Assembly (NCBI GenBank): GCA_021325515.1
Contig: JAJPHC010000037.1
Coordinates: 248,001 to 312,000, forward strand
DNA length: 64,000 bases
Direction of reading: 5' to 3'
Source of the DNA: Acidobacteriota bacterium
GTDB taxonomy: Bacteria; Acidobacteriota; Thermoanaerobaculia; Gp7-AA8
Shown: positions 1 to 64,000 of the stretch, in pieces
How the letters are laid out: every line of letters begins with the position of its first letter
How positions within the stretch are numbered: the first letter of the stretch is position 1
The notes under the pieces: model-generated
Told to the model about the DNA's origin: nothing
What the model saw: the letters and a program-made list of their open reading frames with translations, nothing else
The model's database searches: none
Made by a program: the position numbers and the translations under genes

Positions 1-120
<120 letters not shown>

Positions 121-134
121 CTATCGCTGAGGCA

Positions 135-292
135 GTGAAGAGTGACGAGTGAAGAGTGAAGGAAGAGTGAAGAGTGAAGAGTGAAGAGTGACGAGTGAAG
201 AGTGAAGAGTGAAGAGTGAAGAGTGACGAGTGAAGAGTGAAGAGTGAAGAGTGACCTACTCATCACTCGTCACTCATCACTCGTCACTCTCT
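135..292. repeat. Degenerate GAGTGAA/GTGACGA tandem tract with inverted end
   Basis: About 110 bases of 7-base units (GAGTGAA, with GTGACGA variants) are followed at 255-292 by the complementary units (TCACTCGTCACTCATC), so the whole can fold into a long imperfect hairpin. It separates the eno start from the rhodanese stop. The same word set, again as an inverted pair, recurs at 61652-61748. No coding signal is seen inside. Confidence 0.85.
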
Positions 293-748
293 TCAATTAG
301 GCCCTGTTGCCGTCGGCAGGCCTGCGGCGGTCCACTCGTTCCAGCCGCCGGCGAGTGCGGCGGCGTTCTTGAATCCGTGCGCCTCGAGGTCGACGACGGC
401 CAGTGCCGCCGTGTGCTCGCGTACGCAGGCGCAATACGTGATCACGTATTTGCCGGCGGGGATTTCGCGGAAGCGTGCGATCAACTGGCTGCGAGGCACG
501 CTGATCGCCCCTTTGATGTGGCCTTTGCTGTACGTCTCGAACGAGCGGATGTCGACGAAGACGGCCTTGCCCGATTTCACGAGCTGAATCGCCGCATCGC
601 GCGGAATCCGCCGCGCGGTTTCCCATGATCCGGGCTGGACCCGCTGCGGTTGTGCCGCACCCTGAGGCGTGTTCCCCTGAACCTTCAGTTGCGCGCTCGC
701 CGCGGTCGCGGCGAGAAGCGCAATCAACATCATCGTCGTACGTCGCAT
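293..748 (-). CDS. Exported rhodanese-like protein, Cys form (CxC active loop)
   Basis: 151 residues. An N-terminal hydrophobic signal (about residues 6-20, ending near ASAQ) is followed by one rhodanese domain with the usual landmarks: VFVDIRS, the substrate-loop region GHIKGAISVP, the active-site loop ITYCACVREHT and the closing GGWNEW. The loop is CxC plus EHT, not the CxxGxR of classic thiosulfate sulfurtransferases. It starts 21 bases after the TAG stop of the paralogue at 770-1267 and is probably cotranscribed with it. The second Cys of the loop aligns with the in-frame UGA of that paralogue. Export suggests a periplasmic sulfur-transfer or thiol-redox role, but the substrate is unknown. 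Confidence 0.85.
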   Translation of the reverse strand: MRRTTMMLIALLAATAASAQLKVQGNTPQGAAQPQRVQPGSWETARRIPRDAAIQLVKSGKAVFVDIRSFETYSKGHIKGAISVPRSQLIARFREIPAGKYVITYCACVREHTAALAVVDLEAHGFKNAAALAGGWNEWTAAGLPTATGPN

Positions 749-769
749 CGCTGGTTGAGTTCCTTTGGG

Positions 770-1267
770 CTATTTCTTCGTTTCTTTCTCGGTCTTGGCC
801 GTCGGGAGGTTCTTCGCCCTCCACTCGTTCCATCCACCGAGGAGACACGCTACGTTCTTGATGCCGTGAGCATTGAGATCAAGCACCGCACGGGCGCTGG
901 TGTGCTCGGCCACTCAAGCACAGTAGGTGATGATGAACTTGTTTTTTGGCAGCTCCTTCTCGCGCGCAGCGAGCTCGGAGAGAGGGATGTTGATCGCGCC
1001 CTTGATGTGCTCCACATCGTACGAATCCTTCGGGCGCACATCGACGAAGATGGCCTTGTGCTGCTCCACCATCCGGATCGCTTCATCCTGCTTGATCCGG
1101 CGCGCAGACTCGAGCGACGGTTCGGCAGGAGCGGGTGCGGGAGTGAGTGTTGCAGTCGAAGTTGCGTTGCTGTTGATGGCGGGCTGTGGCGCCGTCTTCA
1201 TCTGTCCCCAGGCCAATCCTGCGGTGAAGAGCGCCGCTGCTGCGGCTGCTGCTGCCGGAATACGCAT
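770..1267 (-). CDS. Exported rhodanese-like selenoprotein candidate (CxU loop, in-frame UGA)
   Basis: The start is the ATG at 1267, preceded by AGGAGG at about 10 bases. The frame encodes an Ala-rich signal peptide (ending AGLAWGQ), VFVDVRP, HIKGAINIP and IITYCA, and then meets TGA at 914-916. Reading through gives VAEHTSARAVLDLNAHG, then GGWNEW, ending at TAG 770-772 (165 residues with Sec at 118). The read-through part aligns residue for residue with the downstream Cys copy (YCACVREHT versus YCA-UGA-VAEHT). UGA therefore sits exactly at the second Cys of the CxC loop and is most likely selenocysteine. A hairpin can form just after the UGA, with a loop near +19 to +24. SelD in this window is itself a UGA gene, which supports Sec decoding. 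The alternative is a nonsense-mutated pseudogene, but the undecayed downstream frame argues against that. Confidence 0.75.
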
Positions 1268-1345
1268 CAGGCGAAATCCTCCTGTCAGTCGGATCACTTA
1301 GTCTCCGCCTGAAACGGAGCATTCGCCGTGGTTGTTCCCGGCTCC

Positions 1346-2080
1346 TCAGGTTGCGGCGACGATCGCGCGTGACATCGTTTCACGCATCTCGCGGAACACG
1401 TTCTCCGGCGGGACACCCAGCTCGCGGAACGTCGACGCGCGGCGGAGGAGATTTTCCGCCGATTTCTCGTCGAGAACGCGCGAGTCGATGGTGCGATTGT
1501 TGATCTCGCAGAATGCGAACAGCGAGGCGAGCGCAACGCGGCGATTGCCTCCGCGGAACGGACGGTTCTGCAGCAGCGCGAAAAGAAACGCGGCGACCTT
1601 GTCCGGGAACGTCGGATACGCTTCGCGGCCGAGCGTCGTCACCTGAGGCCGCTGCACCGCCTGCACGAGTCCGAATTGTGATTCCACGACGCCCGGATGC
1701 GCCTGATTGCCGCCGAACTCCGCACTCACCGCTTTGTGCAGATCAACGAGATCCTGCACGGTGAGATAGCGCGTGCCGCCGTCAGTCTGTGAGGCGCCGA
1801 AAAGCGTTGGAGTACTTCTTGACGGCACGCTTGAAGGCTGCGGCGACGATGGGGTTGCTGAAGCCTCCGGTGTCTGCGGCTTTGGTTTTGCCGTTTCCAC
1901 CTTTTGGATCGGCGGCTTTCGCTGGGGCTTGGGCGCCGCCTTTTTTGCCGGCGGCTTCTTTGCTGACGGTTTGGCTTTTGCCGCCACTTTCCGGGCGGGC
2001 TTTGGCGAGGGCTTCTTTACCGCTGCTTTTTTTTGCTGAGGCTTTGACGGCTTTGGCTGTTTTTTTTGCTTTGTCGCCAT
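1346..2080 (-). CDS. Doc/Fic-fold protein with Lys/Pro/Ala-rich tail and lost catalytic His
   Basis: 244 residues. Residues 1-95 are a basic low-complexity tail rich in KKP and KPA repeats, like histone H1 or a nucleoid-binding tail. Residues 104-195 resemble the Doc (death-on-curing) branch of the Fic superfamily: YLTVQDLVDLH, EFGG, then NRPFRGGNRRVAL at 172-184. The family motif is HPFxDGNKR; here the catalytic His is Arg173 and the Asp is Gly177, so nucleotide transfer is doubtful. No antitoxin partner is adjacent. A second Lys-rich frame opens from an ATG 7 bases upstream (2087), which has the better placed GAGGA ribosome site, so the true N-terminus is uncertain. Confidence 0.6.
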   Translation of the reverse strand: MATKQKKQPKPSKPQQKKAAVKKPSPKPARKVAAKAKPSAKKPPAKKAAPKPQRKPPIQKVETAKPKPQTPEASATPSSPQPSSVPSRSTPTLFGASQTDGGTRYLTVQDLVDLHKAVSAEFGGNQAHPGVVESQFGLVQAVQRPQVTTLGREAYPTFPDKVAAFLFALLQNRPFRGGNRRVALASLFAFCEINNRTIDSRVLDEKSAENLLRRASTFRELGVPPENVFREMRETMSRAIVAAT

Positions 2081-2087
2081 GCTTCAT
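1782..2087 (-). CDS. Possible overlapping Lys/Ala-rich small protein (alternative frame)
   Basis: 101 residues in a different frame across the low-complexity tail of the Doc-like gene. Its ATG at 2087 is preceded by GAGGACTGAA, a well placed Shine-Dalgarno, and its codons are rich in C/G at the third position (GCC, GGC, GTC). The product is Lys/Ala/Gly-rich and ends with an amphipathic stretch, AAFKRAVKKYSNAFRRL. It could be a real nucleoid-type peptide, the true N-terminus of the neighbour joined by a frameshift, or chance, since lysine-rich tracts tend to be open in several frames. Only one of the two frames may be translated. Confidence 0.25.
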   Translation of the reverse strand: MKHGDKAKKTAKAVKASAKKSSGKEALAKARPESGGKSQTVSKEAAGKKGGAQAPAKAADPKGGNGKTKAADTGGFSNPIVAAAFKRAVKKYSNAFRRLTD

Positions 2088-2242
2088 TTCAGTCCTCAGC
2101 GGTACATCGTAAGGCTCTTAAGTATTTGAGTCAATGAGATTTGTGGCCGGTAGCGCGGCTGAGTCCGGCAGCCGGCGCGCGAGGACACTCGCGCTAAACC
2201 GCTGAAAAGCGAGGAGTTAGCGGTTGCACTGATTCCTGTGCA

Positions 2243-2527
2243 CTATTCGGCGGCGCTGCCCGCCGAGCCTGCTTCTTCAAACTCCGGCTTGACCTCGAGC
2301 GCGAGGAAATCCTTCGCTTTCTGCGTCAGAACGAAGTTGCTGGTGCCGGTCTCCGGCGTCAGGTAGCCCTTCCCGACAAGCGCGACCGCAGGAGCTTCTC
2401 CGCCGCCTGCAGGGTGCTTGATCGCCTTGATGGCCTCGAGGGAAAGCGACTCCGCGCCGGTTCGCCGGTATTCCTGGAGAACCCGGATCTCCTGCGACGT
2501 CATCGGATGCGACATGATGATTGCCAT
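2243..2527 (-). CDS. Small winged-helix-like protein of unknown function
   Basis: 94 residues. The start ATG at 2527 has TAGGAG 9 bases upstream. The sequence is mainly helical with a strand-like KGYLTPETGTSNFVLTQKA, reminiscent of the recognition wing of a small DNA-binding winged helix, followed by an acidic C-terminal tail. It begins 12 bases after the stop of the Nei-family glycosylase and follows Lhr, so it is probably the last gene of a three-gene repair cluster. I do not recognise a named family. A DNA-binding role is inference from the fold impression and the neighbours. Confidence 0.65.
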   Translation of the reverse strand: MAIIMSHPMTSQEIRVLQEYRRTGAESLSLEAIKAIKHPAGGGEAPAVALVGKGYLTPETGTSNFVLTQKAKDFLALEVKPEFEEAGSAGSAAE

Positions 2528-2539
2528 GCTGCGATTCTC

Positions 2540-3280
2540 CTACGTCTGGCACCGCGGACACCAGTAGGTTCCTCTCGCGTCCGCTCCCTGCCTTCGATAT
2601 TCGATCTTCGAGCCGCAGCGGCGGCAGAGCTTTCCCTGGTAAACGGATTTGCGAGGCGGCCGGTCTGCGAGAGCGCTGGCGCGGAGCAGCTTGTGCGCGA
2701 TCGTCAAGATGTTGACGATCGTCGCATCGTCGAGCTCGCTCACGCGGCGAAATGGATCGACGCCCGCCGCGAACAGCGATTCCGACTTCCAGATGTTGCC
2801 GATCCCGGCCACGATCCGCTGATTGAGAAGAGCGTTGCCGATCTCATCGCTTCCATGCGCGCGCATCCGCTGCAGCGCCTCGCCCATGTCGACGGAGTCG
2901 AGCAGGAGGTCGGGACCGAGCTGCGGAGCGTCGCTCGTGAACTCAGCGACAGGAATGCTGAAGCCGATCGCGACGAACGCCTCCGTTTCAATCACGATGC
3001 GCATTTCGCTTCGCGGTCTCTGCCACCGTTCGCCGCGGCGATAGATGTGCCAACTGCCGTTCATGCGCATGTGCGTGCGCAGCGTGAGACCGCCTTCGAA
3101 ATCGATGAGGAGATGCTTGCCGGCGGCGCGAACGCTCTCGATCGTGCGGCCTCTGAGCTGATGTTGGTCGTCGACCGACGCGAGTTTCGGGAGAACAGTT
3201 TCGAATGCCGTGACTTTGCTCCCGGCAAGTGCGCGGTGAAGTGTGGCCGCTGTGCGGAAGATGGTGTCGCCTTCAGGCAT
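2540..3280 (-). CDS. nei: Nei/Fpg-family DNA glycosylase-AP lyase (Nei2-like)
   Basis: 246 residues. The protein must begin MPEGD, because the Pro exposed after Met removal is the catalytic nucleophile, so the start is the ATG at 3280 and not the in-frame codon 9 bases upstream. The helix-two-turn-helix region (NQRIVAGIGNIWKSE) and a C-terminal zinc finger (LCRRC, then CPRC at the extreme end) complete the Fpg/Nei architecture. The enzyme removes oxidised bases and nicks the DNA in base-excision repair. The gene lies 70 bases downstream of lhr in the same orientation; lhr-nei2 linkage is known from mycobacteria. Sequence alone does not fix the preferred lesion. Confidence 0.9.
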   Translation of the reverse strand: MPEGDTIFRTAATLHRALAGSKVTAFETVLPKLASVDDQHQLRGRTIESVRAAGKHLLIDFEGGLTLRTHMRMNGSWHIYRRGERWQRPRSEMRIVIETEAFVAIGFSIPVAEFTSDAPQLGPDLLLDSVDMGEALQRMRAHGSDEIGNALLNQRIVAGIGNIWKSESLFAAGVDPFRRVSELDDATIVNILTIAHKLLRASALADRPPRKSVYQGKLCRRCGSKIEYRRQGADARGTYWCPRCQT

Positions 3281-3350
3281 GGTCACCAAACCCCGTGGAC
3301 ACTGCCGGAATCAGCAATGCAAGGCGAACACTCCGCGCTCGAGGCGACGA

Positions 3351-6300
3351 TCATCGCGGTGTAGTCCTTGATGCCGCGACTGCGCTCGGCATGGTTGTCC
3401 GCTTCTGATATCCCAGCGAGGTCGCGATGAAGCCGGCTTCAGCGAGGAACGGCGCAATCGCGCTCTTCGGCGCCCGCTCGCCGTTGACTTCGGTGATCAG
3501 CAGCGCGCGGCGTGATCCGCTCTCCACGAGCGCAGCGAGTGCGCGGGCCACGGCGCGCGCCACGCGGGTGCGCGACGGTTCCTCCTCCGGTAGAAACGTG
3601 GCGAGCTGCTTCTCGCCTCTCCCGATCCAACACGCCATTGCACCATCGACGAGGATCACGCTCGCGCCGACGCTGCGCGACAGTCCTTCGCCGGGCCACT
3701 TCAGAATCGCGCCGTAGGGATTCGCCGGATCGGTTGCGGCAAGGAGCACGCTCTGCGGCTCTGCTTCTTCGTCCTGATTCGCGCGGAGAATCTCGACGGC
3801 GCCGGCCATCGCGAATTGCGTGGCGCCGAGCCCCGACACGAAGTAGCCGCGGCGAAGGCGTCCCGCCTCTTCCATCGCCTTCAGCACCGGATAGACGGCG
3901 CTGAAGCCGCCGGGCACGTTCTCCGCCCCGGGCGCCTCGCGCGTGAGCAACCCATAGCGGTGCAGGAGCTGATGCGTGATCGCATTTGCGCGTTGAGTCG
4001 CGGTCGCGGACGAGGCGCGGATGAGCGACCAGCGTCCCTGCGTGCCGGGCGGAACGATCCGCCGCGAGCGGAACGCGCCGCGCGGTGTCGTCGTTCGCTT
4101 CGCTGCAGGAGCGCGCCGCGTGTAGGCGCGGAGCGCATGAAACGTGTCGTTGGTGACGACGCCCCGCCAGACGAGATCCCACAGCGCATCGACGGTCTCG
4201 TTCGGAAAGCCGCCGGCCGCCGCCTGAAGCTCGTCGAAGAACGACGCTCCATGCGAACGGAGGTAGTCGACGAGCGGCGACTCCGGCGGCGTTGCCGGCT
4301 CATGCAGCAGCGGGAGGTGATCGGTGAGATAGAGCGCGATCCTGCCATCGCGCTCGCCGAGAGGCTCGATCCCGGTCCAGACGATTTCTCCCGCGGCGCT
4401 GAGCGTGTCGAGATCCGACGGCCTGTAATCGTCGATCCGCGCGGCGAGAATCTCGCTCTCGAAAATCGACGCGGCCATCGGATAGCCCTGCAGTGACTCG
4501 ATGACTTCGAGCAGTGCATCGAGCCCGCGCCGCTTCCTCGCCGTCTGCTGCCACGTGGTGAAGAGGCGTGCGAGTGCTTGCTGTTCGACCGGCTCTGCTT
4601 CGTGGCGCAGCTTCGCGAGCGAACGGCGGCGGATCGCACGGAGGACGCCGGCCTCGCACCATTCGCGCTGCGTGCCGCCGGGGCGGAACTCACCCTCGAC
4701 GAGCCGGCCGCGCTCGACGAAGCGTTCGAGTGCCGTCGTCACGACCGCCTCGCCGAGCCCGTAGCGCTGTGCGACATCGCGCGGGGTAAAGGGACCATGC
4801 GTTCGCGCGTAACGAAGCACGAGATCTCCGACAGGATCGGCGACGGGTTCGAGGAGACGCTCGGCGATGCCGTGCGGCAGCGGAGTGCCGAGCGCATCAC
4901 GGTAGCGCGACGCGTCTTCGATCGCGATGAAGCGCTTCTCGCCGGCCACGCGGATCTCGATCGCGCGCCGTGCCTTCACGAGCTCGTCGATCGCGTCGGC
5001 GGTCGAGCGCGCGGCAATCTCATCCCGCGACAGATCGCCGAGGCGAAGGAGAAGATCGTGCAGCCCGTCGATGCTCCGCGCCTTTCGTTGTTCATCGAGG
5101 TGCTGCAGCTCGAGCTCGAGTTGCTGGAGCGCATCGGCATCGAGGAGCTCGCGCAACTCCGGCTCGCCGAGGAGCTCGCGCAGTTGGGCGTGATCGATCG
5201 CCAGCGCCTGCGCGCGGCGCTCCGCCAATGGCGCGTCGCCGTCGTAGATGAAATTCGCGGTGTAGCGGAAGAGCAGTGAGCCGGCGAACGGCGACGGCTT
5301 CTGCGTGTCCGCGGTGACGACGCGAATCTGGCGCTCGCGGACCTTGCGCATGATCGCGACCAGCGATGGCAGATCGAAGACATCGCGCAGGCACTCGCGA
5401 TACGACTCGAGGATCATCGGGAACGAGCCGAAGCGCGCGGCCACCTGCAGCAGATCGTAGGCGCGCTTCCGCTGCTGCCAAAGCGGGGTGCGTCCCTGGA
5501 TGCGCGTGCGCGGAAGGAGAAGTGCGCGTGCCGCGGCCTCGCGGAATTTCGCGGCGAACATCGACGACGAGCCGAGCTGCCGGATGACGAGATCTTCGAC
5601 GTCATCGGCGTCGGGGATGAAGAGCTCCGTGCGCGGCGGCGCATCGGTTTCGGGGAAGCGGACGATGAAGCCGTCGTCGCTCCACATCGTTTCGACATCG
5701 ATCGCCAGCTCGTTGCGGACCTTGGCGGTGACGGCCATTGCCCACGGCGCGTGAATCCGTCCGCCGAGTGGAGAGAGCACGCAGACGCGCCAGTCGCCGA
5801 GCTCGTCGAGAACGCGCTCGACGACGATGGTGCGGTCGTCGGGCACCGCGCCCGTTGCCTCTTCCTGATCGCCCAGGTACTGGAGGAAGTTGTCCGCCGC
5901 GCGCCGGTCGAGATCGTGCGATTTCGTCAACTTGTTGACCGCTGCCGCCGGCTTCAGCTCGCGCACTTCGCGCACCAGGCGTCCGATCTCCTCGCCGAAG
6001 GGAACGCTGCGCTCTGCCGCATCCGCTTTCCAGAACGGCATCTTCCCCGGCTCGCCGGGCGCCGGCGTCACGACGACGCGATCGTGCGTGATCTCTTCGA
6101 TGCGCCAGGTGGATGCGCCGAGGAGAAACGTTTCGCCGACGCGCGATTCGAAGACCATCTCTTCATCGAGCTCGCCGACGCGCGCGCTCTGCATCTTCTC
6201 CGCCCCGGCGAGGAACACGCCGTAGAGGCCGCGATCGGGAATCGTGCCGCCGCTGGTGATGGCGATCCTCTTCGAGCCGGGACGCGCTGTGACGATGTTG

Positions 6301-7856
6301 GATGTGCGATCCCATGTGATCCGCGGCCGCAGCTCTGCGAATTCATCGGACGGATAGAGCCCGGAGAGCATGTCGAGGACGCCGTCGAACGCAGTGCGCG
6401 AAAGCTCGGCGTAGTTGGCTGCGCAGCGGATCGTGGCGTAGAGGTCGCCGGCCTTCCACGCGTCCATCGCAATCATCGCGACGAGCTGCTGGGCGAGCAC
6501 GTCGAGCGGATTGCGCGGATAGCGCGTCGGCTCGATCGCTCCCTCGCGCATGGCATGCGTGATCGCAGCGCATGCCACGAGGTCGCCGCGGAACTTCGGA
6601 AAGATGATGCCTTCGCTGACGGCGCCTACCTGATGGCTGGCGCGGCCGATGCGCTGCATGCCGGATGCAATCGATGGTGGGGCTTCGATCTGGATGACGA
6701 GATCGATCGCCCCCATGTCGATGCCCAGCTCGAGCGACGAGGTGGCCACGAGCGCCGGGAGCCTGCCCGATTTCAGATTGTCTTCGATCTCGATGCGCTG
6801 TGCGCGGGCGATGGAGCCGTGATGCGCCTGCACCAGCGTCTCTCCGGCGAGCTCGTTGAGCGCGGCGGCGAGACGCTCGGCGAGACGGCGCGAGTTGACG
6901 AAGATCAGCGTGGAGCGATGTTCCCGAATGATTTCCACGAGCCGCGGATGAATCGCAGGCCAGATCGACTGCCGCGGCGATTGCGCGGCCGCGCCGCTCG
7001 GAATGTCGTCGCGCTCCGCCAGCTTCGCCATCTCCTCGACCGGCACTTCGACGCGCAGCGAGAGCTGCTTGCGCTCCCCCGTGTCGACGATCGTAGTCTT
7101 GCGGAACGAAACCGTGCTGTGGTCTGTGAACTCGTCGTGCAGCAGCGACTCCGTCCCCCTCCCCCCGTCCGCGACAAGAGGGACCATGGGTAAGGGGTTG
7201 TGCGTCCCTCCCAGAAACCGAGCGACCTCTTCGAGCGGCCGCTGCGTGGCTGAAAGTCCGATGCGTTGGGGCGGCTTCTCGCAAAGAAGAGAGAGCCTCT
7301 CCAGCGACAGCGCGAGATGCGCGCCGCGCTTGGCCGGCACGAGCGCGTGGATCTCATCGATGATGATGCTCTGCACGCCGCGCAGCACGTCGCGGGCGTT
7401 GGACGTCAGCAGCAGATAGATCGATTCCGGCGTCGTGATGAGAATGTCGGCGGGATCGCGCTGAAAGCGTGCGCGCTCCGACTGCGGAGTGTCGCCGCTG
7501 CGGATCGCGATCGCCGGCATCACGAACGACTCACCGCGGGACGATGCGAGATTGGCGATCCCGGTGAGCGGCGCGCGGAGATTGCGCTCGACATCGACGG
7601 CGAGTGCCTTCAGCGGCGAGATGTAGACGACGCGGCAGCGGCGCTCTTTCGCCGGCCGCGGCGCGAACATGATCTGGTTCAGCGCCCAGAGAAACGCGGT
7701 CAGCGTCTTTCCACTCCCGGTAGGAGCGGTGATCAGCGTCCAGTCGCCGCGCGCGATGGCCGGCCAGCCGAGCTCCTGGGCGCGCGTCGGCGAGCCGAAT
7801 GCGCTCTGGAACCAGTCGCGTACCGCAGGCTCGAACAGATCGAGTGGCTTTTTCAT
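3351..7856 (-). CDS. lhr: Lhr-family ATP-dependent 3'-5' helicase, full length
   Basis: 1501 residues, close to the size of long Lhr proteins. The SF2 core shows Walker A APTGSGKT (about 44-51), IIDEIHAL, LSATQ, the motif IV-V region (TLIFVNSRR, TSSLELGIDMG) and motif VI QRIGRASH. It is followed by the Lhr-specific winged-helix and beta-barrel domains and a long C-terminal domain. The family unwinds DNA or RNA:DNA hybrids and takes part in DNA repair. The gene is followed by nei and a small gene. One oddity: positions 7152-7197 hold a palindromic GC-rich element read in frame, adding a Pro/Gly-rich stretch (PLPMVPLVADGGRG) shortly after the LSATQ motif. The start ATG at 7856 lacks an obvious Shine-Dalgarno. 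Confidence 0.95.
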   Translation of the reverse strand: MKKPLDLFEPAVRDWFQSAFGSPTRAQELGWPAIARGDWTLITAPTGSGKTLTAFLWALNQIMFAPRPAKERRCRVVYISPLKALAVDVERNLRAPLTGIANLASSRGESFVMPAIAIRSGDTPQSERARFQRDPADILITTPESIYLLLTSNARDVLRGVQSIIIDEIHALVPAKRGAHLALSLERLSLLCEKPPQRIGLSATQRPLEEVARFLGGTHNPLPMVPLVADGGRGTESLLHDEFTDHSTVSFRKTTIVDTGERKQLSLRVEVPVEEMAKLAERDDIPSGAAAQSPRQSIWPAIHPRLVEIIREHRSTLIFVNSRRLAERLAAALNELAGETLVQAHHGSIARAQRIEIEDNLKSGRLPALVATSSLELGIDMGAIDLVIQIEAPPSIASGMQRIGRASHQVGAVSEGIIFPKFRGDLVACAAITHAMREGAIEPTRYPRNPLDVLAQQLVAMIAMDAWKAGDLYATIRCAANYAELSRTAFDGVLDMLSGLYPSDEFAELRPRITWDRTSNIVTARPGSKRIAITSGGTIPDRGLYGVFLAGAEKMQSARVGELDEEMVFESRVGETFLLGASTWRIEEITHDRVVVTPAPGEPGKMPFWKADAAERSVPFGEEIGRLVREVRELKPAAAVNKLTKSHDLDRRAADNFLQYLGDQEEATGAVPDDRTIVVERVLDELGDWRVCVLSPLGGRIHAPWAMAVTAKVRNELAIDVETMWSDDGFIVRFPETDAPPRTELFIPDADDVEDLVIRQLGSSSMFAAKFREAAARALLLPRTRIQGRTPLWQQRKRAYDLLQVAARFGSFPMILESYRECLRDVFDLPSLVAIMRKVRERQIRVVTADTQKPSPFAGSLLFRYTANFIYDGDAPLAERRAQALAIDHAQLRELLGEPELRELLDADALQQLELELQHLDEQRKARSIDGLHDLLLRLGDLSRDEIAARSTADAIDELVKARRAIEIRVAGEKRFIAIEDASRYRDALGTPLPHGIAERLLEPVADPVGDLVLRYARTHGPFTPRDVAQRYGLGEAVVTTALERFVERGRLVEGEFRPGGTQREWCEAGVLRAIRRRSLAKLRHEAEPVEQQALARLFTTWQQTARKRRGLDALLEVIESLQGYPMAASIFESEILAARIDDYRPSDLDTLSAAGEIVWTGIEPLGERDGRIALYLTDHLPLLHEPATPPESPLVDYLRSHGASFFDELQAAAGGFPNETVDALWDLVWRGVVTNDTFHALRAYTRRAPAAKRTTTPRGAFRSRRIVPPGTQGRWSLIRASSATATQRANAITHQLLHRYGLLTREAPGAENVPGGFSAVYPVLKAMEEAGRLRRGYFVSGLGATQFAMAGAVEILRANQDEEAEPQSVLLAATDPANPYGAILKWPGEGLSRSVGASVILVDGAMACWIGRGEKQLATFLPEEEPSRTRVARAVARALAALVESGSRRALLITEVNGERAPKSAIAPFLAEAGFIATSLGYQKRTTMPSAVAASRTTPR
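7152..7197 (-). repeat. In-frame palindromic element, copy A (in lhr)
   Basis: A 46-base imperfect palindrome. On the minus strand it starts CCCCTTACCCATGG and ends GGGGGGAGGGGGACG, and it matches copies at 48939-48985 and 49656-49702. It is translated as part of Lhr without disturbing the frame, in the same orientation and phase as the 49656 copy. Confidence 0.75.
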
Positions 7857-7997
7857 GTGAGCAGGCTCACACTCTCAGCGTCCGGCGATGGTCAACATGT
7901 GAACCGATCAATCGTCAACTCCGGTCTCGCTGGACATTAAATCTTTCCACTGCAAGAATAGTAACCAGTCTCCACGCGACGACATGCAAGGACGGGA

Positions 7998-8762
7998 ATG
8001 CGGCTGAAGGTGCTCGGCGCCTATGGTGCGTCGGATGCGGAACACAATCTGACCGGCTATCTGCTGGACGACTGGTTCGCGGTCGATGCCGGTACGCTGA
8101 CGTCCAAGCTGTCGTTCGCGCAGCAGGCGCGGATCCAGGGAGTGTTCGTCACCCACTCGCACGCCGATCACATTCGTGATCTTCCTCACTTGATTCACAA
8201 CCGGTTTGCGCAGAACAGCGGGCCGCTCAACATTTTCGCCTCGCGCGAGGTGATGGATCTGCTGATGAAGAACGTCTTCAACGGATTCGTCTGGCCCGAC
8301 TTTTCAGGAATCATCGCGCCGCTGAGCGGCAAGCCCGCGGTCGTCTACCGTCCGTTGATGCCGGGCAAGAAGACGGCGTTCAACGGAATCAGCATCACGG
8401 CCGTTGCCGTCGATCATCAGATTCCCGCTTCCGGCGTGATCGTCGAGATGAATGGCCAGGCGATCACGTTCACCGGCGATACCGGCCCGACCTCGGAGAT
8501 CTGGAAGCGCACGAACAAGACGCCGAACGTGGTGGCGGTGGTGACCGAGGCGTCGTTTCCGAACGACCAGCAGTCGCTCGCAGATGAGACCGCGCATCTC
8601 TCGCCGCAGACTTTCGGCGAGGAGCTGAAGAAGATCACGGTCGACGCGCCTGTCTACGCGAGTCATCGCAAGATTCCCTTCGAGCGCGACATCGAATCGC
8701 AGATCAAGAATCTCCGCGATCGCCGCGCGCGCGTGCTGCTCGAGAAGAACTACACGCTCTGA
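7998..8762 (+). CDS. Metallo-beta-lactamase-fold hydrolase, class II cAMP phosphodiesterase-like
   Basis: 254 residues, no signal peptide. The zinc motif THSHADH lies at 52-58, with a later TFTGDTGPT (metal-bridging Asp) and a C-terminal YASHRK, the order seen in class II cyclic-nucleotide phosphodiesterases of the MBL superfamily. The gene is divergent from lhr across a 141-base gap and is followed by a glycosyltransferase. The substrate is unproven; other MBL hydrolases share the same motifs. The ATG at 7998 is preceded by GGACGGGA, a plausible ribosome site. Confidence 0.8.
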   Translation: MRLKVLGAYGASDAEHNLTGYLLDDWFAVDAGTLTSKLSFAQQARIQGVFVTHSHADHIRDLPHLIHNRFAQNSGPLNIFASREVMDLLMKNVFNGFVWPDFSGIIAPLSGKPAVVYRPLMPGKKTAFNGISITAVAVDHQIPASGVIVEMNGQAITFTGDTGPTSEIWKRTNKTPNVVAVVTEASFPNDQQSLADETAHLSPQTFGEELKKITVDAPVYASHRKIPFERDIESQIKNLRDRRARVLLEKNYTL

Positions 8763-8795
8763 TCCGGGCAGCGCCCCGCGCGACTGCGGCCCGTA

Positions 8796-8801
8796 TACAA
8801 T
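8796..8801 (+). promoter_or_regulatory. TANNNT box (TACAAT), 9 bases before the ATG
   Basis: TACAAT ends 9 bases before the glycosyltransferase ATG at 8811 and no Shine-Dalgarno lies between. A -10 element here would place the transcript start within a few bases of the ATG, giving a leaderless mRNA. Confidence 0.5.
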
Positions 8802-8810
8802 CGCCCTCCC

Positions 8811-9647
8811 ATGCCGCGCCCCCTCGTTACGGCCCTCATTCACACTCTGAATGAGCACGACTACATCGAGGACTGCATCCGCTCAGTCGAGTGGGCGGAC
8901 GAGATCTATCTGATGGACTCGTTCTCGACGGACGGCACGCTGGAGCTGGTTCGCGAGAAGTTCCCCCGCGTCCGCATCGAACAGCGGCAATACCTCGGCG
9001 CTGCCTCGCAGAAGAACTACGCGATCGATCGCGCCACGCACGACTGGATCTTCGTAATCGATGCCGACGAGCGCGTGACGCCGAAGCTGCGCGAGGAGAT
9101 CCTGCGAACCCTGGAAGGACCGCTCGACCGCTGGGCGTATTCGGTCGGCCGCTTCAATTTCATGCTCGGACGCCCGGTGCGCTTCAGCGGTCTGCAGCGC
9201 GATCGCGTCACGCGCCTCTTTCATCGCGGACATGCGCGGTATCCGAACAAGCGCGTGCATGCCGATCTGCTCGTCGATGGCGAAGCCGGCCGGCTCACGC
9301 ACAAGATGGATCACCTCTATATCCGCTCGTTCGATCACATGATCGCGAAGATGACGCGCTACGGAAACTGGGCGGCGACGCAGATGTACATCGAAGGCAA
9401 AGATGCGTCGCTGTTCGACATCTTCAGCCACCCGTTCGCGAAGTTCGTGCGCGATTACATCTTCAACTTCGGATTTCTCGACGGTGCCCCGGGGCTGATC
9501 TCGGTCGGCATGCACGTCTACTACACGTTCTGGAAATACGCGAAGCTGTGGGAGTTCAACCGCCTCAAGCGTCTCGGCAAGCCTGTGCCGCTGCCGCCGC
9601 TCGACGAAGAAGAAGAGCGGTGGGAGCTCCCCTGGAAAAAAGTGTAA
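8811..9647 (+). CDS. Family 2 glycosyltransferase (WaaE/KdtX-like)
   Basis: 278 residues. An N-terminal GT-A fold contains ALIHTLNE, the acceptor/nucleotide motif MDSFSTDGT and the metal-binding DADER (84-88). The overall layout, including SQKNYAI and a C-terminal membrane-associated segment around FNFGFLDGAPG, matches the WaaE/KdtX group that adds sugars to lipopolysaccharide core or related envelope glycans at the inner membrane. The product ends KKV followed by TAA, and the last GTG-TAA lies at the edge of a palindromic repeat shared with the convergent nfeD gene. The acceptor is not predictable. Confidence 0.88.
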   Translation: MPRPLVTALIHTLNEHDYIEDCIRSVEWADEIYLMDSFSTDGTLELVREKFPRVRIEQRQYLGAASQKNYAIDRATHDWIFVIDADERVTPKLREEILRTLEGPLDRWAYSVGRFNFMLGRPVRFSGLQRDRVTRLFHRGHARYPNKRVHADLLVDGEAGRLTHKMDHLYIRSFDHMIAKMTRYGNWAATQMYIEGKDASLFDIFSHPFAKFVRDYIFNFGFLDGAPGLISVGMHVYYTFWKYAKLWEFNRLKRLGKPVPLPPLDEEEERWELPWKKV

Positions 9648-9716
9648 GACAGGCGCCCTCGCCTGTCTGGAGAGCCTGACGCACAAGCCGGACAGGCGAG
9701 GGCGCCTGTCCTACAC
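9643..9716. repeat. GACAGGCG palindromic repeat pair, copy 1
   Basis: Two 27-base arms in inverted orientation (GTGTAAGACAGGCGCCCTCG and its near-perfect complement) flank about 20 bases. Each arm is itself palindromic (GACAGGCG/CGCCTGTC). The TAA of the glycosyltransferase and the TAG of nfeD both lie inside the arms. The folded RNA could act as a bidirectional terminator, although no U-tract follows. Related copies are at 32474, 44259, 62473 and 63545. Confidence 0.9.
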
Positions 9717-10976
9717 TGGCTCGACTTTCACCTGCAATCCGTCGACGGCGATCACGCGCACATTCGCACCTTCGGGCACAGGCGCCTTCGCGACCGCGTT
9801 CCACAGCTCGCCGTGCACGAACACCTTGCCTTCCGGTTCGAGCGCGGTGCGCGCGATGCCGACCTCGCCCACCATTCCCTCCTGACCGGTCACGACGCGC
9901 GTGTGCCGGGCGCGGAGCACGAGGGTCATCAGGAACACGGCGATGAAGCCGATCGGAACGCTGGCCGCGAGCGCGGTCGGCAGATTCACGCGCATCTCCG
10001 GAATGGGGCTGTCGATGAGCAGCACGCCGCCCAGCACCATGCAGATGACGCCGCCGATGCCGAGGACGCCGTGAGATGCGAACTTGGCTTCGAGTGCGAA
10101 GAGGGCGAATGCGACGAACAGCAGGATGAGCGCCGCGAAGCGCGTCGGGAGAATGTCGAGCGCGAACGCCGCGAGCAGAATGCAGATCAATCCCGTTACG
10201 CCGGGCACCACCGCGCCGGGATGGTTGAACTCCGCGAAGATCGCCAGCGCGCCGATGACGAGCAGGATGAAGGCGACGTTCGGATTGAGAATCGTGCCGA
10301 GCAGCCGCTGCTTCAGCGTCATGTTGAAGTCGACGAGTTGCCGGCCCTTCGTGTGCAGCACGAGATGCGTGCCGTCGAAGCGCGTAATGTTGCGGCCGTC
10401 GATCGAGCTCATGAGCGAGGGGATGTCCGCGGCTACGACGTCGATGAGTTTCTGCGAGAGCGCTTCCTGATCGGTGAAGGACTTCGACTCGCGCACCGCG
10501 CTCTCGGCGACCGCCACGTTGCGGCCGCGCTTCGCCGCCACGCTGCGCATGAGAGCGGCGGCGTCGTTCTCGATCTTCGCCTTCATCACGTCGTCCATCT
10601 TCTCGCCGCCATAGAGCACGGGATGTGCGGCGCCGGTGTTCGTGCCGGGCGCCATCGCGGCGATGTCGGCGGCTTCGAGAATGAAGAAGCCGGCCGATGC
10701 GGCACGGCTTCCGCCCGGCGAGACAAAGACCGCGACCGGCACGCGCGACTTGAGCATCTTCTGCACGATGTCGCGCATCGAGTCTTCGAGTCCGCCGGGA
10801 GTGCGCAGCTCCAGCAGGACGAGATCGGCATTCGTCTTCGCTCCTTCATCGATCGCCCGTCCCACCAGCTCGGCGCTGATCGGATGGATGATGCCGTCGA
10901 CGACGACGTGCACGATTGCGGCTTGTGCGTTGGCGGCGAGAAGGAGCACGAAGAGCGAGAGAGCTGCGCGGCGCAT
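9711..10976 (-). CDS. nfeD: NfeD family membrane-bound ClpP-class serine protease (long form)
   Basis: 421 residues from the ATG at 10976; further upstream the frame only shadows dnaB. A signal peptide (ends near ANAQA) precedes a ClpP-like domain with the region SPGGSRAASAGFFI holding the Ser nucleophile, then four or five transmembrane helices and a C-terminal OB-fold NfeD domain (EGMVGEVGIA to the end). Long NfeD proteins cleave membrane partners such as stomatin and help organise the membrane; no stomatin gene is adjacent. A TACACT box lies 6 bases before the ATG, suggesting a leaderless transcript. The stop codon comes from the palindromic repeat. Confidence 0.92.
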   Translation of the reverse strand: MRRAALSLFVLLLAANAQAAIVHVVVDGIIHPISAELVGRAIDEGAKTNADLVLLELRTPGGLEDSMRDIVQKMLKSRVPVAVFVSPGGSRAASAGFFILEAADIAAMAPGTNTGAAHPVLYGGEKMDDVMKAKIENDAAALMRSVAAKRGRNVAVAESAVRESKSFTDQEALSQKLIDVVAADIPSLMSSIDGRNITRFDGTHLVLHTKGRQLVDFNMTLKQRLLGTILNPNVAFILLVIGALAIFAEFNHPGAVVPGVTGLICILLAAFALDILPTRFAALILLFVAFALFALEAKFASHGVLGIGGVICMVLGGVLLIDSPIPEMRVNLPTALAASVPIGFIAVFLMTLVLRARHTRVVTGQEGMVGEVGIARTALEPEGKVFVHGELWNAVAKAPVPEGANVRVIAVDGLQVKVEPV

Positions 10977-10982
10977 GAAACA

Positions 10983-10988
10983 AGTGTA
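10983..10988 (-). promoter_or_regulatory. TANNNT box (TACACT), 6 bases before the nfeD ATG
   Basis: On the minus strand TACACT is followed by TGTTTC and then the ATG. It sits in the 31-base gap after dnaB. It would give nfeD its own leaderless transcript in addition to read-through from dnaB. Confidence 0.5.
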
Positions 10989-11007
10989 GGACAACGCGCG
11001 CGCGGCT

Positions 11008-13446
11008 CTACTCCGGCATGAAGTCCGGCTGCGGCTCGTAGTTGAAGAACTTCGTAATGTCGTTCCGGAACACGAGCTTGAAATCGCCGATGGGGCCGTT
11101 GCGCTGCTTGGCGATGATGATCTCGGCGATCCCCTTCTCTTCCGTCTCCTTGTTGTAGACCTCGTCGCGATAGATGAACGCAACGAGATCCGCATCCTGC
11201 TCGATCGAGCCCGACTCGCGAAGATCCGAGAGCTGCGGGCGATGATCGCCGGTGCGCTGCTCCGGACGGCGCGACAGCTGCGAGAGCGAGATCAGAGGGA
11301 CGTTGAGCTCCTTGGCGATCGCCTTGAGGCCGCGCGAGATCTGCGAGATTTCCTGCTGCCGCGACTCGATCTTCCCCTTGATCGACATGAGCTGCAGGTA
11401 GTCGACCATCACCATGTCGAGTCCTGCCTCCATCTTCAGCCGCCGCGCTTTGGCGCGCATCTCGAGCGGATCGATGCCCGGCGTGTCGTCGACGAAGATC
11501 TTCGCTTTCGACAGGCGCGCCGATGCTTCGGCCAGGTCGCGCCAGTTGCGCTCGCTCAGCATGCCGGCGCGGATCAGGTGATTCGAGACGCCCGACTCGG
11601 AAGAGAGAATGCGCAGGCCGATCTGCTCCTTCGACATTTCGAGCGAGAAGACTCCGCACGAATAGAGCCGCTGCCCGCCATTGCGCGGCTGGCCATCCTT
11701 GCCCGGGATCGCGATCGATTCCGCGATGTTCATCATGAAGGACGTGTTGTGCGTAACCGTGTAGCCGTCCGTGATGTACAGATGGGAAGGGTGAGAAACA
11801 GCGATGCACTGCGTTTGAGTAAATCGCGTCGGAGTGATCGACAGGATGTTGAGCCGCCGGAGACGGCGCCGCGCCGCACGTCTCGTCTGCTTCGGAGTGA
11901 TGAAGCCGGTTTCGAGCTCATCCGGCAATTGAATGTTGCAGATGTACGCAGCTCGGCCCGGCCGGCGCTCACCGCGATAGCTGTATGAAGTGCTCCTGCT
12001 CGAATAGGAAGCAGTGCCACCGAGAGAACGAACGAGATCGACGACGTCGCGCGCCAGCCTCTCGCTCGCTGAGCCGAAGCGAATGGAGCCCCATGTTTCG
12101 ATCCATCCATCGGAGTCGATCAGACCCCTGAGCAACTGCGCTCTGCTGGCTTTCGAGAATGAGAAGAACTGCCGCGGAATGAACTTGTCCTGCGCATGAG
12201 ATCCCCAAAGGCCGAGGCGCTCGAGGGCGACCTTCAAGGCATTGGCGTTTCGATATCCGCGCCCGCGCGTCTTGGGTCCCTGCTGCGTGATTCGATAGTC
12301 ATAGGCGCCGGCATGCGTGATCGTGTAGTCGGAACCAACAGCGCCGGCAACGCGATCGAGGATTTCTCTGCTTCCCGTTGAGAAACAGACGCTCGTACCA
12401 TGCAGAGTGCCATCTCCAATGAGAAAGCCGAGAAGCCAGGGGTCGATCGCGAGCTCAGCGTCGTTCCCGAAATCGCCATCGAAGGTTTCGATGTACAAGC
12501 GGCGCTGATAGCGCCGGCGCTGCAGCATCTCGAGGAGACGGCCGGTGCTGATGATGCGCGGTGAATCCCATCCGCGATACCAGATGCGCCACAGGTGCTC
12601 GGCGCAGCATTCCGCACTTCGGCCGTCAGAGAGCTCGACGCGATACACCTGACGCTCGCCCTGCGGAAAGATTCCGACCACGCGCGATGGCTTCCCGTCG
12701 ATCGACGCCAACTCATCGCCTTCTTTGAGCGACCCCATGCAGACGAATCCACGGGGTGTAAGTACCTTTGCGTCGAGCGGCTGTGCCTTCCCCATCGAGG
12801 GTCGCGCGGCGATGATGATCAGATCCTGAGGTTGAAAGCCCGAGGTGAACTCGTTGAAGCGGTCGTAACCGGTGGGGAGGCCGGTGAGCAACTGGCCGGC
12901 GCCGTTGAGCTGCTCGATCGCGGTCATGTTCTGCCTCGTGATGCGATCGAGGCCGACGAACCCTTTGTCCGTCGCTCCTTCCGCGATCTCGTAGAGCGAC
13001 TTCTCCGCGATCGTCAGAACTTCCGACGGCTCGCTCGGCACATCGAGTGCCGCGCGCATGACGCTGTTGCCCATCACGATGAGGCGGCGCAGCGTCGACT
13101 TTTCCTTGATGATCTTCGCGTACCGCTCGACGTTCGCGATGTCGGGCACACCATCCATCAGCGACGAGACGTAGGCGTGGCCTCCCACCTGATCGAGCAG
13201 CGCGTGACGCGCGAGCTCTTCCTTGACCGTGAGCGTGTCGATCTCGCGGCTCTCTTCCGCAAGGCGGCGGATCGTCGCGAAAAGCGTGCGGTGCGCATCT
13301 TTGAAGAAGTCTTCCGTGTTGATGATCCCGATGACGCGATAGAAGGCATTGGCATTGGTCAGAATCGCGCCGAGAACGGCGCGTTCCGCGTCGGCGTTCT
13401 GCGGCAACGGGCGATCGAGAGCTACATCAAGTTGTGCGACGGCCAT
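11008..13446 (-). CDS. dnaB: Replicative DNA helicase DnaB, interrupted by an intein
   Basis: 812 residues as translated from the ATG at 13446 (MAVAQLDVALDRPLPQN). About 465 remain after removal of a 347-residue intein, the normal size of DnaB, the hexameric fork helicase. The N-terminal primase-interaction domain contains NADAERAVLGAIL. The RecA-like domain has Walker A split after RPSMGK and resumed as TSFMMN, FSLEMS, Walker B MVMVDYLQLM and the R-finger region DLRESGSIEQDAD. Because the intein breaks the P-loop, helicase activity depends on splicing. The upstream 155 bases hold a cluster of TTCCACA words (see 13531-13550). nfeD follows after 31 bases. Confidence 0.96.
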   Translation of the reverse strand: MAVAQLDVALDRPLPQNADAERAVLGAILTNANAFYRVIGIINTEDFFKDAHRTLFATIRRLAEESREIDTLTVKEELARHALLDQVGGHAYVSSLMDGVPDIANVERYAKIIKEKSTLRRLIVMGNSVMRAALDVPSEPSEVLTIAEKSLYEIAEGATDKGFVGLDRITRQNMTAIEQLNGAGQLLTGLPTGYDRFNEFTSGFQPQDLIIIAARPSMGKAQPLDAKVLTPRGFVCMGSLKEGDELASIDGKPSRVVGIFPQGERQVYRVELSDGRSAECCAEHLWRIWYRGWDSPRIISTGRLLEMLQRRRYQRRLYIETFDGDFGNDAELAIDPWLLGFLIGDGTLHGTSVCFSTGSREILDRVAGAVGSDYTITHAGAYDYRITQQGPKTRGRGYRNANALKVALERLGLWGSHAQDKFIPRQFFSFSKASRAQLLRGLIDSDGWIETWGSIRFGSASERLARDVVDLVRSLGGTASYSSRSTSYSYRGERRPGRAAYICNIQLPDELETGFITPKQTRRAARRRLRRLNILSITPTRFTQTQCIAVSHPSHLYITDGYTVTHNTSFMMNIAESIAIPGKDGQPRNGGQRLYSCGVFSLEMSKEQIGLRILSSESGVSNHLIRAGMLSERNWRDLAEASARLSKAKIFVDDTPGIDPLEMRAKARRLKMEAGLDMVMVDYLQLMSIKGKIESRQQEISQISRGLKAIAKELNVPLISLSQLSRRPEQRTGDHRPQLSDLRESGSIEQDADLVAFIYRDEVYNKETEEKGIAEIIIAKQRNGPIGDFKLVFRNDITKFFNYEPQPDFMPE
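11746..12786 (-). mobile_element. Class 3 intein with LAGLIDADG endonuclease domain, inserted in the DnaB Walker A motif
   Basis: 347 residues, from Ala (first intein residue) to the terminal HN, followed by Thr as the +1 residue. Insertion is between Lys and Thr of GKT. The first residue is Ala, so a class 1 first step by Cys1/Ser1 is impossible. Instead the class 3 signature is present: Trp66 in block B (AEHLWRI, next to the block B His64), Cys327 in block F (TQCIAVSHPSHLY) and Thr345 in block G (TVTHN). The centre carries two LAGLIDADG helices, LLGFLIGDGT (117-126) and LLRGLIDSDGW (218-228). The homing endonuclease therefore looks intact and the element may still be mobile. Confidence 0.93.
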
Positions 13447-13530
13447 GGACGTGATCGGCGGATTCTGCGGATTCGATCGCCGATCTGCATCAGCAATCTT
13501 TTGCGCAGCATTTCCACAGGTTGTAGGGTG

Positions 13531-13550
13531 AATTCCACGACGTGTGGAAT
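13531..13550. promoter_or_regulatory. Operator-like palindrome upstream of dnaB
   Basis: ATTCCAC-N5-GTGGAAT is a perfect 7-base inverted repeat in the dnaB/ppiC divergent region. Three further TTCCACA or TGTGGAA half-sites lie at 13512, 13565 and 13602. The word resembles the core of a DnaA box (TTATCCACA), but the fourth base is missing, so a dedicated repressor is equally likely. Confidence 0.5.
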
Positions 13551-13731
13551 GCAAGAAACGCGAATTCCACAGAGAGAGCTCATCTGCTGAGGTCTACTGC
13601 CTGTGGAAGCTCCAACGGGAGACGTACGCGGCCCGCGGCGGAATGAGCCGCAGCCCACCCGCGTTGCCCCCGGCGTTTGCGCGCAATACTTTGCGCGCCG
13701 GCATGCGTCTCAACCTCACGTTGGAGGAATC

Positions 13732-14661
13732 ATGAAAAAGCTCATCGCGGCCATGGCCGCTCTCGCGGCTCTGCCGCTTCTCGCGCAGGACGCGAAGACC
13801 GATCCAGCACAAAAGCCGGTCGCCGTCATCAACGGCGAGACGATCACCGCCGGAAAGCTCGACCAGCTCTACGATCGACTCGGCACGCAGATGCGCGCGC
13901 AGTACGACGCGCAGGGTGGAAAGGCTGCCTACCTCGAAAACTACCTGCGCAAGCGCCTCGTCGTGCAGGAGGCGATCAAGCACGGCTTCGATCAGAAGCC
14001 GGACGTCAAGGCCGACATGCAGGCCTCGGCCGAGTCGACGCTGTTCGACCGTTACGTGCGCGACGTCGTCGCCGAATCCATCGTGACCGAAGCCGAGATG
14101 AAGAAGTTCTACGACGAGAATCCGAAGAACTTCGTCATCCCCGAAAAGGTCAAGGTGCGCCACATCATCTCGGTTCCGACCGACAACGGTCCGAACAAGA
14201 AGACGAAGGGCGAAGCGCAGGAGAAGATTCAGCGGGTTGCCGCGGAGCTCCACAGCCAGAATGTCTTCCCTTCCGGGACAGCGCCCGATGTGGTCGCCCG
14301 GCTGGAGCTTCAGCATTTCGCCGAGGCGGCGAAGAAGTATTCGGAAGATGCGGCCGCGGCGAATGGCGGCGACCTCGGATGGGTAACGCCCGGGACGCTC
14401 GATCCGCAGTTCGAAGAAGCCGCGTTCAGGATGAAGAAGGGCGTCGTCAGCGGCATCATCGAGACGAAGTTCGGCTATCACCTGATCTTCGTCGAGGACC
14501 GGCAGCCGGCCGGGACGCAGGCGTATGAACAGGCGCGCTCGCAGATCCGCGAGTACCTGATGACGCAGCATGCGGCGGAAGTCGTCGAAGCCGTCACGCG
14601 TCTGACGAACTCGCTGCGCTCGAACAGCAAGATGGCGGTCTTCCCGGAGAACATCCACTAA
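13732..14661 (+). CDS. Exported PpiC/SurA-type peptidyl-prolyl isomerase
   Basis: 309 residues from the ATG at 13732, which has TTGGAGGAATC in front. A cleavable signal (MKKLIAAMAALAALPLLAQ) is followed by a SurA_N-type chaperone region (VAVINGETITAGKLDQLY) and one parvulin domain (KVRHIISV, AAANGGDLGWV, GIIETKFGYHLIFVEDRQPA). The protein probably folds outer-membrane proteins in the periplasm, fitting the large TonB receptors nearby. An insertion inside the parvulin domain (residues about 150-190, including TDNGPNKKTKGEAQEK) is larger than usual. The 3' end overlaps the convergent membrane-protein gene by 4 bases. Confidence 0.9.
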   Translation: MKKLIAAMAALAALPLLAQDAKTDPAQKPVAVINGETITAGKLDQLYDRLGTQMRAQYDAQGGKAAYLENYLRKRLVVQEAIKHGFDQKPDVKADMQASAESTLFDRYVRDVVAESIVTEAEMKKFYDENPKNFVIPEKVKVRHIISVPTDNGPNKKTKGEAQEKIQRVAAELHSQNVFPSGTAPDVVARLELQHFAEAAKKYSEDAAAANGGDLGWVTPGTLDPQFEEAAFRMKKGVVSGIIETKFGYHLIFVEDRQPAGTQAYEQARSQIREYLMTQHAAEVVEAVTRLTNSLRSNSKMAVFPENIH

Positions 14662-15620
14662 GCAGCGACTGCGACATCCGAGGCGCGCGTGCGGGGCACG
14701 GGCGCCTCGAAGTAGCTGCGCGTCCGCAGAAGCGCGACCAGATACGCAGTCCATACACACAGCACGACCATCCACAGCAGCGGGCTGTGGCCGAGCGTGT
14801 CGAGACGCAGCGCGTCGATCTGTTCCTGCGGCACGTCGAGGCGCGCATAGGCGCTGCCGATGTCACCCGTGGCGAGCGTCACCAGCGCCGCCACGCCGCC
14901 TGCGATGTGCAGCAGCAGAGTCGTCCACCATGCGGATTTCTTCAGCGCAATCCACTGCACGGTGAGAAATCCGAACAGACCCGCCAGCGCAAGCATCGTG
15001 AGCGCAGCGCTCGCGCCGGTGAGCGCGATGCCGAAGAACGGCACGGCCGGCGAGCTCACGTTCGCAAGCAGGACGAAGGACGTGAAGCCGAGCAGAGTCG
15101 CCACGGCGAGCACGGGCCAGGGAACGCGATCGGTCCAGCGCGGACGTGCGTCGTGCAGCTCGCACGTGAGGCGCACCGAGTCGCGCCGGTAAAAGAGGAA
15201 GAGCGCGAGGGGCAGGAGGACGAAGCCGATCGCGATCGCCGCGATCGTCGACGCAACCGCGACGGCCGTTTCCGATGGACGGACGAACACCATCATCCGC
15301 GGCAGCATCACCAGCGCACTGCCGATGACGGCGAGGCCGGCGGCGAGCCAGGCCGCGGAAAACGCGACGCTCATCGCGCGGGCCCAGCGCCGTGCGCGAA
15401 TCGAGCCGGCGCCGATCGTGACGAAGTAGTACGCCGCGGCGCCGTACACGACCAGCGCAGGTGCAGCGTTTGGTGGAGTGGTGATTCCGCGCCGCGACGT
15501 GATCTCGATTGCGGCGGCGAGTCCCAGCACGAACAGCCCGCAGATCAGCCCAAGGACGATCTGCAGAATGCCGAACAGGATCAGCCCGCCTCGACGGTCA
15601 GAAGAACTTGCCTCGCTCAT
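14658..15620 (-). CDS. Polytopic inner-membrane protein, unknown function
   Basis: 320 residues from the ATG at 15620; another ATG lies 6 bases upstream and neither has a clear ribosome site. Eight or so hydrophobic segments are visible (for example LILFGILQIVLGLICGLFVL, LAAGLAVIGSALVMLP, IGFVLLPLALFLFY, VVLCVWTAYLVALL). The N-terminus is Ser-rich and cytoplasmic by the positive-inside rule. No catalytic motif is recognised. The gene follows the cupin gene by 29 bases and may be cotranscribed with it. The stop overlaps the convergent foldase gene. Confidence 0.75.
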   Translation of the reverse strand: MSEASSSDRRGGLILFGILQIVLGLICGLFVLGLAAAIEITSRRGITTPPNAAPALVVYGAAAYYFVTIGAGSIRARRWARAMSVAFSAAWLAAGLAVIGSALVMLPRMMVFVRPSETAVAVASTIAAIAIGFVLLPLALFLFYRRDSVRLTCELHDARPRWTDRVPWPVLAVATLLGFTSFVLLANVSSPAVPFFGIALTGASAALTMLALAGLFGFLTVQWIALKKSAWWTTLLLHIAGGVAALVTLATGDIGSAYARLDVPQEQIDALRLDTLGHSPLLWMVVLCVWTAYLVALLRTRSYFEAPVPRTRASDVAVAA

Positions 15621-15649
15621 CAGCATCGGTGAGCGGCAAGGAGCGTGCC

Positions 15650-15976
15650 TCAATCGGGATGTTCGCCGCCGTCGGGTCCGTAAAACAACACCCAGAGCAG
15701 CAGATCATCGCTGAACTCTTCGAAGCGATGCGGCAGCCCGGCGGGCGCGAAGAGAAAATCGTTCGGCTTGAAGGGGCTCCGCTGATCCCCATGGACGTAC
15801 GTTCCTTTTCCGCTGATGACGATGTACGCCTCATCCTGGGCGTGCGGCGTCTGCGTGTCGACGCCGCGCGGCGCATACAGCCTCACGCGAAGCGTGCCAT
15901 GCTCCCACGCAAGGCGCGACCGTTCACCATTCGGCCCGGGAATGCTCGAAAAGTAATCGTTTGGATCCAGGCGCAC
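15650..15976 (-). CDS. Small single-domain cupin protein
   Basis: 108 residues from the GTG at 15976, chosen because a TATCAT box lies 6 bases upstream and homology begins there. The cupin core is clear: PHAQDEAYIVISGKG carries the first metal-ligand group (H, E) and FAPAGLPHRFEEFSDD the second (H). Such proteins bind a metal or small ligand in the cytoplasm; the reaction is unknown. The gene is divergent from the esterase at 16005, and the two start codons are only 28 bases apart. Confidence 0.8.
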   Translation of the reverse strand: MRLDPNDYFSSIPGPNGERSRLAWEHGTLRVRLYAPRGVDTQTPHAQDEAYIVISGKGTYVHGDQRSPFKPNDFLFAPAGLPHRFEEFSDDLLLWVLFYGPDGGEHPD

Positions 15977-15982
15977 GAGTGA

Positions 15983-15988
15983 ATGATA
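15983..15988 (-). promoter_or_regulatory. TANNNT box (TATCAT), 6 bases before the cupin GTG
   Basis: It sits back to back with the TACACT box of the divergent esterase gene (15991-15996). The two boxes are separated by 2 bases, so the promoters must overlap and may compete. Confidence 0.5.
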
Positions 15989-15990
15989 GC

Positions 15991-15996
15991 TACACT
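15991..15996 (+). promoter_or_regulatory. TANNNT box (TACACT), 8 bases before the esterase ATG
   Basis: TACACT is followed by CGTCACGA and the ATG at 16005. There is no room for a Shine-Dalgarno after a transcript start placed by this -10 element. Confidence 0.5.
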
Positions 15997-16004
15997 CGTC
16001 ACGA

Positions 16005-17171
16005 ATGTTGAAAGTCCTGCTCCTGATCGCCGCCCTGACTGCTCCGGACGCATACGAGCGCGGCCGTATCGTCGACAGGCTCGCGACCCAACGGGATCCG
16101 GCGGTCACGTACGCCTACTACCTCCCGGCGGCGTACGATCCGGCGAAGAAGTGGCCGGTGCTCTATGTCTTCGATCCGGCGAAGCGCGGCTCCCTCGGCG
16201 CGGAGCTGTTTCGCGATGCGGCGGAGAGTTATGGCTGGATCGTCGTCAGTTCGAATGACACCGACAGTTCGGCCAACTGGACGCCGAACGCCCACGCGAT
16301 CGAGGCGATGTGGGCCGACGTCCATCGCCGCTTCGCGGTCGACGAGAGGCGGGAGTACGCGGCGGGCATGTCGGGCGGCGCGATGATGGCGTGGATGCTC
16401 GGAAAGAAGAGCGGCACGATGGCCGGCGTCATGGGGTGCAGCGGCCGGTTAGCCACGGAGCGCGACACCGCCGGTATTGCCTTCGACTGGTTCGGCACCG
16501 CAGGGAACGCCGACTTCAATTACAGCGAGACGCGCAGGATCGAAGCGGCGCTCGCCGCGAAGAATGCCGTCTATCGCGTCGAGATCTTCGAAGGCGGGCA
16601 TAGTTGGCCGCCAGCCGGGATGCTGCGCGACGCGGTGGAATGGATGGAGCTGCAGGCCATGCGCCGCGGAACGCGATCGCCCGATCCGCAGTGGGTCGCG
16701 CGGATGCTGTCGAACGATCTGGCCGCCGCTGCGGCCCTCGAGCGCGATGGCCGCGATCTCGATGCGATGCGAAGGTACGAGGCCATCGTCCGCTCGTTCG
16801 GCGCGCTCGCCGATACGCAGGAAGCGGCGCGGCGCGCGGCGGGACTGCGGTCGCGCGACTCGGTGAAGCGGGCGCTGCGCATCGAGGCACGCGGCGCGGA
16901 ATTCGAAGCGGGCGCGCTGCGGCGCATGAGCCTCGCCATCCAGCAATTCGCCGGCACCGATGACGAGTTGCCGGCGACGCTCGTTCAGCAGCTCGATCTG
17001 CCGCATCTCCGGAAGATGGCCGATGGATCCGACTACGACGCGCTGGTGGCGAAGCGCGTGCTGTTCGTCACGCGCGTGAGTCTGCGGCGTCTCGCCGACA
17101 GCCTCGAGTCGGATGGCCGCACCGCCCGTGCGGCGAGCGTTCGTCAGGTTGCGCAGGACGTGATGCCGTAA
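16005..17171 (+). CDS. Exported alpha/beta-hydrolase (esterase/PHB-depolymerase-like) with helical C-terminus
   Basis: 388 residues. A short hydrophobic N-terminus (MLKVLLLIAALTAPDA) suggests export. The hydrolase core has YYLPAAYDPAKKWPVLYVF, the nucleophile elbow GMSGGA (Ser123) and the catalytic His in FEGGHSWPP near residue 198, as in the esterase/feruloyl esterase/LpqC group. Residues 215-388 are helical, TPR-like and of unknown role. A TACACT box is 8 bases before the ATG. The substrate is unknown. Confidence 0.8.
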   Translation: MLKVLLLIAALTAPDAYERGRIVDRLATQRDPAVTYAYYLPAAYDPAKKWPVLYVFDPAKRGSLGAELFRDAAESYGWIVVSSNDTDSSANWTPNAHAIEAMWADVHRRFAVDERREYAAGMSGGAMMAWMLGKKSGTMAGVMGCSGRLATERDTAGIAFDWFGTAGNADFNYSETRRIEAALAAKNAVYRVEIFEGGHSWPPAGMLRDAVEWMELQAMRRGTRSPDPQWVARMLSNDLAAAAALERDGRDLDAMRRYEAIVRSFGALADTQEAARRAAGLRSRDSVKRALRIEARGAEFEAGALRRMSLAIQQFAGTDDELPATLVQQLDLPHLRKMADGSDYDALVAKRVLFVTRVSLRRLADSLESDGRTARAASVRQVAQDVMP

Positions 17172-17180
17172 TGCGAAGCG

Positions 17181-17186
17181 TATAAT
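17181..17186 (+). promoter_or_regulatory. Consensus -10 hexamer TATAAT upstream of the 17213 gene
   Basis: TATAAT lies 26 bases before the ATG. No good -35 at the right spacing was found, so only the -10 is claimed. Confidence 0.4.
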
Positions 17187-17212
17187 CCGGCGCAACTTCC
17201 CCTGATGTCGCC

Positions 17213-17791
17213 ATGCGCCGGTTCTCCGCCCGCATCCTGGTTCTGATGGCGATCGCGCTCACGATGCGCGGATCGCAGCCCGCGACTCAGGAATGGTTCG
17301 TTCCTTGGAAAGTGCTCAATCCCGGCGAACCGCCCCCTCGCGCACAACTCATCGTCTACTGGCTTCCCACGTCGCGCGATGACATGCGGCACTCGGAACT
17401 TCTGACATCGCGAGTCCTCGCGCTCTATTCAACGCAATGCGTCGCGATGCAAGTCGTGCGTCCTGACGACTTCGAGCGCGTCGAACGCCTCGGCGCGAAC
17501 GGACGAGCGCCGGTCGTGCTGCTGCTCGACGCCGACGGACGCGAGCTCACGCACGTCGAGCAGGAGGCTGGTGCGCTGCGCATCGCGACGGTCGAAAAAA
17601 TGCTGCTCGACGAGTTGCGCGTCCTCGAAGACGAAGCCGAACAACGGATCGACCAGGCGCGCCGGATCGCAGAAAGCGGAGACCGCGATCGCGCGATCAC
17701 CCTCTATCGGCAAGTGTGCGAACGCAAATGCCTGCTGCCCCGGCAGGCGAAGACAGCGTCGCGCGCGCTGAAGAGGATGGGTGCGAATTAG
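17213..17791 (+). CDS. Exported thioredoxin-fold-like protein without CxxC, unknown function
   Basis: 192 residues. The N-terminus has a hydrophobic signal (ILVLMAIALTMRGSQ). The middle (LIVYWLPTS, then APVVLLLDADGREL) has the strand pattern and cis-Pro-like APVV of a thioredoxin fold, but the redox CxxC is absent. The C-terminal third is a helical hairpin with a CERKC motif. The gene follows the esterase by 41 bases and has its own TATAAT box. A structural or adaptor role in the envelope is possible but not shown. Confidence 0.65.
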   Translation: MRRFSARILVLMAIALTMRGSQPATQEWFVPWKVLNPGEPPPRAQLIVYWLPTSRDDMRHSELLTSRVLALYSTQCVAMQVVRPDDFERVERLGANGRAPVVLLLDADGRELTHVEQEAGALRIATVEKMLLDELRVLEDEAEQRIDQARRIAESGDRDRAITLYRQVCERKCLLPRQAKTASRALKRMGAN

Positions 17792-17832
17792 GCAGCAGGC
17801 AGCAGCCTCTGAGAGAGCCCCTGCCTGCTGCC
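17791..17832. terminator. Perfect 12-bp hairpin between convergent genes
   Basis: GGCAGCAGGCAG (17791-17802) pairs with CTGCCTGCTGCC (17821-17832) around an 18-base loop. It lies between the stop of the 17213 gene and that of the desaturase. There is no U-tract, so it is either a Rho-independent-like barrier or a repeat remnant. Confidence 0.5.
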
Positions 17833-17837
17833 GGTCC

Positions 17838-18953
17838 TTACGCTGCTGCTGGAATCCGCATCGCCAGCCGGACGGCGCTCTTCCATTCGCGGCGTGACTG
17901 CCGCACGAGCTTGCGCGAACGGCGGCGCGTTTCGCGCCATGACCGCGACATTCCCTGCGCCTTCTCTTCCATCTGCTGCCGCCAGAGTGCGAATGCCGTC
18001 TCCAGATTCGTGATCGCGGCCGCGAGCTTCCTGCGGACTTCGTCGCCGGCGGTCGCCGGTGCTGCGGCGATGCGGGTTTCGATCATGCGGATCGCCGCGC
18101 TCATGCGAGCCTGTTCGATCTGCGGTTCCGGCGTCGACACGAGGTGCTTGGCCAGGCCCATCCAGACCAGCGCGCGGATCCACCACTTGGCCGGATCCCA
18201 CTGATACCAGCGAATGCCGTTGCGGAAGTCGGCGGGGAAGCGGTGATGGAAGCTGTGATAGCCCTCGCCGAGGGTGAGCAGCGCGACCATCCAGTTGTCA
18301 CGCGCGGAGACCTCCGCGTTGAAGAGCGGCTTGCCGATGTAGTGAGCCAGCGAGTTCACGAAGAACGTGGTGTGGTGAATGATCGCGATGCGGAGGAAGC
18401 CGCCCCACAGCAGACCGGCCAGCGGCGAACCGAACATCGCGCCGATCAGCGTCGGAAGACCGAAGCCGACGACGATGAGAATGACTTTGTGCCAGCGGTG
18501 CTGCCACATGACGATCTTGTTCTGCTGCAGATCGCGAGCGTTCTCGAACGTGTCGTCACGCTCGTCGTTTCTGTAGAAGATCCAGAGAATGTGCGCCCAC
18601 CAGAAGCCGCGCTTGATGTTGTACGGGTCCCAGTCGCGATCGACGTACTTGTGGTGCACGCGATGGCTCGATGACCACCAGAGAATCGAGTTCTGCGCTG
18701 CGAGTGCGCCGAAGATCGCGTAGAAGAGCTGCACAGGCCACGCGGCTTCGTAGCTCTTGTGGGAGAAGAAACGGTGATAACCGGCGCAGATCGACATTCC
18801 CACGGCGAGATACATGCCGATCGTGAGCAGAGGCATCCAGAGCCTCACGCCATGTGTCCATGAATACGCAGCCGTGCCGGCGATACCGATGACCGGTGTG
18901 AACGTGAGGAACAGAATGTTCACCCAGTCTTTCTTCTGTACTTGTTGCACCAT
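17838..18953 (-). CDS. Membrane fatty acid (acyl-CoA/acyl-lipid delta-9) desaturase
   Basis: 371 residues. Three His boxes that bind the di-iron centre are present: HRFFSH, HRVHHK and HSFHH (in EGYHSFHHRFP). Four transmembrane segments include FLTFTPVIGIAGTAAYSW and LLTIGMYLAVGMSICAGY. This is the stearoyl-CoA desaturase type, which introduces a cis double bond using O2 and electrons from ferredoxin or cytochrome b5-like donors, implying aerobic membrane-fluidity control. The last 80 residues form a basic coiled region not needed in the core family. The ATG has GGAGGAA directly upstream. Confidence 0.93.
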   Translation of the reverse strand: MVQQVQKKDWVNILFLTFTPVIGIAGTAAYSWTHGVRLWMPLLTIGMYLAVGMSICAGYHRFFSHKSYEAAWPVQLFYAIFGALAAQNSILWWSSSHRVHHKYVDRDWDPYNIKRGFWWAHILWIFYRNDERDDTFENARDLQQNKIVMWQHRWHKVILIVVGFGLPTLIGAMFGSPLAGLLWGGFLRIAIIHHTTFFVNSLAHYIGKPLFNAEVSARDNWMVALLTLGEGYHSFHHRFPADFRNGIRWYQWDPAKWWIRALVWMGLAKHLVSTPEPQIEQARMSAAIRMIETRIAAAPATAGDEVRRKLAAAITNLETAFALWRQQMEEKAQGMSRSWRETRRRSRKLVRQSRREWKSAVRLAMRIPAAA

Positions 18954-19088
18954 TTCCTCCCTGAGTCTCCGCGGCCAGCAATGCTACGCGCCTCGGAGTG
19001 CGGGTCACAACAGGCTTGTGATCGTTCGTATTCGACCGAAGAGGATTTCGCCGGCGCACGGCGGCGCCCGGTTGCCTGCCGCGCTCCC

Positions 19089-20762
19089 TTACACACCCAG
19101 CATCGGGATATCGACGCCGCGCGTTTTCGCGGTTTCGATCGCGATGTCGTACCCCGCGTCCGCGTGGCGCATGACGCCTGTGCCGGGATCGGCCGTGAGC
19201 ACGCGCTCGAGACGCGCAGCAGCATCATCGCTTCCGTCGGCCACGACCACCATGCCTGCATGGAGCGAATAGCCGATGCCGACGCCGCCTCCGTGATGGA
19301 CCGAGACCCACGTCGCGCCGGCGGCGGTGTTGAGCAACGCATTGAGAATCGGCCAGTCGGCGATCGCATCCGAGCCGTCGCGCATCCCTTCCGTCTCGCG
19401 ATTCGGTGACGCGACGGAGCCGGAGTCGAGATGATCGCGGCCGATGACGATGGGCGCTTTCACTTTTCCACTGCGCACGAGCTCGTTGAACAGCAGTCCG
19501 GCTCGATGACGCTCGCCGTAACCGAGCCAGCAGATGCGCGCCGGCAGTCCCTGAAACTCGACGCGCTTCTGCGCCATCCGGATCCAGCGATGAAGTGCCT
19601 CATCCTTCGGGAAGAGCTCGAGAATCGCCTCGTCGGTGACGAAGAGATCGTTCGGATCGCCTGAGAGCACGGCCCAGCGGAATGGTCCCTTGCCTTCGCA
19701 GAACAGCGGGCGGATGAAGAGCGGCACGAAGCCGCCGACTTCGAACGCGTCGTTGACGCCGGCGTGATCCTTCGCCTGGCCGCGAAGGTTGTTGCCGTAG
19801 GCGAACGTGATCGAGCCGCGCCGCTGCAGTTCGAGCATCGCGCGAATGTGGCGCGCCATCGTCGCGTAGGAAAGCTCGACGTACCGGTTCGGATCGGCCT
19901 TGCGAAGCTCGAGCGCTTCGTCGAACGACATCCCTGCCGGAACGTAGCCCGTCAGTTCGTCATGCGCCGATGTCTGATCGGTGAGGACGTCGGGAACGAT
20001 GTTGCGCGCGATCAGCGCTTCGAGAAGATCGACCGCGTTGGCGACGACGCCGATGGAGATGGCTTCACCCTTGTCGCGAGCTTCGAGTGCGCGCGCGATC
20101 GCCGCGTCGAGCGATGGCGCCTCTTCGTCGAGATAACGCTTCTCGATTCGCCGCAGAATGCGCGAGCGGTCGACTTCGGCGATCAGCGCAGTCGCTTCGT
20201 TCATCGTCGCGGCGAGCGGCTGAGCGCCGCCCATGCCACCGAGTCCGGCGGTCACCACGAGCTTGTTGCGCAGCGTGTTGCCGAAGCGCTGCTTCGCCAC
20301 GGCGGCGAAGCATTCGTACGTTCCCTGCAGAATGCCCTGTGTGCCGATGTAGATCCACGAGCCCGCGGTCATCTGTCCGTACATCGTGAGGCCGAGCGCA
20401 TCGAGGCGGCGGAACTCATCCCACGTCGCCCAGTTCGGCACGAGGTTCGAGTTCGCGATGAGCACGCGCGGCGCGTTCTCGCTCGTGCGAAAAACACCGA
20501 CAGGCTTTCCCGACTGCACGAGGAGCGTCTCATCGTTTTTCAAACGCTCGAGCGTCGCGACGATCGCGTCGTAGCACTCCCAGTTGCGCGCTGCCTTTCC
20601 GATTCCTCCATAGACGATCAACTGCTCCGGCCGCTCTGCCACCTCGGGGTCGAGGTTGTTCATCAGCATCCGCAGCGCCGCCTCCTGCTGCCAGCCGCGG
20701 CAGGAGAGCTCGGTTCCCCGCGGCGCACGGATCACGCGGGTCTCGTCGATGGTGGTCGTCAT
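19089..20762 (-). CDS. hutU: Urocanate hydratase
   Basis: 557 residues, full family length. The N-terminus has [20 protein letters not shown] and [16 protein letters not shown]; the NAD-binding region has [12 protein letters not shown]. HutU converts urocanate to imidazolonepropionate in histidine breakdown, in the cytoplasm. No hutH, hutI or hutG lies in the window, so the pathway is either dispersed or partial. A TAAACT box lies 9 bases before the ATG. The gene is divergent from nth, with 65 bases between. Confidence 0.97.
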
Positions 20763-20771
20763 GGTGGCGTC

Positions 20772-20777
20772 AGTTTA
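20772..20777 (-). promoter_or_regulatory. TANNNT box (TAAACT, within TATAAACT), 9 bases before the hutU ATG
   Basis: The minus strand reads CTATAAACT, then GACGCCACC, then ATG. No Shine-Dalgarno intervenes. Confidence 0.5.
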
Positions 20778-20815
20778 TAGCGGATGGGACGGATGGGATG
20801 GATCGGGCCGATTGA

Positions 20816-20821
20816 TAAACT
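20816..20821 (+). promoter_or_regulatory. TANNNT box (TAAACT), 6 bases before the nth ATG
   Basis: GATAAACT is followed by CGCCCG and the ATG at 20828, consistent with a leaderless transcript. Confidence 0.5.
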
Positions 20822-20827
20822 CGCCCG

Positions 20828-21475
20828 ATGGCGACCAAGAAGCAGGAGCGTGCAGTCGAGATCCTTCATCGTTTGAAGAAGACCTATCCGAAGGCGAAGT
20901 GCTCGCTCGACTTCACGAATGCGTTCGAGCTTCTGATCGCGACGATGTTGTCCGCGCAGTCGACCGATGTGCGGGTGAACATCGTGACGAAATCGCTGTT
21001 CCGGAAATATCCCGATCCGGCGGCGTTTGCTGCGGCCAGCCAGGTCGAGATGGAGCGCGACGTCAAGCAGACCGGCTTCTTTCGCAACAAGGCGAAGGCG
21101 GTGATCGCGGCGTCGAAGGCGATCATGGAGAAGCACGGCGGCGAAGTTCCGCGCACGATGGAAGAGCTGACTGCGCTCCCCGGCGTCGGAAGAAAGACGG
21201 CGAACGTCGTCCTGTCCAACGCGTTCAGGACGCCGGTCGGAATCGTCGTTGACACTCACGTCGCCCGCGTCTCAGGACGCCTCGGCCTGACGAACAACAG
21301 CGATGCGGAAAAGATCGAAGACGATCTGATGAAGCTGATTCCGCAAAAAGAGTGGACCGCGTTCTCTCATCGGCTGATCAACCACGGACGGCAGATCTGC
21401 GTCGCGCGCAAACCGAAGTGTGGAGAGTGCGTGTTGAATGACGTCTGCCCGAGCGCGGAAGAGCCGGCGGAGTGA
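20828..21475 (+). CDS. nth: Endonuclease III (DNA glycosylase/AP lyase)
   Basis: 215 residues. The helix-hairpin-helix LPGVGRKTANVVL contains the catalytic Lys, VDTHVARV contains the catalytic Asp, and the [4Fe-4S] ligands appear at the end as C-x6-C-x2-C-x5-C (CVARKPKCGECVLNDVC). It removes oxidised pyrimidines in base-excision repair, complementing the Nei-family enzyme at 2540. The gene stands alone, divergent from hutU. Confidence 0.97.
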   Translation: MATKKQERAVEILHRLKKTYPKAKCSLDFTNAFELLIATMLSAQSTDVRVNIVTKSLFRKYPDPAAFAAASQVEMERDVKQTGFFRNKAKAVIAASKAIMEKHGGEVPRTMEELTALPGVGRKTANVVLSNAFRTPVGIVVDTHVARVSGRLGLTNNSDAEKIEDDLMKLIPQKEWTAFSHRLINHGRQICVARKPKCGECVLNDVCPSAEEPAE

Positions 21476-21713
21476 TGTCGGGGCGCTGGGGCTCTGGGTT
21501 ACTGGGTGGGGACCTTTACCATCGTCCGCCTTGCCCTTGGACCCGGCGGCACACGGGGCGGCTCGTGGCGCGTGCCGTCGGGTGCAGCGAGAGGTTAGAG
21601 AGAACAGGTCCGTGAATGCGTCGAAGGCTCTGAAGCCACCAGGCGACTCAGCTACCCAGTGCCCTAGTAACCCAGCGCCCCAGTTCCCAGCGCCTCGTCA
21701 CCCGCAAGCACAT
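21476..21713. repeat. Noncoding 238-base region bounded by inverted GGGCGCTGGG-type repeats
   Basis: The left end (21480-21508, GGGGCGCTGGG then GGTTACTGGGT) is matched in inverted orientation near 21652-21682 (ACCCAG then AGTAACCCAGCGCCCC). The 140 bases between are GC-rich with several short internal pairings but match no RNA family I know. It separates the convergent nth and yidD genes. Most likely it is a palindromic repeat remnant. Confidence 0.55.
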
Positions 21714-21998
21714 TCACGGCTCATCCACCGTCCCCATCTTCGTCCACGGTCCGCAGCGTGCGATGCGCCAGGCTGTTTTCGCGCCGCCGATCCAGAATCC
21801 GTATTTCGCGATCGAAGCGCGCCCGTACGCGGAGCACGTCGGTGTGAAACGGCAGAACACGCGTCCGCGCAGGTGCGGCGACACGTGCGCGCGATACGCA
21901 TCGATCGCGTAGAGCGCAGGCTCCCTGCCGAACCACTGCAACGTGATCGCGAGCGCGATGGCGATCAGCCACGCTCTGCGGCTTTTGCCTCGTCCCAC
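21714..21998 (-). CDS. yidD: Membrane protein insertion efficiency factor YidD
   Basis: 94 residues from the GTG at 21998, which overlaps the 3' end of mazG by 34 bases. The YidD core is clear: VFCRFTPTCSAYGRASI, followed by KTAWRIARCGPW with its conserved Cys residues. An N-terminal hydrophobic helix (AWLIAIALAITLQWF) replaces the shorter amphipathic helix of many YidD proteins. It assists YidC-mediated membrane insertion. It is usually found in the rnpA-yidC cluster; here it is detached and linked to mazG. Confidence 0.88.
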   Translation of the reverse strand: MGRGKSRRAWLIAIALAITLQWFGREPALYAIDAYRAHVSPHLRGRVFCRFTPTCSAYGRASIAKYGFWIGGAKTAWRIARCGPWTKMGTVDEP

Positions 21999-22747
21999 AA
22001 CGCGTCCATTTCTTCGAGTGTCAACTGGTCGATATTGCGCCCGCTGTCGTGAACCCGTTTCTCCATCGATTCGAAGCGGCGTGAGAACTTCCGGTTGGTC
22101 GACTGCAGTGCCTCTTCCGCATTCACCTCGAGTTTCCGAGCGATGTTGGCGATCGTAAACAGCAGATCGCCGAGCTCCTCGTGGACGTTGCTCTTGTCGC
22201 CGGAGCCGATCGCCTCGCGAAGTTCGCCGATCTCTTCGTGCAGTTTGTCGAACACCTCGTCGGTGCGCCGCCAGTCGAAGCCGACGCGCGCCGCCTTCTC
22301 CGTCAGCCTCGATGCCTTCAGCAATGCAGGCAACGATTGCGGAACGCCGGAGAGCACGCTCTTCTGTTCCGCTTTCCGCTCTTCGCTCTTCAACTTTTCC
22401 CAATTGACCAGAACCTGCTCGGCGTCGTTCGCTTCGACGTCACCGAACACGTGCGGATGACGCCGGACGAGCTTGTCGTGTACGGCGGTGATGGAGTCGT
22501 AAACGTCGAATGCTCCTTCGCCGCGCGTGATCTCGGCGACGAACACGGCCTCGAGAAGGAGATCGCCCACCTCTTCGCGCAACGCATCGCGATCGTCGCG
22601 ATCGATTGCGTCGACGACTTCGTAGGCTTCCTCGATGACGTAAGGCTTGAGATCGGGCAGGGTCTGCTTGCGGTCCCACGGACAGCCGTCGGGGCCGCGC
22701 AACGTTTTCATCAGTTCAACGAGATCTTCGAATGATCGCCTTGGCAT
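21965..22747 (-). CDS. mazG: Nucleoside triphosphate pyrophosphohydrolase MazG
   Basis: 260 residues, with two tandem MazG domains as in E. coli. The N-terminus has LRGPDGCPWDRKQT, the metal ligands appear as EEAYEVVDAI then EEVGDLLLE, and a second set (EIGELREAIG, ELGDLLFTIAN) follows. It hydrolyses NTPs, removing aberrant nucleotides in the cytoplasm. A TAGAAT box sits 6 bases before the ATG. yidD overlaps the 3' end. Confidence 0.95.
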   Translation of the reverse strand: MPRRSFEDLVELMKTLRGPDGCPWDRKQTLPDLKPYVIEEAYEVVDAIDRDDRDALREEVGDLLLEAVFVAEITRGEGAFDVYDSITAVHDKLVRRHPHVFGDVEANDAEQVLVNWEKLKSEERKAEQKSVLSGVPQSLPALLKASRLTEKAARVGFDWRRTDEVFDKLHEEIGELREAIGSGDKSNVHEELGDLLFTIANIARKLEVNAEEALQSTNRKFSRRFESMEKRVHDSGRNIDQLTLEEMDALWDEAKAAERG

Positions 22748-22753
22748 GCCGGC

Positions 22754-22759
22754 ATTCTA
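22754..22759 (-). promoter_or_regulatory. TANNNT box (TAGAAT), 6 bases before the mazG ATG
   Basis: The minus strand reads TAGAAT, GCCGGC, ATG; this fits a leaderless transcript. Confidence 0.5.
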
Positions 22760-22849
22760 CGGAGGATGAGCGCGGCGCGCCGCGAATGCTCACGCCTGCG
22801 CGTTGCACCTCTGCTACGATTATTCGCTCGTAGCACAGCCAACGTGCCC

Positions 22850-25800
22850 ATGCCGAACCAGGTCCTCATCGTCGCGGACGATCCGGTCGCTCGGATTCCC
22901 GCCGACATCGCCAGATCCCTGCAGTGCACGCCGGTGATCGTCGGCTCCGAAGACGAGGCGGTCGCGCTGCTCGATCGTCAGCCGTTCGCGCTCATCGCGA
23001 TTGCAGGCTCGGCAAGGGCGCAGCGCCTGCGCGATGCCGCCGAGAGCAAGCAGCCGATGGCCCGCGTGCTCGAGATTCCGGACGACGCGATGGACGGTGC
23101 ATCGGTTCGCCAGCTGATGGAACGCTATCTCGATCGCCGCGACGGATTGCGCCCTCACTTCACAGCGGAGGATCGCTATCGCTTCCTCTCCAGCATTCTC
23201 GAGTCGTTCACTACGACGCTCGAGTTGCGCGAAGTGCTCCGGCGCATCGTGACCGTCACCCGCGAGCACTTCGACGCGGATCGCGCGTGGCTCCTTCATC
23301 CGGTGAACGAGCAGTCCGAGTACGCGAAGATCGCCTTCGCGATCTCATCGCCGTCGATGCCTGCTGATCTCGATGAGGACCGCTCTCCCGTTTCGCTGGC
23401 GCGGTCGCAGCCGCTGATTCGACGAGCGATGGAGTCGCAGCGCCCGATCATCGTCAGGGAAGGCGATGACGAGCTCGATCCCGAGGTCGCGAAACGCTTC
23501 CGCGTCCGCTCGCAGATGGTCCAGATTCTCCGCCCGCGCGAAGACGAGCCGTGGGCGTTCGGCATGCACCAGGCGGATCGTGTTCGCGAGTGGACCGAAG
23601 AGGAGATCGATCTCTTCGGCGAGATCGGCCGTTACGCCACGCTCGCTCTCAACAACACGCTGCTGCACGATCGCGCCGTTCGCGAGATGGCCAAGGTCAA
23701 CGCGATCCTCGATCAGATTCCGGAGTCGGCGGCGATCTACGACGGGCAGGGAAAGCTGGAGCGGATGAATGCGGCCGCGCAACGCGAGCCCGGCCATCTC
23801 TTTCACGTCGATGCCGAGGCGAAGGTCCGCGGAAGCAGACACCGTTATGTCGATGGCAGCCCGCTGACGCCGAGCGAGATGCCGTCGATGCGCGCGCTGC
23901 GCGGCGAGAACGTCAAGTCCGACTATCTCGTGCACGATCAGCGCACGGGCGATGATCGCGTCGTCAACCTGAAAGCGGCACCGATTCGTGACGATCAGGC
24001 ACGCATCATCGGCTCGGTCGTGCTGTCGCGCGATGTGACCGACGAGCGGCAGAATGCCGAGCGTGAAGCGTGGCGCCGCCGCCGCGCGGAATGCCTCGCC
24101 AACCTCGGTCTCGACATGGTGCAGACCACCTTCGATGACCTCAACGATCCGGCGTCGCGTGTCGCGCACGCGGTTGCCGGCACGGTCACCATCTACCTCT
24201 ATCACCCCGGAACGGGCCTGCTCGACCTCGTCGGCTTTTCCGCGCAGCCGGCGGAGATGGAGAACTTCCGCGGCTACTTCGCCGAGCATCCGTATCGTCC
24301 CGGTGAAGGTCTGCCGGGTACGGTCTTTCAAATCGGCCGTCCTCTTTTCTTCTACGAGATTCGAGGCAACGCAGTCATCGATTTCGCACGTGACGACGAA
24401 GAGAAGCAGGTCAAGGCGGCGATGCGCGAGCAGAGTCTGATCGCCTGTCCGATCGAGTCGTACGGCGAGCGGATCGGCGCGATTCTCGTTTCGCAGTCGG
24501 ATCCGCGGCGCAACTTCGACGCCGAGGATCTCGAGTTCGTGCAGGCCGTGGCGGAGCGCATCGGCGCGGCGAGTCACATTCAACGCCTGACGCGTATCTC
24601 GCTCGAAGGGCATCGCGCTGCCGAGGAGCTCGCGCGCCGCGAAGTCGATGCGCGTGTCCGGTTCGAAGCCGTCCTCGAGACGGCGCCGATCGGCGTGGCA
24701 GTCGTCTCAGCCGACGAGCTGCGCTTCGAACTCGCCAACGTCCGCATCTACGACCTTGCCGAAAGGCTCGGACGCGTCTCGCCCGATACGAAGTTCGTCG
24801 GCCTGCGCGTGAACGAAGTGCTGCCGGGATGGGAACAGACGCTCAAGCAGGTCGCGGAAAGCGGCGAGACGCGCGTCGATGAGGCGTGGGAGATTCCCGG
24901 TTCGCCGGCGCTCTACGTGAACCGCATCATCTCCGCGGTCCGCGGACGTTTCTCGGGCATCACGCAGAGCCTGACGATTCTCGTGCAGGACGTCACCGAG
25001 CAGGTGCGCGCGAAGCGGGAGATCGAAGCGCTGGCGCAGATGATGGCCGAGCGCTCCGCGCGCCTCGACTCCATCCTCGGATCCATGACTGACGGCTTGT
25101 GGGTTTACGACGCGAACGGCCAGGTCGTCGATGTCAATCAGGCGGCGCTCACGATGTTCGGTCTCGCGTCGCGCACCGAGGCGGTGCAGCAGGGATCGTT
25201 CGAAGCGTTCATGCTGCGGTATCCCGATGGACGCGTCGTGCCCAGCGATGATTTTCCATACGCGCGCGCGCTGCGCGGCCAGACGGTTCCCGATTACCTC
25301 GCGATCGGACGGCATCTGATCACGGGGAAGGATCTCGATCTGTCCATCGCCGCCGCGCCGATCGAGAGCGGCGGGATCGTCGGTGCAGTCCTCGTGATTC
25401 GCGACATCACCGCGCTGCAGGAGCTCGATCGCAAGAAGGACGAGTTCCTCTCCGTCGCATCACACGAGCTGCGCACGCCGCTGACCACGATCAAAGGCTA
25501 CACGCAGCTTCTGTCGCAGACGGTCGATGACCTCCCGTCGGAGGATCGGCACACGTACATCAACGCGGTGCTGGGCGAGATCGATCGGATGATGGGTCTC
25601 ATTTCCGAGTTGCTCGACGTCTCGCGCATCGAGACGAACCGGCTGCAGATCCATCCGCAACCGATCCGCTGGCTCGAGTTTCTGGAGCGCCGTGCGTCGG
25701 CGTTCCGCGTTCAGAATCCGGCGCGCGAGTTCCGCTTCGAGGCGGAGACGGAAGAGACTGCGGTGCATGCCGATCCCGATCGGATGCGGCAGGTAGTCGA

Positions 25801-26110
25801 CAATCTTCTGTCGAATGCCGTGAAGTATTCGGCGGAGGGAACGACGATCGCGCTGCAGGCGCGCATCTCCGGCGGCATCATGCTGACCTCGGTGACCGAT
25901 CAGGGCATCGGCATACCGAGGGACGAGATCCCGCAGTTGTTCGAGCGCTTTCATCGGGCGCGCAATGTCTCCAGCCGCTACTACGGCGGCCTCGGCCTCG
26001 GTCTCTACATCGCGAAGGCGATCGTCGAGGCGCACGACGGCGCGATCAGCGTGGAGAGCGAGGAAGGAAAAGGATCGTGCTTCACGATCAGCCTTCCGCT
26101 GCCCGCTTAG
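22850..26110 (+). CDS. Multi-sensor histidine kinase (pseudo-receiver, GAF, PAS, GAF, PAS, PAS, HisKA, HATPase)
   Basis: 1086 residues from the ATG at 22850 (MPNQVLIVADD); an in-frame start 84 bases upstream lacks support. In order it contains a degenerate receiver-like domain (1-110), a GAF domain (about 120-290), a PAS domain (295-420), a second GAF (425-580), two PAS domains (600-850) and the kinase core. In the core, SVASHELRTPLTT is the H-box, VVDNLLSNAVKYS the N-box, DQGIGIP the G1 box and GGLGLGLYIAK the G2 box. There is no transmembrane segment, so it senses cytoplasmic signals. No response regulator is adjacent, so this is an orphan kinase. Confidence 0.9.
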   Translation: MPNQVLIVADDPVARIPADIARSLQCTPVIVGSEDEAVALLDRQPFALIAIAGSARAQRLRDAAESKQPMARVLEIPDDAMDGASVRQLMERYLDRRDGLRPHFTAEDRYRFLSSILESFTTTLELREVLRRIVTVTREHFDADRAWLLHPVNEQSEYAKIAFAISSPSMPADLDEDRSPVSLARSQPLIRRAMESQRPIIVREGDDELDPEVAKRFRVRSQMVQILRPREDEPWAFGMHQADRVREWTEEEIDLFGEIGRYATLALNNTLLHDRAVREMAKVNAILDQIPESAAIYDGQGKLERMNAAAQREPGHLFHVDAEAKVRGSRHRYVDGSPLTPSEMPSMRALRGENVKSDYLVHDQRTGDDRVVNLKAAPIRDDQARIIGSVVLSRDVTDERQNAEREAWRRRRAECLANLGLDMVQTTFDDLNDPASRVAHAVAGTVTIYLYHPGTGLLDLVGFSAQPAEMENFRGYFAEHPYRPGEGLPGTVFQIGRPLFFYEIRGNAVIDFARDDEEKQVKAAMREQSLIACPIESYGERIGAILVSQSDPRRNFDAEDLEFVQAVAERIGAASHIQRLTRISLEGHRAAEELARREVDARVRFEAVLETAPIGVAVVSADELRFELANVRIYDLAERLGRVSPDTKFVGLRVNEVLPGWEQTLKQVAESGETRVDEAWEIPGSPALYVNRIISAVRGRFSGITQSLTILVQDVTEQVRAKREIEALAQMMAERSARLDSILGSMTDGLWVYDANGQVVDVNQAALTMFGLASRTEAVQQGSFEAFMLRYPDGRVVPSDDFPYARALRGQTVPDYLAIGRHLITGKDLDLSIAAAPIESGGIVGAVLVIRDITALQELDRKKDEFLSVASHELRTPLTTIKGYTQLLSQTVDDLPSEDRHTYINAVLGEIDRMMGLISELLDVSRIETNRLQIHPQPIRWLEFLERRASAFRVQNPAREFRFEAETEETAVHADPDRMRQVVDNLLSNAVKYSAEGTTIALQARISGGIMLTSVTDQGIGIPRDEIPQLFERFHRARNVSSRYYGGLGLGLYIAKAIVEAHDGAISVESEEGKGSCFTISLPLPA

Positions 26111-26379
26111 AAGCTGACGAAGACATAGCCCGCGGTGATCATCCACAGCGCGAACGCCATGAGGTAGAGCGGGGGGACGATCGTCCGCCGGCCGAGCGCG
26201 ACGAGCAGGGCGAGCCCGGTGGCGAGAATCAGAAGCGGAGCGAGCCACATCGCGGGCGTGATCGAGCCGTTGTGAAGGATGCGCGCCAGCGCCTTTCCCA
26301 GCGGGATCAGCATCGCGATACTGGCCAGCAATACGAGCGTTGCAAGCGCGCGCGGGAAAACGGTTTCCGGGTGTCTCAT
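26107..26379 (-). CDS. Small three-helix membrane protein, unknown function
   Basis: 90 residues. Three hydrophobic segments ([56 protein letters not shown]) are joined by short loops. The stop overlaps the convergent kinase stop by 4 bases. No family is recognised. Coding character is supported by the clean helix pattern; there is no obvious ribosome site before the ATG. Confidence 0.6.
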
Positions 26380-26409
26380 CGCGTCCAGGGGGCGGGAGAA
26401 TAATTCCGC

Positions 26410-26415
26410 TATACT
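26410..26415 (+). promoter_or_regulatory. rpmE: Probable -10 hexamer TATACT for rpmE
   Basis: TATACT lies 46 bases before the rpmE ATG; a short leader ending in GAGGGTAAATTC carries the ribosome site. No convincing -35 was found. Confidence 0.4.
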
Positions 26416-26461
26416 CCCCGTTTTCTACGTCTCAGGCAAATGCCGTATCGAGGGTAAATTC

Positions 26462-26671
26462 ATGAAAACAGAGATCCATCCGAACTACCATCAGGCTCCG
26501 GTCCACTGCGCCTGTGGTGAAACGTTCACGACCGGTTCCACGAAGAAGGAGCTCCGCGTCGAGATCTGCTCGAAGTGCCATCCGTTCTTCACGGGCCGCA
26601 CCAAGCTCGTCGACTCGGCAGGCCGTATCGACCGCTTCCAGAAGAAGTACGCGAAGAAAGCCGCCAAGTAA
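26462..26671 (+). CDS. rpmE: 50S ribosomal protein L31 (zinc-binding form)
   Basis: 69 residues from the ATG at 26462 with GAGGG upstream. It starts [10 protein letters not shown] and has the zinc ligands CAC near the N-terminus and CSKC in the middle, which mark the C+ type of L31. The stop TAA overlaps the ATG of the next gene (TAATG), implying translational coupling. The order rpmE, DUF1385, prfA is common in bacteria. Confidence 0.97.
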
Positions 26672-27690
26672 TGTCCCTCCGTCAGGCATGGATCGGAGCC
26701 GCGAGGCTCGCTGCCGGTACCTTTGGTGCGCTCACCAATGGTCTGACGTCGTCCATGCCTGAGGCCGCAACAGCCGACCGCAATGTCGACATGCTGATTG
26801 GCGGCCAGGCCGTGATCGAGGGCGTGATGATGCGCGGCCTCAGCGGCTATTCGATCGCCGTACGCCAGCCGGATGGCGGCGTCGCGATCAAGAAGGACAA
26901 GCTCGTCTCGATCGCGAAGAAGTATCCGGTCCTCAAGTGGCCCGTGATCCGCGGCTCCGTCGTCCTGGTGCAATCGCTCATCCTCGGCATGCGCGCGCTG
27001 AACTATTCGGCGAGCGTCGCGGGTGAAGGCGAAGAGGGCGAAGAGATGTCGAGCGCGGCGATCGCCGGAACGATGGCGATGGCACTCGTGCTTGCCGTCG
27101 GCGTCTTCATTCTCGCGCCGCTCGGTCTGACGAATCTCATCCGGCACTATCTGCTGCCGGGCATGGGCAACCTGACGTACAACATCGTCGACGGCGTCAT
27201 CCGCGCGCTCTTCTTCTTCATCTACATCCTCTCCATCTCGTTCATGAACGAGATTCGCCGCGTGTTCCAGTACCACGGTGCGGAGCACAAGACGGTCTAC
27301 ACGTTCGAGGCCGGCGAGGATCTGACGGTCGAGAATGCGCGCACGAAGTCGACGCTGCATCCGCGCTGCGGAACGAGCTTCCTGATGTTCGTGATGGCGA
27401 TCTCGATTCTCGTCTTCTCGCTCGTGCCGTCGAGCGCCCCGTTCATCGCGAAGGTCGGCGCGCGCGTCGTCCTGCTGCCGCTGATCGCCGGCCTCGCCTA
27501 CGAGATCATCCGCTTCTCAGCGCGCCACCTCACGAATCCGGTGTGCCGCCTGCTGACGCGGCCCGGCATGTGGCTGCAGAAGATCACGACGCAGGAACCG
27601 GACGACAAACAGCTCGAGATCGCAATCGTCGCTCTGCGCGAAGCGTTGATGTACGACGCGGTCGAGCCCGAGCAGGCTGCCGTAGCCTAG
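26671..27690 (+). CDS. DUF1385 (YqhQ-family) membrane protein
   Basis: 339 residues from the ATG at 26671, which overlaps the rpmE stop. The family hallmarks are [13 protein letters not shown] near the N-terminus, [15 protein letters not shown] in the middle and [10 protein letters not shown], with several transmembrane helices between. DUF1385 proteins are very often linked to rpmE and prfA, but their function is unknown. The conserved His, Glu and Cys in the central motifs suggest a metal or catalytic site at the membrane. Confidence 0.92.
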
Positions 27691-27754
27691 CGAAGCGCTC
27701 GACGACGTTCTCCTCGAGAGCTTAAGAGCTCAATGGCTCGAGAGCTTCCAAGAC

Positions 27755-28825
27755 ATGTACGAGAAACTCGACGAAATCGAAAAACGCTACGACGAACTCC
27801 AGCGCAAGATCGCGGAGCCCGATGTCGTCACCGACGTGAAGGCGTATCGCGACACGATGAAGGCGATCTCCGAGATCGACGACGTCGTGCGGAAGTACCG
27901 CGAGCTGAAGGATGTCCGCAGACGCGTTGCCGACGCGAAGGAGATGCTCTCCTCCGACGATGAGATGCGCGAGCTCGCCGGGATGGAGCTCTCCGAGCTG
28001 GAGCCGAAGCTTCCGCTGCTCGAGCGCGAGATTCAGCTCCTGCTGCAGCCGAAGGATCCGAACGACGACAAGAACGTGTTTGTCGAGATCCGCGCCGGCA
28101 CGGGCGGCGATGAAGCCTCGCTGTTTGCGGCGGAGATCATGCGGATGTACATCCGCTACGCGGAGTCGAAACGCTGGAAAGTGGATATCACCGACGCGAA
28201 TTACTCCTCGGTGAACGGCATCAAGGACGCGACGCTGCAGATCGAAGGCGACAAGGTCTATTCGCGTCTGAAGTTCGAGTCAGGCGTGCACCGCGTGCAG
28301 CGCGTGCCCCAGACGGAGACCCAGGGGCGCATTCACACGTCGGCGATTACGGTTGCGGTGCTGCCGGAAGCGGAAGACATCGACATTCAGGTGAACGAGA
28401 AGGATCTCCGCATCGACACGTTCTGTTCGTCGGGACCCGGCGGCCAGTCCGTCAACACGACGTACTCCGCGGTGCGCATGACGCACATTCCGACGGGCGT
28501 CGTCGTGTCGTGCCAGGATGAAAAGTCGCAGATCAAGAATCGGGCGAAGGCACTGCGAGTGCTCAAGGCGAGGCTGTACGACATCGAGCGGCTGAAGCGC
28601 GAAGCCGAGCTGTCGGCCACGCGCAAGGGACTGATCGGCAGCGGCGACCGTTCGGAGAAAATCCGGACTTACAACTTCCCGCAGGATCGCGTGACCGATC
28701 ATCGCATCGGCCTCACCGTGCACAACCTGCCGGAGATCATGAACGGCGGTCTCGACGTCATTGTCGATCCGCTGATCTCGCACTTCCAGGCAGAGAAGCT
28801 GCGGGAAGCCGTCGAATCCCGGTAA
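27755..28825 (+). CDS. prfA: Peptide chain release factor 1
   Basis: 356 residues. The GGQ peptidyl-hydrolysis motif is at 229-231 ([12 protein letters not shown]) and the stop-codon-reading tripeptide is PQT (185-187), the PxT type that recognises UAA and UAG. It should therefore not compete for UGA, which matters in a genome that appears to read UGA as Sec. The gene lies 64 bases after DUF1385 and 12 before a methyltransferase. That methyltransferase lacks the NPPY motif of PrmC, the enzyme that methylates GGQ. Confidence 0.97.
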
Positions 28826-28828
28826 ACT
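28823..28828 (+). promoter_or_regulatory. TANNNT box (TAAACT), 9 bases before the methyltransferase ATG
   Basis: The box overlaps the prfA stop codon (TAA of TAAACT) and would give the downstream gene its own leaderless transcript. Confidence 0.45.
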
Positions 28829-28837
28829 CCGCGGTCC

Positions 28838-29479
28838 ATGAAGGACCGTATCGACGCCATCCTCAAGCGATCCCAGGCCGAATACCTGGAGACGCTCACG
28901 CCTGACCGCGATGGACTCCTCGTTCGTATGGAGGAGTTCGCCGCGGAGAACGATCATCCGATCGCCGATCCCGAAGTCGCGCAGTTCGTTCGCGTGCTCA
29001 TCGGTGCGCGCAAGCCGAAGCATCTGCTCGAGGTCGGCACGAACATCGGCTATTCGGTCGTAGTGATGGGGCGGGCGCTCGAGCCGGATGCGACGCTCGA
29101 GACGATTGAGATCGAGCGCGGAACGCTCGCACGCGCGCGGAGCTTCGTCGCCGATGCCGAGCTCGAGTGCCGTGTGATCTTCCATGAGGGAGCCGCACTC
29201 GAAGTGATTCCGAAGCTCGCAGGTCCGTTCGACTTCGTCTTCATCGACTGCGTGAAAACCGAGTACGGCGACTATCTCGACGCGCTCCTGCCGAAGATGA
29301 AGAGCGGCGCAGTGATCGTCTACGACAACCTGCTGTGGAAGGGCCGCGTCGCGGAAGGGGTGCACGACGCGACGACGGATGCGCTGCGTGCATTCAACAA
29401 GCGCATCACGAACGACCCGCGGCTGATCACGTCGATTCTGCCCCTGGGCGACGGGACGGGAGTGTCGCTGGTTCGCTGA
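28838..29479 (+). CDS. SAM-dependent O-methyltransferase, caffeoyl-CoA OMT-like
   Basis: 213 residues. The SAM-binding glycine motif is LLEVGTNIGYSVV and the metal-binding Asp region is DFVFIDCVKTEYGDYL, followed by VIVYDNLLWKG, as in class I divalent-cation-dependent O-methyltransferases. The bacterial members act on catechol-type or tRNA hydroxyl groups; the substrate is not predictable. The gene follows prfA by 12 bases. Confidence 0.88.
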   Translation: MKDRIDAILKRSQAEYLETLTPDRDGLLVRMEEFAAENDHPIADPEVAQFVRVLIGARKPKHLLEVGTNIGYSVVVMGRALEPDATLETIEIERGTLARARSFVADAELECRVIFHEGAALEVIPKLAGPFDFVFIDCVKTEYGDYLDALLPKMKSGAVIVYDNLLWKGRVAEGVHDATTDALRAFNKRITNDPRLITSILPLGDGTGVSLVR

Positions 29480-29517
29480 AGCTGATCCCTCGCTTCGCTC
29501 GGGATGAACTTGGAAGC

Positions 29518-29543
29518 AAAAAAAAGGGCGGCCGAAGCCGCCC
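29518..29543 (-). terminator. Intrinsic terminator of the DUF1573 gene
   Basis: On the minus strand GGGCGGC-TTCG-GCCGCCC is followed by a run of eight T: a stable 7-bp tetraloop hairpin plus a U-tract. It lies 25 bases after the stop at 29568. Confidence 0.85.
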
Positions 29544-29567
29544 TCTTCATTTCGATGAATCGATGGA

Positions 29568-30695
29568 TTACTTCGACGCTTTTGCGGCGGCCGGTGCTGC
29601 GCCTGCGCCCTTGATCGTTCCCTTCACAGGGACGGTGACCACCGGAGTGATCTTGTCGCTGGTGGAGATTTTCACGGTGCCGTCGAGATCGCCCGGCTTG
29701 GCGTCCTTCGCGATCTGCAGCGTGACTTCGTAATCGCCCTTGTTCGCGCCCGCCTTCACGGAAGCGGTGACGGCCGGAGTCGACGATTCCGCCTTCGCAA
29801 CGGTGAAGACTTCCGGCGTCTTCATGTTGTTCGAGTGCAGGGTGATGACGCGCGTCGCGGCGCTGTCGGCCGGAGCCACTTCGCCGAAGTTGACAGCGGT
29901 CGGCTCGATGCGGAACGTCGGGCGGATGACGCCGCTGACGCTCACGAGGTACTCGGGCTGATGCTTGGAGCTCGTCGTGATCTTGATCTTCTCGGCGATC
30001 GGACCGACTTTCGCGTCCGCGCCGCCGGTCGTGATGTTGAGGCGGTACTGCGCCTGGCCCTGACGTCCGACGCCCGGCGCCATCTGCGAAGCATCATCAA
30101 CCTTCTTGTAGTCGACCTTGATCCAGTCGACCGGCGACTCGACCTTCGTGATCGTGAATGGCTCTTCCTCTTCCGAGTAGAGCGTCACCGTCTGCGAGTC
30201 GGTTTCGCCCTGCAGCATGTTGAAGCGGACGAAGCCCGCCGGATAGGCCTCGACGTACGGCTTCACGACTGCGTGAATCGTGAGCTGTGCCGTCGGCGTG
30301 GAGGGATCGTTGGTCTCGAGCGTGATGGTCTTCGCGATCGGGCCGGCGAAATTCGTCGTATCGACGTGCGCCGAAACCTTGCCCGTCTCGCCCGCCTTGA
30401 TCACCTTGTCGAAGTCGGCAACGGTGCAGCCGCATCCCGGCTTGGCCGAGATGATCTGGAGATCCGAGGTGCCGGTGTTCTTGACGACGAAGGACCAGTC
30501 GAGCTTGTCGCCCTTCGGGATCGTGCCGTAATCCTTGACCGGTTCGATGATCGTGAGGCGCGGAGCTTTTTCCGCCTTCGCCTCGGCCTTCGCTTCGCTG
30601 TCCTTCTTGGCTTCAGGCTTGGCCGCCGTCTGAGCGAAAGCCAGCGAGCCTGACACCAGGAAGGCAAGCGTCGTCACAAAAAATCGCTTGGACAT
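29568..30695 (-). CDS. Exported DUF1573 (Ig-like/HYDIN-type) repeat protein
   Basis: 375 residues from the ATG at 30695, preceded by AGGAGGATTCACG. A signal peptide (ends SLAFAQ) and a Lys/Ala/Glu linker (about 22-48) precede a DUF1573 domain (DYGTIPKGDKLDWSFVVKNT with KPGCGCT) and then two further beta-sandwich domains; the third begins VNFGEVAP. Such proteins are periplasmic or surface-attached adhesive beta-sandwiches. The gene is divergent from mpl. Confidence 0.88.
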   Translation of the reverse strand: MSKRFFVTTLAFLVSGSLAFAQTAAKPEAKKDSEAKAEAKAEKAPRLTIIEPVKDYGTIPKGDKLDWSFVVKNTGTSDLQIISAKPGCGCTVADFDKVIKAGETGKVSAHVDTTNFAGPIAKTITLETNDPSTPTAQLTIHAVVKPYVEAYPAGFVRFNMLQGETDSQTVTLYSEEEEPFTITKVESPVDWIKVDYKKVDDASQMAPGVGRQGQAQYRLNITTGGADAKVGPIAEKIKITTSSKHQPEYLVSVSGVIRPTFRIEPTAVNFGEVAPADSAATRVITLHSNNMKTPEVFTVAKAESSTPAVTASVKAGANKGDYEVTLQIAKDAKPGDLDGTVKISTSDKITPVVTVPVKGTIKGAGAAPAAAKASK

Positions 30696-30798
30696 GCGCG
30701 TGAATCCTCCTGTTTGAATCATGGGTTGGTTCGGATTGTGCGACGGTTCGAACAGGAGCTTGGGAACCCCCATTCCCCGCAGCACAAGCGTTTGATTC

Positions 30799-30804
30799 TA
30801 CAAT
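30799..30804 (+). promoter_or_regulatory. TANNNT box (TACAAT) upstream of mpl
   Basis: TACAAT ends 15 bases before the ATG at 30820 and 3 before an in-frame TTG at 30808. The leader would be under 10 bases and has no Shine-Dalgarno. Confidence 0.45.
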
Positions 30805-30819
30805 TCGTTGACCAGATCG

Positions 30820-32277
30820 ATGCCACACGTCACTACCGTTGAACACGCCAGAAAAATCTATCTGATCGGTATCGGCGGCACCGCGATGGCTTCTCTCGCC
30901 GGAATGCTGCAACAACGCGGGTACGAAGTCGCCGGCTCCGATGAGCATGTCTATCCGCCGATGTCGACATACCTCGAACGTCTGCGGATCGCCGTGCTTG
31001 AAGGATATACGGGCGAGCACCTCGCCTCGTTACGCCCCGACCTCGTCGTGATCGGAAACGCGATCGCGAAGACCAACCCGGAAGCGGCGGCTACGCTCGA
31101 GATGGACCTCCCCTACATCTCGATGCCCGAGGCGATCTACGAGCTCTTCATCAAGGGGAAACACTCGATCGTCATCACCGGCACGCACGGGAAGACGACG
31201 ACGACTTCGCTGATGGCGTGGCTGCTCGAATCGGCGGGACGCGATCCGAGCATGGTCGTGGGGGGCATCCCGCTGAACTTCGATGCGAACTTCAAGCTCG
31301 GCGATGGGAAGCACTTCGTGATCGAAGGAGACGAGTACAACACGGCGTTCTTCGACAAGGGGCCGAAGTTTCTCCACTACCGCGCGAACACGCTCCTGGT
31401 GAACAACATCGAATTCGATCACGCCGACATCTACGAGAATCTCGACGCGATCATCTCCGCGTTCCGCAGGGCGGTGGAGCAGGTCGGGCCCGGCGATGTG
31501 GTCGTCGCGAATGGTGATGATCCGCATGTCGCCTCGCTCCGCGAGTCCGCGCGCGGGAGGTGGCTCACGTTCGGGTGGGATCGTGCGCGCGATGCGTACG
31601 CGTCGCACGCCGAGCTCAGTGAAGAAGGAACCACCTTCACCGCATGGTGGGAAGGCGAGGAGTGGGCGCGCTTCCGCACTCCGCTCGCGGGCAGGCACAA
31701 CGTGCTCAATGCGCTTGCCGACGCGATGATCGCGCGGCTGCAGGGATTGACGGTCGAAGAGATCCAGCGCGGCTTCGACACGTTTCGCGGAATCAAGCGG
31801 CGGATGGAAGTGCGCGGCGTCGAGCGCGGCGTGACGGTGATCGATGATTTCGCGCATCACCCGACGGCGATCGCCACGACGCTCGACGGAGCGCGCAAGC
31901 GCTACCCCAACCGGAGGGTGTGGGCGCTGTTCGAGCCGCGATCGATCTCCTCGAGCCGCAAGGAGTTCGAGGATGGCTACATCGACGCGTTCCGCGGCGC
32001 GGATCGCGTGATCATCGGCCCCGTGTTTCATCGCCAGCGATATGAGACGCGTTACGGGATGGACAAGATGATGTCGGTGCCGGCGATCGTCGACGCGCTG
32101 AAGAAGGATCGCGAGGTCGAACAGATCGACGATTTCGACGCGATTGCGGACGTTGTCGCGCGGGATGCGCACGATGGGGACGTCGTGCTGGTGATGTCGT
32201 CGGGCGCGTTCGGCGGAGTGCACGAGAAGATTCTCGAGCGGCTGCGAGGAGAGCGGGCGGAAAGCCGTCAGGAATAG
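30820..32277 (+). CDS. mpl: UDP-N-acetylmuramate:L-Ala-gamma-D-Glu-meso-DAP ligase
   Basis: 485 residues from the ATG at 30820. The Mur-ligase features are IYLIGIGGTAMASLAGML, the ATP loop TGTHGKTTTTS, NNIEFDHADIY and DDFAHHPTAI. The pattern VGGIPLNFDANF is typical of Mpl, not of MurC. Mpl ligates recycled tripeptide to UDP-MurNAc, so the cell recycles its peptidoglycan and has DAP-type murein. A 52-residue gene follows after 31 bases. Confidence 0.93.
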   Translation: MPHVTTVEHARKIYLIGIGGTAMASLAGMLQQRGYEVAGSDEHVYPPMSTYLERLRIAVLEGYTGEHLASLRPDLVVIGNAIAKTNPEAAATLEMDLPYISMPEAIYELFIKGKHSIVITGTHGKTTTTSLMAWLLESAGRDPSMVVGGIPLNFDANFKLGDGKHFVIEGDEYNTAFFDKGPKFLHYRANTLLVNNIEFDHADIYENLDAIISAFRRAVEQVGPGDVVVANGDDPHVASLRESARGRWLTFGWDRARDAYASHAELSEEGTTFTAWWEGEEWARFRTPLAGRHNVLNALADAMIARLQGLTVEEIQRGFDTFRGIKRRMEVRGVERGVTVIDDFAHHPTAIATTLDGARKRYPNRRVWALFEPRSISSSRKEFEDGYIDAFRGADRVIIGPVFHRQRYETRYGMDKMMSVPAIVDALKKDREVEQIDDFDAIADVVARDAHDGDVVLVMSSGAFGGVHEKILERLRGERAESRQE

Positions 32278-32308
32278 GAAGGCGTTCGCGTCCGTTCCGC
32301 TCCGAACC

Positions 32309-32467
32309 ATGCACGAGAACAAAGCACACGAACTCCTCCGCAAGCACAACCTCACGGTCGACGACGTGAAGCAGCGCAAGGCGTCGCTCCATCATCTGCG
32401 CCAGATCGTCCATTCGGAAAACCTTCCGTTCGACGTTTTCAAGGCGCTCGTCAAGCTCCGCCACTAA
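32309..32467 (+). CDS. Short basic helical protein, 52 residues, unknown
   Basis: ATG at 32309 to TAA at 32465-32467. The product begins MHENKAHELLRKHNLTVDDV and ends ALVKLRH; it is entirely helical and His/Lys-rich. Codon third positions are strongly C/G like the neighbours, and the gene fills the space between mpl and the palindromic repeat. No clear ribosome site is seen, so expression may depend on coupling to mpl. No family is recognised. Confidence 0.5.
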   Translation: MHENKAHELLRKHNLTVDDVKQRKASLHHLRQIVHSENLPFDVFKALVKLRH

Positions 32468-32473
32468 CGAGAG

Positions 32474-32545
32474 TGAAGGACAGGCGCCTCGCCTGTCCTC
32501 TACACCCGACCATGACCCGGACAGGCGGGGGCGCCTGTCCTACAC
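32474..32545. repeat. GACAGGCG palindromic repeat pair, copy 2
   Basis: GGACAGGCGCCTCGCCTGTCC and GGACAGGCGGGGGCGCCTGTC-type arms lie in inverted orientation around CTACACCCGACC. It is the same family as 9643-9716. The right edge runs directly into the TACAAT box of the next gene, so this element forms the upstream boundary of that promoter. Confidence 0.88.
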
Positions 32546-32551
32546 TACAAT
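32546..32551 (+). promoter_or_regulatory. TANNNT box (TACAAT), 9 bases before the GreA-fusion ATG
   Basis: TACAAT-GTGCCGCCC-ATG; no Shine-Dalgarno. It abuts the palindromic repeat, so any -35 would lie inside the repeat. Confidence 0.5.
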
Positions 32552-32560
32552 GTGCCGCCC

Positions 32561-34633
32561 ATGCCGTTCCGAGACGACGCGCTCGCGCTGATTGACCGCA
32601 AGAAATTCGACGATCTCGAGTCGCTCTGGATGGAGCAGCTCGATCGCGATCCGAGTGACGCCGAGGCGTTTGTCGCCGTCGCCAAGTCTCTCCGCAAGGC
32701 AGAGCAACGGACGCAGTCGGATACGCTTCTCGGCCTCCTCGCCGACGCGCTGAAAGAGCGCGATCTCTGGCCGCAGCGTCTTCTCGTTCTGAAAGAGCTC
32801 GGCCGTCTCTCCAAGCATCCGGCGACGACGCGGCCTCTCATCGAAGAGGCGCTGCGCAAGAGCGTCGGTTCGCACCGCAGCTTCGCGCGCGTCTTTCAGA
32901 TCGCCGGCTTCGCCGATCCGGCCAGCAATCCCGTCGAGCGCGCGGACAAGATCGAGAACTGGCTCAACTACGACGAAGGCGAATGCTTCTTCATGGCCGG
33001 CCGTGGAGCCGGTTGTGTGACGGAGCTGAATCCGGAGCTCGGCATCTGCCGCCTCGACTTCGAAAAAGAGAAGCGGGTCTCGGTCCCGCTCGGCGCGGCC
33101 GCGAAGTACCTCACGCCGCTTCCCGAAGGCCACGTGCTTCGCGAGAAGTTCAAGGATCCCGCGAAAGTGAAAGCGGAGGCGACCGGCAAGCCGGCCGAGT
33201 TCTTCGCGCGCATTCTGCAGAGCTTCGGCCGTCCGATGACGATGCCCGAAGTCCGCGATGCGGTCATCGGGATCGTCCCCGAGGAGAAGTGGAGCTCGTG
33301 GTGGACTGCGGCGCGGAAGAATCCGCAGATCGTGGTCAGCGGCACCGGCGCGAAGGCGATGTATTCGTGGAATGCATCGGCGGGCGATGCCGAGTCGATG
33401 ATCCGCCGCGACTTCGAGCGCGCCGACATCAAGACGAAGCTCGATCTCGCGCGCAAGCACAGCGCGCGCAACAAGGAACTGGCGAACGCGTTCGCCTCCT
33501 CGCTCGCAGCCGACGCCGCGAAGCTCGCGCGCACGGATGCAGCAACCGCGTGGCAGATTCTGACGACGCTCGAGTCGCTCCCCGGCGAGTACACGTCGGC
33601 GATCGACCCAGCGTCGCTCCTTTCGGGTCCGATGGCCTCCCGCACCGTTGCCGCAATCGGCGACAAGCAATTGCGCGAGCGCGCGCTGCAGGTCGTGCGC
33701 GCGACGCATCCCGACTGGCCGAAGGTCTACAGCGAAGCGTTCTTCCTCGACGACGAGCCGCGGCTCATCGGCCTCATCGCGCAAACGCTCGAGAAGGAAG
33801 GGCAGACGGAGATCCGCGATCGTCTGCTCGATGAGACGCTGCGCTATCCGCGCCGCCATCCGCGCGCTTTCTACTGGTACGTCAAGCAGCTCAACGACGA
33901 CGAGACGTTGTCGGAGAAGGCGAATTACCCGCTGCTCTTTCAGATGCTCGACGCGGTGTCGTCCGACGAGTTCGCGCCGGTGCGCGCACGCCTGAAGGAC
34001 ATGTTCGACAAGGGCGGCATCGCCGTCCGCATCGTGATGGGCGTCGACAACGAAGAGCAGGCGCGCAAGTTGATCGAGGTGCTCGATCGCTACGGCGCGA
34101 TCGAAGAATATCGCCGCGAGAATCTGAAGCAGGCGTTGCTGACGAAGTACGCCGGATTGCGCGAGCCGCAGACCGAGCCGGTTTACGCGACGGCCGAGAT
34201 GCTCGAGAAGAAGCGCGCGGAGCTGACGCATCTCAAGAACGTCGAGATCCCGGCGAACTCGAAAGCGCTGCAGGCCGCGCGCGAGATGGGCGATCTCCGC
34301 GAGAACTTCGAGTACAAGGCCGCGCGTGCGCGTGCCGAGTACCTTTCGGCGCGCGTCGGCGAGCTGGCGGCGGAGATCTCCCGCGTCCGCGTGCTCGATC
34401 CGGCCACCGTCGACACCACTGCTGTCAGGGTCGGCACGAAGGTCGAGCTCTCCAACGGCGATGTCCGCCGCGAAGTCACCATCCTCGGCCCCTGGGAGTC
34501 CGCGCCGGAGCATGGCGTCTACTCCAACCAGTCCGATGTGGCGAAGAAGCTGATCGGTCACGCGCCCGGCGACATCGTCTCGTTCATGGGCAACGACTAC
34601 CAGATCGAGAGCATCCGCCGCTGGACGGATTGA
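32561..34633 (+). CDS. GreA-type transcript cleavage factor fused to a large helical N-terminal region
   Basis: 690 residues from the ATG at 32561. The last 150 residues are GreA-like. The coiled-coil begins EMLEKKRAELTHLK, its acidic tip is GDLRENFEY (GreA: GDLxENxEY, keeping the Asp and Glu that hold the catalytic Mg in the RNA polymerase channel), and the FKBP-like C-terminal domain ends FMGNDYQIESI. The first 540 residues are helical and TPR-like (for example DDLESLWMEQLDRDPSDAEAF) and include a short beta domain (FFMAGRGAGCVTEL). Ordinary GreA is about 158 residues. The extra part may tether the factor to a partner. Confidence 0.82.
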   Translation: MPFRDDALALIDRKKFDDLESLWMEQLDRDPSDAEAFVAVAKSLRKAEQRTQSDTLLGLLADALKERDLWPQRLLVLKELGRLSKHPATTRPLIEEALRKSVGSHRSFARVFQIAGFADPASNPVERADKIENWLNYDEGECFFMAGRGAGCVTELNPELGICRLDFEKEKRVSVPLGAAAKYLTPLPEGHVLREKFKDPAKVKAEATGKPAEFFARILQSFGRPMTMPEVRDAVIGIVPEEKWSSWWTAARKNPQIVVSGTGAKAMYSWNASAGDAESMIRRDFERADIKTKLDLARKHSARNKELANAFASSLAADAAKLARTDAATAWQILTTLESLPGEYTSAIDPASLLSGPMASRTVAAIGDKQLRERALQVVRATHPDWPKVYSEAFFLDDEPRLIGLIAQTLEKEGQTEIRDRLLDETLRYPRRHPRAFYWYVKQLNDDETLSEKANYPLLFQMLDAVSSDEFAPVRARLKDMFDKGGIAVRIVMGVDNEEQARKLIEVLDRYGAIEEYRRENLKQALLTKYAGLREPQTEPVYATAEMLEKKRAELTHLKNVEIPANSKALQAAREMGDLRENFEYKAARARAEYLSARVGELAAEISRVRVLDPATVDTTAVRVGTKVELSNGDVRREVTILGPWESAPEHGVYSNQSDVAKKLIGHAPGDIVSFMGNDYQIESIRRWTD

Positions 34634-34724
34634 GCGCGCTCCTGCTTTGCGCCCGCGCCTAGCGCCTGGCGCCTCGCGCCAAGTAGAATGACCTCCAACT
34701 TCATCGTCGGAGGGTCCAGTTCCT

Positions 34725-34991
34725 ATGGCCTACGTGATTGCGGAACCGTGTATCAACACGAAGGACACAGCCTGTGTCGACGTCTGCCCTGTCGATTGCA
34801 TTCATCCACGGAAGGACGAAGCAGGATTCGCTGAGGCGGAGATGCTTTATATCGATCCGGAAGTGTGCATCGATTGTGGTGCGTGTGAGCCGGCGTGCCC
34901 GGTGCAGGCGATCTTCCCGCAGGATCTGGTGCCGGAAAAGTGGGCGCACTTCACGGCGATGAACGCGGATTGGTACAAGGCAAAGGCCTGA
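34725..34991 (+). CDS. fdxA: 7Fe-type ferredoxin ([3Fe-4S] + [4Fe-4S])
   Basis: 88 residues. Cys9, Cys17, Cys21 and Cys25 form the first set (CINTKDTAC, then DVCPVDC), where the C-x7-C spacing marks a [3Fe-4S] site. Cys48, 51, 54 and 58 form the classical CxxCxxCxxxCP site ([12 protein letters not shown]). Soluble electron carrier, cytoplasmic, and a plausible donor for oxygenases or the desaturase at 17838. GGAGG precedes the ATG, TAGAAT at 34684 may be the -10, and a terminator follows at 35082. Confidence 0.95.
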
Positions 34992-35081
34992 GCTTGATAT
35001 TTGTGATGCAGCTCACTACAGTGGGGCTGTAGCGGACGTAACCTGCGTTCGTATACGGATTGCGTCGCTGAACGACAACTG

Positions 35082-35106
35082 GGGGGCGTAACGCCCCTCT
35101 TTTCAT
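35082..35106 (+). terminator. Intrinsic terminator downstream of the ferredoxin gene
   Basis: GGGGCGT-AACGCCCC folds into a short GC-rich hairpin followed by TCTTTTCATTT. It lies 90 bases after the stop codon. Confidence 0.75.
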
Positions 35107-35568
35107 TTCGGCGCATCGTTCTTTGAGCCACCGACTGAGACCCTTCAGCTACGCGCCCACCTCGGACCCAACCACGGTAAAGCGGGCGAATGGGCGTGCT
35201 TCCGTGGACCAATTGCTGAAGCTACCTCTCTCTCTGCAACGCGGGCCGGAGGGTCTCAGTGGGGGCTCAAAGAAATTGAAAATTGAAAATTGAAAATTGA
35301 AAATGGGCGAGAGCACCTCAAATTTTCAATTTTCAATTTTCAATTTTCAATTCACGAGCGTCCCATTACGCGCCCACCTCGGACCCAACACCACGGTAAA
35401 GCGGGCGAATGGGCGTGCTTCCGTGGACCAATTGCTGCAACGCGGGCCGGAGGGTCTCAGTGGGGGGCTCAAAGAAATTGAAAATTGAAAATTGAAAATT
35501 GAAAATGGGCGAGAGCACCTCAAATTTTCAATTTTCAATTTTCAATTTTCAATTCATGATGCGCCCCC
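35107..35568. repeat. Duplicated noncoding module with A/T-rich (AAAATTG)n hairpins
   Basis: Two direct copies (35150-35353 and 35367-35535) share ACGCGCCCACCTCGGACCCA, TCCGTGGACCAATTGCTG, AGGGTCTCAGTGGGGG and an AT-rich end. In that end (AATTGAA)n faces (TTCAATT)n across a loop GGGCGAGAGCACCTC, giving a perfect 30-bp hairpin in otherwise GC-rich DNA. Copy 1 has a 15-base insertion (AAGCTACCTCTCTCT). ACTGAGACCCT at 35134 and AGGGTCTCAGT at 35250 are inverted. No protein is convincing. The hairpins could act as bidirectional terminators or mobile-repeat remnants. Confidence 0.85.
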
Positions 35569-36441
35569 ATGAGAATCTCCTTCATTGGGCTCGGCGCGAT
35601 GGGCTATCCGATGGCCCGTCATCTCTCCAAAGCACACGAAGTCGTCGTCTGGAATCGCACGGCTGAGAAGGCGGCGCGCCATGCGCAGGAACATGGGACG
35701 CGGCACGCGCTCCATCTTTCCGAGTGCGCGGATGCCGGCACAATCATCACGATGCTGCCGACGAGCAAAGAGGTCGACGAGATCGTCGACCAGCTCTTGC
35801 AGGATCTGAAGCCCGGCACCCTCTGGATCGATGCGACGAGCGGCGATCCGAATGTGAGCCGCGAAACCGCGAAGCGCCTCGAAGCGCGTGGAGTCCGCTT
35901 CGTCGATGCGCCTGTCACCGGTGCAGTGGTCGGTGCCGAGAACGCGACACTCACCATCATGATGGGTGGCGACGCTGCGGACGTCGAGCGGGCGAAGGAG
36001 ATTCTCCAGGTCTGCGGCAAGACGCTGATTCATGTCGGGCCCACCGGCGCGGGCCACGCGATCAAAGTGCTCACGAACACGATCATGGGCGCCACGGTGT
36101 GGATCACGTCCGAATGCCTGCTCGTGGCGAAACGGTTTGGCATCGACATGAAGACCGCGCTCGAAGTGACCAACGCGGGCAGCGGCCGCTCCAACGCATC
36201 CGAGAATCTGCTGCCGATGCGTCTTCGCGATCATCAGTGGCCCTTGGTGTTCAAGCTGCTGCACCACGACAAAGACATCCGCATTGCGTCGCAGCTGGCT
36301 CATCAGCAGCATGCATCGACGCCGATGCTGGCACTCACGCAGCATCTCTTTTCCGCGGCTCTCAACGAGCTCGGCCCGGACGCCGACTACATCGAAGTGG
36401 CGAAGATCGTCGCAAAGATGAACAACAGCTCGTGGGAGTGA
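35569..36441 (+). CDS. NAD(P)-dependent beta-hydroxyacid dehydrogenase (3-hydroxyisobutyrate dehydrogenase family)
   Basis: 290 residues. The N-terminal Rossmann motif is FIGLGAMGYPMARHL, the substrate signature is DAPVTGAVVGAENATLTIMMGG and the catalytic Lys lies in GAGHAIKVLTN. This family includes 3-hydroxyisobutyrate, tartronate-semialdehyde and succinic-semialdehyde/glyoxylate reductases; the exact substrate cannot be assigned. The gene is isolated between the duplicated noncoding module and lepA. Confidence 0.88.
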   Translation: MRISFIGLGAMGYPMARHLSKAHEVVVWNRTAEKAARHAQEHGTRHALHLSECADAGTIITMLPTSKEVDEIVDQLLQDLKPGTLWIDATSGDPNVSRETAKRLEARGVRFVDAPVTGAVVGAENATLTIMMGGDAADVERAKEILQVCGKTLIHVGPTGAGHAIKVLTNTIMGATVWITSECLLVAKRFGIDMKTALEVTNAGSGRSNASENLLPMRLRDHQWPLVFKLLHHDKDIRIASQLAHQQHASTPMLALTQHLFSAALNELGPDADYIEVAKIVAKMNNSSWE

Positions 36442-36556
36442 AGGTGGAGCGGTCTCGTTGACGCCGAACTGGCCGGGATCGGGTATTTCCTGCTGCCTTC
36501 TTCATCGAGCGGGATGACAACTCATCCATTTCGTGTTACATCGCGCGCTCGCTCTT

Positions 36557-38353
36557 ATGCCCGACCCGCAATTCATCCGCAACTTCTCGATCATCGCGCA
36601 CATCGATCACGGCAAGACCACCTTGTCGGACCGGCTGCTGCAGATGACCGGAGCCGTCGAACAGCGGGAGATGCATGAGCAGATGCTCGACGACATGGAT
36701 CTCGAGCGCGAGCGCGGCATCACCATCAAGGCGCGCGCCGTCACGCTGCAGTACCGCGCGGCGGATGGAAATCTCTACACCTTCAACCTGATCGACACGC
36801 CGGGCCACGTCGACTTCTCCTACGAGGTGTCTCGTTCTCTCGCCGCGTGCGAAGGTGCGATTCTCGTCGTCGACGCCACGCAGGGCGTCGAGGCGCAGAC
36901 GCTCGCGAACTCCTATCTCGCGATCAACAACAATCTCGACATTCTCCCCGTCATCAACAAGGTCGATCTCCCCTCTGCCGAGCCGGAGCGTGTGCGCGAG
37001 CAGATCGAGAACGTGATCGGCCTCGATGCGCACGACGCCGTCCTCGCGTCGGCGAAGGCCGGCATCGGTGTCGCCGAGATTCTCGAGAAGATCGTCTCCA
37101 GGATCCCGCCGCCGAAAGGAGAGAAGGATGCGCCGCTGCGCGCGCTGCTCTTCGACTCCTGGTACGACTCCTATCGCGGCGTCATGTGTCTCGTGAAGAT
37201 CGTCGACGGAGAAATGCGGCGCGGCATGAAGGTCAAGTTCATGTCGACCGGCCGCGAGTACGAGATCACGGAGATGGGCATCTTCACGCCCAAGCCGAAA
37301 GCGATCGACTCCCTCGGCGTTGGAGAAGTCGGCTTCTTCTCGGCGAACATCAAGGACATCGTCCAGGCGAAGATCGGCGACACGGTCACGACCGTGAAAG
37401 AGACTCCGGTACCGCTGCCGGGCTTCCAGGAAGTGAAGCCGATGGTTTTTGCCGGCCTCTTTCCGATCATCACCGAGGAGTACGAGAACCTGCGGGACGC
37501 AGTGCAGAAGCTGAAGCTGAACGATGCCTCGTTCTCGTATGAGCCGGAGAATTCCGCCGCGCTCGGCTTCGGGTTTCGCTGCGGATTTCTCGGGCTGCTG
37601 CACATGGAGATCATTCAGGAGCGCCTCGAGCGGGAGTTCAATCTCGAGTTGCTGACGACGGCGCCGGGCGTGCGCTATCGCGTGCTGACGACGGACGGCG
37701 AGTGGATGGATGTCGACAATCCGCAGAAGCTCCCCGATCCGGCGCGCATCGATCGAATCGAAGAGCCGTTCTTCGAGGTCACGATTCTGACGACCGACGA
37801 ATATGTCGGGCCGATTCTCGCTCTGGCGATCGATCGCCGCGGACGCCAGAAGAAGATGGAGTACGTGGCGGCGAATCGCGTGATGATCGTCTACGAGATG
37901 CCGCTCAACGAAGTCATCCTCGACTTCTTCGACAAGCTCAAGTCGATTTCGCGCGGCTATGCATCGCTCGACTACCAGTTCATCGGCTATCGCGAGAGCG
38001 ATCTCGTGAAGATGGACGTGCTGGTGAATGGCGAGCCGCTCGATGCTCTCTCGCTCATCGTGCACAAGGACAAGGCGTATGCGCGCGGCAAGATGCTCGT
38101 CGAGAAAATGCGCGAGTTCATTCCGCGGCAGATGTATGAGGTCGCGCTTCAGGCTGCCGTCGGCAACCGCGTGATCGCGCGCGAGACGGTGAAGGCGTTG
38201 CGCAAGGACGTGCTGGCGAAGTGCTACGGCGGCGACATCAGCCGCAAGCGCAAGCTCCTCGAGAAACAGAAGGAAGGCAAGAAGCGGATGAAGCGCGTCG
38301 GGAAAGTAGAGATCCCGCAGGAAGCCTTCCTTGCGGTCCTGAAAATCGACTGA
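36557..38353 (+). CDS. lepA: Translation factor LepA (EF4)
   Basis: 598 residues from the ATG at 36557 ([20 protein letters not shown]). The GTPase motifs are AHIDHGKTT, the switch [10 protein letters not shown] and NKVD; domains II, III and V are followed by the LepA-specific C-terminus ([20 protein letters not shown]). EF4 acts on the ribosome, at initiation or back-translocation under stress. It is one of three translational GTPases in the window with EF-G2; Obg is the third P-loop GTPase. The gene is monocistronic here. Confidence 0.97.
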
Positions 38354-38415
38354 TCCTCCGCTCATCCAAATAACTGGCACGTTTCTCGCCCATCCACCGC
38401 GGGTGAGGGCGTGCG

Positions 38416-39078
38416 ATGAGAACTTCGAAACAAACTCTCCTCCTTGCAACCGCGACTCTGATCTGCGCGACGGCCGCTCACGCGGCGCATGTCGACATGA
38501 ACGACCCTCGCCGCGCACTTGCGCTCGAGGACAACGTGCGCATCGATGCGCAGCTCACCGAGGATGCGATCAGCACCGGCACTCCGGTCGGCGTCACGTT
38601 CCAGGTGCAGAACAATTCGCCGCGGCCGGTTGCGATTGCGGACAAGATCGTCGACAGCAGCTACGACGCCGATACGCGCACCATCACGTTGTCCATCGGT
38701 TCGGAGATTCCTGCCGGCGGCACGATGCCGCATCTCGCGGTCATCAAGATGGGTGAGTCGCGCACGTTCAGCACCGCGGTTCCCGTGCGCGTCGCGATGC
38801 CCGGCGGGCGTTCGCCGCTGATCGCCTTCCCGCGTTATGTGCAGGTGAAAGTGAACGTGCTTCGCAATCTCGAGCCGTTCGCCGCACTGATCGCGCAGCA
38901 GCGCGGGACTTTCGCACCGCCGATGACGGATGCGCTCTTCGATACCTGGGTGCAGAGCAACGACGCGATCTTCCTCAATGCGATTCCGGTGTACTGGACG
39001 GGCAGGCGCGGGATCGCCGATCAGAACAGCGCCGACAACTCATCGCCGATGCCGGTTGCAGCCGGTGGAACGTTTTAG
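38416..39078 (+). CDS. Exported beta-rich protein, first of a paralogous pair
   Basis: 220 residues with a signal peptide (ends AAHAAH) and GAGGG before the ATG. The core is beta-sandwich-like (RIDAQLTEDAIS, VTFQVQNNSPRPVAIADKI) and contains YDADTRTITLSIGSEIP, nearly identical to YDADQRTITLEIGSEVP in the next gene. The C-terminal end is Ser/Ala/Gly-rich. Function is unknown. The NxSxRPV segment resembles DUF11/BsuPI-type interaction domains. The gene is followed by its lipoprotein paralogue after 67 bases. Confidence 0.7.
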   Translation: MRTSKQTLLLATATLICATAAHAAHVDMNDPRRALALEDNVRIDAQLTEDAISTGTPVGVTFQVQNNSPRPVAIADKIVDSSYDADTRTITLSIGSEIPAGGTMPHLAVIKMGESRTFSTAVPVRVAMPGGRSPLIAFPRYVQVKVNVLRNLEPFAALIAQQRGTFAPPMTDALFDTWVQSNDAIFLNAIPVYWTGRRGIADQNSADNSSPMPVAAGGTF

Positions 39079-39145
39079 CAACGGACCGCGCCGGCAGTCC
39101 CGCAACGGCGTAACCTGAGGGAGTATTCAATGGAGGAGTACTCCC

Positions 39146-39826
39146 GTGAGACTCTGGAGAATCGCAGCCGTCGCCGCCACCGCCCTCGTCGCAGCCTGTG
39201 CGTCAACGCCAAAGCCTGTCGTATCGCCTGCCACCGTTTCGACCGCACCGCCCGTCCATCGTGCGCAGGAGCGCAGGATCATCGGGAGTGAGAACGGTCT
39301 TCGTGTCGAAGCGTTCGTGAATGGCGATTCGTTCAAGGACTCGAGCGTCAGCGTGCAGTACGACATCATCAACGACCGCGCGACGCCTGTTGCGGTCGCG
39401 GAGCTGATTCCAGTGTCGACGTACGATGCCGATCAGCGGACGATCACGCTGGAGATCGGATCCGAAGTGCCCGGCGTGGAGTTGCTGCCGCGCCTGCTCG
39501 TGATTCCGCCGGGCGCGAAGATGAGCTTTACCGCGGCTGCGCGCACGAATGTCGTCAGGCCCGGCGAAGGCGTGACTCTCCCTCCGAGCTCATTCCGCTT
39601 GAAGGTCAATTTCCTCGGCGATACCAAGCCGTTCGAGCAGCTCATTGGCATTCCGGAGAGAGCCGTTCATGATCCGGATCTTGCGAACAAGCTGTTTCCG
39701 CAATGGCTCGAGCGCAACGAGATCGTGATCACCAACACGCTGCCGATGCGCTGGGCGCCGTCGCACGATGGACAGCCGGGCGCGGACTGGGCGACGCCGC
39801 ATCCCATCTACGGCCGGCGTCACTGA
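39146..39826 (+). CDS. Lipoprotein paralogue of the 38416 gene
   Basis: 226 residues from a GTG with GGAGGAG 9 bases upstream. The lipobox ALVAAC predicts lipid attachment at Cys18 and anchoring to a membrane facing the periplasm. The body repeats the fold of the preceding gene (VSVQYDIINDRATPVAVAEL, YDADQRTITLEIGSEVP). The pair therefore makes one soluble and one membrane-anchored version of the same module, possibly partners. Function is unknown. A strong hairpin follows at 39835. Confidence 0.75.
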   Translation: MRLWRIAAVAATALVAACASTPKPVVSPATVSTAPPVHRAQERRIIGSENGLRVEAFVNGDSFKDSSVSVQYDIINDRATPVAVAELIPVSTYDADQRTITLEIGSEVPGVELLPRLLVIPPGAKMSFTAAARTNVVRPGEGVTLPPSSFRLKVNFLGDTKPFEQLIGIPERAVHDPDLANKLFPQWLERNEIVITNTLPMRWAPSHDGQPGADWATPHPIYGRRH

Positions 39827-39834
39827 AAACATCC

Positions 39835-39861
39835 GGAGAGCGGACATTGCGTCCGCTCTCC
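39835..39861. terminator. 11-bp hairpin between convergent genes
   Basis: GGAGAGCGGAC-ATTGC-GTCCGCTCTCC is perfect. It is preceded by GAAAAC (a T-rich tail when read on the minus strand), so it may terminate both genes. A related GCGGAC...GTCCGC hairpin occurs at 42163-42180. Confidence 0.6.
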
Positions 39862-39885
39862 TCGATCAGTGTCGAGCGAAGCCGA

Positions 39886-40221
39886 TCAGAAGCTGGAGAC
39901 CGCTTCCTGCTCGTTCTCGTGAACTTCGAAGACCGTGATGAGCTGCGTGACGTGCAGCAGCTCGTTCAGCTTCGCCGGGAGATGCAGGAGCTTCAGCTTG
40001 CCGCCGCGGTTGGTGACGGTGGTGTAGGACCCGACGAGCTCACCGATGCCCGACGAATCGATCGTCGTCACCTGGCTCATGTCGAGCAGGATCTTGTTCT
40101 TGCCGTTGTTGACGGCGTTGCTGATGACTTCGCGGAGCTGCGAGTCGCCTGCGCCGATGGTGATTTTTCCCTGCAGGCTGATGATTTCGACTCCGTCGAC
40201 CGTGCGAGACGTGGCTTTCAT
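39886..40221 (-). CDS. STAS-domain anti-sigma factor antagonist
   Basis: 111 residues. Typical SpoIIAA/RsbV features: VEIISLQGKITIGAGDSQLR and the phospho-acceptor loop DSSGIGEL with its Ser. In partner switching the unphosphorylated antagonist releases a sigma factor by binding the anti-sigma kinase. The gene lies 37 bases downstream of an RsbW-like HATPase in the same orientation, a matching pair. GGAGAACTGA precedes the ATG. Confidence 0.92.
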   Translation of the reverse strand: MKATSRTVDGVEIISLQGKITIGAGDSQLREVISNAVNNGKNKILLDMSQVTTIDSSGIGELVGSYTTVTNRGGKLKLLHLPAKLNELLHVTQLITVFEVHENEQEAVSSF

Positions 40222-40258
40222 TCAGTTCTCCTTCCGCCGGCGGTGCCGGCGTCATTTC

Positions 40259-40714
40259 TCATCCATTGCTGCTCGCGATTCCAGTTCCTTTCGCGAGGTT
40301 CTTCGTCATGACCAGCGAGGTGCCGCCTCCAGGCTCGAAGGTGTAGTGCACCTCATCCATGAACGTCCGCATGTAGAAGATGCCGCGCCCGCTGGTCTTC
40401 ATCAGATTCTGCGGATTCAGGGGATCGCTGACCTTCGAGGGATCGAATCCTTCGCCCTCATCGCAGATCCGGATCACCAGCTCCAACCCGTGAAGATCGA
40501 ACTGCGCGTGAACCTTCTTCTTCACATCCAGTTTGTTCCCATGCTTGATCGCGTTGGCGACCGCTTCGCGGACAGCCATCCCGATCCAGTGAGAGCCGTC
40601 CTCGTCTACGCCGGCATTCTCACAGAGATGCTCAGCGATCACCTGCACGAGCTCGATATTCTCGAACCGGCTGCTGATGGTGATCTCGATGCGCTCGCTG
40701 TCGCCTCTCTCCAT
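40259..40714 (-). CDS. Anti-sigma serine kinase, RsbW/SpoIIAB-like HATPase
   Basis: 151 residues. The GHKL ATP-binding fold is visible: AVREAVANAIKHGN (N-box), ICDEGEGFDP (G1), SGRGIFYMRTFMDEV (G2). No phospho-acceptor His is present, as expected for a serine kinase of the SpoIIAB type. It should phosphorylate the STAS antagonist encoded next. No sigma factor gene is adjacent, so the target lies elsewhere. TAGAAT at 40732-40737 on the minus strand is a possible -10. Confidence 0.9.
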   Translation of the reverse strand: MERGDSERIEITISSRFENIELVQVIAEHLCENAGVDEDGSHWIGMAVREAVANAIKHGNKLDVKKKVHAQFDLHGLELVIRICDEGEGFDPSKVSDPLNPQNLMKTSGRGIFYMRTFMDEVHYTFEPGGGTSLVMTKNLAKGTGIASSNG

Positions 40715-40776
40715 CGGTTGAACCGTGCGCGCATTCTAAGGGAACGGCGAGGGCGAGTGAAGTGTTCATAAGTCGC

Positions 40777-41895
40777 ATGTTTCGTTACTTTCACGTTCTG
40801 GCCGTTTTTCTGCTCCTGCCGGGCAGCCTGCTGGCGGCGGAATCGCCGCTCGCCCGCGAGATGGCGGCCGTCGAAAAAATCCGCGGTCTGAAGTTCAAAC
40901 ACGACGTCGTCGTGAAGACCATCGGCCGCAGGGAGATCCCCGAGCGTCTGCGCGCGGAGATGAAGCGCCAGATGCCCTATCCCGTCGACGACTACATCTC
41001 CATCCTTCGCGCTCTGCAGCTCGTCGACGGCAAGACCAGTGATCTGACCGGCAAGCTGCTCGCGCTCTACGAAGCGCAGGTGCTCGCCTACTACGATCCG
41101 ACGAAGCATGTGTACTTCGACATCTCCGAACTGCCGGACGCGGCGAAGGAAGCCGGCAACGCGGAGATGCTGAAGGAATCGGTTGCGATCCACGAGCTGA
41201 CTCACGCGCTGCAGGATCAGTATTTCGACATCGGCAAGAAGGATGATGCATTGCGCGACGACTGGGATGGACAGCTCGCCTATCACTCCGTCATCGAAGG
41301 CGAGGCCTCGCTCGTGATGATCGCGTGGATGCTCGACCAGGCCGGGCAGCCCGTCGACGCGGCGCTGAAGAACGACCTGCTGACGAATGCGATGACCGAG
41401 GGCGCTGCGGCGGACAAGTCGATCGATCCCACTGCGCCGCGCTATTTCGTCGAATCGCTCAAGTTTCCCTACCTCGACGGCCTTCGCTTCGTCGTTGCCG
41501 CCTACAAGCGAGGAGGATGGAAGGAGCTCGACCGCATCAATGTGAATCCGCCGCGCACTACTCGGGAGATTCTTCATCCCGAGCAGTACTTCGCGCGCAC
41601 ATTCACTCCGCGCCCTTTCAACGGCGTCGAGCCTCCGAATGCGCTCACCGTCGAGCACCTCGGCGAATTTCACTGGTCGTTTCTCGTCGGCGCCGATCAT
41701 GTGCACGGCTGGGTCGACGATCATGTGACCGTGACCTGCAGCGACGAAGTCGTCGCGGATACGACATGGGACACGAGCGATCACGCGCACGATTTTCGCG
41801 ATGCGTATGTCGCGTTTCTCGGCGACCATGGTGTCGCCGCACACAGCACGATCGACGGAACGAACGTGCGCGTGACGTATGGAGCGCCGCGATGA
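40777..41895 (+). CDS. Exported zinc metalloprotease-like protein (HELTH)
   Basis: 372 residues from the ATG at 40777; a GTG 15 bases earlier is less likely. A signal peptide ends GSLLAAE. The zincin helix HELTH lies at 139-143 (VAIHELTHALQD), and VIEGEASLVM about 30 residues later offers a Glu third ligand as in gluzincins. YYDPTKHVYF precedes the helix. The substrate is unknown. An 87-residue gene overlaps its stop by 4 bases, suggesting a coupled pair. Confidence 0.82.
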   Translation: MFRYFHVLAVFLLLPGSLLAAESPLAREMAAVEKIRGLKFKHDVVVKTIGRREIPERLRAEMKRQMPYPVDDYISILRALQLVDGKTSDLTGKLLALYEAQVLAYYDPTKHVYFDISELPDAAKEAGNAEMLKESVAIHELTHALQDQYFDIGKKDDALRDDWDGQLAYHSVIEGEASLVMIAWMLDQAGQPVDAALKNDLLTNAMTEGAAADKSIDPTAPRYFVESLKFPYLDGLRFVVAAYKRGGWKELDRINVNPPRTTREILHPEQYFARTFTPRPFNGVEPPNALTVEHLGEFHWSFLVGADHVHGWVDDHVTVTCSDEVVADTTWDTSDHAHDFRDAYVAFLGDHGVAAHSTIDGTNVRVTYGAPR

Positions 41896-42155
41896 ATGTC
41901 GACTACACCCACCTCGAGCGCGATGTCGAAGACGGCACGTTCCGGACGCGGCTCGAGCTCGAGCTCATCGATGGCTTTCGCACGATTCGCGAGTCAGGTG
42001 AACGCCTCCCCACCGCTTCGCACTACGCATCGCAGATCGCGGAGATCGTCAGTCACGGCGCGGCCGCCCCGCTGAATCCCGAGCTCGCGTTTCATCTCTA
42101 TCAGGAGATCCTGCTCGCGGTGGAAGCCGCACGCACGAAGGTGCTGGGGGAATAG
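41892..42155 (+). CDS. Small acidic helical protein coupled to the metalloprotease
   Basis: 87 residues. ATG at 41892 overlaps the TGA of the metalloprotease gene (ATGA). The protein is helical and acidic (YTHLERDVEDGTFRTRLELE; PELAFHLYQEILLAVEAA) and cytoplasmic. No family is recognised. The overlap argues for coordinated synthesis with the protease. Confidence 0.65.
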   Translation: MNVDYTHLERDVEDGTFRTRLELELIDGFRTIRESGERLPTASHYASQIAEIVSHGAAAPLNPELAFHLYQEILLAVEAARTKVLGE

Positions 42156-42193
42156 GTGGAGTGCGGACGTCTCGTCCGCGCGACTCTTCGCGG

Positions 42194-42199
42194 TACCAT
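42194..42199 (+). promoter_or_regulatory. selD: TANNNT box (TACCAT), 7 bases before the selD GTG
   Basis: TACCAT-CCCTTCC-GTG matches the arrangement seen at several other starts in the window and supports the GTG at 42207. A GCGGAC-GTCTC-GTCCGC hairpin (42163-42180) lies just upstream and could end the preceding transcript. Confidence 0.45.
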
Positions 42200-42206
42200 C
42201 CCTTCC

Positions 42207-43280
42207 GTGCGGCACAAGCTGCGTAGTTCCTATCCGGCGTTGTCATCCTTCGCGACCACAGGCGGTTGAGCCTGCAAGCTGGGTCAGGATGACCTGCGTT
42301 CCGTGCTTTCCAAAGTGCCCGCACCTGACGGGATCGGGGATCTTCTCGTCGGTCACTCGACGAACGACGATGCGGCCGTGCTCCGCATCAGCGGCGATCA
42401 GGCGATCGTGCAGACCGTCGATTTCTTCACTCCGATCGTGGACGATCCGTACCTTTTCGGCGCGATCGCTGCGGCGAATTCGATCTCCGATGTTTACGCG
42501 ATGGGCGCCTCACCGATTCTCGGACTTGCGATCGCCGCGTTTCCCACCGGCGAGCTTCCGCTGGAAGTGCTGCAGGAGATTCTCCGCGGCGGCGCGGAGA
42601 AGGCAGCCGAGGCCGGATTTCCGGTTGCGGGAGGACACACGATCATCGATGAAGTTCCGAAGTACGGACTCGCGGTGACCGGCGTGGTCAGCATCGACAA
42701 GCTCGTGCGCAACTCGACGGCGAAAGCCGGCGACTCGCTCTACCTGACGAAGCCCATCGGCAACGGCATCCTGATCAGCGCGCATCGGGCGTTGAGCGGA
42801 CGTAAGTTGTGGAGACGCGCGGAGCCGCCGTCACTCGAGGAGGCGACGCGCTGGATGACGATGCTCAATCGCGATGCGGCGCAGGCGATGGTCGCGGCCG
42901 GCGTGAATGCCGCGACTGATGTGACCGGCTACGGTCTCATCGGCCATCTGCTCGAGATGTGTGCAGGCTCGGGAGTCGGTGCCGAGATTCGCGCGAGCGC
43001 GGTGCCGGTGCTCACAGGTGCCCGGGAGTATCTCGAGAAAGGATTCCGTCCGGCGGGCAGCGTGCGGAACGCGGAGACGTTCCGGCGGCGCGTCGAGTCT
43101 TCGGTGAGCGAGACCGAATTCATGTTGATGTGCGATGCTCAAACGAGCGGCGGCCTGTTGATCGCCGTGTCCCCGGCCAACGAACAGGCGCTCGAGGAGC
43201 GGTTCCGCGAAGGCGGCCTGTTCTATGCAAAGATCGGAAGGGTAACGGACCGGAACGCGGTCGTCACTCTAGCCGGCTGA
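42207..43280 (+). CDS. selD: Selenophosphate synthetase SelD, itself a selenoprotein (in-frame UGA)
   Basis: 357 residues with Sec at position 21 if TGA at 42267-42269 is read through; a conventional caller would start at the GTG 42303 and lose the active site. The read-through N-terminus is ATTGG-Sec-ACKLGQDDL, matching the SelD catalytic loop AGCGCK/AGUGCK with the essential Lys three residues later. After it come GHSTNDDAAV, TVDFFTPIVDDPYLFG, NSISDVYAMG, GGHTI and YGLAVTG, as in full-length SelD. The enzyme makes selenophosphate from selenide and ATP for Sec-tRNA synthesis. A hairpin GGTCA-GGA-TGACC follows the UGA with its loop at +18 to +20. The start codon (GTG 42207, or TTG 42240) is the uncertain part. 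Confidence 0.92.
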
Positions 43281-43290
43281 GGAGAACGAG

Positions 43291-43656
43291 ATGGCTGATG
43301 AAGAACTGCCGTATCAAACCGTCCGCGGGGACGATGGAACGATCTGGGTGGAGATCACCAGTGTCGGCACGGAGGACGAAGCGAAGCTGCTGCAGGGATT
43401 CCTCGAAGGCGAAGGAGTTCCGGCACAGATCGAGAATCTGAAGTTCAGCGAAGCTCCGATCAACTTCGGCACGATGGGCGACATCCGTATCTATGTCACG
43501 CGGGAAGATGAGCAGAAGGCGATGCAACTGCTGCGTCAGCGCAGCGATGAATACGACCAGCTCGACGATGATGACGAGACGGTCGTTACCGATGAAGGGC
43601 CGGCCGACATCGATGAGAATGCGCAGGTCGAGCCGGATACGAACGAACCGTCATGA
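43291..43656 (+). CDS. DUF2007-type putative signal-transducing protein
   Basis: 121 residues, 10 bases after selD, with GGAGAACGAG before the ATG. The DUF2007 core (ALx-type ferredoxin-like fold) is WVEITSVGTEDEAKLLQGFL through DIRIYVTREDEQKAMQLL, and the last 35 residues are a very acidic tail. The function of this fold is unknown; it is thought to bind partners such as PII-like regulators. Its stop overlaps the next gene by 4 bases. Confidence 0.8.
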   Translation: MADEELPYQTVRGDDGTIWVEITSVGTEDEAKLLQGFLEGEGVPAQIENLKFSEAPINFGTMGDIRIYVTREDEQKAMQLLRQRSDEYDQLDDDDETVVTDEGPADIDENAQVEPDTNEPS

Positions 43657-44264
43657 CGACTGAGCCTCCGCTGGAGACTCCTCCGGACTCGCAGGAGCCG
43701 GAGATGGAGCCTCTCCCGAAGTGGGTGGCCGCGGCCATTGGTGCGGTGCTCGTCGTGATGGCCGGACTCGCGGTCTACACCGGGATGCGCTATCGCGAGA
43801 GCTCGGCGTTCACCAGCATCGTCAAGCCGCGGCGCTCGCCTGTTCCGGCTCCCACGCCCGCACCTCCCGGCGAGCCGCAGCCGGGTGCGTCGCTCGTCTA
43901 TCCGGGCGACGATGCGTCGAACACGCCGAACGCGAATGCACCGCTGCCGGGGCGCTCTCGTGCAGACATCAGCGGCGGTGGCACCGGCGGCCTGCAGACG
44001 ACGCTGCGGCTCACGGCGCGGCGCGGAATGATGTTGAAGGTCACGCCGCCGGAAGCGATGGTCTACGTCAACGATCTCGCGATCGGAACGGCGCAGCAGT
44101 TCTCGACGCAGGATCAGGTGTACGACTTCCCGCAGCCCGGCAGTTACACGATTCGCATCTCGGCCCAGGGATTTCGCGATCGGCAGTTCATCGTGACAGT
44201 CGCCGACAGCGCGAAGACGGAAGTGGTGAAGCTGGAAGCGAATCTCGTGAAGGAACAGGTGTAG
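43653..44264 (+). CDS. Membrane-anchored PEGA-domain protein
   Basis: 203 residues, starting within the previous gene (ATGA overlap). A cytoplasmic acidic N-terminus is followed by one transmembrane helix (WVAAAIGAVLVVMAGLAVYTG), a Pro/Ala linker and a PEGA domain (MLKVTPPEAMVYVNDLAIGT, SYTIRISAQGFRD). PEGA domains usually bind surface or envelope components. The stop codon GTG-TAG lies at the edge of palindromic repeat copy 3. It forms an operon with selD and the DUF2007 gene. Confidence 0.82.
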   Translation: MTTEPPLETPPDSQEPEMEPLPKWVAAAIGAVLVVMAGLAVYTGMRYRESSAFTSIVKPRRSPVPAPTPAPPGEPQPGASLVYPGDDASNTPNANAPLPGRSRADISGGGTGGLQTTLRLTARRGMMLKVTPPEAMVYVNDLAIGTAQQFSTQDQVYDFPQPGSYTIRISAQGFRDRQFIVTVADSAKTEVVKLEANLVKEQV

Positions 44265-44330
44265 GACAGGCGCCCTCGCCTGTCCTCTCGAGCGAATTTG
44301 AACAGGACAGGCGGGGCGCCTGTCCTGCAC
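44259..44330. repeat. GACAGGCG palindromic repeat pair, copy 3
   Basis: GTGTAGGACAGGCGCCCTCG and the inverted arm GGACAGGCGGGGCGCCTGTC flank about 17 bases. The left arm supplies the last Val and the TAG of the PEGA gene, exactly as in copy 1. The right arm ends 2 bases before the fusA2 stop. Confidence 0.9.
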
Positions 44331-44332
44331 GA

Positions 44333-46429
44333 TCAATGCGCAGCGGCCTGCTGCTCTTTCGCCTTCTTCGATTCCGTGATGATCTTCTCCTGCAGATTGC
44401 GCGGCACTTCTTCGTAGTGCGACATCTCCATGTGGAAGCTGCCGCGTCCCTGCGTGATCGAGCGCAGCGTCGATCCATAGGTCAGCATCTCCGCCATAGG
44501 CACGCGCGCGTGAACGACCTGCGTGTCCTCTTCCGCGTCGACGCCTTCGACGCGCCCGCGGCGTGAGTTGAGATCACCCATGATGTCGCCGACGTATTCC
44601 GACGGTGCCGTGATGTCGACGTGCATGATCGGCTCGAGGATCGTCGCGCGCGCCTGCTCCATCGCCTGCTGATAGGCGAGCGAGCCTGCGATCTTGAACG
44701 CCATTTCCGACGAATCGACGTCGTGATACTGCCCGTCCTTCAACCGCACGCGGAAGTCGACCATCGGATAGCCGGCGAGGAATCCCTTCTGCCGCGCATC
44801 CTGAATGCCCTTCTCGACTGCGGGGATGTACTGGCGAGGGATCGCGCCGCCGAAGATCTCGTCGACGAACTCGAAGTCCGCGCCGCGCGGCAGCGGCTCG
44901 ACCGTGATCTTGCAATCGGCGAACTGGCCGTGGCCTCCCGACTGCTTCTTGTGGCGGCCGTGTGCATCGGCAGGCTTCGTGATCGTCTCGCGATACGGAA
45001 CCTTCGGTGGATGAAGGATGACGTCGACGCCGTACTTCTTGTGCAGCTTCGAGACGACGATCTCCACGTGCAACTGACCCTGGCCGGAGAGGAGGAACTC
45101 CTTCGTCTGCGGATCGCGTGCGAAGCGGATCGACGGATCTTCCTCGATGATGCGCGCAACGGCGGCGCCGAGCTTGTCTTCATCGCCGCGCGCTTTCGGC
45201 TCGACGGCGAATGCGATCGCTGCTTCGGGATACTGAACCGCGGGGATGAGGATCTGATGATCCTTCGCCGCGATCGTGTCGCCCGTATGCGTGTCTTTCA
45301 GTTTGGCGACCGCGCCGATGTCGCCCGCCTTCAACTCCGGAACCGGAATCTGCTGTTTGCCCTGCAGCACCTGCAGCTTTCCGATCCGTTCTTCGTGATC
45401 CTTCGTGGTGTTCCAGTACGAAGTGTCGGACTTGAAGGTCCCGGCGTAGACGCGGAAGAGAGAGACGCGTCCCGAGAAGGGATCCGAGAACGTCTTGAAA
45501 ACGAGCGCCGCAGGAAATGCCTCGGGCCGCCGGTCGAAGGTGAGCTTCTCACCTTTGCGATCGGTTCCCTCCAGCGTCTTCACTTCTTCCGGCGATGGCA
45601 GCAGATTCACGAACGCGTCGAGGAGCGGATGCCCGGCGATGTTGTGCGAGGCCGACGTAAAGAGAACAGGGAAGATCTGATGGTGAGCGACTTCGCGCTT
45701 CAGACCATCGAGCAGCTCTTCCTGCGAGAGGCCTCCCTGCTCGAAGAAACGCTCCATGAGCGTGTCATCGCCCTCGGCCACTTTCTCGATCAGCTTCTCG
45801 CGCCATTCATCCGCCGTGCTCTTGTGCTCGGAGGGAATGTCGATGATGTCGTACTTTCCGGAGCCATCCTTCGCATACTTGATCGCCTTCATCGAGACGA
45901 GGTCGATGACGCCTTCGAAGTCATGCTCTTCTCCCATCGGGACCTGGATGGGGACGACGTTCTTGCCGAATTTTTTCTGCAGCGCTTCGAGAGTGCGCGA
46001 CGACGAGGCGCGCTCGCGATCCATCTTGTTCACGATCACGATGCGCGGCAGGCCGAATTCCTCGGCGAACTTCCAGACCTTCTCCGTCGTGACCTCCACG
46101 CCGGTGACGCCGCTGCAGACCACCGCTGCGGAGTCGGCGACGCGCAGCGCGGATTTCGCCTCCATCATGAAGATGCCGAATCCGGGAGTGTCGAGCAGAT
46201 TGATCTTGGTGTTCTTCCACTCGACGAAGGCGAAAGCCGCCGAGATCGAATGCTTGCGTTCGATTTCGTCGGGATCGAAGTCGGTTGTGGTGGTACCGTC
46301 TTCGATGCGGCCCAGTCGCGTCGTAGCGCCTGCATTGAACAGCAGCTGCGAAACGAGTGTCGTTTTTCCCGTGTCGTTGTGACCCACTACCGCGACGTTG
46401 CGGATTTCCGAACCGGAGTAGACCTTCAT
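44333..46429 (-). CDS. Elongation factor G paralogue (EF-G2-like)
   Basis: 698 residues from the ATG at 46429. The G1 motif is VVGHNDTGKTTL instead of the AHIDAGKT of canonical EF-G, with DTPGFGIF at switch II and NKMDRE at G4. Domains II-V follow (GGHGQFADCKITVEPL, PIMHVDITAPSEYVGDIMGD). This matches the EF-G-like subfamily that coexists with a canonical FusA elsewhere in the genome. The exact role (translocation under stress, recycling) is not fixed. No str-operon neighbours (rpsL, rpsG, tuf) are present. Confidence 0.9.
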   Translation of the reverse strand: MKVYSGSEIRNVAVVGHNDTGKTTLVSQLLFNAGATTRLGRIEDGTTTTDFDPDEIERKHSISAAFAFVEWKNTKINLLDTPGFGIFMMEAKSALRVADSAAVVCSGVTGVEVTTEKVWKFAEEFGLPRIVIVNKMDRERASSSRTLEALQKKFGKNVVPIQVPMGEEHDFEGVIDLVSMKAIKYAKDGSGKYDIIDIPSEHKSTADEWREKLIEKVAEGDDTLMERFFEQGGLSQEELLDGLKREVAHHQIFPVLFTSASHNIAGHPLLDAFVNLLPSPEEVKTLEGTDRKGEKLTFDRRPEAFPAALVFKTFSDPFSGRVSLFRVYAGTFKSDTSYWNTTKDHEERIGKLQVLQGKQQIPVPELKAGDIGAVAKLKDTHTGDTIAAKDHQILIPAVQYPEAAIAFAVEPKARGDEDKLGAAVARIIEEDPSIRFARDPQTKEFLLSGQGQLHVEIVVSKLHKKYGVDVILHPPKVPYRETITKPADAHGRHKKQSGGHGQFADCKITVEPLPRGADFEFVDEIFGGAIPRQYIPAVEKGIQDARQKGFLAGYPMVDFRVRLKDGQYHDVDSSEMAFKIAGSLAYQQAMEQARATILEPIMHVDITAPSEYVGDIMGDLNSRRGRVEGVDAEEDTQVVHARVPMAEMLTYGSTLRSITQGRGSFHMEMSHYEEVPRNLQEKIITESKKAKEQQAAAH

Positions 46430-46478
46430 ACGGAATTGACCTCGTAGAGAATCTGTAAACGCGGCGGAGATCATAATT

Positions 46479-46484
46479 TAAAAT
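46479..46484 (+). promoter_or_regulatory. Probable -10 TAAAAT for the kinase operon
   Basis: An AT-rich island (TCATAATTTAAAATG) lies in the 92-base divergent gap. TAAAAT would give a leader of about 30 bases carrying GGAG before the TTG start. Confidence 0.45.
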
Positions 46485-46520
46485 GTTCAACCGGGCGCGG
46501 CGAACCCGCTGGAGATATCA

Positions 46521-48602
46521 TTGACGGCTCATGAAACTCCGATGGATGCCGGAGCGGCCGGAAATCGCACGGCAGCCCGCCGCGGTGATGGGGTCTTGAA
46601 ACTCGGTCGCTATGAGGTAGTTCGAGAGCTCGGTAAGGGGGCGATGGGAATCGTCTACCTTGCCAAGGATCCGTTGATCGGGCGACTCGTCGCTCTGAAG
46701 ACGATCCGCGCCGCCGCGCATGCCGACGATGATGAAACGCGCGAATTTCAACAGCGTTTCATTCGCGAGGCCCAGGCAGCCGGGATCCTCAATCATCCCG
46801 CGATCGTCACCGTGCACGACATCGGACAGGACGACGGAACGAACACCTCGTTCATCGCGATGGAGTACGTCGAAGGGCAGAACCTGAAAGAGGTGCTGCA
46901 GCAGGGACGCGCGCTCTCCTTCGAGCAGATCGGCGACATCGTCGCGCAGGTAGCCGAGGCGCTCGACTTCGCGCATGCGAAGGGAATCGTCCATCGCGAT
47001 GTGAAGCCGGCGAACATCATCCTCGTCGAAGGGATGCGCGCGAAGATCACGGACTTCGGCATTGCGAAGATCGCGAGCGGCGGCGCCAACCTCACGTCGA
47101 CCGGCCAGTTCCTCGGCACGCCGAACTACATGGCGCCGGAACAGGTGAAGGGCGCGCCCGTCGACGGACGTACCGATCTCTTCTCGCTCGGCATTTGCCT
47201 CTATGAGCTGCTGACGCGGCGCAAGCCGTTCGGCGGTGATTCGCTCACATCGATTTCGTACAAGATCGTGCACGAGCCATTTCCGCCGCTGCACGACATC
47301 AACCCGCAGATTCCCGACGGCTTCGAGGAGATCGTCGCGAAGTGTCTCGCGAAGGATCCGGGCCGCCGCTACCAGCGAGGCAAGGATCTCGCGCTCGCGC
47401 TCCGTGCGGTGATTCGCGGAGAGAAGCCGGCTCCCGAGCCGGCGATGGCGGATGAGACGGTGGTGACCCGCGGCAATGCGCGCGACCACGATCGCACGCC
47501 GACGATCGAAGTGCCCTTCCCCGAAGCGGAGTCCGCCGACTCGACTCCGTTGCCGATGGCCTCGAGCGCGATCTCGGCTCCGGTTTCTGTTCCGGCTGCG
47601 GCTCCAGCACCGGCACCGAAAGCAGCACGGCAACCGCAGGGCTTCCGAAAGACGCTGACGAACGTGCGCACGCACCCGACGTGGGGCCGCCGCATCGCGC
47701 CGCCGGTCTTCCTCGCGATCACGCTGCTGCTCGTGATCGGCCTGCTCTCGACGATTCTCGCGATGCAGAAGAAGCAGGTGCCTGTTCCGGTCGTCGATCA
47801 GCGCGCGGAGGCGAAGCACCAGAAGGAGCGGCAGCTTCGCGTCGCGGGCAATCAGGCGATTCGCCAGGGTCGTGTCGACGATGCCTATGCGAAATTCTCG
47901 GAGCTGCTGAAGATCGCGCCGGCGTCGCCTGCCATCAACGATCTCGTCGCGCGGTTGAACTCGGTCCGCGTGCAGCAGGAATCTGGAAAGCAGCAACAGG
48001 CGATTGCGCAGCAGAAGCTGACCGACGGAATCAACGCCTACAACAACAAGGACTACGCTGCGGCGATCCCGCTGCTCGAAGAAGCCTTCCATCTCAACCC
48101 CAACTCCGATGACGCGGCGAACTATCTGAAGCTTGCGCAGCAGGAGCAGGGGAAGGCGCAGGCGCAGACGCCGACGCCGACTACCTCGAAGACTTCGGGG
48201 AAGAAGCCGCCGGTGAAGGTCGCGACGAAGTCGCCCGGAACGGGGGCCACCGGCACGCAGGACATTCGGCCGGTGAACACGGCGCCCGCGCAGTTGACGA
48301 CCGTCTTCAATGGCCAGCTCACGGACGGCTACATCCAGGTGAAGGTCGGCAGCCAGATCGTCGCGCACGAGAATCTCTGGGAGGAGAAGGGCCGCTTCTT
48401 CCATCGCCGCAGCCCGCGCGCCGTGAATGTGACGAAGGAAATCACGCCTGCGAATACGGACATCGAGATCTGGGTCGTGGTTCCCTCGCTGTCGATTCAG
48501 GAGCACCACACGATCAGGCAGAACTTCCAGCCGGGCGCGTCACACAAGCTGATGGTCAGCTACGACCAGGATTCGAAGAAATTCGAATACCAGATCGACT
48601 AG
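46521..48602 (+). CDS. PknB-type Ser/Thr kinase with transmembrane helix and TPR-like C-terminus
   Basis: 693 residues from a TTG with GGAG 8 bases before it. The kinase has GKGAMG (glycine loop), LVALK with Lys60, IREAQ with Glu83, HRDVKPANI with Asp160, DFG 178-180 and APEQV. A Pro/Ala linker leads to a transmembrane helix (VFLAITLLLVIGLLSTILAM), then TPR-like repeats (QLRVAGNQAIRQGRVDDAYA) and a C-terminal beta region. The periplasmic part is probably a sensor. Its stop overlaps the next gene's GTG, heading a run of at least six overlapping genes. Confidence 0.92.
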   Translation: MTAHETPMDAGAAGNRTAARRGDGVLKLGRYEVVRELGKGAMGIVYLAKDPLIGRLVALKTIRAAAHADDDETREFQQRFIREAQAAGILNHPAIVTVHDIGQDDGTNTSFIAMEYVEGQNLKEVLQQGRALSFEQIGDIVAQVAEALDFAHAKGIVHRDVKPANIILVEGMRAKITDFGIAKIASGGANLTSTGQFLGTPNYMAPEQVKGAPVDGRTDLFSLGICLYELLTRRKPFGGDSLTSISYKIVHEPFPPLHDINPQIPDGFEEIVAKCLAKDPGRRYQRGKDLALALRAVIRGEKPAPEPAMADETVVTRGNARDHDRTPTIEVPFPEAESADSTPLPMASSAISAPVSVPAAAPAPAPKAARQPQGFRKTLTNVRTHPTWGRRIAPPVFLAITLLLVIGLLSTILAMQKKQVPVPVVDQRAEAKHQKERQLRVAGNQAIRQGRVDDAYAKFSELLKIAPASPAINDLVARLNSVRVQQESGKQQQAIAQQKLTDGINAYNNKDYAAAIPLLEEAFHLNPNSDDAANYLKLAQQEQGKAQAQTPTPTTSKTSGKKPPVKVATKSPGTGATGTQDIRPVNTAPAQLTTVFNGQLTDGYIQVKVGSQIVAHENLWEEKGRFFHRRSPRAVNVTKEITPANTDIEIWVVVPSLSIQEHHTIRQNFQPGASHKLMVSYDQDSKKFEYQID

Positions 48603-49546
48603 TGGAGTATCTCTTCTCGATCGCGTCGCGCGACGAGCTCTGGTCCGGCGGAGCGCTGGTCGAGTCGCGCACGTCGCACGGTGAGATGCAGTGCCGCGGC
48701 CGCGAGATCGATGCGATCGATCGCCGCGACGAGAGGCTTCTGGAGCGCGCCGAGTCGGCGATGGAACCGATGCGCCGCATCGCGCGTGAGCTCGTTCATG
48801 CGCGCGTACGCCTCGTGTCGAGCGCGCGAAGAGTGAACGAGATCGAGCGCGATGAATCCGCGATCACGATTGCGATCGAAGGCGTGTCGATCGTGACCGG
48901 CGCGGACAACGCTCTTCACGATGTTGCACTCCTCCCCACGTCTCCCTCGCCCCGCAACGGGGGGAGATGGGCCAGGGGTGAGGGGCTTCGATTGCCCATC
49001 CTCTGGCAGAACGGGTCCGCTTCGGTCCTCCTCCACGAAGCCGCAGGTCACGCTGCAGAGCACGGTCATGAAGAATTGCAATGGCCGGAGTGGCTGACGG
49101 TTCACGACGAACCGGATTTCGCGATCGACGATGAAGGCCAGGCAACATCCGTTACCGATCTCAAGCGCGAAACGCCGAAGACGCATCGGCGTGAGTCGTT
49201 CACCGATGTCGCGCTGCCTCGCATGACGACGCTCATCGCGCGCCAGCACGGTGCGCCATGGCAGTTGCCCGAAGAACGCATCGATATTCATCTGATCGCC
49301 GGCGGCGCATACGAGCCGCTTACGCAGATGGTGACGCTGTCCATCGCTTTCGCATCCATCGTTCGCGGCGGCGTGGCCGAGCGGCTTGCGCCGTTTCAGC
49401 TTCGTGCGCCGCGCCGGAGAATTGTGGCAGCGATCCGCGGCGCCGCGGGAGAACCGCTTCGCTATCCGGGTGTGATCTGTTCGCGCGAAGGACAGGAAGT
49501 GCTCGTCGGTTCGCGCGCACCGCTGATGATCACGGAGCCGCTGTGA
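48602..49546 (+). CDS. Divergent TldD-like metalloprotease
   Basis: 314 residues, shorter than TldD (about 480). The zinc helix HEAAGH (VLLHEAAGHAAEH) and the C-terminal Cys region YPGVICSREGQEVLVG resemble the HExxxH and late Cys ligands of TldD. The GTG at 48602 overlaps the kinase TAG. A GC-rich palindromic element (48939-48985) is translated in frame as TSPSPRNGGRWARGEG, 17 residues before the zinc helix. TldD/TldE pairs cleave unstructured peptides, so the downstream gene may be the partner. The substrate is unknown. Confidence 0.72.
   Translation: MEYLFSIASRDELWSGGALVESRTSHGEMQCRGREIDAIDRRDERLLERAESAMEPMRRIARELVHARVRLVSSARRVNEIERDESAITIAIEGVSIVTGADNALHDVALLPTSPSPRNGGRWARGEGLRLPILWQNGSASVLLHEAAGHAAEHGHEELQWPEWLTVHDEPDFAIDDEGQATSVTDLKRETPKTHRRESFTDVALPRMTTLIARQHGAPWQLPEERIDIHLIAGGAYEPLTQMVTLSIAFASIVRGGVAERLAPFQLRAPRRRIVAAIRGAAGEPLRYPGVICSREGQEVLVGSRAPLMITEPL
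48939..48985 (-). repeat. In-frame palindromic element, copy C (in the TldD-like gene)
   Basis: 47 bases. On the minus strand it begins CCCCTCACCCCTGGCC and ends GCGGGGCGAGGGAGACG. It is inserted in opposite orientation to copies A and B relative to the host gene, yet leaves the frame open. Confidence 0.8.
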
Positions 49547-50394
49547 TTTATCGCAAGCGCGGTCATGTCGTTCGCTACGAGCATGGGCATGTGGTGCGGT
49601 GTGTCGAGAGCGGGGAGGCGGTGGAAGACGGCAGCGTCTTTTGGTCTCGACCATCCCCCTCACCGCTGGCCCCTCTCCCCGCGTTACGGGGTGAGGGGGA
49701 CGATGTCGTAGCCGCGATCGAGGCGATGGTGCGAGGACCGCTCTTCATCGAGCGGATGATCGTGAGCGAGGGCTACGCGCAGCATGAGTGCGATGACATC
49801 TGCTGGAGCGAGACGACACGGCGCGTTCATGTCGCGATCGCGCATCGGGAGCGCGCGCTGCGCGTCATCATCGATCTCGCCGACTTCGTGCTCGATGATG
49901 TGACGCGGGCAGTCGAGGCGCTGCTGCTGGCCGGCGCCGAGCGTGAGGCGCCGCCGCGCATCCGACTCGCCGCGAACGTTGGCGCCGCCCTTCTTCCGTC
50001 GCTCATCGGTACCGATGTCGTCGATATCTGGCAATCGGCAGCGGATCACGACGGCAATGGCCAGCGCGTCCTCGAGCAGCGCATCGCCACGCCCCCCTGG
50101 CCGAACGTCTTCCGGCCGAGCTATCGCTTCCGGCCGGTCCGGATGCCGCTGCATCTGCGCGCTTCCGCCCGTTCGAATGAGATCGATCGCGAGCTCCCGC
50201 TCGCGGTCGCATTGACGGCTCCCGTGGCGGGAAACGTTCTGCATGCGCTATGCGTGAGCGAAGGCGCTGTCTATCCGGCGTCGTTCGCGATCGAGCGCGT
50301 CGAGGCCGTGAACGTGACGCCGCGCTGGTATCCCTATGCCGCGGGAGCGTTCGGCGCGGAGATGATGTGCACTAGAATCACGCCGGATCGATGA
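49543..50394 (+). CDS. Unknown protein, probable partner of the TldD-like protease
   Basis: 283 residues from a GTG overlapping the TldD-like TGA (GTGA). It is beta-rich ([51 protein letters not shown]) and cytoplasmic, with no motif I recognise. Position directly after a TldD-like gene suggests the TldE/PmbA role of inactive partner, but I see no sequence evidence of that fold. Residues 40-55 come from a palindromic element (49656-49702). Confidence 0.6.
49656..49702 (+). repeat. In-frame palindromic element, copy B (in the 49543 gene)
   Basis: 47 bases starting CCCCTCACCGCTGGCCCC and ending TACGGGGTGAGGGGGACG. It is read in the same phase as copy A in lhr, giving [15 protein letters not shown]. 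It lies about 670 bases from copy C. Confidence 0.8.
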
Positions 50395-50654
50395 AGATCG
50401 CCGGACAACTCGCATTTCTCGCTCGTGCCATCGTGAATCGCCTCGAGGACCGAGGCGTCGTCGAGTTTCGCGACGCGGAGGCAGGCATTCGCGTCGTCGA
50501 ACATGTGCTGGGGGAGAACGCCACGCTGTTCGACACGCTCGAGCAGGAAGCGCGCAGACGTCTGGCCAAAACACTCGGCGATCGCGATCCATCCGACAAC
50601 GAGCTGATGGAGGAAATGCGCCGGCTCGCGGCCGAGCGCAACACCATTCTCTGA
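50391..50654 (+). CDS. DUF507-like small protein
   Basis: 87 residues; ATG at 50391 overlaps the previous stop (ATGA). Helical throughout, with a C-terminal [17 protein letters not shown] resembling the conserved MIKRKLAKEKGIVL end of DUF507 proteins. The assignment rests on that ending and the length. Function is unknown. The TGA overlaps the ATG of the carboxyltransferase gene. Confidence 0.6.
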
Positions 50655-52180
50655 TGACACTCGATCTGAAGCTGGAAGAGCTTGAGCGCCGCAAACGTGA
50701 AAGTGAGCTCGGTGGAGGCGAAGCGCGTATTCAGCGCCAGCACAACGAAGGGAAGCTGACGGCGCGCGAGCGTATCGCGATGCTCTTCGACCCCGGCTCG
50801 TTTCAGGAGCTCGATCAGCTCGTCATGCACCGCAACACCGACTTCGGAATGGACAAGCAGCGCGTCCCCGGAGACGGCGTCGTCACCGGCTACGGCACGG
50901 TGCAGGGGCGTCTGGTCTACGCATTCGCGCAGGACTTCACCGTCTTCGGCGGATCGCTCTCCGAAACGCACGCGGCGAAGATCGTCAAGATCATGGATCT
51001 GGCGATGAAGAACGGTGCGCCCATCGTCGGGCTCAACGACTCCGGCGGCGCGCGCATTCAGGAAGGCGTGGTCTCCCTCGGCGGCTATGCCGACATCTTT
51101 CTCCGCAACACCCTCGCCTCGGGCGTCGTCCCGCAGATCTCCGCCATCATGGGTCCGTGCGCCGGCGGCGCCGTCTACTCGCCCGCCATCACCGATTTCA
51201 TCCTGATGGTGAAGAAGACGAGCTACATGTTCGTCACCGGTCCCGACGTCATCAAGACCGTCACGCACGAGGAAGTCACGAAGGAAAAGCTCGGCGGTGC
51301 GGAGACGCACAGCCAGACATCAGGCGTCGCGCATTTCGCCGCCGATTCCGATGAAGACTGTCTCGCGACCATTCGCGAGCTGCTCTCCTTCATTCCCTCG
51401 AACAACATGGAAGAGGCGCCGCGCGTGGCGACGCGCGACGACATCAATCGCGTCGACGCCTCCCTCGACGGTTTCATTCCGGAGAATCCGAATCAGCCCT
51501 ATGAGATTCGCGATCTGATCAAGACGATCGCCGACGAAGGGCACTTCCTCGAAGTGCACCAGAACTACGCGCGGAATCTGGTGGTCGGCTTCATCCGTCT
51601 CAACGGGCAGTCGATCGGCGTGGTCGCAAATCAGCCTGCGTTTCTCGCCGGTGTGCTCGACATCAACGCGTCGCGAAAGGGTGCGCGCTTCGTCCGTTTT
51701 TGCGATGCGTTCAACGTTCCGCTGCTCGTGCTCGAAGACGTTCCGGGATTTCTGCCGGGAACCGAGCAGGAGTACGGAGGCATCATCATTCATGGTGCGA
51801 AGCTCCTCTACGCGCTCGCCGAGGCGACGGTTCCGAAGATCACGGTGATCACGCGCAAGGCGTATGGCGGCGCGTATTGCGTCATGAACTCCAAGCACAT
51901 CCGCGCCGACATGAACTTCGCCTATCCCACGGCGGAGATCGCCGTGATGGGTGCAGAGGGTGCCGTGAACATTCTTTATCGCGGCGCCGAGGATCGCGAG
52001 GCGAAGGTCGCGGAGTACAAGGAGAAGTTCGCGAACCCGTACATCGCGGCGGAGCGCGGTTATGTCGACGAGATCATCGAGCCGAGGTTCACGCGGCGGA
52101 AACTGATCACGGCATTTGCGATGCTGCGCAACAAGCGCGATTCGAATCCGCCGAAGAAGCATGGCAACATTCCGCTGTGA
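50654..52180 (+). CDS. pccB: Acyl-CoA (propionyl-CoA type) carboxylase, carboxyltransferase beta subunit
   Basis: 508 residues. The N-terminus [17 protein letters not shown], the first oxyanion-hole region [21 protein letters not shown] and the second site in [10 protein letters not shown] are those of PccB/MmdA-type carboxyltransferases. The enzyme transfers CO2 from biotin to propionyl- or acetyl-CoA in the cytoplasm. The biotin carboxylase subunit is not in the window. The start overlaps the upstream stop (TGATG) and the stop overlaps the next GTG, so translation is coupled on both sides. MmdA (Na+ pump) cannot be excluded by sequence alone. Confidence 0.92.
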
Positions 52181-54285
52181 ACGGGCGGCCCGCCACAAAG
52201 CGCATTCGTTGGGTTCTATGGCTCCGTTTGCTGCTCGTCGTTCTTTGCGTTTCCTGTTCGCGGCGTGAGCAGCCCCGATACAACGTTCTTCTGATCACGC
52301 TCGACACGTTGCGCGCCGATCATGTCGGCTGCTATGGCAGTGCGGCGGGAGCCACGCCGGCACTCGATGCGCTCGCGGCGCACGGCGTCCGTTTCGAGAA
52401 CGCGATCAGCGCGGTGCCGCTCACGCTTCCCTCGCACAGCACCATTCTTTCCGGCGTTCTGCCTCTGCATCACGGCGTACGAAACAACGGAACGGGCGTC
52501 TTTCCCGCGAATCGTCCGACGCTGGCCACGCTTCTTTCGCAGCAGGGTTATCGAGCCGCCGCCTTCGTCGGCGCGTTCGTCCTCGATCATCGATTCGGAT
52601 TGAATCGCGGCTTCGCTCTCTACGATGACGAGATTCCGCGCGATCCCAACGCCGGCGATCACCTGGAGGCCGAGCGGCGCGGCGATCTCGTGGTCGATCG
52701 CGCTCTCGCGTGGCTCAGGCAGGGCGATGGATCGCCGTTTTTCGCCTGGGTGCACCTTTACGATCCGCATGCACCGTACGCTGCACCCGAGCCCTTTCGG
52801 ACGCGATTCGCGTCGTCGCCGTACGACGGCGAGATCGCATTCGTGGACCAGCAGGTCCAGCGGCTGCTCTCCGCTCTCGATCAGAGCGGCCAGCGCGAGC
52901 GAACGATCGTCGTCGTCACCGGTGATCATGGCGAAGCGCTGGGAGAGCATGGCGAGTTGACGCACGGACTGCTGCTCTACGAGCCGACGCTTCGAGTGCC
53001 GCTCATCATTTCTGCGCCGGGATTGCTGGACGCGCAGGTCGTGAAGGCGCCGGTCAGTCTGGCCGACATCACGCCGACGATCATCGGCCTCATGAAGCTT
53101 GCGGCTCCGCCGAATGCCGACGGGCACGATCTCGCGTCTTCGCTGCGCGGGAAGAGCGAGCCGCCGGCAGCGGATGTCTACTCCGAAACGGAATACCCAA
53201 CGGTCTTCGGCTGGAGCGGCCTCTCATCGCTGCGGCGCGGCAGCGACAAGTTCATCGCATCGCCGTCGCCGGAGCTGTACGACCTCGCGCGCGATCCGAA
53301 GGAGAGCCGCAATCTCTACGCGTTCGAGCGCCGTGTCATGAACGCTCTTTCGGGAAGCCTGACAGCGATGAATGCGACGGCGACGGCGAAGCCGCCGGCG
53401 GCCGTCGACGCCGAGACGATGGCGAAGCTTGCGAGCCTTGGTTATGTCGGCGGGATGCCGGAGAAGCGCGCGGGACAGCTTCCCGATCCGAAGGTGATGG
53501 TGCCGCTCTTTCGCAAATTCGAAGAAGCGACGTGGGCGATGAACGCGAAGCGGTACGACGAAGCTGCGGAGACGCTCGCCGCATTGATGAAGAGCGATGG
53601 CGAGAATCCGGTGTTTCGCACGTCGCTCGCGAAAGTCGAGCGGCTGCGTGGGCATCCCGAGCGCGCGATCGAGCTGTTCCGTGCGGCCATCGCGGCTGCG
53701 CCGGACGACGCGCAGGCCTGGTACAACCTCGCCTCGGCGTTTCAGGAGGCGGGCGATTTTCGCCGCGCTCGTGAAGCGGTGGTCGAGGCGCTCCGCCGCG
53801 ACTCCGCGAATGCGGATGCGCACAACGTTCTCGGCATCATTCAGTCAGCGGAAGGCCAGCCGGTGAAGGCGCTGGAGGAATTTCAGAAAGCTGCGGCGAT
53901 CGATCCGAGAAACGCCAGGATCTACAACAACATCGGGAACGCTGCGCGCGCGCTCGGCCGCGCCGAAGAAGCCGAATCTGCATTTCAGCGCGCCATCGCG
54001 CTCGCGCCGAATTACGCAGATCCGCTCAACGGTCTCGGTGCACTCAACGTCGATCGGAATCGTTTCGCGGATGCGGTCGCCGATTTCGATCGCGCGATCC
54101 GGCTGTCTCCTGACTACCTCGAAGCGCATCTCAATCGTGCCGTCGCGTTGCAATTGGGAGGCGATCTCCCTGCGGCGATCGCCGAGTACCGAACCTTCAT
54201 CGCGCGCTCGGCAAACGATCCTGCTTTTGCGGAGCGGCGGCAGGCAGCACAGGCCATGCTCGCCCGGATGCACGCGGAACACTGA
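52177..54285 (+). CDS. Exported alkaline phosphatase/sulfatase-superfamily protein with TPR tail
   Basis: 702 residues from a GTG overlapping the pccB stop. A signal or lipoprotein sequence (LLVVLCVSC) is followed by the metal-binding [19 protein letters not shown]. The active-site motif reads TLPSH where sulfatases have CxPSR, so a Thr rather than a formylglycine Cys would be the nucleophile. [16 protein letters not shown] supplies the other metal ligands. Residues 430-700 hold five or six TPR units ([35 protein letters not shown]). It probably hydrolyses a phospho- or sulfo-ester in the periplasm while binding partners through the TPRs. Confidence 0.85.
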
Positions 54286-54302
54286 ACCCCGTTGCGACGG
54301 AT

Positions 54303-54330
54303 TGCCTCCGGTCGAAGTTGCTCGTATGAT
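54303..54330 (+). promoter_or_regulatory. Sigma70-like promoter of the first TonB receptor
   Basis: TTGCCT (54303-54308), a 16-base spacer and TATGAT (54325-54330). The ATG at 54376 would have a leader of about 38 bases containing GGTAAGGACGG. Confidence 0.5.
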
Positions 54331-54375
54331 CGCGGCTGATTCCTGGAAAAATTGATTCGGTAAGGACGGTGACGA

Positions 54376-57234
54376 ATGGGCACACGGTCTTCCACATGGG
54401 CCATCCTGATGGTCGCTCTTGTAGTTTTCATTCCATGCAACTTGTTCGCGCAGGCCGGCTCCTCGCTTTCCGGCCGGGTGACGGATTCGTCAGGCGGAGC
54501 GGTTCCCGGAGTGACGGTAACGGCAACCAACACGCAGATCGGGTTGGTTCGCACGGCTGTCACGGCGTCCGACGGCGCGTATCGCTTCCCGTCGCTGCCG
54601 GTTGGCGTCTACACAGTGACTGCGGAACTGGCTGGGTTTGCGAAAGTCACGACCGAGAAGGTCGAATTGAAAGTCGCAACGCCGCGCGATCTCGACATCA
54701 CGCTCAAGCAGGCGGCCGTGTCGGAAGCGATCACGGTGAGCGTCGACGCGCCGCTGGTCGCAACGGAGCCGGCAGTCGGTACCGTCGTCAGCCAGCATGA
54801 GCTCGAAGGGCTTCCGCTCAACGGACGCCAGTTCGCGAACCTCGCATCGCTCGCGCCCGGCACCACGCTTTCGGTCAACGCCGATCCGACGAAGCCGGGA
54901 CAGTTGACGATCGCACTCAACGGCGGCAGCGGCCGCAACGTCAACTTCCTCATCGATGGCGGCGACAACACCGACGACACGATCGGTGGCGCGCTGCAGA
55001 ACTTCAACCTCGAAGCAGTCGAGGAATTCAAGATTCAGACGATGCAGTACAAGGCCGAGTACGGACGTTCTTCGGGCGGCGTGCTGAGCGTCGTCACCAA
55101 GACGGGAACCAACGAGCTCAAAGGGAGCGCGTATGGATTCTTCCGCGATAAGAGCCTGAACGAGAAGACGGAAACCGAGAAGCAGAACGGCGCCGGCAAA
55201 GGCGATTACAGGCGCAAGCAGTACGGTGCGTCGCTCGGCGGACCGATCGTCAAGGATGTTGCGCACTTCTTCGGCACCTACGAGAAGACCTCTCGCACGA
55301 CGACGACGACGTTCGACACGGGCGGCATCTTTCCGTCGCTCGACGGAACGTCTGCGTCCGTTCCCTTCACCGACCAGCTCGGGACCGTGAAGGCAAGCCT
55401 GAATGCCACAGCGAAGCAGTTCATTCAGGTCCGCTACGGCTACCAGAAGAACAGCGACAAGTACGCGGCGTTTCCCTACGTCACGCCGAGCGGCTGGGGC
55501 ACGATCTCCAACGATTACAAGTCAGCTCTTGCCAGCCATTCCTGGACGATCAGCGGCGACAAGCTGAACGAGTTCGTTTATCAGTGGACGAAGTTCAAGA
55601 ACTCGATCACGGCCGATTCCAACGATCCCAATCTGTACTTCCCTTCGGGCGTTCAGTCGGGACAGAACGTGAATACTCCGCAATCGACGAATCAGGAGAA
55701 GTCGCAGTTCAAGGATGACTTCAGCTGGTCCTCGACGCTGATGGGCCGCCGCCACGATTTCAAGGCCGGCGCGAACTTCATTCACGAGCCGATCCTCGGC
55801 GGTGACTTCACGACGGGTACGAGCGGCCGCTACGACATGCTGCAGGACTCCGCGAACTCACCCGTTCAGGCCATCTCGATCACCGGTGGATTCTTCGGCG
55901 ACTCCACTCCGATCGATCAATACAACTATTACCTTCAGGACGACCTGACGTTCAGCGACAGACTCACATTGAACCTCGGCGTTCGCTACGACAAGTGGAC
56001 GGGATTTGATCTTGATCAGCGGAAGAATCCCCTTCTTCCTCTCTATAAGGCCGCGGCTGCGGCACATCCCGAAATCAAATGGCTCAAGCCGTTCGCGGAT
56101 GGAAAGGCTGATCAGCTCAAAGACGACGACAACAACTTCGCGCCGCGCCTTGGATTCAGCTACGACGTGAAGGGCGATCACAAACACATCCTTCGCGGCG
56201 GCTACGGGATCTACTACGACTTCCCGTATACCAACGCGACGAATCTCTTCCCCGCCGCAGCGGTTCAGTCGACCTACGGAATCATCTACTCCTACGAAGA
56301 TTCCAAAGGCATCAAGAATGCGGACGGCAGCTACTTCCGTCCGGGCCAGCCGCTTCCTCCCAATCAGGGCGGTGGAGCAATCCTGCCGAACAACATCGCG
56401 CAGAAGTCATGGGTCGCTCCTCAGGCGACGCAGGCCTCGCTCGGCTACTCGTGGGAAGTCAACAACTCGCTCGGCCTGAACTTCGAAGGAGTGCACGTCG
56501 ACTACAAGAACATCCCGTTCCGATTCCGCGCGAATCCCGTTGTGGGCGGAACGCGCCTTCTGGGTTCGGGGACGGCTTCGAACATCCGTCTGTGGGTCGA
56601 TGACGGCGAGGCAACGTACAAGGGATTCAACGTCGGCTTCCACGGCCGTTCGGCGAAGTTCGAAGCGCAGGGCTTCTATACCTGGTCGCAGTCGAAGGGC
56701 AACGTTCTCACGGGTGCGGATGAATTCCGGCTGTGGGATGGCGGCTCTCAGGCCGACGCGCAGACGAATGTTCCGGTGACTCCGCTTGATCCGTATTCGT
56801 CCGCGAACTACGGACCGCTGTTCACCGATGCGCGTCATCGCGTTACGTTCAGCACGCTCTACCACGCGCCGTGGGATCTCAACATCTCCGGCATCCTGCG
56901 CTATCACTCGGCGTTCCCCTTCACGCAGTTCCAGCCGGGCAATCCGACGAACAACTTCGGCTACAAGAACAAGCTCGATGCGGGTGTTTCGCACGTGAAC
57001 ACGCTGCGCGGGGATGACTTCTCGCAGATCGACGTTCGCGTCTCGAAGGAGTTCCGGTTTGGTTCGAATGTCGGCGTCGAGCTGATCGGCGAGATCTTCA
57101 ACCTCATGAACTCCAAGAACGGCGTCCGGTTTGTCCGAAACAGCTCCGGCAACTACCAGCCGTCGCTCTTCGCGGGTGATACCGGTCAGGGCGAACAGCG
57201 TCTCGCGCAGCTTGGAGCGCGTCTGCGGTTCTAA
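54376..57234 (+). CDS. TonB-dependent receptor, Oar type, with carboxypeptidase-regulatory N-terminus
   Basis: 952 residues. Signal peptide (ends NLFAQ), then a CarboxypepD_reg domain (SSLSGRVTDSSGGAVPGVTV), a plug domain (EGLPLNGRQFANLASLAPG, RNVNFLIDGGDNTDD) and a long beta barrel ending in the outer-membrane signature ARLRF with a terminal Phe. The family takes up large or bound nutrients through the outer membrane by TonB energy. The substrate is unknown. A strong terminator follows at 57254. Confidence 0.93.
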   Translation: MGTRSSTWAILMVALVVFIPCNLFAQAGSSLSGRVTDSSGGAVPGVTVTATNTQIGLVRTAVTASDGAYRFPSLPVGVYTVTAELAGFAKVTTEKVELKVATPRDLDITLKQAAVSEAITVSVDAPLVATEPAVGTVVSQHELEGLPLNGRQFANLASLAPGTTLSVNADPTKPGQLTIALNGGSGRNVNFLIDGGDNTDDTIGGALQNFNLEAVEEFKIQTMQYKAEYGRSSGGVLSVVTKTGTNELKGSAYGFFRDKSLNEKTETEKQNGAGKGDYRRKQYGASLGGPIVKDVAHFFGTYEKTSRTTTTTFDTGGIFPSLDGTSASVPFTDQLGTVKASLNATAKQFIQVRYGYQKNSDKYAAFPYVTPSGWGTISNDYKSALASHSWTISGDKLNEFVYQWTKFKNSITADSNDPNLYFPSGVQSGQNVNTPQSTNQEKSQFKDDFSWSSTLMGRRHDFKAGANFIHEPILGGDFTTGTSGRYDMLQDSANSPVQAISITGGFFGDSTPIDQYNYYLQDDLTFSDRLTLNLGVRYDKWTGFDLDQRKNPLLPLYKAAAAAHPEIKWLKPFADGKADQLKDDDNNFAPRLGFSYDVKGDHKHILRGGYGIYYDFPYTNATNLFPAAAVQSTYGIIYSYEDSKGIKNADGSYFRPGQPLPPNQGGGAILPNNIAQKSWVAPQATQASLGYSWEVNNSLGLNFEGVHVDYKNIPFRFRANPVVGGTRLLGSGTASNIRLWVDDGEATYKGFNVGFHGRSAKFEAQGFYTWSQSKGNVLTGADEFRLWDGGSQADAQTNVPVTPLDPYSSANYGPLFTDARHRVTFSTLYHAPWDLNISGILRYHSAFPFTQFQPGNPTNNFGYKNKLDAGVSHVNTLRGDDFSQIDVRVSKEFRFGSNVGVELIGEIFNLMNSKNGVRFVRNSSGNYQPSLFAGDTGQGEQRLAQLGARLRF

Positions 57235-57253
57235 TCGGTCCTTCCGAACGTAA

Positions 57254-57287
57254 GAAAGGGCGGCGCAAGCCGCCCTTTTTCGTTTTT
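57254..57287 (+). terminator. Intrinsic terminator of the first TonB receptor
   Basis: GGGCGGC-GCAA-GCCGCCC followed by TTTTTCGTTTTT. Confidence 0.9.
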
Positions 57288-57631
57288 GCCGTCGCCGCGT
57301 TTTCGCACGGCCTGTTGAAGCCGGGATACGGATTTTTGGACCGCCCCGCGTCCCGCTGCGCGCTGCATCCGACGGAAACCATTGCGTCACAATGATTAGC
57401 GCGCACTTGTAACAACGGCCAAATCTGCCCCTGACTTTGCAGCCGGAGGGCATCGAAACAACGGAACCGGAAGAACAGGGCTCAAACCATGCCAGGTTTC
57501 GAGTGTCGTTGTTACGGGGCGGTTGCGGATTTGATTTGAATCACTATAGTTAGCGCCGATTTTTTCCCAGGCTCAGCAACCAAAGACTGTACGGGTTCGA
57601 AAGACCCTACGAAAAACGAATAGGAGGGACC
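57288..57631. other. 344-base noncoding region before the second TonB receptor
   Basis: No coding frame is convincing. It contains a promoter at 57523-57550 and a leader of about 75 bases. The first 230 bases hold no repeat or RNA family that I recognise. Its length, longer than most gaps in this window, leaves room for regulator binding. Confidence 0.6.
57523..57550 (+). promoter_or_regulatory. Sigma70-like promoter of the second TonB receptor
   Basis: TTGCGG (57523-57528), a 16-base spacer and TATAGT (57545-57550). The leader ends AATAGGAGGGACC before the ATG at 57632, a strong ribosome site. Confidence 0.6.
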
Positions 57632-60586
57632 ATGGGTAAAAAGCTAATCATTAGCGCGCTTGTGTTCCTGCTTGCCGTTCCGGTGGTGTTCGCACAGTCG
57701 ACCACCGCGGGCAGCGTGGCAGGATCAGTCAAGGACGCATCGGGCGGCGCGCTCCCGGGTGTCACCGTCGAGCTGGCGGGACCTGCGATGCAGGGTACTC
57801 GTTCGGCTGTGACGGATGGCTCGGGCTCATACCGATTCGTCAACGTTCCCCCGGGTGAAGGATACAAGGTGACGGCGACGCTGTCGGGATTTGCCCCGCA
57901 GACGAAGACGATCGCCCGCGTGTATCTCGGACAGGAAGCCAGCATCGAGTTCACGATGAAGGCAGCCGTCTCCGAAGCGATCACGGTCACCGCGGAAGCT
58001 CCGCTGGTCGACGTTTCGAAGACGACCACGGGCGTGAACGTCACGGCCCGCCAGTTCGAGTCGCTGCCGACTGCGCGTACGTTCCAGTCGCTGACGACGA
58101 TGGCCCCGGGCGTCGAGATGAACATGGCCGACACGCGCAACGCGCAGCTCGGCAACTCGCCGAACGTCGGTGCCTCCTCGGCTCCTGAGAACAACTACAT
58201 CATCGACGGTCTGTCGACCACCGACGTCCGCTACGGGACGTCGGGCACGAACCTCACGATGAACTTCGTCGAAGAGGTTCAGGTCATGACCGGTGGTTAC
58301 TCCGCAGAGTTCGGCCGTTCGACCGGTGGCGTGTTCAACGTCATCACCAAGTCGGGCAGCAATGAGTTCCACGGAGATGTGTTCGGTTACTACAGCAGCA
58401 AGGATTGGGCGAGCGACACGGTTTCGAACTTCCGTCGCGGCCTCGAAGTCGGTTCCAGCCTCTCCGACAGCCGTGACCTCGGCGCGTCGCTCGGCGGCCC
58501 GATCATGAAAGACAAGCTGTGGTTCTTCGGTGCGTACAACCCGAGCCATCGCACGGTGCATGTCGGTCAGTGGAATCCGCCGGCCGGTGATCAGCCGACC
58601 GAATACAAGCGCGACACGACCTTCTACGCCGGCAAGCTGACCTGGTCGGCGAATCCGAATCACAACTTCATCTTCACCACGTTCGGTGACCCGACGAAGG
58701 AAAAGGGCTGGCTCATTCGCGGCGTCAACGCGTCGCCGGCTCTCGAGGGCTCCGCGAATCGCAAGAACAACATCGGTTCCAACAACGTCAATGCGCGTTA
58801 CACCGGTGTCATCACGCAGTCGTTCCTCGCGGAATTGAACCTCGGACGCCACAAGCGCAACAACGACCTCGGTCCGAACTCGGCGACCGGCGCCTCGGTT
58901 CCGCGCCAGATCGACGAAACGAACTCCACTCTGCAGATGGGCGGCTTCCAGCGCTCGCAGAAAGAGAAGTCGCAGCGTGATGCCTACTCGGCCAAGCTGA
59001 CGAACTATCTCGGCAAGAACGAGATTCGTTACGGCATCGACGTCGAGCAGAACAAGTACGACTCGAATACGCACGAGACCTGGTACCGCTACTTCGGACC
59101 GACCAGCACCTCGCGTCTCGTTGGCGAGTGCGCCGGCAAGACCTGCGATCAGATCCAGGAGCGCATTTACTCTGTCGACGGTTCGGGCAAGACGACGAAC
59201 AGCGCGGCCTTCATTCAGGATCAGCTGAAGCTTCGTTCGAACCTTCAGTTCAACCTCGGTCTTCGCTACGAAGAGCAGAAGATCACGTCGGCCCGCGGTG
59301 TCTACACTGCGTCCAGCGCGGAAGAAGTCAGCGATCCGCACCACATCGGCAGCTACACGATGAAGAACAACTGGGCCCCCCGCCTGGGCGTCGTGTGGGA
59401 TCCGAAGGACAACGGCCGCTCGAAGGTTTATGCCTACCTCGGCCGCTTCTTCGAAGCAATGCCGCTCGACATGAACATCCGCGCCCTCAACGGCGAGGAC
59501 TACATCATCAACGACTACCAGCATCCGCTGAACAGCACGCCGCTGTATTGGTACAACCCGACCGGCAACCCGATTCCGGACGCCGTGCGCGCGGGTGGCC
59601 GCAACGCGGCGACCATCAACGGATTCACGAAGTACCGCATCCGCAACCTGACGGGTCTCGACGTCATCACGCCGATTTCGTCGGACCTCAAGGCGCAGTA
59701 TCAGGATGAATACATTGTCGGTGGCGAGTATCAGTTTGCCAACGTCTGGAGCACGGGCGTTCGCCTCGTTGACCGCGAACTGAAGCGCGTCGTGGAAGAC
59801 TTCGGTGTCTTCGGCGATCCGACCGATCCGACCGCCCTCACCGGCTACGGCATCGCCAACCCGGGCGAAGGCGCCCTCGGCGGTCCGTATCCGAAGCCGA
59901 AGCGCTACTACCGCGCCGCCGAGTTCACCCTGCAGCGCGCATTCCGCGACAACTGGCAGCTCTACGCGTCGTACGTTTACGCGCAGGCGAAGGGCAACTA
60001 CGAGGGTCTGTTCGTGTCCGGTTACGAGCAGCTCGATCCGAACATCACGGCTCTCTATGACCTTCCGTCGTTCCTCAACAACGCTGAGGGCAAGCTGCGC
60101 GCCGACAAGCCGATTCAGCTCAAGATTCACGCCTCGTATCTCTTCCCGTTCGGTCTGACCGTGTCGGAAGGCTTCTACTACTCGTCGGGCATTCCTATCT
60201 CGATGCTCGCTCCGGACACCGTCAACGGATACGGCGACGGCACGATCTTCCTGAAGTCGCGTGGGTCGGAAGGCCGCACCCCGAACTACTACAACCTCGA
60301 CCTTCATGCCGACTACGCTCTGCCGCTGTTCCATGGCACGAGCTCGAAGCTCTCGGCGGTCGTCGACATCTTCAACGCGACGAATGCCCACAAGCCGCTC
60401 GAAGTGGACATGAACTACCTGTACCAGGGCATGCCGGGAATGTCGTTCTACGACGATCCTCTGCATCAGGACGCGAACGGCGAGCCGATCTTCGTCGCCA
60501 ACGGTCCGCACAGCCCGTACTTCAAGCACGCCTCGGTTTATCAGGCGCCGCGCACGGTCCAGGTTGGTCTGCGTTACACCTACTAA
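57632..60586 (+). CDS. TonB-dependent receptor, Oar type, second copy
   Basis: 984 residues. Signal peptide (MGKKLIISALVFLLAVPVVF, then AQ), a CarboxypepD_reg domain (GSVKDASGGALPGVTVELA), a plug (ARQFESLPTARTFQSLTTMA, APENNYIIDGLSTTD, VQVMTGGYSAEFGRSTGGV) and a barrel ending VGLRYTY. Codon usage is strongly biased and the ribosome site strong, so high expression is likely. It is homologous to but clearly diverged from the receptor upstream, and each gene has its own promoter and terminator. The substrate is unknown. Confidence 0.94.
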   Translation: MGKKLIISALVFLLAVPVVFAQSTTAGSVAGSVKDASGGALPGVTVELAGPAMQGTRSAVTDGSGSYRFVNVPPGEGYKVTATLSGFAPQTKTIARVYLGQEASIEFTMKAAVSEAITVTAEAPLVDVSKTTTGVNVTARQFESLPTARTFQSLTTMAPGVEMNMADTRNAQLGNSPNVGASSAPENNYIIDGLSTTDVRYGTSGTNLTMNFVEEVQVMTGGYSAEFGRSTGGVFNVITKSGSNEFHGDVFGYYSSKDWASDTVSNFRRGLEVGSSLSDSRDLGASLGGPIMKDKLWFFGAYNPSHRTVHVGQWNPPAGDQPTEYKRDTTFYAGKLTWSANPNHNFIFTTFGDPTKEKGWLIRGVNASPALEGSANRKNNIGSNNVNARYTGVITQSFLAELNLGRHKRNNDLGPNSATGASVPRQIDETNSTLQMGGFQRSQKEKSQRDAYSAKLTNYLGKNEIRYGIDVEQNKYDSNTHETWYRYFGPTSTSRLVGECAGKTCDQIQERIYSVDGSGKTTNSAAFIQDQLKLRSNLQFNLGLRYEEQKITSARGVYTASSAEEVSDPHHIGSYTMKNNWAPRLGVVWDPKDNGRSKVYAYLGRFFEAMPLDMNIRALNGEDYIINDYQHPLNSTPLYWYNPTGNPIPDAVRAGGRNAATINGFTKYRIRNLTGLDVITPISSDLKAQYQDEYIVGGEYQFANVWSTGVRLVDRELKRVVEDFGVFGDPTDPTALTGYGIANPGEGALGGPYPKPKRYYRAAEFTLQRAFRDNWQLYASYVYAQAKGNYEGLFVSGYEQLDPNITALYDLPSFLNNAEGKLRADKPIQLKIHASYLFPFGLTVSEGFYYSSGIPISMLAPDTVNGYGDGTIFLKSRGSEGRTPNYYNLDLHADYALPLFHGTSSKLSAVVDIFNATNAHKPLEVDMNYLYQGMPGMSFYDDPLHQDANGEPIFVANGPHSPYFKHASVYQAPRTVQVGLRYTY

Positions 60587-60609
60587 ATCGCCTTCAACGC
60601 GGTTGATCG

Positions 60610-60641
60610 AAGGGCGGCCGAAAGGCCGCCCTTCTTTTTTT
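60610..60641 (+). terminator. Intrinsic terminator of the second TonB receptor
   Basis: AAGGGCGGCC-GAAA-GGCCGCCCTT followed by CTTTTTTT. Same design as the terminators at 29518 and 57254. Confidence 0.92.
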
Positions 60642-60649
60642 GTGTACGT

Positions 60650-61630
60650 CTACTCGCCTGAGTGCTTCTTCTTCACTTCCTCGAGCTCTTTGATCGAGAA
60701 GCCGTCGCGCTGGAGGATGTAGTCGCCGTAGTCGGGCGCATCGATGAAGACGAAGTCGATGCTCTGCCGGGGCAGAGGCACTGGGAGTTGTTCGCGGGTG
60801 TAGAACCAGTGTTCGATCGTGCCCTGCCGGTTGTTCAGATCGCCGAGTCGCGATGGCAGCACGCGTGATGCAACGAGTGGTTGGGCTATGACGCGATACG
60901 GTTTGCCGACGAGCACGAACACGCGCCCTCGATCGGTCAGCGAACCGCGCGTCTTCTCGTTGGCGAACATGCCGTCGGCGAACGCGACGCGCCGGTCGAA
61001 CTCGATGCGGAAGTCCGCGTCGCGGCGCTGCCAGAATCGCGCGACGAAGCTGCGCCGCGCTTCGTCATCCGCGAGCTTCCCCCACGTCCGCTTTTCCTGC
61101 TCCGTCGCGAGGAGCACGAAGTCGGGAGACTTGTTCCATTCGGAGATCTTCCGCTCGCGCGGAGCCGCAAGCACGAACTCGTTGAAGCCGGGATAAGCGA
61201 TATCGAATGAGTTCGAAGGAGCGCCTTGCGGCGTGTTCCCTCCGCCGTTTCGATGAATGGTGGAGACGACTTCGTTGAATGCCCGAATGAAGGGGACGGG
61301 GTACCGTGTCTCGTCGAGCTTCACGTCTCCCTGCCGGAAGCGGAAGAACTCCCGCAATTCCTCTTTCGTCTTGTCATCGCGCTCCAGTTCGCTGAAGGCG
61401 AGAGCCGAGTAGAAGTGGATCGCGGCAAGCGCGGCGGCCTTCTCTTTCGGATCGGAGAGCATGGTCGCCGCCGGAATCGCGTCCTGCATCGTGATGATCG
61501 CGCGATCGAACTGCTTTGCCGCGATTGCTGCGCGGCCGGCGGCGATCGCCTCGGCCGGCGTCTGAGCGCCGAAGGCCGCCGGTGCGGCTGCCACGATCAG
61601 CGCGATGGTGGTACTGGGCCTGGTACGCAT
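60650..61630 (-). CDS. Exported GWxTD-domain protein
   Basis: 326 residues; AGGAGAAGGCG precedes the ATG. Signal peptide (ends PAAFGAQ), a helical TPR-like region (residues 25-120) and a C-terminal GWxTD domain: FVARFWQRRDADFRIEFDRR, then RGSLTDRGRVFVLVGKP, where the name-giving GWxTD is GSLTD. The domain is largely confined to Acidobacteriota and related phyla, and its function is unknown. It is convergent with the TonB receptor. Confidence 0.88.
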   Translation of the reverse strand: MRTRPSTTIALIVAAAPAAFGAQTPAEAIAAGRAAIAAKQFDRAIITMQDAIPAATMLSDPKEKAAALAAIHFYSALAFSELERDDKTKEELREFFRFRQGDVKLDETRYPVPFIRAFNEVVSTIHRNGGGNTPQGAPSNSFDIAYPGFNEFVLAAPRERKISEWNKSPDFVLLATEQEKRTWGKLADDEARRSFVARFWQRRDADFRIEFDRRVAFADGMFANEKTRGSLTDRGRVFVLVGKPYRVIAQPLVASRVLPSRLGDLNNRQGTIEHWFYTREQLPVPLPRQSIDFVFIDAPDYGDYILQRDGFSIKELEEVKKKHSGE

Positions 61631-61651
61631 CGCCTTCTCCTATTCGCGTTA

Positions 61652-61748
61652 GTGACGAGTGAACAGTGACGAGTGAAAAAGCGGCCGGCGATCAGCAGAG
61701 CCGCCCGTTCGACCGCACTCATCACTGGTCACTAGTCACTCGTCACTA
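61652..61748. repeat. Inverted GTGACGAGTGA repeat pair
   Basis: GTGACGAGTGAACAGTGACG at the left and CACTGGTCACTAGTCACTCG at the right flank a GGCGGCT-like core. The words match those of the tract at 135-292, here as a compact hairpin upstream of rplU. Confidence 0.8.
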
Positions 61749-61854
61749 CCAAAGGAATAAGTCTAGCGCCACCCGTGGTTTTGCCGGTTCCGCGGTATTT
61801 GACTGCCTGTGAGCAGTGTGTTACAACGCGGGTCCCATTTTCACGGAGGTCGTT

Positions 61855-62172
61855 GTGTACGCCATCATTCGTTCCGGTGGAAAGCAGTACCGAGTCGCCG
61901 AGGGGCAGACCGTTCGCGTCGAGCGCGACGTGCTGTCGTCTGCGAAAGAAGATAAGGTCACGTTCGGCGATGTGCTCATGATCGGCGGCGATCAGCCGAA
62001 GGTCGGCTCGCCGACGGTTCCGGGTGCCTCGGTTCTGGCGACGGTCCTTCGCGAGTCCCGCGGTGACAAGATCATCGTTTTCAAGAAGAAGAACCGCAAG
62101 AATCATACGAAGCGCGCGCACGGACATCGGCAGGACACCGTCGAACTCCGCATTGACAGCATCACCGTCTAG
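61855..62172 (+). CDS. rplU: 50S ribosomal protein L21
   Basis: 105 residues from the GTG at 61855, with ACGGAGGTCGTT upstream. YAIIRSGGKQYRVAEGQ at the N-terminus and KKKNRKNHTKRAHGHRQ near the C-terminus are L21 hallmarks. First gene of the canonical rplU-rpmA-obgE cluster. Confidence 0.97.
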   Translation: MYAIIRSGGKQYRVAEGQTVRVERDVLSSAKEDKVTFGDVLMIGGDQPKVGSPTVPGASVLATVLRESRGDKIIVFKKKNRKNHTKRAHGHRQDTVELRIDSITV

Positions 62173-62199
62173 CGCAGCATCGCGACAGGAGAAGATTCC

Positions 62200-62466
62200 A
62201 TGGCTCACAAAAAAGGACAGGGTTCGTCGCGCAACGGCCGTGATTCGCAGCCGAAGATGCTCGGCGTCAAGCGCTTTGCCGGACAGTTCGTCACCGGCGG
62301 ATCGATTCTCGTTCGCCAGCGCGGTACGCGTTTCTATCCGGGTGTGAACGTCGGCATCGGCCGCGATCACACGCTCTTCGCCAAGATCGATGGCATCGTG
62401 CAGTTCCACGACAAGGGCGAGCGCGGCCGTTTCATCAGCGTCACGCCGGCTCAGGCCGCCGAGTAA
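62200..62466 (+). CDS. rpmA: 50S ribosomal protein L27
   Basis: 88 residues, beginning [16 protein letters not shown], which reaches the peptidyl-transferase centre without any N-terminal extension. [16 protein letters not shown] follows. CAGGAGAAGA precedes the ATG, 27 bases after rplU. Confidence 0.98.
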
Positions 62467-62472
62467 AAATGC

Positions 62473-62500
62473 TGTACGACAGGCGGCTCGCCTGTCGTCT
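62473..62500. repeat. GACAGGCG palindromic repeat, single arm, copy 4
   Basis: TGTACGACAGGCGGCTCGCCTG is a single palindromic arm, between rpmA and obgE. It is followed by a second, unrelated hairpin (CGCCGCTCC-CACC-GGAGCGGCG). Confidence 0.8.
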
Positions 62501-62547
62501 CTCGACGCCGCTCCCACCGGAGCGGCGTTTGCACTTTTAGGAAGTAA

Positions 62548-63648
62548 ATGCACTTCATCGATCAGGCAACCATTCGTGTGAAAGCCGGCGACGGCGGCCG
62601 CGGATGCGTTGCCTTCCGCCGCGAGAAGTTCGTGCCGAAAGGCGGTCCTTCCGGCGGCGATGGCGGCAACGGCGGCTCGGTCTGGGTCGTCGCGTCGAAG
62701 CGCCTCAACACGCTCTATCACCTCCAGTTTCAGCGCGAATGGAAAGGCGGACGCGGCGAGCACGGCATGGGCTCGAACTGTTCCGGCCAGCACGGCGAGG
62801 ATGTTTCGATCGAGCTCCCGATCGGCTCCGTCGTTCGCGACAAGACGAGCGGCGAGCTCATCGCCGATCTCACGCATGACGGCGAGCGTGTGCTGATTGC
62901 GAAAGGAGGCCGCGGCGGATGGGGCAACCAGCACTTCGCGACGGCAACGCGCCAGGCGCCGCGATTCGCACAGCCCGGCGAAGAAGGAGAAGCCCGCGAG
63001 CTCTTCATCGAGCTGAAGCTCATTGCCGACGTCGGTCTCATCGGCTTGCCCAACGCAGGAAAATCCACGCTGATCTCCGTCATCAGCGCGGCGAAACCGA
63101 AAATCGCCGACTACCCGTTCACGACGCTCGTACCCAATCTCGGCGTCGTCAGTGCTGATGGCGGCGAGACGTTCGTCGTGGCCGACATCCCCGGTCTCAT
63201 CGAAGGTGCACACGAAGGACATGGTCTCGGCGATCAGTTTCTGCGGCATGTGGAACGCTGCTCGGTGCTCGTTCATCTCGTCGATCTTTCGGCGAATGAG
63301 CAGCCGGACGCGGACGCCGCGGTGATTGCGCGCGAGCTCGCGGCGTATTCGCGGACGCTCGCCGAAAAGCCGCGCATCGTCGTCGGATCGAAGCTCGACT
63401 CTGCGATCGAAGGCAACTCGGAAAAACTGCGCGCCTATGCTGCGAAGCAGGGATACGAGTACGCGGAGATCTCCGCGGTCGTCGGCGACGGAGTGAAAGA
63501 GCTCGTGCGGTTGCTCGCGAGATTCGTTCGTGAGAATCGCGATGCAGGACAGGCGCCCCCGCCTGTCCGTCTCGACGCCGGCGACACCGAAGAGGCGGGG
63601 GCGCCTGTGGTACACCTGAGCCCCGCGCCTCAGGATGACGAGTTGTGA
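62548..63648 (+). CDS. obgE: Obg family GTPase (CgtA)
   Basis: 366 residues. The glycine-rich Obg fold (AGDGGRGCVAFRREKFVPKG, GGDGGNGGSV) precedes the G domain (GLPNAGKSTLIS, ADIPGLIEGAHEG). It binds the 50S subunit and couples growth to ribosome assembly. The last 35 residues after FVRENRD are encoded by a palindromic repeat (63545-63616) and do not resemble the usual Obg C-terminal domain. The stop overlaps the nadD GTG. Confidence 0.97.
   Translation: MHFIDQATIRVKAGDGGRGCVAFRREKFVPKGGPSGGDGGNGGSVWVVASKRLNTLYHLQFQREWKGGRGEHGMGSNCSGQHGEDVSIELPIGSVVRDKTSGELIADLTHDGERVLIAKGGRGGWGNQHFATATRQAPRFAQPGEEGEARELFIELKLIADVGLIGLPNAGKSTLISVISAAKPKIADYPFTTLVPNLGVVSADGGETFVVADIPGLIEGAHEGHGLGDQFLRHVERCSVLVHLVDLSANEQPDADAAVIARELAAYSRTLAEKPRIVVGSKLDSAIEGNSEKLRAYAAKQGYEYAEISAVVGDGVKELVRLLARFVRENRDAGQAPPPVRLDAGDTEEAGAPVVHLSPAPQDDEL
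63545..63616. repeat. GACAGGCG palindromic repeat pair, copy 5, inside obgE
   Basis: ACAGGCGCCCCCGCCT and its perfect 16-base inverse flank about 35 bases. The region is translated in frame as the Pro/Gly-rich end of Obg (AGQAPPPVRLDAGD then EEAGAPVV). Confidence 0.88.
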
Positions 63649-64000
63649 GAATCGGCATCTGCGGCGGCACGTTCGATCCTTTTCATCATGGTCATCTGCA
63701 TCCCGTTCTTGCGGCGCGCGAGACCATCGGCTGGGATCGCGTCATCTACATGCCGGCCTCCCGGCAGCCGTTCAAGGAAAAACAGAAGACCGCCTCGCCC
63801 TTCGATCGATTTGCGATGGCTGTGCTCGCGACGGAAGATCATGACGGGCTCGAGGTCTCTTCCCGCGAGCTCGAGCGCGGTGCGATTTCCTACACGGTCG
63901 ACACACTGGAAGAGCTCCGGCATCAGCAGTCTGATGCCGTGTTCGACTGGATCATCGGCGACGATAACCTGGCCGCCCTTAATGAATGGCGGAATCTGGC
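63645..64000 (+). CDS. nadD: Nicotinate-nucleotide adenylyltransferase, N-terminal part
   Basis: 118 residues up to the window edge, from a GTG overlapping the obgE TGA. The nucleotidyltransferase motif GGTFDPFHHGHL (with the HxGH group HHGH) and later PASRQPFKEK and IIGDDNLAALNEW identify NadD, which makes NaAD in NAD synthesis. The obgE-nadD order is common in bacteria. The C-terminal ISSTxxR motif lies beyond the window. Confidence 0.96.
   Translation, partial: MRIGICGGTFDPFHHGHLHPVLAARETIGWDRVIYMPASRQPFKEKQKTASPFDRFAMAVLATEDHDGLEVSSRELERGAISYTVDTLEELRHQQSDAVFDWIIGDDNLAALNEWRNL

Follow-up and report, generated by a model that had tools for sequence, protein, structure and literature searches.

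Selenophosphate synthetases (SelD) that themselves contain selenocysteine (Sec) have long been known and are common, for example in Pasteurellales and Methanococcales (PMC4561486, PMC1794560). These proteins have UGA-encoded Sec at the position of E. coli Cys17, the Lys of the active site, a nearby 3′ SECIS element and the full SelA/SelB/SelC machinery. E. coli SelD (PDB 3u0o) belongs to the same family and has the same active-site residues, including Lys20, but carries Cys17 instead of Sec and has no SECIS. A different line of work has shown that TA-like signals (TANNNT) located ∼12–13 bp before the start codon mark leaderless genes in bacteria, which average 13.3% of genes in Acidobacteria (3 genomes; PMC3160421). 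The selD gene described here shares the features listed above with the Sec-containing enzymes, and its box position and lack of a Shine-Dalgarno sequence with the TA-led genes. It differs from the former in its lineage (Acidobacteriota; Thermoanaerobaculia), in being very probably leaderless and in coming from a genome in which no selenouridine synthase was found, and from the latter in encoding a selenoprotein with UGA at codon 21 and in using GTG rather than ATG as the start in most family members. Sec-containing SelD and acidobacterial leaderless genes are each known already; a partial literature search, covering mainly titles and abstracts, found no published leaderless bacterial selenoprotein gene that would represent the combination.

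In the window (the whole 64,000-nucleotide stretch of DNA that was analysed), selD occupies positions 42207..43280 of the forward (+) strand, on which all window features described here lie. Its reading frame extends from GTG 42207–42209 to TGA 43278–43280, is interrupted solely by an in-frame TGA at 42267–42269, and would specify a 357-aa protein with Sec at codon 21. When this TGA was treated as a residue, the product matched the SelD model TIGR00476 at 382 bits (cut-off 125) over model positions 2–309 of 311, and its function, as predicted from this family match, is the formation of selenophosphate from selenide and ATP. The genome contains a single SelD, three further matches scoring under the TIGR00476 cut-off. 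ORF calling with TGA as a stop returns a 325-aa ORF that begins 96 bases late, at GTG 42303..42305, and aligns to TIGR00476 from model position 37 with a score of 353 bits. Comparative sequence evidence makes us highly confident that 42207..43280 encodes a Sec-containing SelD, translated from a leaderless mRNA with the UGA read as Sec under the guidance of a SECIS element.

Read through the UGA, the catalytic loop is TTGG-U-ACK, with the residues that precede Sec21 given as SSYPALSSFATTGG (SSYPALSSFATTGG-Sec-ACK). An earlier note on this DNA had claimed a SelD with UGA at its catalytic position and a GG-U-ACK loop that includes the essential Lys, and the family match and alignment to E. coli/Aquifex SelD (E. 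coli, PDB 3u0o) bear it out. The two outcomes named there as refuting it, a genome devoid of Sec machinery and relatives with a Cys codon in a different frame, did not occur. U21, C23 and K24 are in register with E. coli Cys17, Cys19 and Lys20, and the respective codons lie at 42267..42269, 42273–42275 and 42276–42278.

Orthologues were compared in a family/order set of 19 (17 family relatives, 1 order relative and the window genome). The window protein is 60–79% identical to the others over its whole length, the first 32 codons included, and the Sec codon column holds TGA in 18 of the 19 and TGC in the remaining one (L035), at the same codon and in the same frame. Closest named records are from Acidobacteriota, several of them labelled Thermoanaerobaculia or Gp7; beyond the family, TGA and TGC forms of SelD coexist within the class, in which SelB is nearly universal (92 of 101 genomes). 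Conservation of the UGA column together with that of the 32 N-terminal residues places the observation far beyond chance. The TGC of a nearby orthologue such as L035 would fit a sequencing error or a recent nonsense mutation of a Cys-SelD, which would make the window gene a pseudogene, yet 18 genomes, each assembled separately, share the TGA, as do many other phyla, along with Sec machinery and conserved SECIS codons, and the chance of such an accident is vanishingly small. Highly improbable, too, is the possibility that the 325-aa ORF is the real product, made without a catalytic loop, and that TGA 42267 acts as a normal stop codon or belongs to a non-coding leader. ORF finders that stop at TGA do return this frame, and its score to TIGR00476 is substantial, but the 32 residues ahead of GTG 42303 are conserved as protein throughout the family, one codon upstream of them being UGA in most members and TGC in another; 42303 has no start signal ahead of it; and a 325-aa protein would be without the essential Lys and the Sec/Cys residue. 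GTG 42303 was rejected as the real start. Reading selD as a Sec-containing protein from GTG 42207 corrects an annotation that would drop the SelD catalytic loop, and documents probable use of Sec by a little-studied class of Acidobacteriota, in which synthesis of the Sec precursor would itself be carried out by a Sec-dependent enzyme.

The earlier note had also placed the true start ∼100 bases upstream of the apparent one and had pointed to a TACCAT box 7 bases before GTG 42207. Both proposals hold, and the coordinates it gave for the GTG, the TGA and the box are exact: GTG 42207 precedes 42303 by 96 bases, the first 32 residues are conserved, and the box, a -10-type (TANNNT) sequence predicted to be the leaderless selD promoter, lies at 42194..42199, 7 nt ahead of the GTG. 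In 19/19 family/order orthologues a TANNNT sequence ends 6–8 nt ahead of an in-frame ATG or GTG, which itself sits 17–20 codons 5′ of the Sec codon, as compared with the 2.8% expected from Markov-resampled upstream sequence. TANNNT is present at this spacing from the start codon in 42 of 54 Acidobacteriota SelD genes, and a Shine-Dalgarno-like motif is found in 1 of the 19 family/order orthologues versus 13 of 27 in other phyla. No TANNNT box precedes GTG 42303 or TTG 42240, and no Shine-Dalgarno sequence precedes GTG 42303. A -35 box was not recognisable ahead of selD, and a sigma-70 two-box scan consequently gave no promoter, as expected.

A genuine read-through could in principle be combined with a start at TTG 42240 or another codon, on an mRNA that has a leader. 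TTG 42240 shares the frame, lying 11 codons past GTG 42207 and 9 before Sec, and the leaderless start has no recognisable -35 box; against this, TTG occupies that Leu codon in only 3 of 18 Sec orthologues, while the spacing of the start codon to Sec and that of the box to the start codon hold in all 19 and a Shine-Dalgarno motif is missing in 18. We give this alternative a slim chance. The box in 19/19 orthologues and the missing Shine-Dalgarno motif in 18/19 argue that the selD mRNA is very probably leaderless, with a start, predicted from these patterns, at about 42207. The leaderless mRNA implied by the box and an identifiable SECIS element both go beyond the earlier note.

The published bacterial SECIS model specifies a loop of 3–9 nt, a stem of 4–16 bp, a spacing of 16–37 nt and an energy of ≤ -7.5 kcal/mol, with the first two loop positions occupied by G, often in the pattern N1-GG/U-N-N2 in which N1 pairs with N2 (PMC13188914). 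A stem-loop at 42281..42295, the predicted SECIS element of selD, agrees with this model in every respect. Its core, GGUCA-GGA-UGACC (42282–42294), has its loop 16–17 nt past the UGA and one G-U pair (42281/42295) beneath it; the loop is 3 nt long (5 nt without the top pair), with A-GG-A-U matching the N1-GG-N-N2 pattern of bSECISearch (PMC13188914, Fig. 2), and the segment 42267–42300 folds at -8.6 kcal/mol. The folds of two orthologues are slightly above the -7.5 kcal/mol limit. The short GGUC(A/C)/(U/G)GACC core is common to SelD genes, and is unlike the E. coli fdhF-type stem with its bulged U. Since the single-sequence fold of this region is no better than that of shuffled sequence (z about 0), the case for a SECIS rests on comparative data, namely synonymous-codon and pairing statistics. 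An Rfam scan of the window gave no match.

The 18 Sec orthologues share 128 invariant degenerate columns, of which 10 are restricted to one codon; 5 of these 10 fall at codons +2 to +8 past the UGA (TGC, GGT, CAG, GAT and GAC). GGT is used in 18/18, although it accounts for 19% of the Gly codons in these genes, and two adjacent Asp codons are always GAT followed by GAC (18/18), as pairing in the stem requires. Scanned in nine-codon windows, synonymous conservation along selD peaks at and directly past the UGA. The Cys orthologue L035, in contrast, has GGG, GAC and GAT at the SECIS codons, which breaks the stem, and the Cys homologue L042 differs from its Sec neighbours L041 and L170 in having GGA rather than GGT; counting against this pattern, the Cys homologue L172 partly retains a SECIS-like GGUC/GACC pairing. 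In a phylum set of 52 Sec-SelD genes, the four lower core pairs are held in 45–50; at the top, 25 genes pair A-U and 17 pair C-G. This exchange partly tracks GQ versus GP in the protein and is not purely RNA-driven, as the GQ..D and GP..D sets differ in protein as well. A larger hairpin that encloses the UGA in one fold (GTCATCC 42242–42248 with GGATGAC 42287–42293) was set aside, as the codons of its 5′ arm vary freely in orthologues.

The window genome (5.4 Mb, 99.8% complete) contains SelA (474 bits), SelB (374 bits) and a tRNA-Sec with anticodon UCA (69.8 bits), all encoded on other contigs than selD. Family searches for other selenium genes identified a second gene with a Sec-UGA, fdhA, encoding the alpha subunit of formate dehydrogenase (L140:1150-4188, on contig C44 of the same genome; 916 bits to TIGR01553), whose in-frame TGA (L140:1693-1695) falls in the motif NQARI-U-HSSTVPGL. 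A SECIS-like hairpin with the loop GGUCU follows and is strong (-14.8 kcal/mol over 40 nt); the SECIS loop of E. coli fdhF has this sequence. The start codon, GTG 1150, has TACACT 7 nt ahead, and by this measure fdhA also looks leaderless. Because the machinery and a Sec-UGA fdhA are present, the Sec trait is, on gene content, live in this genome, and the idea of SelD as its sole selenoprotein was rejected. The selenouridine synthase MnmH/YbbB (TIGR03167) had no match in the window genome and none above the cut-off in 18 relatives. A role of SelD in supplying selenouridine was rejected on these grounds, and selenophosphate appears to be used for Sec only.

A scheme that joins these directly visible features (homology, the conserved UGA, SECIS conservation, complete machinery and the conserved start box) would run as follows, with the transcription start, Sec insertion and enzymatic activity as its predicted parts. 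RNA polymerase would initiate at, or 1–2 bases from, GTG 42207 off the TACCAT box, and ribosomes would load onto the leaderless selD mRNA. SelB and Sec-tRNA-Sec would decode the codon-21 UGA (42267–42269) as Sec, guided by the SECIS hairpin loop 16–17 nt on. Sec21 and Lys24, in a flexible N-terminal loop, would act with ATP and selenide to yield selenophosphate, which would pass to SelA for the Sec of both SelD itself and formate dehydrogenase. That SelD depends on its own product is already known, and inherited SelD is a plausible answer to the problem of starting from zero.

L035 and L042 are acidobacterial SelD genes in which TGC replaces the Sec codon and the SECIS codons are unlike those of their Sec neighbours; as judged from sequence, they are natural Sec/Cys exchanges in lineages that retain SelB. 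L035 comes from the same genome as L058, and SelB is still encoded there; a Cys orthologue with altered SECIS codons constitutes a clean natural control. In other members of the class (L043, L046, L047 and L050), Cys-SelD follows another domain as part of a fusion, with open frames of ∼750–800 aa, and some genomes (e.g., G027, G036 and G060) carry both a fused Cys-SelD and a stand-alone Sec-SelD.

It is likely that selD and fdhA of Thermoanaerobaculia are both expressed from leaderless mRNAs, with UGA recoding taking place on transcripts that begin at the initiation codon (∼20 codons before Sec in selD), and that this arrangement, kept across much of the class, is maybe selected. If so, selection could act, for example, by sustaining SelD synthesis under conditions that limit conventional initiation. 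The conserved leaderless start would also offer a simple system for the study of SelB-dependent recoding soon after leaderless initiation. In Sec-SelD genes of Marinimicrobia/Neomarinimicrobiota (L066, L067, L069, L071, L095 and L103), a TAAATT box is located 6–9 nt ahead of the ATG, which suggests leaderless selD genes in another phylum.
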